Assembly (NCBI GenBank): GCA_030611205.1
Contig: JAUWQF010000008.1
Coordinates: 1-36,997, forward strand
From: Methanothrix sp.
GTDB taxonomy: Archaea > Halobacteriota > Methanosarcinia > Methanotrichales > Methanotrichaceae
DNA length: 36,997 bases
Reading direction: 5' to 3'
Positions 1-36,997 of the stretch are shown in pieces; within the stretch, counting starts at the first letter, position 1, and the number at the start of each line of letters is the position of its first letter. A program made the translations under genes and the position numbers. The notes under the pieces are model-generated. The model was not told the DNA's origin. It searched no databases and saw only the letters and a program-made list of their open reading frames with translations.

Positions 1-198
1 GAAGGCTTGGTGACGCGCCCTTCTCCATAGGCCACCCTCGCCTCCTTCTTCCCAAAGGCGTTCGAGCTCGAAGGTCGTGCCGCACGCCAGAAGCCCACCG
101 GAGAGCTGGACGAGGAGAGATACTGGGACGACCAGGAAGGCTAAGGTTGCAGAATGAATTTGATGTGATGCGTTTTTGTGTTAAACGCTCATCATCAT
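1..198. other. window edge, no convincing gene
   Basis: On the plus strand an open stretch from 31 to a TAA at 142-144 gives 37 codons, ending in a charged tail that could be the C-terminus of a gene entering from the left. The same frame has a TAG at 28-30, so it is either broken or not coding. A minus-strand frame has a hydrophobic stretch but no start codon. The rest is the 3' flank of the glutamate dehydrogenase gene. Nothing here can be named. Confidence 0.3.
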
Positions 199-1452
199 CT
201 AAATCCAACCACGAAGTTTCATCACCTCGACCACACGGCCGACGGCCACCACATAAGCGGCCTGCCGCATATTAATGTTATACGTCTTGGAGGCGTTCAG
301 CACCGTGTGATAGGATTTGGTCATCCTCTTATCTAAACGCTCATAGACCTCTTCCACGTCCCAGTAGTAATAGGACATGTTCTGCACCATCTCGAAATAC
401 GAAACAGTTACACCGCCTGCGTTACAGAGAATGTCTGGTATCACGTGAACGCCATTCTTGTACAGGATCTCGTCTGCCTCAGGCGTTGTCGGCCCATTGG
501 CCAACTCCGCAACGATCTTGGCCTTAACGTTTGGAGCGTTCTCTTCGGTAATGACGTTCTCCAGAGCAGCTGTGACGAGTATATCCACATCGAGCTCGAT
601 CAGCTCTTCATTGGAAATCAGCTGAGCGGCTTCCTTTGGGGCATGGACTACTGAGGAAGTCTCACCCTTGATGCTACAGGCAAGGTCAAGATCTAGACCG
701 TCCTTGTTGTATATGCCACCCTTAGAGTCGCTGATGGCTACTATCTTAGTGCCTAAGATATCTTTACATAAGTAAGAGGCATGGCACCCGGCATTTCCAT
801 AACCCTGTATGGCGACCGTGGCCTTTGATAGGTCTATGCCGAGCTCTTTTGCGGCTTCTCTGACGGTGTACACGCCGCCACGTGCAGTTGCATCATCACG
901 TCCACAAGAACCGCCTATGGAAACCGGCTTGCCGGTAATACAGCCAAACTCGTTCTTCCCGGTCAGCTTTGAGAACTCGTCCATCATCCAGGCCATTATC
1001 TGAGGAGTTGTATAGACATCCGGGGCGGGTATGTCCTTATCCGGGCCGACGAACTGCCATATCCGGTCGACGTAGCCACGGCTTAAGCGCTCCAATTCAT
1101 TATTAGAGAGTTCCTTTGGGTTGCAGATGATGCCACCCTTCCCCCCACCAAGGGGCAGATCGAGAAGTGCACACTTCCAGGTCATCCAGGCCGCAAGGGC
1201 CCGAACGGTATCAATAGTTTCTTCAGGATGAAATCTGATGCCACCCTTGGTCGGTCCTTTAGCATCGTTGTACTGGACTCGGAACCCCTGGAATACTTTG
1301 GTGGTGCCGTCATCCATGCGGACAGGAATTGACACATGAATCTCACGCATCGGATGCCGGAGGATTTCATGAACATCATCATCTAATTTGAGGATTTTTG
1401 CACAATCATCCAACTGCTGCCGTGAGATCTCAAACGGATTAAGTTCTGCCAT
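199..1452 (-). CDS. gdhA: glutamate dehydrogenase (Glu/Leu/Phe/Val family)
   Basis: Catalyses reversible oxidative deamination of glutamate to 2-oxoglutarate and ammonium with NAD(P); a cytoplasmic, usually hexameric enzyme. The 417-residue length is normal. Visible are the substrate segment KGGIRF (69-74), the catalytic lysine in PLGGGKGG (K105), the conserved APDV (D145) and a Rossmann GYGNAG in the C-terminal nucleotide domain. The frame opens further upstream, but ATG 1452 is chosen because it has AAGGGGAT six bases before it and the upstream codons fall in the leader behind a TATA box at about 1530. Cofactor preference cannot be read safely. It lies downstream of the fdhA/nfnA-like genes on the same strand but has its own promoter. 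A truncated second copy lies at 35700-35845. Confidence 0.95.
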
Positions 1453-1526
1453 TTTTATCCCCTTAGTATAATATAATGCCCAAACACCATCCATGCGAGC
1501 TGGGCGGAACGACCATGCCAACTCCT

Positions 1527-1545
1527 GGTATTTAAATGTGTTCGG
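1527..1545 (-). promoter_or_regulatory. TATA-box promoter of gdhA
   Basis: On the minus strand the sequence reads ACACATTTAAATACC, a good archaeal TATA element. Transcription would start near 1508-1512, giving a leader of about 55 bases that contains the Shine-Dalgarno AAGGGGAT. This supports ATG 1452 over the longer frame. Confidence 0.6.
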
Positions 1546-1634
1546 TGGTTAGTGCCCCTGCGTTAGGTTGATATTATCTCCAAACGAAAGACCAATGCTG
1601 ATTCGGATGAGGATCATATTCGAACGAGGTCACC

Positions 1635-1695
1635 AAGAAAATGTTCGCTTACGCTCACATTTACTTGAGCACATAATGTTATGCATTATATACAA
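1635..1695 (-). repeat. dispersed two-hairpin element, copy 1
   Basis: Minus orientation. The first palindrome is at about 1669-1693 (GTATATAATGCATAACATTATGTGC on the minus strand, given here only as a pattern of complementary arms around a central ATA). The second hairpin has arms 1635-1644 and 1657-1666 (AAGAAAATGT / ACATTTACTT, nine of ten paired). Other copies have AAATCC/GGATTT where this one has AAATGT/ACATTT, a paired change. It lies just past the stop of the NfnA-like gene and upstream of gdhA. Confidence 0.7.
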
Positions 1696-1711
1696 CAATA
1701 AAAATAAATAA

Positions 1712-2617
1712 TTAGATTATTATCTTCTCCTTCTGCTTAGGGCTTACCATGCTGCCAAAATTATGCGGTGAAAGATCCACCAGCTTATGCCAGTTTTTCC
1801 TCTCCCAGATGCCGTGCGAGAGCTCTTCCTCCGCGATGAACTGGCGCAGCCTGAACGTTATATTCTCCCAGTTGACTTCGTGACCGTCGAACTCTGGGCC
1901 ATCGACACAGGCAAACTTTGTTTCTCCATTCACTTCCACCCGGCAGGCACCACACATTCCGGTCCCGTCAACCATTAAGGGCGTTAGACTGACGAGAGTC
2001 TTCGTCCCGAAAGGCTGGGAGGCCTTGGAACACTCCATCATCATGAAGGGGCAACCATGAACTATGATTCTGTCGACCGGGTTTTCAGACTCCAGGTATT
2101 CGGCGATGAAATCATTGGTCCATCCCTTATTCCCTTGGCTTCCGTCTCCCAGAAATACGTAAAACTCATCGCTGTACTCCTTCAACTTATCTTCCCAAAA
2201 GAGGAAACCCTGACCTCTTCCCTCCATGACGGTAATCACGCGATTCCCTTTCTCCTTGAGGGCCTTCACCAGCGGGTAGGTGGGACCGATCCCGAAACAA
2301 CCACATGCGCAGATTATCGTGCCGAAGTTTTCAATCTCCGTGGGCATCCCCATAGGACCAGCCACGTTTAAGATGCTCTCCCCCACTTTCAGGGTGGCCA
2401 GCTTCATGGTGCTGGTTCCCAGAACATAGAACACTATGCCTATAGTTCCCACTTCTTCATCCCAGTTGGCCAGTCCCATGGGCACCCGCTCTCCGGTCTC
2501 GTCCACCATGAGAATGACGAACTGTCCAGGACGGGCCACTCTGGCAATCTTTGGAGCTTTTATTTCGAGGTAAATGATATTGGGAACCAGAGTTTCCTTC
2601 TTCACTATCTGGTACAT
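1712..2617 (-). CDS. NfnA/SudB-like FAD-NAD(P) electron-transfer subunit, fdhA-linked
   Basis: A 301-residue ferredoxin-NADP reductase-type flavoprotein of the NfnA/SudB/PyrK group. The FAD loop is RVPMGLAN (44-51), the nucleotide-binding fold follows (GIGPTYP near 109-115), and the C-terminal [2Fe-2S] site has Asp217, Cys222, Cys225 and Cys237. The D-x4-C-x2-C-x11-C spacing is that of Nfn small subunits, where an Asp replaces one Cys; PyrK uses four Cys. The start ATG is two bases after the fdhA stop, with GGAGG overlapping the fdhA end, so the two are translationally coupled. This suggests it passes electrons between the formate dehydrogenase and NAD(P). Annotation as dihydroorotate dehydrogenase electron-transfer subunit is less likely: there is no pyrD nearby. 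Confidence 0.88.
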   Translation of the reverse strand: MYQIVKKETLVPNIIYLEIKAPKIARVARPGQFVILMVDETGERVPMGLANWDEEVGTIGIVFYVLGTSTMKLATLKVGESILNVAGPMGMPTEIENFGTIICACGCFGIGPTYPLVKALKEKGNRVITVMEGRGQGFLFWEDKLKEYSDEFYVFLGDGSQGNKGWTNDFIAEYLESENPVDRIIVHGCPFMMMECSKASQPFGTKTLVSLTPLMVDGTGMCGACRVEVNGETKFACVDGPEFDGHEVNWENITFRLRQFIAEEELSHGIWERKNWHKLVDLSPHNFGSMVSPKQKEKIII

Positions 2618-2619
2618 CT

Positions 2620-5379
2620 TTAGCCTCCAATGACTTTATTCAGCTTCACTGCACAGACTTTCAGCTCGGGTATCTTGGCCACGGGGTCGAGCGCCGGATT
2701 GGTTAGCACGTTGGTGGGGGTCTCCGCAAAGTGGAAGGTCATGAATACCACGCCAGGCGGCGATTTGTCTGTTATCCTGGCCTTCACCTTGAGCTTTCCC
2801 CTCCTTGAGGATATTTCGATCAGCTCACCATCCTCAATCCCCATAGATTGACCGTCGTGGGGATTGATCTCCACAAACTCTTGGCTCCGAATGTAATTTA
2901 GATCATCGACTTTCCGGGTCATGGTGCCTGTGTGATAATGATAAAGCACCCGACCAGTGGTGAGGATAAATGGATAATCTTCATCAGGGAGTTCCATAGA
3001 AGGCCGGTACTCGACCATCGAGAACTTCCCCTTGCCTCGGGTGAACCCATCTTTGTGCAGATAAACGGTACCCGGATGATCGACATTTGGACAGGGCCAC
3101 CGCAACCCACCGTCTTTCAGTCTTTGGTAGTTTATTCCTCCGTAGCTGGGGGCGAGCTTGGAGATCTCGTCCATTATTTCAGAGGGGCTGCTGAAGGAAA
3201 ACTGTTCTTGGTACCCCATCTTCTTTCCTAATTCGCAAAGAATTTCCCAGTCGGGAAGGGACTGGCCTGCCGGATCCAGCACCTTTCTCACTCGCTGAAC
3301 TCGTCTCTCGGTATTGGTAAACGTGCCCTCTTTCTCCATACCGCTGGCCGCGGGCAAGACCACATCGGCCAATTGAGCCGTCTCTGAGAGGAAGATGTCC
3401 TGAACCACCAGGAAATCCAGCTTATTTAGCGCCTCTACCACATGAGTACAATCGGGATTGCTGAGATGGGGATTTTCTCCGATGATATACATGGCATTTA
3501 TCCGGTCATCATAAATGGCGTTGAAGATCTCCACCACCGTCAGGCCTGGTTTATCAGGTAGTTCTTCGCCCCAGGCCGCCTCAAACTTGCCTCTGAGATC
3601 GTCGTTAATCACGGCCTGATAGGCAGGCAGAACGTTGGGCAGAGCGCCCATGTCACAGGCCCCCTGGACGTTGTTCTGGCCCCTGAGGGGGTTGATGCCG
3701 GTGGAAGGCTTGCCCACGTTTCCAGTCATCATGGCCAGGTTGGCCAGACAGAGGATGTTGTCTGTGCCGTGAGAATGCTGAGTTATGCCCATACAATAGA
3801 CGATAGAGGAGGGTTTGTTCTGGGCGTAAAGCAAGGCAGCCTCTTCTATGAGCTGAGCATCCACTCCCGTTATTTCTGAGGCCATCTCCGGTGAGAACTT
3901 GCCCAGCGAGGCTTTGAACTCCTCGAAACCTTCGCAACGTTCTCGGACGAAGTCTTCGTCTACCAGGTACTCGTCCATTATCACCCGGCACATGGCTTGT
4001 ACCAGCGGGACGTCGGTGCCAGGTCTTTGCCTCAGCCAGATGTCGGCCAGCTGGCAAAGATCTATCCGTCTGGGATCGGCCACGATGATCTTCGCCCCGT
4101 TCTTCTTTGCCTCTTTTATCTTCAGGGCGATGACCGGGTGTTGTTCCGAGGTATTGGATCCTATGATGAATATGCAATGGGCGTCTTTCAGCTCCTCGAT
4201 GGAGTTGGTCATGGCCCCGCTTCCGAAGGCATCGGCGAGCGCGGCCACAGTAGAAGCGTGACACAATCGCGCACAATGATCTACGTTGCCGGACCTCATC
4301 ACCAGTCGGCAGAACTTCTGGGCCAGATAGTTCTCCTCGTTGGTACACTTGGCAGAGGAGAGAAGAGCAAAGCCATCGCCCTGGTGCTGGGATAACTTGC
4401 CAGCAATTAGATCCAGAGCTTCCTCCCACCCCACAGGAACCAGCTCACCGTTTTTCCTGATCAACGGGGTCTTCAGCCTTTCGGGGCTTGCTGTGAAGTC
4501 CAGGCCGAACCTGCCCTTGACACAAAGCTGGCCATCGTTGGGCGAATCTCCTCGATTTCCCTTGACCCGAACGATGCGATTATCCCGTACACCGATGTCC
4601 ATCTGGCAGCCAACACCGCAGAAAGGACATGTGGTGGTGGTAAAATAGCTTGGCGTTTCCCACTTCTCAAATCGTGCATAGAGGGCCCCGGTGGGACAGG
4701 CGTCGACACAGGCGCCGCAGAACTTGCAATCGCCATCCTTTAGGGAGATCGGTCCCACCGAATGTTGCTGGTGGTAGTCCACGTCGAAGAAAAGAACTCC
4801 TTCTCCCCTTACCTCTTCGCAAGTCCTGACACATCGACTGCATAAGATACAGAGGTTGTAATCTCGATCGAAGAAAGGCTCCCTCAAAACGGGTGCATTG
4901 CGATAAGAAATGGGATATCTCATCCGGTTCAATTCTAGATATTCTACTGCGTCTTGGACCTCACATTCACCATCATTGGGACAGTACTTGCAGCCTACGG
5001 CGGCGGGGAGCCTCCTCACGCACTCTCTAAGGTCCGTGCATTCGTCTTTTCTATCGCAGAAAATGCAGCTTGTCGGGTGCTTGGTCAATGCCAGAAGCAT
5101 CTCCAGGTTGTGCCGCCGCATCTCCTGAAGCTCTTCCGTCTTCGTCCTCACCACCATGCCCTCTTCTGCTAGTGTGGTACAGGAGGTAGGGTAGACGTCC
5201 CAGTTTTCTATCTCGACTATACAGAGCTTACATGCACCTATTGGTTTGATGTCCGGATGGTCACATAGGGCAGGTACATAAGTGCCAGCTTGCCGGATAG
5301 CTTCGAGAACCGTGGTTCTTTCTGGAACCCTGACATCTCTACCATCAATTGTTAGATTTATCTCGCCCACGTTCACCAC
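2620..5379 (-). CDS. fdhA: formate dehydrogenase catalytic subunit, NuoG-like Fe-S N-terminus
   Basis: A 919-residue molybdopterin oxidoreductase that should interconvert formate and CO2 in the cytoplasm (no signal or Tat peptide). Domains in order: [2Fe-2S] ferredoxin (Cys39, 50, 53, 67), NuoG-type His-Cys3 cluster (His101, Cys105, 108, 114), a further Cys group (130, 133, 139), two [4Fe-4S] sites (177/180/183/187 and 218/221/224/228), then the Mo/W-bis-MGD domain with its own [4Fe-4S] (251/254/258/286). The metal ligand is Cys373 in ARLCHAST, encoded by TGT, so it is not a selenoprotein. The architecture resembles NAD(P)-linked formate dehydrogenases such as that of Moorella, not the F420-linked FdhAB of methanogens. 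The start is GTG 5379; in-frame GTGs just inside are possible. Followed by an NfnA-like gene. Confidence 0.9.
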   Translation of the reverse strand: MVNVGEINLTIDGRDVRVPERTTVLEAIRQAGTYVPALCDHPDIKPIGACKLCIVEIENWDVYPTSCTTLAEEGMVVRTKTEELQEMRRHNLEMLLALTKHPTSCIFCDRKDECTDLRECVRRLPAAVGCKYCPNDGECEVQDAVEYLELNRMRYPISYRNAPVLREPFFDRDYNLCILCSRCVRTCEEVRGEGVLFFDVDYHQQHSVGPISLKDGDCKFCGACVDACPTGALYARFEKWETPSYFTTTTCPFCGVGCQMDIGVRDNRIVRVKGNRGDSPNDGQLCVKGRFGLDFTASPERLKTPLIRKNGELVPVGWEEALDLIAGKLSQHQGDGFALLSSAKCTNEENYLAQKFCRLVMRSGNVDHCARLCHASTVAALADAFGSGAMTNSIEELKDAHCIFIIGSNTSEQHPVIALKIKEAKKNGAKIIVADPRRIDLCQLADIWLRQRPGTDVPLVQAMCRVIMDEYLVDEDFVRERCEGFEEFKASLGKFSPEMASEITGVDAQLIEEAALLYAQNKPSSIVYCMGITQHSHGTDNILCLANLAMMTGNVGKPSTGINPLRGQNNVQGACDMGALPNVLPAYQAVINDDLRGKFEAAWGEELPDKPGLTVVEIFNAIYDDRINAMYIIGENPHLSNPDCTHVVEALNKLDFLVVQDIFLSETAQLADVVLPAASGMEKEGTFTNTERRVQRVRKVLDPAGQSLPDWEILCELGKKMGYQEQFSFSSPSEIMDEISKLAPSYGGINYQRLKDGGLRWPCPNVDHPGTVYLHKDGFTRGKGKFSMVEYRPSMELPDEDYPFILTTGRVLYHYHTGTMTRKVDDLNYIRSQEFVEINPHDGQSMGIEDGELIEISSRRGKLKVKARITDKSPPGVVFMTFHFAETPTNVLTNPALDPVAKIPELKVCAVKLNKVIGG

Positions 5380-5642
5380 TGCGTCATTTTAGAAACTGCA
5401 AGTTGTATTTCTATTTTGGGATTCAATCTTACTATCAGTTGGCGTTACAACCAAAAAGCTTTAAATATCGAAGCATAGCTGGAGGGGCCAACGCCCATTA
5501 CAGGTAAATTGCCAGGGAAAGCAATTGCCATCGAGGATATCGAAAGACGAATTTACAGCAAAGTAGGGTACTATTCGGGTTTTATAACGCAACGCTAGAT
5601 CACCTAAAAAGCAGCTGAGCTGTAAGATAGAAGCTGGGTAAA
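5380..5642. promoter_or_regulatory. divergent promoter region fdhA / nfnB-like
   Basis: A 263-base gap between divergent genes. A TATA-like TTTAAATA at 5460-5467 and a second TTTTATAA at about 5579-5586 could drive the plus-strand gene; the first would give a leader of about 150 bases. No copy of the dispersed element is present. The shared control region is what makes co-regulation of fdhA and the divergent flavoprotein plausible. Confidence 0.45.
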
Positions 5643-7061
5643 ATGTCAGGCAAAAAGAAAAAGCTGAACTTAAACCGGGTTTCCATGCCCAAGCAACCTC
5701 CTGAGGAGAGAAAGCACAACTTCCAAGAGGTGGCACTGGGTTACTCTGAAGAGCAGGCTATAGAGGAGGCTAAGAGGTGCCTGCAGTGCAAGAAACCCAG
5801 GTGCATGGCAGGTTGTCCTGTAGAACTGGATATCCTCAAGTTCATCAAAGCGATTCAGGACGGGAATATGTGGGAGGCTGTCAGGATAATCAAGAGCGAG
5901 AACAGCCTACCTGGAATCTGTGGTAGGGTTTGTCCCCAGGAGGTTCAATGTGAATGTAAATGCGTTCTGGACAAGAAGGACGCGCCCATAGCCATTGGCC
6001 GCCTGGAGAGGTTCGTGGCCGATTGGGAGGCAAGACAAAAGGATAGGCCGTCGCCAGAAGTCTTGCCCCCCACGGGGAAGAAAGTAGCTGTGGTAGGATC
6101 CGGACCTGCAGGACTCACCTGTGCTTCAGACTTGGCCAGAATGGGTAACCAGGTTACCGTATTCGAGGCCCTCCATGAAGCTGGAGGGGTACTGGTTTAC
6201 GGCATCCCAGAGTTCAGGTTGCCCAAAGACATCGTCAAATCGGAGGTAGAGTACGTGAAAAGCCTGGGCGCAGAGCTTGAACTCAATTCCGTGGTAGGAA
6301 GACTGGTTCAGGTTGACGAGCTGCTTAAAATGGGCTACGATGCCGTCTTTCTGGGTATCGGAGCTGGAGCACCCCGATTCCTCAACGTTCCTGGAGAGAA
6401 CTTGAACGGTGTTTATTCTGCCAACGAGTATCTCACCCGAGTCAACCTGATGAAGGCTTACAAGTTCCCTGAGTACGATACACCCATCAGGCAGGGCAAC
6501 AAGGTGGCTGTAGTTGGCGGCGGCAACGTAGCCATGGATGCAGCCCGCTCTGCAATCAGGCTGGGTGCTGACGAGGTCCACGTGATCTATCGCCGGTCCG
6601 GGTCGGAGATGCCTGCCAGACTGGAAGAGAGCGAGAACGCCAAAGAAGAAGGCGTGATATTTGATTACCTGACCAACCCTACCAGGTTCATCGCCGATGA
6701 TCGTGGCAGGGTAAAGGCCATGGAGGTAGTCATCATGGAACTGGGCGAACCGGATGAGAGCGGCCGCCGCCGCCCGGTGGTCAAAGAGGGATCTGAGCAC
6801 ATAATAGAGATGGACACGGTGATTATAGCGGTGGGCACCATGCCCAATCCTCTCGTTCCAGCCAACACCCCTGGACTGGAAACCACCAGATGGGGCACAC
6901 TGGTGGCGGATGAGAACGGCAGAACCACTCTGGAGGGAGTCTGGGCAGGAGGGGACATAACCACCGGGGGCGCTACGGTGATCAGCGCCATGGGATCTGC
7001 CCGAAGGGCTTCTGCGGATATTGACGCCTGGCTTAAAGAGAGAGGTCCCTGGAACAGCTGA
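5643..7061 (+). CDS. NfnB/GltA-like Fe-S flavoprotein oxidoreductase, copy 1
   Basis: A 472-residue protein of the NfnB/SudA/GltD family: an N-terminal double-[4Fe-4S] domain (Cys46, 49, 54, 58 and Cys93, 97, 103, 107, with an extra Cys105), an FAD fold with GSGPAG at 152-157, and a second dinucleotide fold with GGGN at 292-295 followed by YRRS (316-319), the usual NADPH-recognising stretch. In Nfn complexes this large subunit holds the bifurcating flavin and contacts ferredoxin and NADPH. It is divergent from fdhA and ends convergent with the second gltA-like gene. No glutamate synthase large subunit is nearby, so an automatic label of glutamate synthase small subunit is probably wrong. Its natural partner may be the NfnA-like protein at 1712-2617. 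Confidence 0.88.
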   Translation: MSGKKKKLNLNRVSMPKQPPEERKHNFQEVALGYSEEQAIEEAKRCLQCKKPRCMAGCPVELDILKFIKAIQDGNMWEAVRIIKSENSLPGICGRVCPQEVQCECKCVLDKKDAPIAIGRLERFVADWEARQKDRPSPEVLPPTGKKVAVVGSGPAGLTCASDLARMGNQVTVFEALHEAGGVLVYGIPEFRLPKDIVKSEVEYVKSLGAELELNSVVGRLVQVDELLKMGYDAVFLGIGAGAPRFLNVPGENLNGVYSANEYLTRVNLMKAYKFPEYDTPIRQGNKVAVVGGGNVAMDAARSAIRLGADEVHVIYRRSGSEMPARLEESENAKEEGVIFDYLTNPTRFIADDRGRVKAMEVVIMELGEPDESGRRRPVVKEGSEHIIEMDTVIIAVGTMPNPLVPANTPGLETTRWGTLVADENGRTTLEGVWAGGDITTGGATVISAMGSARRASADIDAWLKERGPWNS

Positions 7062-7201
7062 AAGGTTCTGATATGCCTCCGGATAGGTTTCACCCTTCCG
7101 GACTGTCTCAAACGAAACTTCTCACCGTATCCTGTACCTATTGTCCGCCCCTCTTCAGGAGTTGTCAATGCCTGAAAAAGGATAAAGATACTGGCCTCCG
7201 A

Positions 7202-8587
7202 CTATATGCCCGAGAGATACCCATGTATCGATGCAGCAGCACGCTTTCCCTCCCCGAGGGCCTGTATCACAGTTGCGCCACCGCTCATTGCATCGCCTCC
7301 GGCGAAAACTCCTTTAACATTCGTCATCAACTTTTCATCGGTTTTGATCGCGCCCCGGGGCGTGGTCTCCAGTTCAGGCGTTCTGTCCAGGAAAAGTCTG
7401 TTGGGCAGGGTGCCCAAGGCGTTCACCACGGTATCCAGCTCCATGGTGAACTCACCGCCTTCGATCTTCACCGGCCTGGGACGACCACTGTCATCGAGTT
7501 CACCGAGTTCCATCCTCACCATCTCAATCCCAGTAACCCAGCCATCTTCGCTGCCAAGCACTCTTGTGGGGTTGACCAGCTCCTCGAAGATTACCCCCTC
7601 TTCAAGCGCGTGTTCCAGCTCTTCATCCCTTGCCGGAGATTCCTGCTTTGTCCTCCGATATAGGATATATACTTCCCTGGCGCCCAACCTGACTGCGCAT
7701 CTAGCAGCATCCATGGCCACATTACCTGCACCGATAACCCCAACGCTGTCGCCACAGACGATGGGAGTATCATACTCGGGGAACTTGTATGCCTTCATCA
7801 GATTCACACGGATAAGAAACTCGTTGGCTGAGTAAACGCCCATGAGCTTCTCACCTTCGATGCCCAGGAACCGGGGTGCTCCTGCTCCTGTTCCGATGAA
7901 GATGGCATCGAACTCCCAGCGGAGTTCATCGAATTTTATGTTCTGTCCCACGATGTTATTGAGCCTGAGATCTACACCGATCTTTTGGAGATAGGAGAGT
8001 TCGTAGTCCACAATATCCTTGGGCAGGCGGAAGGCAGGTATGCCATACTGCAGAACACCGCCTGCAATATGAAGTGCCTCGAAGAGGGTCACCCGGTATC
8101 CCAGCTTGCGCAGGTCAACTGCACAGCTGATCCCGGCAGGACCTGAACCGATCACTGCAACCTTTTCGTTCCTCTCTTCTATATGAAGCTCCTCTGTTAC
8201 TCCATTCTGCATGGCCCAGTCGCCGAGGAAGGCGCCAAGCTTACCGATGTTTATGGCATCGGCCTTCTTTCCCATGGTGCATACGCCCTCACACTGGTCC
8301 TCCTGGGGGCAGACCCTTCCGGAGATCGCAGGGATCGGGTTATCCTCCTTGGCTATTAAAAAGGCCTCTTCGAAGTTCCCTTCGGCGACCTTCTCGATCA
8401 TTGCCCTAATCTTCATATTGACAGGACACTCCGTCTCGCAGGAGGGGTCTTTGCACTGGATGCAGCGCTGCGCCTCCGCCATGGCCTCCTCATCTGTATA
8501 GCCGAGCGGAACAGAATCAAAATTTTTGATACGTTCTTCTGCTGGTTGTTCTCGCATAGGAACCCGGGTTTTATTTATTTTCGCCAT
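7202..8587 (-). CDS. NfnB/GltA-like Fe-S flavoprotein oxidoreductase, copy 2
   Basis: A 461-residue paralogue of the protein at 5643-7061, same domain order: Fe-S domain (Cys42, 45, 50, 54; Cys93, 99, 103), FAD motif GSGPAG at 147-152, and a NADPH fold with a YRRT stretch. Where copy 1 has ICGRVC, this copy has ISGRVC, so it lacks one second-cluster Cys; a non-Cys ligand at this site is known in the family. The start ATG 8587 has GGAGGCC a few bases upstream. It lies 48 bases after the NfnA-like gene on the same strand, the usual nfnA-nfnB order, with one copy of the dispersed element in the gap. Probable function: NADPH/NADH/ferredoxin transhydrogenation. Confidence 0.88.
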   Translation of the reverse strand: MAKINKTRVPMREQPAEERIKNFDSVPLGYTDEEAMAEAQRCIQCKDPSCETECPVNMKIRAMIEKVAEGNFEEAFLIAKEDNPIPAISGRVCPQEDQCEGVCTMGKKADAINIGKLGAFLGDWAMQNGVTEELHIEERNEKVAVIGSGPAGISCAVDLRKLGYRVTLFEALHIAGGVLQYGIPAFRLPKDIVDYELSYLQKIGVDLRLNNIVGQNIKFDELRWEFDAIFIGTGAGAPRFLGIEGEKLMGVYSANEFLIRVNLMKAYKFPEYDTPIVCGDSVGVIGAGNVAMDAARCAVRLGAREVYILYRRTKQESPARDEELEHALEEGVIFEELVNPTRVLGSEDGWVTGIEMVRMELGELDDSGRPRPVKIEGGEFTMELDTVVNALGTLPNRLFLDRTPELETTPRGAIKTDEKLMTNVKGVFAGGDAMSGGATVIQALGEGKRAAASIHGYLSGI

Positions 8588-8608
8588 TATTTGGCCTCCA
8601 TCTTTTTA

Positions 8609-8669
8609 TTGTACATAAAGTATAACTTCATGTGCTCAAGTAAATCCGACCGAAGGGAGGATTTTCTTG
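8609..8669 (+). repeat. dispersed two-hairpin element, copy 2 (inside gene 3' end)
   Basis: Plus orientation. The first palindrome is ACATAAAG/CTTCATGT around a central TATAA; the second hairpin is CAAGTAAATCC / GGATTTTCTTG with a loop of 11 bases. Nearly identical to the copy at 35646-35706. Bases 8636-8669 overlap the last codons and stop of the NfnA-like gene, while the rest forms the gap before the NfnB-like start, so any hairpin would sit in the middle of this operon's transcript. Confidence 0.75.
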
Positions 8670-9487
8670 TTGTAGTATTCCATGGCCCGGGTTTCTTTCT
8701 CCTTGAACATCGCCATCCTGTTTATTATATCCTCAAAGTTGAGCTTGTGAGCATCGAACATCGGCCCGTCGATACAGGTGAGCTTCATCTCCCCGTCCAC
8801 AAAGACACGGCATGAACCACACATGCCTGTGGCGTCGATCATAATCTGTCGTACTGTGACGATCGTGGGCACGCCATATGGCTCTGTGAGCCCTGCCAGA
8901 TCGCGCAGTGCCGGTATATCCCCGCCAGCAAATATGATATCCACCTTTCCTTCATCGAGAAGATCTTTCAATACTTCCGTATAGTGTCCTTTGATGCCAC
9001 ATGAACCGTCCAGGGTGGTAAGGTAATACTCGTCGCAGAAAGCCTCGGAAAGCTCCTTTTTGGGATAGATGTCAGCCTTGGTGGGGAAGGTCTGGATGGA
9101 GGTCACATGATTGCCTTCTATCTCCTGCAGCGCCTTACATAGGGCATAGTTCTCAGCATGTCCGCAGACCAGATCAGAAGCAAAGACGATATTGCCGTAT
9201 CTCTTGAGCTCGGGCGAGTTCCCCATGGGTCCTATAACCGCTTCGAGAGAGTCGCCCACCTCGAAGCTGTCCAGCTCAACGGAAGTTTTGCCCAGCTTCT
9301 TGATGAGCATTGTAATCTTACCGTCCTCTGCCTTCTGTATGGACATGGGTATTCTTTCACCCCGGGGGACGGTGATCAAGACAGCAAAGTTCCCTGGCAG
9401 GAACCTCTCGGCCACCATAGACGCCTCGACCTCGATCAGATAATCCGCGGCATTAAGATCCTCTTTTCGTGTTATTCTGTGTTTCAT
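8636..9487 (-). CDS. NfnA/SudB-like FAD-NAD(P) electron-transfer subunit, copy 2
   Basis: A 283-residue paralogue of the protein at 1712-2617. It has the FAD loop RIPMS, a nucleotide fold, and the same [2Fe-2S] spacing (Asp, then Cys after 5, 3 and 12 residues, in DATGMCGSC and the following LTC). Start ATG 9487 is preferred over the longer frame because it follows GGTGAAGG and lies directly behind a TATA box. First gene of the nfnA-nfnB-like operon. The last residues (KILPSVGFT) and the TGA stop come from the dispersed palindromic element, so the original C-terminus was replaced or extended by the insertion; the conserved domains are complete, so activity is probably kept. Confidence 0.87.
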   Translation of the reverse strand: MKHRITRKEDLNAADYLIEVEASMVAERFLPGNFAVLITVPRGERIPMSIQKAEDGKITMLIKKLGKTSVELDSFEVGDSLEAVIGPMGNSPELKRYGNIVFASDLVCGHAENYALCKALQEIEGNHVTSIQTFPTKADIYPKKELSEAFCDEYYLTTLDGSCGIKGHYTEVLKDLLDEGKVDIIFAGGDIPALRDLAGLTEPYGVPTIVTVRQIMIDATGMCGSCRVFVDGEMKLTCIDGPMFDAHKLNFEDIINRMAMFKEKETRAMEYYNKKILPSVGFT

Positions 9488-9503
9488 ACCTTCACCACTC
9501 CTC

Positions 9504-9513
9504 TTTATATATG
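9504..9513 (-). promoter_or_regulatory. TATA box of the nfnA-nfnB-like operon
   Basis: The minus strand reads ATATATAAAG about 20-25 bases before ATG 9487. At usual archaeal spacing, transcription would begin at or very close to the start codon, so the message may be nearly leaderless despite a purine-rich stretch before the ATG. Confidence 0.5.
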
Positions 9514-9670
9514 GAGGTGGAATGCGCCAGCCGATAGTAATCTCACGGCAGTGCCCATTATACCTATGGTAACTATTCAGCCTACCCCTCGCCAACACAC
9601 ATAAAGGTAACTAATCTGGATGCTCCAACCAGAACAAGTCAGGACTCTATGAGGAGAGAAGATCTGCCAT

Positions 9671-9715
9671 CCGGTCGGATTCGCTCGGAATACATAATAT
9701 TATACATTATATACA
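9671..9715 (-). repeat. dispersed two-hairpin element, copy 4 (partial)
   Basis: Minus orientation, in the divergent gap between the nfnA-like gene and the site-2 protease gene. The first palindrome is intact (ATAATGTATAATATTAT on the minus strand). The second hairpin keeps only one arm-like GAATCCGACC and is degenerate. Confidence 0.55.
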
Positions 9716-9807
9716 ATGACAAGAAGCCGGCCGGTCTTCGAGCCTATCGATCGTTTACCGGCCCCGTCAAAAGTGATATTAACCTGCAGGGTCGATAAAA
9801 AAAAATC

Positions 9808-10911
9808 ATGAATTTCTCCTTCCAGATAGGGAAGATCGCGGGGATCCCGATCAGGCTACACCTGACGTTCCTGTTGATCATACCCGTGATAGCCTACCTG
9901 TTTGGGATGACCAGCATCCCACTATTTGGAAAAACCTACGGGTTTGGAGAGGTAGAGCCGTCCCTCATCAGGTGGGTCTACTCCTCCGCCTTTACCATCC
10001 TGCTCTTCGTCTGCGTAGGGCTGCACGAGCTGGGCCACTCCGCCGTTGCCATGCGCTACGGCGTAAGGATCAAGAGCATAACCCTCTACATATTCGGAGG
10101 CGTGGCCGCCATGGAAGAGATCCCCCGGGATCCGAAGGCGGAGATCCAGATGGCCATCGCGGGCCCTGGGGTCAGCGGGATCCTCGGGCTGGGATGCGTC
10201 CTCTTCTGGAGCCTGTCGGCCACCTACCTGGGCGAAGAGTATCCCTTCACCGTCCTCCTCTGGACCCTGGGTATGATCAACCTGATGTTGATGGCCTTCA
10301 ACCTCCTTCCCGCCTTCCCCATGGACGGCGGTCGGATTCTCAGGGCCTGGCTTGCCACCAGGATGTCTTACGTCGCGGCGACCCGGCAGGCGGCCACCAT
10401 CGGCAAGACCTTCGCCATATTCATGGGGATACTGGGGATCTTCTCTAGCATCTTCCTCTTGATCATAGCCTTCTTCGTTTATATCGGGGCCTCGGAAGAG
10501 GAGAAGGCCACCTCCATATCGGTCAGCCTGGAAGGGATACGGGTCAGAGACATAATGTCCTCTGTGGTCAGCACCGTGCCTCCTTCCACCACCTTGGGAG
10601 AGCTGGTCAACCTGATGTTCATCGAGAAACACAGGGGCTATCCCGTGCTCCAGGATGGAAAGCTGGCAGGGATAGTAACCATCACAGACATCCAGAATGT
10701 ACCCGAGGAGGAGAGAAACGTCACCACCGTAAGAGAAATCATGATCAAGAAGATATATGTGATCGATCCGGACGTGACGGCGACTGATGCCATGAAAAAG
10801 ATGGCAGAGCGGAGGATTCGCAGGCTACCCGTGCTGGAAGACGGCAGGCTGGTGGGGATCCTTTCCAGGTCGGACCTGGCCAGGGCGATCGAGCTCTGTT
10901 CGAGATGGTGA
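9808..10911 (+). CDS. site-2 protease (M50) with two CBS domains
   Basis: A 367-residue intramembrane zinc metalloprotease. The N-terminal half is hydrophobic with about six membrane segments, the zinc motif HELGH at 73-77 and the third ligand region NLLPAFPMDGG (Asp173). The C-terminal half has two CBS domains (about 246-300 and 308-362), which in this family bind nucleotides and probably gate activity. It should cleave membrane-spanning substrates, but none can be named from the context. The start has no Shine-Dalgarno, only an A-run before ATG 9808, compatible with a short or absent leader. It stands alone, with copies of the dispersed element on both sides. Confidence 0.92.
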   Translation: MNFSFQIGKIAGIPIRLHLTFLLIIPVIAYLFGMTSIPLFGKTYGFGEVEPSLIRWVYSSAFTILLFVCVGLHELGHSAVAMRYGVRIKSITLYIFGGVAAMEEIPRDPKAEIQMAIAGPGVSGILGLGCVLFWSLSATYLGEEYPFTVLLWTLGMINLMLMAFNLLPAFPMDGGRILRAWLATRMSYVAATRQAATIGKTFAIFMGILGIFSSIFLLIIAFFVYIGASEEEKATSISVSLEGIRVRDIMSSVVSTVPPSTTLGELVNLMFIEKHRGYPVLQDGKLAGIVTITDIQNVPEEERNVTTVREIMIKKIYVIDPDVTATDAMKKMAERRIRRLPVLEDGRLVGILSRSDLARAIELCSRW

Positions 10912-10940
10912 GGTCATCTAAGCGCAAAAGGTTTTTTATA

Positions 10941-11080
10941 GTACATAATGTATAACATTGTGTGCTCAGAGTAAATGTTCATGATACCCAGTCTCATGCC
11001 CGAAAAATGAAAATCGGCAGGCACAGGCAGCCTGGGTCGTCATTTTCATGGCAAATCCGACCGAAGAGAGGATTTACTTG
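10941..11080 (+). repeat. dispersed two-hairpin element, copy 3, with internal hairpin segment
   Basis: Plus orientation. The first palindrome (ACATAATG/CATTGTGT) is at 10942-10963 and the second hairpin (AAATCC / GGATTT) at 11053-11076. Unlike the other copies, about 75 bases lie between the two halves, themselves forming a long imperfect hairpin (ACCCAG near 10986 with CTGGGT near 11030, and ATGA/TCAT beside them). The whole forms the leader of the following TraB-family gene. Confidence 0.6.
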
Positions 11081-11099
11081 GTCGGACGTCCTGGGATAG

Positions 11100-12332
11100 A
11101 TGGTCGAGGTAATCGGTTTGGATATGGTAGACGTAGACGGCGCAAAAGATACGGAGATCCGAGATAACGACGTGGTGATCATCGGCACGGCACACGTCTC
11201 TAAGAAGAGCGTCGAAGAAGTGACCACGGCCATAGAAGACCTGAAACCGGATATCGTGGCGGTGGAACTCTGCGAGAGCAGGTACCGCGCTCTTACCGGC
11301 CAGGAAGAGACGGGCGAGATCCAGATAAAAGAGTTGCTGAGCGGGAACAAGCTCTACCTCATTTTGGTCCAGCTTTTCCTGGCCTACATCCAGAAGAAGA
11401 TCGGCGCGGAGATGGGGGTCAAACCCGGGTCGGACATGATCGCGGCCATCGACGCCGCCCATAATACGGGTGCCAGGGTCGCCCTGGTAGACCGGGAGAT
11501 CGGCGTTACCATCCAGCGTTTCTGGTCCAGCATGAGGTTCCGGGAGAAGGTCAAGCTGATAGCCTCACTGATACCGGCGGCCTTCGGCAGAGGCGGCGAG
11601 GAGATCGATATGGACGAGATCACCCAGGATGACGTGGTCGCCCAGGTCATCGAAGAGTTCAGAAAGATATCGCCCCACGCGGCTCAGGTCCTGATAGACG
11701 AAAGAGACGCCTACATCGCCCGGAACCTCATCCGCCTGAGCGGATCGGGTAAGGTGGTGGCGGTGGTGGGCGCTGGCCACAGAGAAGGGATAAGCCGTTA
11801 CCTGGCAAACCCGGAGACTGTACCAGAACTCGATGAGATGGTAAAGCTGCCCGATAAGAGGTTCTCCTTGCCCAAGCTGGTCGGCGTGGCGATGATGCTG
11901 CTGGTGGTGATAACCCTGGTTGCCGTCCTGTTATCGGGCTTTTCCACCCAGAACATCTTCGCCGCGATGAAGATCTGGTTCCTGGTCAACGGGATCCTCA
12001 GCGCGCTGGGCGTGGTCTTGGCCAGGGGCCATCCCCTCTCCGCCATGACAGCCTTCTCGGTGGCATGGATCACCAGCCTGAACCCACTCATCGCAGCCGG
12101 TTGGTTCGCCGGGCTGGTTGAGGCCTGGAAACGCAAGCCAACGATGGGGGACATGAAGGGCATGGGCGAGGCCGAGACCTTCGGCGAGCTGATGACAATC
12201 CCCCTCTTCCGGGTCATACTGGTGGCTGCCCTGGCGAACATAGGAAGCGTTGCGGGGACGGTCTTGGGGAGTTACCTCATCCTCCGGATGGTGGAACTCA
12301 GCCCGACAGAGCTGATAGGCGGGATCCTATAG
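11100..12332 (+). CDS. TraB/PrgY-family membrane protein
   Basis: A 410-residue TraB-domain protein. The N-terminal soluble domain carries GTAHVS (29-34), VELCESR (56-62) and a later VGAGH motif, conserved positions proposed to act in a metal-dependent hydrolase/protease-like fold (TraB/Tiki superfamily). The C-terminal 150 residues hold about four membrane segments, the usual archaeal arrangement. The role in archaea is unknown; the bacterial namesake blocks peptide pheromone. The start is uncertain: ATG 11100 has only a weak ribosome site, and ATG 11124 in the same frame is possible. The leader consists largely of dispersed element copy 3. Confidence 0.88.
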   Translation: MVEVIGLDMVDVDGAKDTEIRDNDVVIIGTAHVSKKSVEEVTTAIEDLKPDIVAVELCESRYRALTGQEETGEIQIKELLSGNKLYLILVQLFLAYIQKKIGAEMGVKPGSDMIAAIDAAHNTGARVALVDREIGVTIQRFWSSMRFREKVKLIASLIPAAFGRGGEEIDMDEITQDDVVAQVIEEFRKISPHAAQVLIDERDAYIARNLIRLSGSGKVVAVVGAGHREGISRYLANPETVPELDEMVKLPDKRFSLPKLVGVAMMLLVVITLVAVLLSGFSTQNIFAAMKIWFLVNGILSALGVVLARGHPLSAMTAFSVAWITSLNPLIAAGWFAGLVEAWKRKPTMGDMKGMGEAETFGELMTIPLFRVILVAALANIGSVAGTVLGSYLILRMVELSPTELIGGIL

Positions 12333-12407
12333 TAACGTCGGGTCGACCGATCCCGTCACCGCTCGATATCTTTTATCATCGGTCGTTGATCTTGTCGTAG
12401 CGATCAT

Positions 12408-12422
12408 ACACACACACACACA
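12408..12422. repeat. short (CA)n tract
   Basis: About seven to eight CA dinucleotides in the convergent gap between the TraB and trm1 genes. Simple sequence, prone to slippage, no coding context. Confidence 0.8.
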
Positions 12423-12590
12423 TCGGATAAAAATACGGTTAGTTGGCACGAATTGTAGATCAGATACAACCATTTCGAATAAGTATAACGCCATTTATAA
12501 CACAATTGATTTATAATCACAGGGACGAAATATGAGATCTCGGATACCACGGATGCATTGCCGAAATCAATCTGGTTCAAAGAAGGGATT

Positions 12591-12679
12591 TGCACGAGAT
12601 GTGAATGGGAGTAGCAATGAAGGGGGTAATATCACAATCTCGTGCATTATGGCGGTAGCGTCCTGTTCCGCTACAGCCA
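12591..12679. ncRNA. candidate structured RNA, two adjacent hairpins
   Basis: The gap 12333-12748 between convergent genes has no convincing coding sequence but holds two strong stems. Stem 1 pairs 12591-12604 (TGCACGAGATGTGA) with 12632-12646, 14 pairs with one bulged A. Stem 2 pairs 12650-12660 (TGGCGGTAGCG) with 12669-12679, ten of eleven pairs, eight-base loop. A TATA-like element reads towards it from either side (about 12509-12518 on plus, 12736-12746 on minus). No family (box C/D, H/ACA, SRP, RNase P) could be recognised, and the strand is undecided. Confidence 0.4.
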
Positions 12680-12735
12680 CTGATGTATATGCATCTTCTC
12701 CTTTATTAAGTTTTAGGTACCCACACCAGAAAGCA

Positions 12736-12746
12736 AATTTTATATA
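12736..12746 (-). promoter_or_regulatory. possible TATA box downstream of trm1
   Basis: The minus strand reads GTTATATAAAATT just after the trm1 stop codon. Transcription would start near 12715 and run through the two hairpins at 12591-12679; there is no minus-strand gene before the TraB 3' end, so the product would be non-coding. Confidence 0.35.
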
Positions 12747-12748
12747 AC

Positions 12749-13843
12749 TCAATGTCTTTTAACGTCGTTGAGCTCGGCGCCTGATAATATCTCCTGGATA
12801 GAACCCAACGGGGCGTTGGTCTTGACCCCAACCCCGCTAAAGTGCGTCCTCGATGCCTCCCACCCCATTGCCCGCAGATCCTCTATCAGGTCATCGATCC
12901 TGCCCGGCGTAGTCTTGAGATCCTTGCAGAGTCGGTGGTGATCGTAGTACATGGGCTCGTCGATCTCTTCTCCGCAGCTCTGGAGGAGCCTGAGGGCACG
13001 ATCGGACCGTCCCTCCACATCTTCGAGCTCCTCGAGGGCCCGGCCGATCAGATCGCGGTCTTGGATGGGGCCCAACCAGAGGGGCCCGGCAGTGACAGTC
13101 TTTCTGCCGCAGAGATCACAGGAGCCCTGAGATCTGCATTCCATCCCGGGGATGGTCCGCCAGCTCCTGCATTCGTGGCAGTGTTCCAGGTAACCCATCA
13201 TCTCCAGCGTTCGGTCTGCCAGCCGGGCCCCCTTCTTCACTTCCAGGTAGAGCCTGACATAGTGGTCCGTGACGTGGGCCAGGAGGGGACAGACGGCCTT
13301 ATCGATCCTGGCCAGCTCCCTGGCCACCGTCCCCAAGAGGATCCTGGCTCCCATCTCCCGGTGGTAATCGGTCTTGACCGGGACAGCTTGGTACTTCCTG
13401 ATCCCGCTCTTGAGGTGAGCGCCGCAGAGGGGTGCGGTATCCGTGGCGGTTATGAAGAGGTACGAACCCGCCGATCGGGAGGCTGCTGCGAGGAAGGGAG
13501 CAGGCGATCCGAAGGGATCCAGATCTACGGCCTCGAAGCGTCTCTGGTGCATCAGGACGTTGGCGTTGGAGCAGCAGATCTCACAGTTGCTGAGATGATT
13601 AAGTTCTATATTTTCTTCGATAATAGCGCAGGCTCTGCGGCTCACGTCGTTCAGGATCACCTTATCCACATCGGTCTCTTTGGCTATCCTGAGCCCTCGC
13701 GCACCGCTGGCTGCAAGAGCGTCCAGATACTGGGTGATATTCAGAGCTCTGGCCACGGCCACCCCCACGTCCCGGTTGAGCACCATCTTGGGGTTGTAAA
13801 AGGCACCTTCGGCGTTGAAGGAGATAGCACCTTCCCGTATCAT
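12749..13843 (-). CDS. trm1: tRNA (guanine26-N2)-dimethyltransferase
   Basis: Trm1 makes m2,2G at position 26 of tRNAs using S-adenosylmethionine. About 364 residues, normal for archaea. The catalytic segment DLDPFGSPAPF is clear, with the SAM-binding region just before it, the conserved HYVRLYLEV in the middle, and a zinc-binding Cys set (CHEC, later CDLC) in the C-terminal domain. ATG 13843 is preferred because GGTGGTG precedes it; ATG 13864 in the same frame is also possible. Last gene of the minus-strand run from valS. Confidence 0.93.
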   Translation of the reverse strand: MIREGAISFNAEGAFYNPKMVLNRDVGVAVARALNITQYLDALAASGARGLRIAKETDVDKVILNDVSRRACAIIEENIELNHLSNCEICCSNANVLMHQRRFEAVDLDPFGSPAPFLAAASRSAGSYLFITATDTAPLCGAHLKSGIRKYQAVPVKTDYHREMGARILLGTVARELARIDKAVCPLLAHVTDHYVRLYLEVKKGARLADRTLEMMGYLEHCHECRSWRTIPGMECRSQGSCDLCGRKTVTAGPLWLGPIQDRDLIGRALEELEDVEGRSDRALRLLQSCGEEIDEPMYYDHHRLCKDLKTTPGRIDDLIEDLRAMGWEASRTHFSGVGVKTNAPLGSIQEILSGAELNDVKRH

Positions 13844-13898
13844 GCGCTCACCACCTGTGGCCATCGTTGCTGGATAACCTGACAGGGAGATGAGGAGG

Positions 13899-14093
13899 TT
13901 ACTTATATCCCTTCTCGATCAGGCCTTCGCTCCAGTAGTTGTCGCACCTGGGGCAATAATATATGGTCTCCACCACAATCTTCTCCCACTTATCCGAGTC
14001 GAGAGCCTTTCTCAGCTCCTTTTGTTCACACTCGTCCCCGCACTTTGGGCAGAAGGGCACAAACTCATCGAGCAATGCCAGATCGTTATCCAC
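13899..14093 (-). CDS. small zinc-ribbon protein
   Basis: A 64-residue acidic/basic protein with two Cys pairs (CPKC and CPRC about 33 residues apart), a typical zinc ribbon. The start is taken at GTG 14093 because AGGAGGAT lies nine bases upstream; the frame is open back to 14132. Lies between the presenilin-like protease and trm1 with gaps of 55-59 bases, so probably in their transcript. Function unknown; nucleic-acid or protein binding is likely from the fold alone. Confidence 0.75.
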   Translation of the reverse strand: MDNDLALLDEFVPFCPKCGDECEQKELRKALDSDKWEKIVVETIYYCPRCDNYWSEGLIEKGYK

Positions 14094-14152
14094 TTGCCTT
14101 ATCCTCCTGGATGTAGATAGAACGCCGCCCAAAAAAAAGCTGTCGGTGAACC

Positions 14153-15031
14153 TCAGAAGGGCCAGACCCCGGCGACGAGAGAACCCAGCAAGAACCCTAC
14201 AACAGCGCCGCCGTTGAGGAAGGGGAGACCTGCCTGAGGTTTATCCCTCGGCGTCAAAGAGAGGAGAGCAAAACCCAGATAGGTGCCCAGCATCGCACCC
14301 AGGGCGGGGGCGTTCACCCCGATACCACCACCCAGGTCGTACCGGGGCGCGGCTAGGAACCAGTTGGCCGATATGACCAGTACCGTGGGGATTATGGCGT
14401 CGCCTAGGCCCAGGAAGTAGGCGCCTCGATCTTTGCCCCCCGCGTCCTTGCGAAAGCTGTAGCCCCGCCGCCAGGGGACGATGAAGAGGAGAGGAGCCCT
14501 GATCTTCATCACCCCTTCTGCAAGAGATACCATGTGGTGGGTCTTGTAGACCGATATGGCGTCGTATACGGCCAGCACGATCAGAAGGAGGATGGCTGGG
14601 AGGGTTGTCATGCTCAGACCGAATAGGGTGCTGACACCGGCACAGACCAGCAACCCCACCAGGTCTATCACGTACCATTCGGGATAGACGTGCAGAAGCA
14701 GCAAGATGACCAGGGATATGACCAGAGCAGGAAGAGGGGCCAAAAAGGCGACGAGGACGTAGAAGACGCTCATGGCTACGGCCATCAAGATCACCAGCTC
14801 TACGATCCAGCCCTTTTTCATCCTCATCGCCAGGAGTATGAAGAGGGTGAAAGCCAAAACCAGGATTATGTAGACGAAGGGGTTTGTGACGGACTCTGGG
14901 TTCTCGAATACCCGGACCTCTGTGGCGGAGAGGGGTGACATCAGGGCCAGCGCGAGGAGCTGGACCGCCATCACCATCAGGGTCATCACCGCTATGGGTG
15001 CAGATCGTTTCAGGATACTATACGAGGGCAT
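14153..15031 (-). CDS. presenilin-like A22 intramembrane aspartyl protease
   Basis: A 292-residue membrane protein with about nine hydrophobic segments. The catalytic aspartates are Asp157 in AVYD (YD motif) and Asp211 in GLGD (GxGD motif); a GLP at 268-270 followed by a small-residue helix stands where presenilins have PAL. This matches archaeal presenilin homologues (PSH, DUF1119), which cut membrane helices. The start ATG 15031 is four bases past the cyaB stop, so expression is linked to valS-cyaB. Its substrates are unknown. Confidence 0.9.
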   Translation of the reverse strand: MPSYSILKRSAPIAVMTLMVMAVQLLALALMSPLSATEVRVFENPESVTNPFVYIILVLAFTLFILLAMRMKKGWIVELVILMAVAMSVFYVLVAFLAPLPALVISLVILLLLHVYPEWYVIDLVGLLVCAGVSTLFGLSMTTLPAILLLIVLAVYDAISVYKTHHMVSLAEGVMKIRAPLLFIVPWRRGYSFRKDAGGKDRGAYFLGLGDAIIPTVLVISANWFLAAPRYDLGGGIGVNAPALGAMLGTYLGFALLSLTPRDKPQAGLPFLNGGAVVGFLLGSLVAGVWPF

Positions 15032-15035
15032 CGTC

Positions 15036-15578
15036 TCATATCCGATCTAAGCGGTCAATCGCCGGGTCCTTTTCGGCCAGCATCTCCAGATAGGACCTCC
15101 TGATGGACTCGGTCAAGCCCAGTTCGGCCATCAGCCCCAGAGCTTCTCTCTTTTGGACAGACCAGTCCTCGTCTCCGGAAAGTTCGATCTCCAGAAAGGT
15201 GCCCAGCCCCTCTACCTCATCCAGGCAGAGGACAGCCTCGCCCAGGGCGTACTTTGTCCTCCGCTTCTTCACCATTCCCGACCTGACGAACCCCAATGAC
15301 TCCAGGATCTCCTCCAGGGCCTCAGGATCGTCTACCCGCACCGTGACTTCCCGCCGTGACTTGGTATCTTCGTCCAGCTTGGGGCCCTTGTAGGTGAGAC
15401 GGACGCCCTCTTCTTTTGTCCTTATCCTCAGCGCTTCATCGGTCCGGGCGAAGTCCCGGAGAGGCGAGTTGAAGTATAGGTCGAGATGGTTCTCCACCCC
15501 CAACATCCTGCCCCCCAACGCTGCGATCTTCTTTTCGATCTCGGGCGAGCACCGGGCCTTGATCTCGACCTCGATCAT
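15036..15578 (-). CDS. cyaB: CYTH-domain protein (CyaB/thiamine-triphosphatase-like)
   Basis: A 180-residue CYTH enzyme with the signature ExExK at residues 3-7 (EVEIK) and alternating charged residues lining the tunnel (RIRTK, LTYKGPK, EIEL). The family binds triphosphate compounds with divalent metal; members are adenylate cyclases class IV, thiamine triphosphatases or inorganic triphosphatases, and the archaeal ones are mostly labelled cyclases without proof. A triphosphatase is at least as likely. The ATG overlaps the valS stop by four bases, a coupled arrangement. Confidence 0.88.
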
Positions 15579-18163
15579 GATCCTGTCCTGACGAGGACCG
15601 TGGCATCGCCCACCGAGATCATGTCTACCGCCTGACCGGCAGAGAGGGTCTCGGTCACGATGTCCACCGTCTCCGGTTCCAGCGCCAGGGTATCCTTGCC
15701 CACCGTCACCAGGATCTTACCCTCTTCCCGTTGTCTAGAGACCTCCTGGGGATCCATGGCACAGAGAGCCTCGATGACCTCTCTGCTCTTGTCCTTGAAG
15801 AGGGGGCCGATGAACTTCATCTGGGGCTTGACCTCCACCGCTCTCATCTCCACCTGTGGATCGCCTTTCTTTACCCCTACCGAAGAGTTGGTGGACCCCT
15901 CCAGATCGATGGTCTCCAGGTCCAGTGAGGTGTATACTTCCACCCCGGCCAGAGGCGCGTTCAGGGCCATGCCACGGTCAGACTTATACCGCCTAACCGC
16001 TGCTGAGACCTCTTTTACCAGCTGGCCCGGGAGATGTGGGGGATGCCCCAGGGGTTCTGGCCAGCTTGCGGTATGGACACTGGTCCCGGTGAGGTTCTGG
16101 TGGATCTCTTCGGCTATGAAGGGGACGAAGGGGGCCAGGAGCCTGGCGAGGGTCACTATGGTCGTGTGGAGGGTGGCCTGAGCCGCCTCTTTCTCGGGCC
16201 CCCCGGGCCCGTAGAGCCTGGCTTTGACCAGCTCGATGTAGTTGTCCGCCAGCATATCCCATGCGAAGACCCTGATCGCCCGGAAGGCCTCGTCGAACTG
16301 GAACCGGTCCACAGCGTCGGTCGTCTTCGCAACCAACTCGTCCAGCTCGCCCAGGAGCCACCTGTCGGCCTGGTGGTAGTGGGGTGGAGCGTCGGACCTC
16401 TTGGCATGGGGTGAGGCGAAACGGTACATGCTCCAGAGCTTCTGCAGGAACCTGCCACCGGATATGACGTCTTTCCACCGGAACATCACGTCGTTCCCGG
16501 GACTGCCTCCTATGGCGGCCCACTGCCTGAAAGAGTCTGCCCCGTACAGGGAGATCACCTCCTCAGGGGCGATGAAGTTGTTCAGGGACTTGCTCATCTT
16601 GTGTCCGTCCTCGCCCAGGACCATCCCGTTGACTAAGATGGAGTCCCAGGGCTTGACGCCCACCAGGGCCTGGGACCGGAGGATTGTGTAGAAGGCCCAC
16701 GTCCTGATGATGTCATGACCCTGGGGCCTGAGCTGGCAGGGGTACCGGGGCTGGTGCTCGCTCAGCCATCCGGAGACGTTGAGGGCCGATATGGAGCTGT
16801 CCATCCAGGTATCCAAAACATCTGTCTCCGGCTCGAACTCCGTCGAACCGCAGGGACAGGCAGCCAAGGGCGAGGTCTGGTTGGGGTCGAGGGGCAGCCA
16901 CTCTTCTCTGGCCACCAGCGGTTCACCGCAGCTCTTGCAGTACCAGACAGGTATGGGGGTGGCGAAGATCCTCTGCCGGGAGATGCACCAGTCCCACTCC
17001 ATGGTTCTCGTCCAGTTCTTGAGCCTGATCTCCATATGCTCCGGGACCCACTCGATCTGGGCAGAGGTGTTGATTATATCGTCGGCATCGATCCTCACGA
17101 ACCACTGCCTCTCGGAGAGGATCTCGATGGGGGTCTTGCACCTCCAGCAGAGACCCACGTTCTGGTCCAGGGGTTCCTGCTTGAAGATGATCTTCTCGGA
17201 CGTCATGTCCTCTGTGATCTTCTCCTTGCACTCCTGGATGGAAAGGCCACTGTACTTCCCGGAGATCTCGGTCATCCTTCCTGCTCTGTTGATGGTCTGT
17301 CTCAGGGGCAGATCGTGTTCCACCCACCAGCGGACGTCCTGTTTGTCCCCGAAGGTGCAGATCATGACCACTCCGGTACCGAACTCTGGATCTACCTCTT
17401 CGTCCGCCAGGACCGTTACGTCGTAGTCGAATACGGGCACCCCGACCGAGGTTTTGATGTACTTTTGGTATCGTTCGTCCTCGGGATGGACCGCCACCGC
17501 CACGCAGGCCGAGAGCAGCTCCGGACGGGTGGTGGCTATCTCCAGGTCGCCCAGCGGGGATGCGAAACGCACGTAGTTCAGGGTGGTGGTCCGAGAATCG
17601 TACTCGACCTCGGCGAAGGCTATGGCGGTGCCGCACCGGGGGCACCAGTTTACCGGATGATCCTCCCGGTAGATCATCCCCTTCTCATACATCCGGACGA
17701 AAGAACGCTGGGTTCTGGAGTAGTAATCGGGATGCATGGTGATGTACTCGTTGGACCAGTCTGTGGAGAAGCCCAGCCTGCGCATAGTGGATCTCATCTT
17801 CTCGATATTCCCGGCGGTCAGCTCCTCGCAGAGACGCCTGAACTCCTCCCTGGAAACCTCGTTCTTGGTTATGTGGTAGATCTCCTCTACTTTGACCTCG
17901 GTGGGAAGGCCGTGACAGTCCCAGCCTTGAGGGAACATCACGTTGTAACCCCGCATCCGCTTGTATCTGGCCACGAAGTCGATGTAACACCAGTTGAGGG
18001 CGTTGCCGATGTGGAAGTTTCCCGTAGGGTAGGGGGGTGGCGTATCGATGATGTACTGGGGTTTGTCGGAGTTCCAGTCGAAATAGTAGACGGATTCGTC
18101 CCAGCCGCCTGCCCACTTCTCTTCAACCTTATTGAAATCGTATTCCTTGGAGATCTCACTCAT
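15575..18163 (-). CDS. valS: valyl-tRNA synthetase
   Basis: An 862-residue class I synthetase of the archaeal ValS type, charging tRNA-Val. HIGN at 51-54 (HIGH motif), the editing domain from about 195 to 345 with TTRPE at 211-215, zinc-binding Cys pairs (CPRC at 174-177, CWRC at 339-342, CKSC at 409-412), KMSKS at 522-526, and a helical anticodon-binding domain to the end. First gene of a minus-strand run with cyaB, the presenilin-like protease, a zinc ribbon and trm1. Confidence 0.97.
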
Positions 18164-18210
18164 CGGGATGGCCTCTGTGGTTCTTTTTTATTGTATTTTT
18201 TTGTTGTATG

Positions 18211-18240
18211 TTGTATACAATGTATAACATTGTGTACTCG
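18211..18240 (+). repeat. dispersed two-hairpin element, copy 5 (first half)
   Basis: In the divergent gap between valS and tsr3. Only the first palindrome is well kept: ATACAATGT / ACATTGTGT around ATA. Here the arms carry CAATG/CATTG where copies 1 and 4 have TAATG/CATTA, again a paired change. The second hairpin is not recognisable. Confidence 0.55.
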
Positions 18241-18307
18241 TAGAAAGGATCTGTAGGGGGGTGAAACCCACAACGTTAATAGGATTATCGGTAGATCCCG
18301 TATACCG

Positions 18308-18799
18308 ATGGATCTCTTAATCTATCATGCAAACCAGTGCAACCCCAAGAGGTGTACCGGGAAGAAGCTCGCCCGTTTCGGGCTTGCCAGGACTACCAAG
18401 AGGTGGAACCAGCTCAGGGGTTACCTGGTCCTGAGCCCTTTCTCCGAGAAGGCTCTTTCTCCGGCGGACCGGGGCCTGGGCCGGGGCCTCGCCGTCCTGG
18501 ACTGTAGCTGGGCCCACGCGGAGGAGGTGTTCTCCCGGCTCCGTACCAGGGAGAGGGCCCTGCCTTATCTTGTGGCGGCCAACCCGGTCAACTTCGGGAG
18601 GCCCTTCAAGCTGTCTACGGTGGAGGCCTTCGCCGCCGCCTTGATGATACTGGGCGAGGAGGAGCAGTCCAGAGAGATTTTGAGCAAGTTCTCATGGGGT
18701 TGTGTCTTTCTGGAGCTGAACAGAGAGCCCCTGGAGGAGTATGCTGCGGCGAAGGACAGCGCAGAGGTGGTGAAGATCCAGGGCGAGTATCTATCGTGA
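18308..18799 (+). CDS. tsr3: SSU rRNA aminocarboxypropyltransferase Tsr3 (DUF367)
   Basis: A 163-residue homologue of Tsr3, which adds an aminocarboxypropyl group from SAM to N1-methylpseudouridine in helix 31 of small-subunit rRNA. The family signatures are visible: the N-terminal [20 protein letters not shown] in the middle and [12 protein letters not shown], followed by [10 protein letters not shown]. Normal archaeal length. Divergent from valS, and followed by a secreted-protein gene with its own promoter. Confidence 0.93.
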
Positions 18800-18892
18800 C
18801 GATACTTTGGCCCCCGCCCGGTGCGGGAACTCCCAGAACCCGAAATCTTTAAGTCCCGGCCGGTCCTTATTCATCTGGGGAGTTTGATTCGT

Positions 18893-20002
18893 TTGAACCT
18901 GAAACGATTATGTTTATTATGCGTCTTAATGGGGGTTGGCTTGATGGCGGTCTCCTCTGCGGTGGAACCCGATCAGACCCAGACCGCGCCGAAGCCCGAT
19001 TGGCTCAATCCTTATTACGCCGATAGGCCTGAATGGGACCCCTTCGGCCCGGGCCAAGAGGCCACCTACGCGCCCGATAGGCCGAGCTGGGATCCCTATG
19101 CGCCTCATGGAGGCGGTACACCCGGTCTCGTCTCTGCGAGCCCCACTGGTCTCGTCATCCGCGACGATGTGCTCAGATACAACAAGCTCTATCTCCAGTC
19201 AGGCGGCTCGCTCATCACTTCGGGTACTGTGAACCTCGGTGAGCCTTATACCCTCTGGCTTCACGTCGGCAACTGGGGCAGCTTCGTCCTCTACGACAGG
19301 GGCAGGGAGCTCCTTTCTCAGGACTTTATATATCCCGGCTGGTACAGGGTCGACAGATACGCCGAGATCCTGGTATCTCACCAGTACGTCTTCAACGTCA
19401 CCGGCCTGAGCAACGAGGTCTCGGTTTCTATCAACCCTGCAGGTTACCCCACCACCTCCAGTCTGGTCGGCAGAGTGGTCGACCAGTACGGGAGCGGCAT
19501 ACCCGGAGCCACGGTGCAGATATCCAGCAGCGAAGGTGGCTCTTTTGGCACCAACGCCAACAATCTTGGTTATTATGGGATGGACCTCCCTTCGGGGGTA
19601 TATTCTATGACCGCAGAGCTTAGTGGATATCGGTTTGTCCCTGCCACGGCCAGGGTATGGAGCGGGACGGTATCTGTGGCGGGGAAGATCGTGGGCTATC
19701 CTCTCTATGGGACCGATCCTTTCGCCGCCCGGATGGGGTGGCTGGAGGGAAAGGTGGTCGATAAGAACGGTATAGGCATACCCGGCGCGCGGGTCAGATC
19801 AGATGACGGGTCTTCTGTTGTCACAGACGCTTCGGGAGGATACATAATGACCCTCAATCCCGGCTGGCACACCATCAATGCCGAGGCAGAAGGTCTCCTC
19901 TTCCGATCGATCAACGTCCATATCGTCTCGGGTCGGGTCACCCAGCTGGATCTAAAGGGCAGAGAGATACTCGTCCTGGGAAGCGGATATGGTAATCGCT
20001 AG
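18893..20002 (+). CDS. secreted protein with two carboxypeptidase-regulatory-like domains
   Basis: About 369 residues. It has an N-terminal signal peptide (KRLCLLCVLMGVGLM, then AVSSA), then a proline/aromatic stretch with a motif repeated twice (DRPEWDPF and DRPSWDPY), a region without recognised domain, and two carboxypeptidase-regulatory-like beta domains, each starting GRVVD or GKVVD with IPGA. Such domains mediate surface binding or stability. Start uncertain: TTG 18893 is preferred (GGGGAG ten bases upstream, TATA-like TTTAAG near 18848); TTG 18884 or an upstream GTG 18821 are alternatives. No anchor is seen at the C-terminus. Function unknown. Confidence 0.75.
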   Translation: MNLKRLCLLCVLMGVGLMAVSSAVEPDQTQTAPKPDWLNPYYADRPEWDPFGPGQEATYAPDRPSWDPYAPHGGGTPGLVSASPTGLVIRDDVLRYNKLYLQSGGSLITSGTVNLGEPYTLWLHVGNWGSFVLYDRGRELLSQDFIYPGWYRVDRYAEILVSHQYVFNVTGLSNEVSVSINPAGYPTTSSLVGRVVDQYGSGIPGATVQISSSEGGSFGTNANNLGYYGMDLPSGVYSMTAELSGYRFVPATARVWSGTVSVAGKIVGYPLYGTDPFAARMGWLEGKVVDKNGIGIPGARVRSDDGSSVVTDASGGYIMTLNPGWHTINAEAEGLLFRSINVHIVSGRVTQLDLKGREILVLGSGYGNR

Positions 20003-20062
20003 AACGGTGAGAAAACTAAAAAAGAAAGATAGGACTAATAATTAATGGAATATTTCATTGGT

Positions 20063-20313
20063 TTAATAACAGTAGCATGATTCTTTGTAGCGGTAATTGT
20101 CTTTTACTGATGGGACAAAGAACGGTCGCGTAGGTGGGTTATTGAAACCTCTACCACATGCGCGACAGACAATAGTTCTGCACCCTATCGTTCTTCATGT
20201 CGTATGTGCCATTACCGACTACATTTTCCTTTACCCGCAATTCCGTACAACTTGCAATCCTCGTCAGGACATGCAGCATCATTGAATCTTGGTTTTGGAC
20301 CTTTTTCGACACA
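20063..20313 (-). pseudogene. decayed transposase N-terminus (zinc ribbon)
   Basis: Read on the minus strand across a frame change, the pieces match the N-terminal zinc ribbon of IS-type transposases: ACPDEDCKLYGIAGKG in one frame, NGTYDMKNDRV in a second, and VCRACGRGFNN in a third, with a stop at 20063-20065. No DDE catalytic part follows. The pattern C-x4-C ... C-x2-CGR-x-F is typical; the IS family cannot be fixed. It lies at the left side of the AT-rich island. Confidence 0.55.
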
Positions 20314-20480
20314 TTTTGCTACATCTACAATGAGATAGGACAGAACAGTATTTAATATCAACTCGTTGCAAGTGCGCCACCCACATTGCCACCTTATGTC
20401 AGTCAAGCCTCGCTAGATGTGCTACTCAAAGTTCTTGGCATATCACGATTATCCTCTTAACCAATGACCAATAGATATCT

Positions 20481-20491
20481 TTTTATATAAA
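20481..20491 (+). promoter_or_regulatory. TATA box of the FRG gene
   Basis: TTTTATATAAA centred about 26 bases before GTG 20512, which places the transcript start at the start codon: a leaderless message is likely, and no Shine-Dalgarno is present. Confidence 0.6.
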
Positions 20492-20511
20492 GTATTACAA
20501 CCTGTATAAAT

Positions 20512-21321
20512 GTGAGCGATATCCAGATTGAAACGGTTGCACAAGGAGTAGAATATGCAAATAAAAACCGGTCGACTAAAAACCAGTTGATGTGGTTTAG
20601 AGGCCATAGTAAAATAATACCAGGTGAACTAACACCCCGCATATTTAGGGATGATATATGTCAGAGTGAAGAGGTAGAATTCGTATTTACAGAAGAATTT
20701 AGGCGACGCGCACCAACAATATTAACAGGAGTACTAAAAAGAGATGACTACTTATCATGGCTTGTGCTTATGCAACACCATGGATGCCCTACTCGATTAT
20801 TAGACTGGACGAAGAATTTTCTTATAGCCTTATACTTTGTAGTCAGCGACAAACCTGACTGTGATGGAGAATTATGGGCAATGGATCCATCTGAATTAAA
20901 TGAGATTCACAAGTCCCAAGATTTGAAAGGTGTTGCGACTATTGACAACTGTTTTGTAAAATATTTGGTTACACAGCCAATGTATAGAAGTAATGACGAA
21001 CATCAAGATAAACTTAAAAAGAGATATCGGATAACTGACCCTCTTAAATATCCTGTAGCGTTTCAGGCACCATTGACTTTTGGCAGAATGAATTCACAAT
21101 GTAGTATGTTTACCATTCATCCTAAACCACAAAAAGATTATACAATTCCGGAAAAAATGAATGGTGAGGATTTAGTAAGGTATATCATTCGTTCTGAAAA
21201 TAAGAAGAGCATTCGGAAGGATTTGTATTTTTTAGGTATTGGGAGACAAGCCTTATTTCAGGATCTCGATTCACTTTCTCAGGACTTATTATACGAAGTA
21301 AACCATGTTCGCGGTTTTTAG
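20512..21321 (+). CDS. FRG-domain protein
   Basis: A 269-residue protein with the FRG domain (PF08867-type): WFRGH at 28-32 and QHHGCPTRLLDWT at 88-100, then LIALYF. The family is often found in mobile elements, defence islands and toxin-like genes, but its biochemical activity is not established. Base composition is clearly more AT-rich than the neighbouring housekeeping genes, with codons such as ATA and TTA frequent, a sign of transfer. The start is GTG 20512, leaderless. It converges with the dprA-like gene, so it is not in the same transcript as the helicase fusion, but it sits in the same island. Confidence 0.85.
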   Translation: MSDIQIETVAQGVEYANKNRSTKNQLMWFRGHSKIIPGELTPRIFRDDICQSEEVEFVFTEEFRRRAPTILTGVLKRDDYLSWLVLMQHHGCPTRLLDWTKNFLIALYFVVSDKPDCDGELWAMDPSELNEIHKSQDLKGVATIDNCFVKYLVTQPMYRSNDEHQDKLKKRYRITDPLKYPVAFQAPLTFGRMNSQCSMFTIHPKPQKDYTIPEKMNGEDLVRYIIRSENKKSIRKDLYFLGIGRQALFQDLDSLSQDLLYEVNHVRGF

Positions 21322-21466
21322 TTTGATTGGGGAATCACTATCAGGAAAAAATATTCCTGTGGCAAAGCCCGACATGCGGAATGTAGGCGTTCAAATTAGG
21401 TGGAGGCTCCCTTCGATACCTTTCGGATTGGGAGTTGAAGAACCTAGATTCGTTTGCCAGAACTCT

Positions 21467-22513
21467 TCAATTGCTTCCGGTCCAGTGATGCAGTGTCGAT
21501 TGGCGGTGAGCTGTATCAACATCCGTTTCCTTCGTGCTCAGCATGCTCAAATCGCCATGGGTGTCACCATAGCTGCTGAGCAGCTTTCCAAATGCATCTG
21601 CATCTGTCAGCTGCTTCCTGTTGAACTTCATGCCACCACACTTAATTAACTGGTAGTTTCCCACGGGAACATTATCGTCATCGCGTACAAAGAGCGGAAC
21701 CCACTTGTGCTTTAAGTTCTCAACCGCCCCAGCCCAGGTGCCCCCTTTCTTGAAAGCTGAGCTTATAACCAAACCCCAGTCACTCAAACAATATACGTAC
21801 TTGTTGCGGCCCATGGCATTGCCAACATTGAAGGCAGCATTTGGGTCATAAGGGGATGCCAACACTAGGTCTCCGGCACGCAAAGCCTCACGATATTTAC
21901 CAGAGACTGCAACTCTGGCCAGACTGCCTGCCAGCACGCAAACAACGCACCCGCCTTCGCTCAATGCAGCAAACATCGCTTCGCTGTCCACGCCTCGTGC
22001 CCCACCGGAGATGACTTGTAAACCTTGCTGGGCACATAAGCTGGCAACCATGTGCGTTACTGCAATTCCCTCGTCGTCGACATCACGAGAGCCGACAACG
22101 GCCAATCCACCACTGGAAAGTAATGTTTGGTTCCCTGCACCGTAGATCAGCGGAGGTGCCAACCTGCCCAGCCGATCTTTCCAACGCTGTGGGTAACCCT
22201 CGTCGCTCAGGCTCAGTACCCACAGCCCTTTATTGGTCCAAGTCTCGACGATGAGTGCAAGGGCTCCACCGCGAGCAAGTAGAGCACATAAGCGTTCGGG
22301 ATCTATTCGGCTGCCTTTTAATCCAGACAGTATGCTAGCGTCGAGTGGCCCTAATAGGTCTGCTGGTTGGAGACTTTGGTGTTGCAACCATTGGGCAACA
22401 TTATAATACTCTACAGGCGTCAAAGGCTGCGGATAGGCCTGTCGGTTCTGCCCCAGGTTGCCACAAAGCAAGAGGATAACCTGTGTATCTTCACTCAATA
22501 TGTGACTGGTCAT
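21467..22513 (-). CDS. DprA/Smf-like DNA-processing protein
   Basis: A 348-residue protein with the DprA Rossmann-type domain: LAVVGSRD (137-144), ISGGARGVDSEAM (168-180) and GGCVVCVLAG (187-196), the known DprA signature. An N-terminal helical part of about 100 residues precedes it, and a C-terminal extension of unknown type follows. Classical DprA binds single-stranded DNA and loads RecA in transformation. ATG 22513 overlaps the stop of the preceding gene by one base (TGATG) with GGAGGATAT before it, so it is translated by coupling with the radical SAM-RecQ-PRTase fusion; the two products probably act together. Confidence 0.9.
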   Translation of the reverse strand: MTSHILSEDTQVILLLCGNLGQNRQAYPQPLTPVEYYNVAQWLQHQSLQPADLLGPLDASILSGLKGSRIDPERLCALLARGGALALIVETWTNKGLWVLSLSDEGYPQRWKDRLGRLAPPLIYGAGNQTLLSSGGLAVVGSRDVDDEGIAVTHMVASLCAQQGLQVISGGARGVDSEAMFAALSEGGCVVCVLAGSLARVAVSGKYREALRAGDLVLASPYDPNAAFNVGNAMGRNKYVYCLSDWGLVISSAFKKGGTWAGAVENLKHKWVPLFVRDDDNVPVGNYQLIKCGGMKFNRKQLTDADAFGKLLSSYGDTHGDLSMLSTKETDVDTAHRQSTLHHWTGSN

Positions 22514-25419
22514 CAATATCCTCCCAAACTCGTATCAGCCAGCGCCAGCGGGAAGACTGCTCCACTACCAGCTGATCGCAAAAGTGCTGCGATCACCGTG
22601 AACGTCCACCGCGAGTCAACCACGTCGTCAATCAGCAGAACAGGGGCACGACGTGTAAGATTATGATCGACCTCAAACGCGCCTGCTATGTTCCGTGCCT
22701 GGCAATAGCTGTTTCTCATCAGCTTCTGAGGTTCTGTCGCACGGATCTTATATATACATTCGACATAGGGAAGACCAAGAGACGTCGCCAACCGCTGCGC
22801 CAAATCAGGAACGAGTATGGGTTTGTTCAGCGAAGGAACACAGGTTACCCACTCAGGCGCAGGAGTTGGTTGCCAGCGCTTCTTAGTCATCTCTGTCGCA
22901 GAATTAACGAGAACGTCATCGAAATGACCCGCCGACTTACCAGCTTTTACCAGATTACCCCAGCCAGCATCGTTCCAAAATGAGAGCACTCGTCCTTCTT
23001 CGGCCCGAAGTGGAATTGGGATACTCCCCTGCCAATCGTATTGCGCAAGTGCATTACTTGGCCAAAAGTAGCACGGTTTGATAGGATGCTCATTGCGATG
23101 GCGCAGGAACTGTGCTGCTTGATTAGCAAGTTCATTAGAACAAGTTTCCGGTAGCAGCGCCCTTCCTACGCAGAATGTGCAGCAGCCACATGGAATTGGT
23201 TTTGGGTCGTCTAGCTCTTCTTGCAGAAAGGCCATTAGACAAGTGGTGTTTTGCATATAAGCTTGCATTCGGTCTTGCTCATAGTGACGAATGGCAGTTA
23301 ATCGTTTAATCTTAGCTCGATCTGGCACGTAATTCACGGCAGTGGCATACCAACGTGGTCCATCTTTGGCTACTGGAGACGGTGTTTCCACTGCCAGGAG
23401 CTTCAAAACTTTCTTAATCTGTCCTCTGCTTAGGTTAACATGTTGCTCGATCATATTAACTGTGAGTCCATCTTCTGCTTGTTCCAGCGCTTTTAGTACT
23501 TGGCTGGTATGAGCTTCCGGTGGGAACGCCGTGTTTATAAAATACTCAATGATCTCTTGGTCTTCATCACCAGTTAACATGATACCATAAGCCTGGTCGA
23601 TCGCTCGACCAGCACGCCCTACTTGCTGATAGTAATGAACTACCGAGCCGGGTCGCTGAAAATGAATCACGAAGCCCATATCTGGCTTGTCAAAGCCCAT
23701 CCCCAACGAGGTCGTCGCTACTAACACCTTAACCCGATTTTTCAGCAGCTTTAGTTCCAATTCTTTACGCCGAGAAGTATCCATACGTCCATGATAGGGG
23801 TGAGCGTCGATCCCCTGTAGTTGCAGCCATTGTGAAATTACCTCTGTATCCTTTATGGTAAGGGCATAAACAATTCCGCTGCCAGGCAACCGTGGTAGCT
23901 GCTCAGCTAGCCAGGCCATTCTATCCGCTTGATCGGGTAGCTTGATATTTTGCAGTCGCAGGCTCTCACGCGCTAGCGGTCCCCGAACCACGTGCAGATC
24001 AGTACCAAGCTGGTTCTTAATATCTTCCACAACACGATTGTTCGCCGTTGCCGTGGTAGCAAGAACGGGAATGTTCTTTGGGAGCGCCTGAAGGATGCGG
24101 ACTATGCGGCGGTAGTCTGGGCGGAAATCGTGTCCCCAGTCAGAGATACAGTGAGCCTCGTCCACAACAAACAGTCCGATCTTGCTAGCGACGGGCTTTA
24201 GCATCTGCTCACGAAACTCGTCATTTGCCAGACGCTCGGGTGAGACGAGCAGAATATCAACTTGGTCATTACGCAGTTGCTCTTTTACTTGTTGCCACTC
24301 ATTTCGATTGCTTGAGTTTATCGAGCTGGCACGCAGTCCTAGTCGCTCTGCTGCCCGTATCTGGTCGCGCATCAACGAAAGCAAAGGTGAAATCAGCAAC
24401 GTTGGACCTGCACCACGCTCACGGAGCATACGAGTGGCGAGGAAATAAACTAAACTTTTTCCCCATCCTGTGCACTGGACCACAAGCATTCTGGTCCTCT
24501 CTTGGACCAGTTGTTCGACTGTCTCCCATTGCCCATCACGAAAATTGACAGTTGGATCGTTTAGTGCTTTCCGGAGGAACCTCAAGCCTTTCTGATATTG
24601 AGTGGGCTCGGTCGTTGATTCATTTGATACTTCAATTTTATCCGAGAACTTTGTTTCTCGCTTTCTTGAAGTAACAATTTTTGCTAAGTCCCACTTAACT
24701 TGGTATTCGAGCCCCAAACACTTGCACAGCTCTTCTGCTTCCGTTCGGAATCTTACCCAGTCGATCTCTGCCTCTAGTCTTTGAACATCTGACGGATAAT
24801 ACGGATTGCCAAATGTAGTCAGCTTTCCGATAAAAGCGAAGTCGACAAAACCTGCCACTGCCTCAATAAGTCTCAATGTCTGAGCGGGATCTAGTACGGG
24901 TTCGAAGGAGACATAAGTTGAAATACCCCAATATTCCTTTGCCCAAAGAAGAGCTTTAATTCGTTCGGATGGCGGAGAAGCACCCGGTTCCCATTTGATT
25001 GAATCAACCTCGTTATCACAGGTTAATGTCACACCAAACCAGTCATCAACAGAAAATAAATCAAAATCCCTCATCGCATCTGGGCCGTTCTTCGTCTGGA
25101 TCTGAAAATGACCACCACTGGCGTTGATGGACTGTAAAATATCTCTGGTCCTCGAAGTATCCCAGCCGGTTGGATAAGGATCACACATAACGCAAAGATG
25201 GATTGGATATGGAATATTGTAGTGCTCCAGATCATAACGGATGTTATCGGGTGATGCCTTCTTTACGATGCCACGGTTTGTTTTAAAAGCATGTCTGGAT
25301 TGTCTAAGGTAAGTGGGAACGAAACAGTATCGGCAACCATGTGGACAACCATGATAAATATTCAAAGAGTGATGGCTATATTCGCTGGCGGTACCTTTTG
25401 ATAGCGTGATTGCTTTCAT
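22513..25419 (-). CDS. radical SAM (SPL-like) - RecQ helicase - phosphoribosyltransferase fusion
   Basis: A 968-residue three-part protein. Residues 1-265 are a spore-photoproduct-lyase-type radical SAM domain with CPHGCRYC (Cys25, 29, 32). Residues about 275-605 are a RecQ-family superfamily 2 helicase: TGWGKS (317-322), DEAHCISDWGHDFRPD (420-435), ATTATAN, and VGRAGR (600-605). Then come a RecQ-type zinc site (CGCCTFC at about 744-750) and a winged-helix-like part. From about 865 to the end is a ComF-like phosphoribosyltransferase, with LLIDDVVDSRWTFT at 928-941 as the PRPP loop. All key motifs are intact. ATG 25419 follows GGTGAT; a TTG five codons earlier is less likely. Coupled to dprA. 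Confidence 0.9.
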   Translation of the reverse strand: MKAITLSKGTASEYSHHSLNIYHGCPHGCRYCFVPTYLRQSRHAFKTNRGIVKKASPDNIRYDLEHYNIPYPIHLCVMCDPYPTGWDTSRTRDILQSINASGGHFQIQTKNGPDAMRDFDLFSVDDWFGVTLTCDNEVDSIKWEPGASPPSERIKALLWAKEYWGISTYVSFEPVLDPAQTLRLIEAVAGFVDFAFIGKLTTFGNPYYPSDVQRLEAEIDWVRFRTEAEELCKCLGLEYQVKWDLAKIVTSRKRETKFSDKIEVSNESTTEPTQYQKGLRFLRKALNDPTVNFRDGQWETVEQLVQERTRMLVVQCTGWGKSLVYFLATRMLRERGAGPTLLISPLLSLMRDQIRAAERLGLRASSINSSNRNEWQQVKEQLRNDQVDILLVSPERLANDEFREQMLKPVASKIGLFVVDEAHCISDWGHDFRPDYRRIVRILQALPKNIPVLATTATANNRVVEDIKNQLGTDLHVVRGPLARESLRLQNIKLPDQADRMAWLAEQLPRLPGSGIVYALTIKDTEVISQWLQLQGIDAHPYHGRMDTSRRKELELKLLKNRVKVLVATTSLGMGFDKPDMGFVIHFQRPGSVVHYYQQVGRAGRAIDQAYGIMLTGDEDQEIIEYFINTAFPPEAHTSQVLKALEQAEDGLTVNMIEQHVNLSRGQIKKVLKLLAVETPSPVAKDGPRWYATAVNYVPDRAKIKRLTAIRHYEQDRMQAYMQNTTCLMAFLQEELDDPKPIPCGCCTFCVGRALLPETCSNELANQAAQFLRHRNEHPIKPCYFWPSNALAQYDWQGSIPIPLRAEEGRVLSFWNDAGWGNLVKAGKSAGHFDDVLVNSATEMTKKRWQPTPAPEWVTCVPSLNKPILVPDLAQRLATSLGLPYVECIYKIRATEPQKLMRNSYCQARNIAGAFEVDHNLTRRAPVLLIDDVVDSRWTFTVIAALLRSAGSGAVFPLALADTSLGGY

Positions 25420-25609
25420 TGTATTATCACCCAACAGCCACCACCATATGATTCAGCCCAATCACCGGCTCTCCGACGCGAAGCGCATGCGGAGCATCTG
25501 CGATAGCCCCGCGCCCAGAGTCGTCCAAGGTTGAACTTGACGACGAATAATATGGGGCCGGATAGTTACGGCAAAGAAAAACTAAAAATATGACAGCCTG
25601 TCGGATCGT

Positions 25610-25729
25610 CTACCGTGGAGGGGTTACGTAGTTCCATCGCCAGACCTTGAGCCCGACAGCCAGCATCAACAGAAAAGCTACCAACACGACCAGGGCCTGG
25701 AGGTTCACGATTACGTTTACAATATCCAT
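25610..25729 (-). CDS. small single-span membrane protein
   Basis: A 39-residue frame with ATG 25729 and GGTGGTG upstream. Residues 8-30 are one hydrophobic helix (LQALVVLVAFLLMLAVG), followed by KVWRW, a positive cytoplasmic anchor. A TATA-like element (TTTATGATA) lies about 25 bases upstream near 25765. Not recognised; it could belong to the many uncharacterised small membrane proteins. The region 25435-25609 between it and the helicase fusion shows nothing recognisable. Confidence 0.5.
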   Translation of the reverse strand: MDIVNVIVNLQALVVLVAFLLMLAVGLKVWRWNYVTPPR

Positions 25730-25785
25730 CCTACACCACCAGAGATGAACCTGAGCTTATGTATCATAAAGATTTTGGTTTTTCT

Positions 25786-25815
25786 TTGTATATAATATAT
25801 AATATTGTACACTCA
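25786..25815 (+). repeat. dispersed two-hairpin element, copy 6 (first half)
   Basis: Plus orientation. TATAATATATAATATT palindrome followed by a GTACACTC tail; the second hairpin is missing. Lies between the small membrane-protein frame and a possible 40-residue frame. Confidence 0.5.
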
Positions 25816-25884
25816 TAGGCCACCGACGAGACAAAAGAAGAGATACCGATATCGTTATATCCCGCGATCGACAACCCAGAGAGC

Positions 25885-26007
25885 ATGTCTTGGATGAAGG
25901 ATGATAGCTTCGATGAGAAGGACAAGAAGAAGCTGGAGAGCGGGAGCGGGATCGAAAAAGCAATTACCATCTTCTGTAGGTGGCTCTACAGCGTCTTATC
26001 CTGGTAA
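25885..26007 (+). CDS. possible 40-residue peptide
   Basis: ATG 25885 to TAA 26007 gives a charged N-terminal half (DEKDKKKLES) and a hydrophobic, aromatic end (IFCRWLYSVLSW). The frame is open upstream to a TAG at the edge of element copy 6, without another ATG, so this could also be the tail of a gene cut by the element. Weak ribosome site. Converges with the ATP-grasp gene. Confidence 0.3.
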   Translation: MSWMKDDSFDEKDKKKLESGSGIEKAITIFCRWLYSVLSW

Positions 26008-26016
26008 TTTTTCTCA

Positions 26017-27132
26017 TCAAGCGTCGCGGAACCCCTGGCGGACGGCAACAGACCGCCTCCGGAGCAGGTCCATCACATCTTGCCCGTTCGTCCCGGCAGC
26101 CAGGATGGAGACGACCGGCTCATCTCTCCTGAAGATCGATCCTGCCCGGGGAACGTCCGCGACCCAGTCCCCGCACAGGTCGCCTGTTATCAGGTCTCTG
26201 TCCGCAAAGAGGATCGCCCTGCCCGCCGCCCTCCTGTAGTGTACGGGCCTTTCGGGCAGATCTCCTCTGAAAGAGAGGAGATGAGCCTGGAAGATGCTCA
26301 TGCCCGTGGATAGCTCCACCGAGTCTAGGCTACCCTGGATCCGGGGGTTCACCTCTACCACCACGGGCCCCCTATCTGTGACCAGGAAGTCGATGCCGTT
26401 GGACCCCACCAGCCCCAGCTCGGCGACGATCTCTTCGCCCATCTCTGCCATCTCCGCAGTCACCGTCTCCGACCCGTCGAGAGGCTCGAAGGGCGTGAGG
26501 TTCCCACAGTACCTGAACCCCCGGGCCCCCAGCCACTGTGTGCCGATCATCTGCTCGTTGACCGCCACCGCCAGAGCCTGGCAACCGTCGCCCAGTACCG
26601 AGACGCTGGCCGGTTTTCCTTCCACCCATTCCTGGACTACTAGGTCTCCTCCCAGGTCTTCGTCTTCGTCATCCCAGATCAGACGGTTCTTCCAGCCACC
26701 TGCTCCCGTCCGCGGCTTGACCATCAGTGGCCATCCTTCCAGCTCGCCCTTGTCCTCCGGGAGCGCGGTGGAGATGGTGGGGTAACCCTTCCGTTCGAGC
26801 CATCGAGCCAGCCAGAGTTTGTCGGAGACCTGGGCGACCTTCTGGGCGGGGTTGTTCAGAACCTCGACGCCCTTTACGACCAGATCCTCCAGACCGGATC
26901 CCAGCACCACGGCATCGGGCGAGAAGCTGTCCAGAGTGTCTTGGACAACCTCCCGGGCGGCCCGGACCAGGTCGCTCGGGACCGAAGGATCACATCCCAG
27001 CCGCTTCGCCTCGGAGACCGTATCCACCAGGTCCAGGTCACAGTAACAGTCCGCGGCCAGGACGACATGACCCGCCCGGCTGGCCGACGTGGCAATCTGC
27101 CTCACGTTATGCCCCACGGCGAGGATCCTCAT
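26017..27132 (-). CDS. ATP-grasp superfamily protein
   Basis: A 371-residue ATP-grasp enzyme, which would join a carboxylate to an amine or thiol using ATP. An N-terminal Rossmann-like pre-ATP-grasp part (MRILAVGHNVRQIATSA) is followed by MVKPRTGAGG (137-146), the ATP-binding loop, and VVVEVNPRIQGS (about 265-276), the metal-binding segment. It resembles archaeal ATP-grasp proteins of unassigned function (COG2232-like); a role in cofactor synthesis is possible, and MfnD-type tyramine-glutamate ligase is an alternative I cannot exclude. ATG 27132 is used because homology begins there and it lies 20 bases after the aTrm56 stop; the longer frame reads over that gene. Confidence 0.8.
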   Translation of the reverse strand: MRILAVGHNVRQIATSASRAGHVVLAADCYCDLDLVDTVSEAKRLGCDPSVPSDLVRAAREVVQDTLDSFSPDAVVLGSGLEDLVVKGVEVLNNPAQKVAQVSDKLWLARWLERKGYPTISTALPEDKGELEGWPLMVKPRTGAGGWKNRLIWDDEDEDLGGDLVVQEWVEGKPASVSVLGDGCQALAVAVNEQMIGTQWLGARGFRYCGNLTPFEPLDGSETVTAEMAEMGEEIVAELGLVGSNGIDFLVTDRGPVVVEVNPRIQGSLDSVELSTGMSIFQAHLLSFRGDLPERPVHYRRAAGRAILFADRDLITGDLCGDWVADVPRAGSIFRRDEPVVSILAAGTNGQDVMDLLRRRSVAVRQGFRDA

Positions 27133-27152
27133 GGAGACGTCAACATCTGAAG

Positions 27153-27677
27153 TCACTCTGAGCGTTCGATCACCTTCTTGTGCCTGGGACTGGGCACGAT
27201 CTGGATCTTGCCCTCGAACCTCTTGGCAAGCTCCCGGCCTTCCAAAAGCCGGTCCAGAAAGACCGCCAGGGCGGCCACCTCGGAGTGGGGCTGGCTGCCC
27301 ACGCCCACGTTCCAGTCCGCCAGCTCGTAGATTTCTGCCGGGACTTTTTCGGCACCCACCACCACCATGATATCTTCGCATCTTTTGATCTCGTCGATCA
27401 CCTCGTCCAGGACCGAACCGTACATGGTGAGGTGGACCACCTTCCCGCCGTTCTCCTTCCACCGTCTCGTCTCGCTTCTCCAGTTAGCTCCTGCCTTCAG
27501 CCGGAAATCGCCGCCCCATCGGTCCACCACGTCTCTCAGGCCCTGCTCCACCTTCTCGTCATGACCGACCAGTATCATCTCCCGGGCACCGAAGGCCCGC
27601 GCCACCAACCCTACATGGGTGGTGATCCTCTTGTCCCTCTCCGGCCTGTGGCCGAGGCGCAGAACCGCGATTCGCAT
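27153..27677 (-). CDS. trm56: tRNA ribose 2'-O-methyltransferase aTrm56
   Basis: A 174-residue SPOUT-class enzyme that methylates the ribose of C56 in the T-loop of archaeal tRNAs. The opening [12 protein letters not shown] and the C-terminal knot motifs ([29 protein letters not shown]) are diagnostic of this archaeal family. The start is ATG 27677, where family homology begins; GGAGG lies 25 bases upstream, next to an out-of-frame ATG. Divergent from the RecJ-like gene and followed by the ATP-grasp gene. Confidence 0.93.
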
Positions 27678-27757
27678 GCCCGGAAGAGATCGAGCATGAT
27701 ATTTACCTCCTATCGTTCCAAAATCGATAAATCCCTTGGACGTCTTATTCCTCGACA

Positions 27758-29881
27758 ATGAACCTGTGCGAGAAGTGCGGAGGAAAAGGGCGCATCGACG
27801 TTGGCGAGAAGGTCTGCCCCAACTGCAAGGGTACGGGCAATACCGAGTCCATCAGCCTGGGAGAGGCCACCGAAGGCGAGATGGACGATCTCGTGACGAA
27901 AGGAGCGACCAAGTGCACTGTCTGCAACGGCGCCGGCACCATCGCCGTAACCGAGACCTGTGACCAGTGCGGCGGCCTGGGCCGCGAGTATCGGTGCGCG
28001 GTCTGCGGCACCAGGCTCAGTTCCAAGAGAGAGCTATGCGAAAAGTGCGCAAAAATCCCCGCCGTGCACATCCTGGAATCTGCATGCGATACAAATGATC
28101 TTGTTGTGGGCGATATCTACCAGGGCAAGGTCTCAGGAATCGCCAACTTCGGGGCCTTCGTCGACCTGAACAAGAGCGTCCGGGGTCTGGCCCACAATAA
28201 GTACCTGAAGCAGACTCCCGGGGTGGGCGAGGAGATCTGTGTCCGGGTCAGGAACGTCGCCCCCAACGGCAACATCGAGCTGGAACCGGCGACCGTGGGC
28301 GAGCATCACATAATCGCGGTGAAGAAGGACCTTCCAGTCTCCAAGGCCGGCGATCTGGAGGGGCTGGTGGGAAAACTCGTCTCTATCGAAGGCGAGGTGA
28401 TCCAGGTCAAGCAGACGGGCGGACCTACCATCTTTGGCGTGGCCGACGAAAGCGGCCTGGTCTCCTGCGCTGCCTTCGAGCGGGCGGGCGTTCGCGCCTA
28501 CCCGGAGATCGAGAGCGAGATGATAGTCCGGGCGATCGGCGAGGTCTCCACCAGGAACGACCAGGTCCAGCTGGAGATCAGGTCCATTATACAGCTATGG
28601 GGTGGCGAGGCCTCCCGGGTCGAAGAGATGATCGAGAAGGGGATCGACAAGAGGGCGGAGCCCTACGACCCGCCCCTCCTCGTAGAGAGCGAGGTGATCT
28701 CGAAGCTGAGGCCCAAGATGAGGGCGGTTGCCAAGGAGATCAGGAAAGCCATATTCAAGTCCAGGCCCATCGTGATCAGGCATCATGCCGACGCCGACGG
28801 CATATCCTCGGCGGTGGCCGTGGAAACCGCAATCCTGCCCCTGATCAGGGAGGTGGGCGGGCCCGATGCCGAGCACCACAACTACCGGAGGTCCCCCTCG
28901 AAGGCGCCCTTCTACGAGCTGGTGGACATTACCAAGGACCTCACCTACGCTTTGGAGGACCAGCGCAGGCACGACCAGAAGATGCCGCTGATCCTCCTGA
29001 TGGACAACGGATCCACGGAAGAAGACGTACCGGCCATGAAACAGGCCCAGATCTACGGCCTGGAGATGATGGTGGTGGATCATCACCATCCCGATGAGGT
29101 GGTGGACCAGTACCTGATCGCCCACGTCAACCCCGCCCACGCCGGGGGCGACTTTGGGATCACCACCGGGATGCTGGGAACAGAGATCGCCAGGATGATC
29201 AACCCAGATGTAGAAGAGAAGATCAAGCACTTCCCTGCGGTCTCTGCAGTCGGCGACAGGAGCGAGGCTTTGGAGGCGGAACGGTACATAAACCTGGTGG
29301 AGGACCGGTTCAGGCTGGAGGATCTGAAGAATATCGCCCTGGCCCTGGATTACGAGGCCTTCTGGCTGAGGTTCAACGATGGCAGGGGCCTGATCAACGA
29401 CATCCTCTGTCTGGGCAGGCTGGACCGGCACCAGAGGATAGTCGAGCTGCTCTGTGAGCAGGCCAACGCCGCCATCGAGGAGCAGCTCAAGGCCACCATG
29501 CCCCATGTCAAGAGCCAGCGGTTGCCCAACGGCATCATGATGAATGTCCTGGACGTGGAGAACTTCGCCCATAAGTTCACATTTCCCCCACCAGGCAAGA
29601 CCTCTGGAGAGGTCCACGACCTCCTCTGCAAGAAGTATCAAGGCACTCCGGTCGTCACCATCGGTTACGGGCCAGACTTCGCCGTCTTGAGAAGCAGAGG
29701 GGTCTTGATGAACATCCCCCAGATGGTGAGAGACCTCCAGGAAGAGATCAAGAACGGCGGGGTTAACGGCGGAGGGCATCTGGTCGTGGGATCGATCAAG
29801 TTCGTGGGAGGGATGAGAAAAGTGGTGCTGGCCAGGCTGGTGGAGATGATCGCAGCCTGTCAGGTGGAAACTTCGAGCTGA
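27758..29881 (+). CDS. RecJ-like DHH phosphoesterase with DnaJ zinc fingers and S1 domain
   Basis: A 707-residue archaeal protein (COG1107 type). Residues 4-98 hold DnaJ-type CxxCxGxG repeats and a further zinc ribbon (CAVC, CEKC). An S1 RNA/DNA-binding domain follows (114-180), then an OB-like domain (about 200-280), then the DHH phosphoesterase with DADG (345-348), DNGS (416-419) and DHHHP (441-445), and a DHHA1-like C-terminal domain with GGGHLVVG. The family is related to RecJ/GAN nucleases acting on single-stranded nucleic acid; the exact substrate is unknown. A TATA-like ATCGATAAATC at about 27722 suits ATG 27758. Divergent from trm56. Confidence 0.92.
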
Positions 29882-29944
29882 TGCCACGGGGACGCGCCGT
29901 CAGAAGTCGTTTCTCACAAGTTCCACGAGGGAAAAGTGCCCTTT

Positions 29945-29973
29945 GGTCGGATTTGCTTGAGCACATAAAGTAT
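29945..29973 (-). repeat. dispersed two-hairpin element, copy 7 (degenerate)
   Basis: Minus orientation, downstream of the RecJ-like gene. GGTCGGATTTGCTTGAGCAC and the adjoining ACATAAAGTAT match one arm of each hairpin of copies 2 and 8; the other arms are lost. Confidence 0.5.
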
Positions 29974-30076
29974 CTACAGACTCATATAATTTCATCTTGT
30001 CCGGGCGCGGGACCGTCACAAGGACGATCCAGAAGGCGATAAGCCAATTATGAACTGATTGTATATAACAGAACCG

Positions 30077-30090
30077 CAACTATATATATG
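30077..30090 (+). promoter_or_regulatory. TATA box of the Dsr-LP/peroxiredoxin operon
   Basis: CAACTATATATATG, giving a transcript start near 30107-30112 and a short leader with GGATGAG before ATG 30131. Confidence 0.55.
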
Positions 30091-30130
30091 ATAAAAATCA
30101 AAAGATTACTAGTCAGTTGGATGAGATGAT

Positions 30131-30790
30131 ATGACCAAAGACCTACCCGAAAAGGGGGCCATACTACAGCGAGACAAGGAGACATACGCGATCGCGCCGC
30201 ACATCGCTGGCGGCATAATAGACCCTGCGGGCCTCAAGAAGATCGCCGAGGTGGCGGAGAAGTACAACGCTGCAGCACTGAAGCTGACCTCCTCGCAGCG
30301 AATAGCCATCGTGGGATTGAGACGGGAGGACCTCGACGACGCATGGGCTGACCTGGACATGAAGCCTGGCGCGGCGATCGGGCTCTGCGTGAGAAGCGTC
30401 AAGATCTGTCCTGGAACCACCTTCTGCAAGCGAGGGCTGCAAGACTCCGTGGGCGTGGGTCTGAAGCTGGACGAGAAGTACCACGGCATGGAGATGCCAT
30501 CGAAGTTCAAGATCGGGGTCTCCGGCTGTCCCAACTCCTGCACCGATCCTGAGTTCAGGGACGTGGGACTCATGGGCAAGGCGAAGGGCTGGAACGTTCT
30601 GGTGGGCGGCTGCGGCGGGCGCAAGCCCAGGATAGGCCAGGTGCTGGCGGAGAAGCTCACCGATGATGAGGCACTGGAGCTGGTCGATCGTATCATCGTC
30701 TACTACAAGGAGAACGCCGAGAAAAAACGCCTGGGAACGTTCATCGACCAGGTAGGCTTCGAGAAGTTCAAGGAAGCAGTAGGCAAATAG
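30131..30790 (+). CDS. small sulfite reductase-like protein (Dsr-LP group I)
   Basis: A 219-residue single-domain member of the sulfite/nitrite reductase family. The coupled siroheme-[4Fe-4S] binding motif is complete: C-x5-C at Cys93/Cys99 and C-x3-C at Cys133/Cys137. The extra ferredoxin domain and second half found in true sulfite reductases are absent. Such short proteins are widespread in methanogens; their physiological reaction is not settled. It precedes a peroxiredoxin gene by 16 bases in the same operon, hinting at a role in oxidative or sulfur stress. Confidence 0.88.
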   Translation: MTKDLPEKGAILQRDKETYAIAPHIAGGIIDPAGLKKIAEVAEKYNAAALKLTSSQRIAIVGLRREDLDDAWADLDMKPGAAIGLCVRSVKICPGTTFCKRGLQDSVGVGLKLDEKYHGMEMPSKFKIGVSGCPNSCTDPEFRDVGLMGKAKGWNVLVGGCGGRKPRIGQVLAEKLTDDEALELVDRIIVYYKENAEKKRLGTFIDQVGFEKFKEAVGK

Positions 30791-30806
30791 ACGGAGGTAG
30801 AATATC

Positions 30807-31472
30807 ATGGAAGAAAGTCAGATGGAAGGAAAGACGGGCATCCCCCTGATCGGCGAGAAGCTCCCCGAGATGAGGGTCCAGACCACTCATGGACCGATGA
30901 ATATACCGGACGACTTCTCAGGCAAGTGGCTCGTCCTCTTCAGTCATCCTGCAGACTTCACGCCGGTATGCACCACAGAGTTCATGGCATTCGAGAATAG
31001 GAGGGACCAGTTCGAGAAGCTCAACTGCGAGCTCATGGGACTATCCATAGACCAGGTATTTTCTCACATGAAATGGACCGAGTGGATCAGAGAGAATATG
31101 GACGTGGACATCCGGTTCCCCATAATCGCGGACGATACAGGCAGGGTCGCTGCGAAGCTGGGGATGGTCCATCCTGGGAAGGGGACGAACACGGTGCGGG
31201 CGGTCTTCGTCGTGGACCCCAAGGGCGTGATCCGGCTGATGATCTATTATCCCCAGGAGATCGGGCGGAACATGGACGAGATCGTGAGAGTGGTCAAGGC
31301 TCTGCAGGTCTCGGACGAGAACGGGGTGGCGATGCCTGCGAACTGGCCCAACAACGAGCTGTTAGGCGACGAGGTCATAATACCGCCGCCGACCGACGAG
31401 AAGGCCGCCAAGGAGAGGCTCAAAAAGTACGAGTGCTACGACTGGTGGTTGTGCCATAAGAAGCTGGAGTGA
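30807..31472 (+). CDS. peroxiredoxin (Prx6-type, archaeal)
   Basis: A 221-residue thiol peroxidase that reduces hydrogen peroxide and organic peroxides. The peroxidatic Cys55 lies in [13 protein letters not shown]. The C-terminal arm ends [13 protein letters not shown], two more Cys as in archaeal decameric enzymes where they take part in resolving the disulfide. Start ATG 30807 has GGAGGT upstream. Second gene after the Dsr-LP gene; ends 50 bases before the convergent disulfide reductase, a possible source of reducing power, though thioredoxin would be the usual donor. Confidence 0.93.
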
Positions 31473-31522
31473 ATCCAACAAACATACCACATACCCTCAC
31501 CCTTCCGATCTCTAGCGGATAC

Positions 31523-32902
31523 CTACTCCCGCGGTGGGAGCAGGTTGGCAAAGGCGCGCGCCACTACCTCGCTCAGGGCGGGATGTATCACCTGTGCTCT
31601 GGCCAGGGGCATGTGATCCTGGTCGCTGGCGTTCATGAGGTAAACCACCTGCTGCACCAGGTCCGATGCCTCTGTGCCGGCTATTTGGCATCCCAGTATC
31701 TGTCCGTTGCTCCTGTTCACGATCACCTTCACCAGTCCATCCTCTTCTGCCATGGCGTAGCCCTTTGCCACGTCCGTATACCATGCCCTCCCCACCAGGA
31801 TCTGATATCCGGCGGCCCTGGCCTCGTCCTCGGTCATCCCAACTGCGCCCACCTGAGGATGTGTGAAGACTGCATGAGGAACGGCATGGTAGTCAACCTT
31901 CTGTTTGTTATCGGTGAAGGCGTTCGCCCAGACCACCATGGACTCGTAGTTGGCTGTGTGCCTGAACATATGTTTGCCGATGGCGTCTCCCAGGGACCAT
32001 ATACCGGGTTTGGTGGTCTCCAGATACTCATCGACCTTTATCCAGCCCCTCCGGTCCATCTCCACCCCGGTCTTCTCGGGATTTAGAAGGTCGGCGTTGG
32101 ACCTCCTGCCCACGGCCAGCATTATCTCCTCTGCGGCGAACTTCTCGACCTCGCCCGTGGCCCGGTTCACCGCAGATACGATCTTCTTGTCGCTCTCCAA
32201 CTCAACCTTCACAGCTTCGTGGTCCGTCTGTACGTCGATGTGCTTCGAAAGACGATTCTTCACGATCTCTGATATCTCTGGATCCTCGTTATTCAGCAGT
32301 CTGGAGCCCCGTCCCAGGATGGTAACTCTTGTTCCCATGGCAGAGAAGAAGTGACCGTACTCACAGGCGATGTAACCTCCACCCATTATTATCAGACTTT
32401 TAGGGGGTTCTTCTAAACTGAGAACGGAGGTGTTGTCCAGATAACCGGCCTCATCGAGTCCGGGGATGGGCGGGACCAGGGGTCGAGACCCGGAGGCTAT
32501 CACAATCCTAGGGGCTGTTATAGCTTCATCGCCCGCCCTCAGCCGATAATCGTCCACGAACTCTCCCCTGACACGATACCAATCAAGGTTCTCCGTCCTC
32601 TCTGCGCCCCTTTCCATATGGGTTCGTCCCTCGTCCACGACAGAGCGCATCCGTCTCATTATCCGTGGAAAGTCTATCCGGTCTATATGGCCATCAATCC
32701 CTATGGACGAGGCCGCGTCCAGCGTCCTGATGACGTCTGCAGGGTATATGAGAACCTTGGAGGGGACGCAGCCGTTGTTGAGGCAGGTCCCACCCATAGG
32801 GCCATGTTCCACCAGGGCAACCCTCATACCTTGATTTACGGCCCTCCAGGCCACGTTCATCCCAGCTCCCGAACCCACAACGATGAGATCGTACTTTTCC
32901 AT
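31523..32902 (-). CDS. pyridine nucleotide-disulfide oxidoreductase class I
   Basis: A 459-residue flavoprotein of the dihydrolipoamide dehydrogenase/mercuric reductase/mycothione reductase family. GSGAG (10-14) binds FAD, the redox disulfide is Cys40/Cys45 in GGTCLNNGCVPSK, GGGY starts the NAD(P) fold, and the C-terminal HPALSE carries the His-Glu pair of the catalytic site. The N-terminal HMA domain and C-terminal Cys pair of many MerA proteins are absent, so a thiol-disulfide reductase is likelier than mercury reduction. No 2-oxoacid dehydrogenase genes are near. Start ATG 32902 follows GGAGG; the frame is open to 32941. Downstream of the YHS and copA genes. Confidence 0.88.
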   Translation of the reverse strand: MEKYDLIVVGSGAGMNVAWRAVNQGMRVALVEHGPMGGTCLNNGCVPSKVLIYPADVIRTLDAASSIGIDGHIDRIDFPRIMRRMRSVVDEGRTHMERGAERTENLDWYRVRGEFVDDYRLRAGDEAITAPRIVIASGSRPLVPPIPGLDEAGYLDNTSVLSLEEPPKSLIIMGGGYIACEYGHFFSAMGTRVTILGRGSRLLNNEDPEISEIVKNRLSKHIDVQTDHEAVKVELESDKKIVSAVNRATGEVEKFAAEEIMLAVGRRSNADLLNPEKTGVEMDRRGWIKVDEYLETTKPGIWSLGDAIGKHMFRHTANYESMVVWANAFTDNKQKVDYHAVPHAVFTHPQVGAVGMTEDEARAAGYQILVGRAWYTDVAKGYAMAEEDGLVKVIVNRSNGQILGCQIAGTEASDLVQQVVYLMNASDQDHMPLARAQVIHPALSEVVARAFANLLPPRE

Positions 32903-32946
32903 CAAACCTACCTCCAAAATAACCAAATTTTGAGGATTCAAGAGAT

Positions 32947-33102
32947 CTATTCGGTCAGATACTTATCGGGCTCCCTATCGAAGCTCTTTTTACATCCTGG
33001 CGCGCAGAAGTAGTACGTCTTCCCCTCGTATTCCGTCTTGAACTGCGCCGTCATCTCGTCAACCTCCATCTTACATACCGGGTCTATGGCCAAAACTTTC
33101 AC
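32947..33102 (-). CDS. YHS-domain metal-binding protein
   Basis: A 51-residue protein from GTG 33102 to TAG 32947, complete YHS domain: DPVCKMEV at the start (Cys10), then YEGKTYYFCAPGCKKSF with Cys33 and Cys37, and PDKYL at the end. YHS domains bind copper or other soft metals and commonly sit in or beside copper ATPases. The GTG lies seven bases after the copA stop and 44 bases before the disulfide-reductase start, so the three genes probably form one operon. It could act as a copper chaperone or sensor for the ATPase. Confidence 0.82.
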   Translation of the reverse strand: MKVLAIDPVCKMEVDEMTAQFKTEYEGKTYYFCAPGCKKSFDREPDKYLTE

Positions 33103-33109
33103 CTATACT

Positions 33110-35548
33110 TCACGTCTTTTCCCTCTTGGCTGGAGGCACATAACTCTTCAGCATGAGAGATAGGGAGACCACTGTGACCGAACTCAATGCCATGGCCAGG
33201 CCTGCGAACTCGGGCCTGAAAGTTATATGGAATAAGGGGTAGAGCACCCCTGCGGCCACCGGAATCAGGGCGGCGTTGTAGGCGAAGGCCCAGAAGAGGT
33301 TCAGCTTTACCCTGGACATCACCTTCCTGCTCAGCTGGACCGCGGCAACCGCATCCATCAGGTCGTCTTTTATGAGCACGATCTCCCCGCTCTCTATGGC
33401 CACATCCGTCCCGCTGCCTATGGCGATCCCCACGTCGGCCTGCGCCAGAGCCGGAGCGTCGTTGATGCCGTCACCCACAAAGGCCACCACCAGCCCCCGC
33501 TCCTGAAGCTTCCTGACCTCCCTCGCCTTGTCCTGGGGCAGTACCTCTGCCAGAACATTCTCGATCCCCAGCTGCTCCGCAACCGCTCTCGCGCTCCTGG
33601 GGTTATCGCCGGTGAGCATCATCACCTGGAAGTTCATATCCTTGAACTTCTGCACCGCCACCCCGGAGTTCTCCTTCAGGGTATCGGCTATGGCTACCAT
33701 TCCCCTGAAACTCCCATCCAGAGCCACCAGGATGACCGTCTTTCCCTGTTCTTCCAGCTGGAGCGATTGCTCTTCCACCCCCCGGGGATAATCGATCTCC
33801 CTTTCTTTGAATAGGATCCTGTTCCCAACGAGCGCCGTTCTGCCATCCACCCTGGCAACCACGCCCTTACCTTCCAAGGCCTCGAACCCGGTGCACCTGG
33901 CCAGGTCCACACCTTCAGATCGGGCTCGCCTCACCACCGCCTCTGCCAAGGGATGCTCCGAGTTCCTCTCCAACCCTGCAGCCAGTCCCAGAAATTCCCT
34001 CTCATCCATACCAGAGGTAACCACGTCCGTGACCTCTGGCCGTCCCACTGTTAGGGTCCCGGTCTTGTCGAAGACGACCGTATTCAGCGTCTCCGAGATC
34101 TCCAGCGATTCTCCGCCCTTTATGAGAACTCCCAGCTCTGCTGCCCGGCCCAGGCCAATGGTGACCGCGGTGGGCGTGGCCAGACCCAGGGCACAGGGGC
34201 AGGCCACCACCAAAACGGAGATGGTGGCGGTGAGAGCGAAGAGCAAGCTGTCCCCGGGGATAAGATAGCCTAAGACGAGGTACCAGAGCAGAAATGTAAT
34301 GGTCGCGATGGTCAGAACCGCGGGGATGAAGTAGCTCACAGCCCTGTCGGCAACCCTCTGGATGGGGGGTCTCGACCCCTGAGCCTCATCCACCAGCGCT
34401 ATGATCTGGGCCAGAGCCGTCTCCCTCCCCACCCTGGAGGCCCTGAACCTGATCACCCCGTTCTCGTTCAGGGTTCCTCCCACCACGCTATCGCCCTCCC
34501 GCTTGGGGACGGGAATGGGCTCTCCGGTGATCATGGACTCGTCAACGTAGCTCTCGCCGTAGATCACCAAACCGTCTGCTGGGATCTTCTCTCCGGGCCT
34601 TACCAGTATCACATCGCCTATCTGCAGATCCTCCACCGCGGTCTCCATCTCCTGCCCCTCTTGGAGAAGGGTGGCGGTCTTGGGCTGGAGCCCCATCAGT
34701 TTCTTTATCGCCTCAGAGGTCCTGCCCTTGGCCTTTGTCTCCATGTACCGCCCCAGGGTGAGGAAGGAGGCCAGAAATATCGCGGTCTCGTATAACATGA
34801 ACTCCTTGGTTAGCAGGATACCGAAGGTTCCCAGCAGGCTGGAGACGAAGGCCACGCCTATGCCCATTGAGTACATCACGTCCATGTTCAGGTTTCTGTT
34901 CCGGAGGGCGCGGCGAGCGGCATTGAATATGGGGTAGCTCAGGTAGATGAAGACCGGTCCGGAGATGATAAGCATCAGGTAAGGCATGGGAAACTCGACC
35001 GGCACCCTCTCCAGTATCATGAGGAGAGCACCGGTGACGAAACCGAGGATTATCCTGGTGCGCTTCTCTCCGAGGTCCCGCTCCATAGCGGCCTTCTCGA
35101 TGTCCTCGGTTTCCTTCCCCACAACCCCCAGGTACTGGTAGCCGGCTCCCTCGATGGCTCCTTTCATCTCGGTTGCGGTGGTGAGCCTGGGGTTGTAGGT
35201 GACGTATGCTTTATCTGTGCCAAGGTTGACGCTGGCCTCGGAGACTCCCACCAGGTCTCGCAAGGCGTCGCCCACCGCCGTGGCGCAGGTGGCACAGGTC
35301 ATGCCGCCGACCTTCAGAGCCGCCTTCTCATTTATCACTTGGTAACCTGCGTTTTTCACTACTCTTTCCAGGTCGGCCAGCTTCGTCTTTGAGGAGTCGT
35401 ACTCTACAGATGCAATCTCAGTTCCAAGGTTCACCCGGGCATCAAAGGTCCCTTCCAGCCCCAACAGAGCATCCTCTATGGTGGTGGCACATGTTGCGCA
35501 GGTCATTCCAGATATCTTGAGCTCAGCCTTCCTGCGTTCATCTTTCAC
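33110..35548 (-). CDS. copA: copper-exporting P1B-type ATPase
   Basis: An 812-residue membrane ATPase pumping Cu(I) out of the cell. Two N-terminal heavy-metal-associated domains each carry GMTCATC (Cys17/20 and Cys85/88), followed by eight membrane segments, TGE (341-343) in the actuator, the transport CPC at 450-452, DKTGT with phosphorylated Asp494, and [10 protein letters not shown] in segment 7 and MALSS in segment 8 complete the Cu(I) site of the P1B-1 group. The start is GTG 35548, preceded by a G-run as ribosome site. First gene of an operon with YHS and the disulfide reductase. The upstream gap holds element copy 8. Confidence 0.94.
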
Positions 35549-35645
35549 GCATTCCCCCCCATCCTCACCGTTCTGAGCTTCATGGCATCAACCACCCGCC
35601 CCACAGTAATGATATATGCTGACTGACCCATATTTATCTTTATAC

Positions 35646-35706
35646 TTGTACATAAAGTATAAGTTTATGTGCTCAAGTAAATCCGATCGAAGGGAGGATT
35701 TACTTG
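35646..35706 (+). repeat. dispersed two-hairpin element, copy 8 (best preserved)
   Basis: Plus orientation. First palindrome ACATAAA / TTTATGT; second hairpin CAAGTAAATCC / GGATTTACTTG, a perfect 11-pair stem with loop GATCGAAGGGA. Differs from copy 2 at only a few positions over 60 bases. Its distal arm contains the TAA (35700-35702) that ends the glutamate dehydrogenase remnant. Confidence 0.8.
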
Positions 35707-35845
35707 TTCCTGGAGGCGTAAAGGACCGTCCGATAGGCGAAGGTCATCTTCCCGTCCAGATGCTGGTGAACCTCATCCAGTTCCCATTTGTATAATTCGG
35801 CATTCTGGACCATCTCGAAGTAGGATACGATTCCTCCGGAGCTAT
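35700..35845 (-). pseudogene. glutamate dehydrogenase remnant (C-terminal fragment)
   Basis: About 47 codons on the minus strand match the C-terminal part of the full gdhA of this window: [12 protein letters not shown], then ELDEVHQHLDGKMT and RTVLYAS, against [26 protein letters not shown] and HTVLNAS. The last 25 or so residues are missing because the frame hits the stop inside element copy 8. Upstream of GGI the similarity stops. It is a fragment of a divergent paralogue, not a recent copy. Confidence 0.8.
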
Positions 35846-35959
35846 GCGGAGTTAAGGTTATAAGCAACCTAGACAAGATCCTGCCGAAGCCGGGAGGCCC
35901 CGCCACGAACGACTTGGCGTCGACCCCGCGGACGAATAAGCAAACGGTGATCGATGAAG

Positions 35960-36760
35960 ATGGACGAAGAGACCCTAGAACGCCTGAAACGCTGGTTCGC
36001 CTCCTACGTACAGACTTTCGAGTCCGGTGATCCCGACCAACATATGAACATCGCCCTGAAGGAGGAACATACCAGACGGGTGTGCAAAGAGATCCTGGCC
36101 CTGGGAAGGCAACTGGGGTTGAACGACGAAGATCTGCGCCTGGCGGAGACGATCGCTCTTTTTCACGACGTCGGACGCTTCGAACAGTACGCCCGCTATC
36201 ACACCTTTGTGGATCGCAGATCCGCGGACCACGCCCGGCTGGGGACAGAGATCCTCCAGGAAAAAGGCGTCCTGGACGGACTGGACAGACCGACACGGGA
36301 CGTCATCCTGCGCACGGTTTCCTACCACAATCGCATGGACCTGCCGCGAGACGAAACAAAACGTTGCCTTTTCTTCACCAAGCTGCTCCGTGACGCCGAT
36401 AAGCTGGACATCTGGCGGGTGGTCATCGATTACTGCCACCGGAACGGCGGCGAGAAGAACAGCGCCCTGGAGCTCGACCTTCCCGATACCCCGGGGATCT
36501 CGGACGGCGTTTACCAGGATATGATGGCAGGAGGGATGGTGAAGATCGACCACCTGGAGAACCTGAACGACTTCAAGCTGCTCCTGATGGGCTGGATCTA
36601 TGATATCAACTTCGGGCCCACGTACGAGGCCATCCACGAGAGGCAGTACCTGGAGAGCATCCGTGACGTCATCCCCCGCTCGGAAAAGATCGAAGAGATA
36701 TTTGTTCAGGTTCGATCCCGCCTGGATGAGAAACTCGAAGAGGCCTCGGGCTCATCGTAA
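35960..36760 (+). CDS. HD-domain metal-dependent phosphohydrolase
   Basis: About 266 residues. HD-superfamily ligands are present in order: His in KEEHTRR (about 37), HD in LFHDVGRF (about 69-70), His in SYHNRMDL and Asp in RDADKLD. The domain hydrolyses phosphate esters or nucleotides; substrate unknown. The C-terminal third (from about residue 190) shows no second domain. ATG 35960 is eight bases after GGTGAT; ATG 35954 in the same frame is only two bases after it. Stands alone between the gdh remnant and element copy 9. Confidence 0.88.
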   Translation: MDEETLERLKRWFASYVQTFESGDPDQHMNIALKEEHTRRVCKEILALGRQLGLNDEDLRLAETIALFHDVGRFEQYARYHTFVDRRSADHARLGTEILQEKGVLDGLDRPTRDVILRTVSYHNRMDLPRDETKRCLFFTKLLRDADKLDIWRVVIDYCHRNGGEKNSALELDLPDTPGISDGVYQDMMAGGMVKIDHLENLNDFKLLLMGWIYDINFGPTYEAIHERQYLESIRDVIPRSEKIEEIFVQVRSRLDEKLEEASGSS

Positions 36761-36812
36761 CCGTCAGAGTCACCACAGACGGACTTGCACCCATATATAA
36801 AATATTTTTAGC

Positions 36813-36840
36813 TGTAAATAATGTATAATGTTGTGTACAC
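36813..36840 (+). repeat. dispersed two-hairpin element, copy 9 (first half)
   Basis: TAAATAATGTATAATGTTGT then GTACAC, matching the first palindrome only. A TATA-like ATATATAAAATA lies just before it at about 36793-36804. Confidence 0.45.
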
Positions 36841-36878
36841 TGCTTTGACTTCAATAGCATGCATTTCGACGAGAGGGA

Positions 36879-36937
36879 CTTCGCGTCTTCGCGCCTTCGC
36901 GTGAGGCAAAAATTATGGGGCACGCGAAGACGCGAAG
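36879..36937. repeat. CTTCGCG tandem and 15-bp inverted repeat
   Basis: Three CTTCGCG units in a row (36879-36900), and a perfect inverted repeat of the first 15 bases (CTTCGCGTCTTCGCG, 36879-36893) at 36923-36937. The sequence type is common next to GxxExxY genes in many genomes. Confidence 0.75.
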
Positions 36938-36952
36938 GGTGGTGACTCGTCG

Positions 36953-36997
36953 ATGAATGTGGAAGAAGTCTCTTCCATCGTGGTGGACACGGCTTTC
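36953..36997 (+). CDS. start of a probable GxxExxY-family protein (partial)
   Basis: ATG 36953 opens a frame of 15 codons (MNVEEVSSIVVDTAF) running off the window. The beginning fits the GxxExxY family (PD-(D/E)XK-like), which starts with a short acidic helix of this type before the LGPGLLESVYE signature; that signature lies outside the window. The CTTCGCG repeats just upstream fit this call. Confidence 0.5.
   Translation, partial: MNVEEVSSIVVDTAF

What the first reader, a model, noticed from the sequence alone, without database searches (positions are those of the whole stretch)
21467..25419. Radical SAM-RecQ-phosphoribosyltransferase fusion coupled to DprA
Seen: a single frame joins an SPL-like radical SAM domain (CPHGCRYC), a complete RecQ-type helicase with zinc site, and a ComF-like PRPP-binding domain. 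The dprA-like start overlaps its stop (TGATG) behind a good ribosome site. Known: ComF helicase, ComF phosphoribosyltransferase and DprA work together on single-stranded DNA in bacterial transformation, and RecQ, phosphoribosyltransferase and DprA-like genes recur in defence neighbourhoods. Inference: this is a DNA-processing machine, defensive or repair-related, to which a radical SAM activity has been added, perhaps for base modification or photoproduct repair.
Basis: partly seen in the sequence, partly recalled or inferred. Interest (0 to 1): 0.88.

Follow-up and report, generated by a model that had tools for sequence, protein, structure and literature searches.

The report
Toxin–antitoxin pair with added radical enzyme
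An archaeon carries a known virus-defence gene pair (a helicase-toxin called PsyrT and its antitoxin PsyrA), but here the toxin has gained an extra enzyme of a kind otherwise found mostly in viruses, a design not reported before and probably aimed at chemically altering or sensing viral DNA.

Summary
One 968-aa frame (22513-25419, minus strand) joins a radical SAM domain, a RecQ helicase and a ComF-like phosphoribosyltransferase. A DprA-like gene starts inside its stop codon.

What is new is the N-terminal radical SAM domain. It keeps every residue invariant in its family. It belongs to an uncharacterised viral family (PHROG 13321; at least 488 IMG/VR loci) and groups with viral rather than host copies. 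In sister archaea, relatives are fused to replication primases/helicases.

The fusion occurred once among about 80 PsyrT-bearing genomes sampled. However, two other PsyrT proteins carry RNase HI or exonuclease I in the same position, so appending nucleic-acid enzymes to PsyrT recurs. The locus is a 5.6-kb low-GC island with an FRG-domain gene, absent from a 95%-identical congener.

Best reading: a PsyrTA abortive-infection pair whose toxin acquired a viral-type DNA-directed radical SAM enzyme. The pair's identity is firm; the radical SAM role is inference. Spore-photoproduct repair and competence are poorly supported. New variant of a known kind.

The parts
22513..25419 (-). radSAM-PsyrT fusion gene, 968 aa: radical SAM (1-250), linker (about 251-275), RecQ helicase with zinc site and PRTase (276-965)
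24670..25419 (-). SPL-like radical SAM domain (residues 1-250), PHROG 13321; CPHGCRYC at 25324-25347
   Evidence: AlphaFold2 pLDDT 94; SPL among the best PDB folds
22516..24594 (-). PsyrT part: RecQ helicase plus PRTase (PADLOC PDLC03928, residues 276-965, 968 bits); PRPP-binding motif at 22603-22644
21467..22513 (-). psyrA: DprA-like antitoxin, 348 aa, ATG overlaps the psyrT stop; lacks the C-terminal winged helix of homologues
20512..21321 (+). FRG-domain gene (PADLOC candidate family PDC-S15), convergent with psyrTA on the same island
   Evidence: no homologue found in the stretches fetched around 62 other PsyrT genes
20003..25576 (.). strain-variable island; absent from congener G001, which is collinear on both sides at 95% identity
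   Evidence: third-position GC 0.31-0.53 against 0.61-0.82 in flanking genes

Best explanation
This is a PsyrTA (RqlHI)-type toxin-antitoxin defence pair on an accessory island, whose toxin has gained at its N terminus a viral-type, SPL-like radical SAM enzyme. Shown here: identity and order of the parts, intact active-site motifs, obligatory fusion, island location, viral kinship of the radical SAM. Established for relatives: RqlH is a 3'-5' helicase whose PRTase domain is genotoxic; RqlI (PsyrA) binds and neutralises it; in the related ShosTA the PRTase disturbs purine nucleotide pools and the DprA-like antitoxin binds DNA. Inferred: the RecQ motor loads on exposed invader or replication-fork DNA; PsyrA holds the PRTase in check until infection disturbs DNA; the PRTase then poisons nucleotide metabolism and stops growth. 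The radical SAM domain acts on a base in the DNA strand that the helicase opens, most simply a modified or otherwise unusual base of viral DNA, so that recognition or editing of such DNA is coupled to toxin release. My estimates: the pair's identity about 0.9; a nucleic-acid substrate for the radical SAM about 0.5; coupling to viral modified bases about 0.25.
For: PADLOC PsyrT 968 bits and PsyrA 398 bits; 50 of 62 other PsyrT loci have PsyrA directly downstream. PRPP motif intact, the motif mapped as toxic in RqlH (PMC4670107). All radical SAM family invariants kept. Radical SAM belongs to a viral family: PHROG 13321, at least 488 IMG/VR loci, groups with viral copies at 98/94 support. Substrate hints: relatives fused to three kinds of primase/helicase; DNA methyltransferases next to viral copies 9/107 against 3/107 in controls, plus ParB, Mom and nucleoside deoxyribosyltransferase; SPL, a DNA-acting enzyme, is the top PDB profile hit (E 0.0055) and among the best fold hits (TMq 0.67). 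The same PsyrT slot holds RNase HI or exonuclease I elsewhere. Island.
Against: The radSAM-PsyrT fusion was found once only, so conservation cannot prove that it is selected. Methyltransferase enrichment is small (9 against 3 of 107) and not significant alone. No radical SAM homologue lies near any of 62 other PsyrT loci. The full-length structure model was poor (pLDDT 57, pTM 0.31), so no domain contact is shown. The genome is a fragmented draft without reads here. I know of no tested activity for this viral radical SAM family.
Confidence: 0.55

Rival explanations
1. Integrated decoy: the radical SAM domain was captured from a virus as bait. A viral factor that binds or modifies its own radical SAM protein, or the primase carrying it, would also hit the fused copy and release the PRTase toxin. 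Catalysis would be dispensable.
For: The domain groups with viral copies, and relatives sit on replication proteins of mobile elements. A single fusion on a variable island fits capture.
Against: All invariant residues are kept, which a pure bait would not need. Other PsyrT proteins carry nucleases, not viral mimics, in the same slot.
Confidence: 0.15
2. Photoproduct or base-damage repair: a helicase-coupled SPL-like repair enzyme, with the PRTase recycling nucleotides.
For: SPL is the best PDB profile hit and among the best folds; RecQ helicases work in repair.
Against: The SPL catalytic Cys140 aligns with Val77, not with a Cys, and neighbouring Cys76/79 are not conserved in the family. The locus is absent from a 95%-identical congener and PsyrT from all 49 other family members searched. 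The partner is a known toxin-antitoxin pair.
Confidence: 0.08
3. Accidental fusion with an idle passenger: PsyrTA works normally and the radical SAM domain was joined by a chance deletion.
For: Found once only. The radical SAM part has a different base composition (GC3 0.40 against 0.47) and a long branch.
Against: The radical SAM frame and motifs are intact, and the PsyrT start codon is gone, so any passenger is made with every toxin molecule. Two unrelated nucleic-acid enzymes occupy the same slot in other PsyrT proteins.
Confidence: 0.15
4. Assembly chimera joining two contigs in frame.
For: Draft genome in 181 contigs; composition differs between the parts.
Against: One continuous frame without stop, frameshift or N; the flank is collinear with a congener up to 157 bp before the start of the fusion gene.
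Confidence: 0.05

Closest known systems
PsyrTA / RqlHI toxin-antitoxin system
   Same: RecQ helicase-PRTase toxin followed by an overlapping DprA-like antitoxin; 49-63% identity to PsyrT from a Nostoc plasmid, E. coli, Chloroploca and Thiomargarita
   Different: adds an N-terminal radical SAM domain; the antitoxin lacks the C-terminal winged helix; archaeal host
ShosTA (PRTase toxin plus DprA-like antitoxin)
   Same: same pairing of PRTase toxin and DprA-like antitoxin; the PsyrA here also hits ShosA (74 bits) and the solved ShosA chain 9vzo
   Different: ShosTA as described (PMC9122126) is a PRTase plus DprA; helicase and radical SAM are extra here
Spore photoproduct lyase (SPL)
   Same: radical SAM fold with CxxxCxxC; TMq 0.67; best PDB profile hit
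   Different: about 14% identity; SPL catalytic Cys not at the aligned position; no spore context
PHROG 13321 viral radical SAM family
   Same: domain match (1e-20), groups with IMG/VR copies
   Different: viral copies stand alone (226-348 aa) or are fused to primases in archaeal elements; no other PsyrT fusion found
PsyrT proteins with RNase HI (Chloroploca mongolica, L058) or exonuclease I (L244/L269)
   Same: extra nucleic-acid enzyme at the PsyrT N terminus with PsyrA downstream
   Different: other enzyme; the exonuclease fusion falls in another PsyrT clade

Membership tests
PsyrTA (RqlHI) | RecQ-family helicase with Walker A, DEAH and zinc cysteines | tested here: met
PsyrTA (RqlHI) | C-terminal ComF-like PRTase with PRPP-binding motif | tested here: met
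   LLIDDVVDSRWT, aligned with the E. coli homologue; PADLOC PsyrT over residues 276-965
PsyrTA (RqlHI) | DprA-like antitoxin gene directly downstream | tested here: met
   PsyrA 398 bits, start overlaps stop
PsyrTA (RqlHI) | C-terminal helix-turn-helix in PsyrA (common, not defining; shown dispensable for neutralising RqlH) | tested here: not met
   homology ends near residue 315; dispensable in PMC4670107
PsyrTA (RqlHI) | toxicity of PsyrT and neutralisation by PsyrA | not testable with these tools
   needs expression in a laboratory strain
ShosTA | PRTase toxin without a helicase | tested here: not met
   RecQ in the same chain; antitoxin scores 398 bits as PsyrA against 74 as ShosA
Spore photoproduct lyase | radical SAM CxxxCxxC and fold | tested here: met
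Spore photoproduct lyase | conserved catalytic Cys (Cys140 in the solved enzyme) | tested here: not met
   aligned column holds Val77; Cys76 and Cys79 flank it but are not conserved in the family
DUF5131 (Pfam PF07505) | score over the curated cut-off | tested here: not met
   20.9 bits against a cut-off of 28.9
PHROG 13321 viral radical SAM | profile match and tree position among viral copies | tested here: met
   75 bits; 98/94 support
ComF/DprA competence machinery | part of conserved gene order in the lineage | tested here: not met
   strain-variable island, only PsyrT among 50 family genomes

The most novel reading that the evidence does not exclude
PsyrT toxins are modular sensors in which different nucleic-acid enzymes (exonuclease I, RNase HI, radical SAM) feed a RecQ-PRTase toxin. 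In this archaeon the radical SAM arm edits or reads modified bases of viral DNA and so triggers the toxin, a radical SAM enzyme acting on DNA within a defence system.
Probability: 0.2. Interest if true: 0.85.

Novelty: new variant of a known kind. Interest (0 to 1): 0.55.

Why it matters
What activates PsyrTA is unclear, and the large viral family PHROG 13321 has no known function. A single protein that fuses the two makes both testable. If the radical SAM domain acts on DNA, it points to an unknown viral DNA modification and to a defence toxin that responds to it. The finding of exonuclease I and RNase HI in the same slot suggests a general design: the PsyrT N terminus as a socket for nucleic-acid enzymes.

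Tried and rejected
Competence or DNA-uptake reading: no conserved context. Read-through of two genes: no usable start in the linker. Other long PsyrT frames checked as possible fusions and dismissed: L047 joins across a run of N; L085 runs in from an upstream transporter-like frame; L263 extension looks non-coding; L040/L041 are longer at the C terminus only. Close-relative scan of genome contigs gave four PsyrT and no radSAM fusion; the viral-contig scan gave no PsyrT. The full-length AlphaFold2 model was too poor to use; three mixed alignments (A4, A7, A8) misplaced the radical SAM rows and were not used. Radical SAM domain not detected in the stretches (about 5-18 kb) fetched around 62 other PsyrT genes. 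No Rfam match in the window. Literature searches for radical SAM with PsyrT/RecQ/DprA or with phage DNA hypermodification found no description of the fusion.

Full report
Observation. The minus-strand frame 22513-25419 encodes 968 aa with a radical SAM domain, a RecQ-type helicase with zinc cysteines and a PRPP-binding PRTase motif. The DprA-like gene starts at an ATG inside the TGATG overlap behind GGGAGGAT. The helicase part has no usable start of its own: the linker holds only two unsupported TTG codons, and the first ATG lies six residues before Walker A. So if the gene is expressed, radical SAM and helicase are made as one chain.

Identity. PADLOC names the two proteins PsyrT (968 bits, residues 276-965) and PsyrA (398 bits). 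Relatives at 48-63% identity occur on a Nostoc plasmid, in E. coli, Acinetobacter, Sinorhizobium, Chloroploca and Thiomargarita, and PsyrA lies directly downstream in 50 of 62 loci examined. This is the system known as PsyrTA or RqlHI. In RqlHI the PRTase domain is genotoxic, the PRPP-pocket residue D663 is needed for most of the effect, and RqlI binds and restrains the toxin (PMC4670107). The related DprA-PRTase pair ShosTA protects against phages, its toxin disturbs purine pools, and its antitoxin binds DNA (PMC9122126, PMC12593503). The PsyrA here lacks the C-terminal winged helix; in RqlI that part was dispensable for neutralising RqlH.

The added domain. Residues 1-250 form a radical SAM fold (AlphaFold2 pLDDT 94). 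All residues invariant in an 11-member alignment are kept, including CxxxCxxC. A profile of 51 members finds only spore photoproduct lyase near significance in the PDB (E 0.0055), and SPL gives the highest query-normalised TM-score listed (0.67) in the fold search, though other radical SAM enzymes come close. But SPL Cys140 aligns with Val77, so it is not an SPL by that test. In the tree the window copy groups with viral copies (98/94), on a long branch, apart from the copies of sister archaea. Those archaeal copies include C-terminal domains of three replication proteins with different cores (NrS-1-like, Prim-Pol, D5_N/DUF5906), so the PsyrT fusion is a separate event. Genes next to the viral copies match DNA methyltransferases more often than control genes from the same contigs (best family 9 against 3 of 107), and include ParB, Mom and nucleoside deoxyribosyltransferase families. 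This is a hint of DNA-directed function, not proof.

How often. PsyrT was sought in five phylum samples and in the 50 genomes held of the family: about 83 genomes in the phylum samples carry a PsyrT-grade match, and only the window has the radical SAM domain among those whose N termini were read or whose open frame is long enough to hold one. It is the only PsyrT in its family. Two others carry a different enzyme at the same place: RNase HI in Chloroploca mongolica (Pfam 1.4e-18) and exonuclease I in L244/L269 (RNase_T 1.6e-17 and Exonuc_X-T_C 2.1e-27), both with PsyrA downstream. The exonuclease fusion lies in a different supported PsyrT clade, so it is an independent event; the relation of the RNase HI and radical SAM carriers is unresolved in the tree, but the two added domains are unrelated.

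Location. The congener G001 (95% nucleotide identity) matches the window on both sides but lacks 20003-25576. The island's third-position GC is 0.31-0.53, against 0.61-0.82 for flanking genes. It also holds an FRG-domain gene, a PADLOC candidate defence family. The radical SAM has no second copy in this genome at E <= 1e-15.

Mechanism. Firm: a PsyrTA-type operon with intact motifs, on an accessory island. From relatives: helicase, PRTase toxin, DprA-like antitoxin. Inferred: the radical SAM domain acts on DNA opened by the helicase, and a viral base modification is the simplest target, given its viral kin and their neighbours. The rivals are a decoy captured from a virus, an idle passenger, damage repair, and an assembly chimera; each is set out with its test in its own section.

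Verdict. A known system with a new, so far unique, domain architecture, and a wider pattern of enzyme fusions at the PsyrT N terminus that the literature searched here does not describe.

Noticed in passing
L058 5446-8067 (+), Candidatus Chloroploca mongolica: PsyrT with an N-terminal RNase HI domain, PsyrA downstream.
   Followed up: yes
   Followed up: yes
L024 4555-7788, L026 1253-5299, L027 1003-5037: Radical SAM domain fused to the C terminus of three different primase/helicase proteins of mobile elements in sister archaea; L024 has a terminase gene downstream.
   Followed up: partly
L040 376-2763, L041 1501-4035 and relatives (family f10): Distant PsyrT-like RecQ-PRTase proteins with a C-terminal extension (looks HRDC-like by eye) and a DprA-like gene next to it, in several related archaea.
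   Followed up: no
window 20012-20022 and 25578-25588: An 11-bp direct repeat AAAACTAAAAA at both edges of the island, perhaps a target-site duplication; could be chance in A-rich sequence.
   Followed up: no
window 20146-20477: Sequence repeated at several places in the congener G001; the minus strand reads like the remnant of an insertion-sequence protein.
   Followed up: no
window 20512-21321: FRG-domain gene (PADLOC PDC-S15) on the same island; whether it works with psyrTA is unknown.
   Followed up: partly
L035, L208-L210: Haloarchaeal PsyrT proteins without a detectable PsyrA next to them.
   Followed up: no
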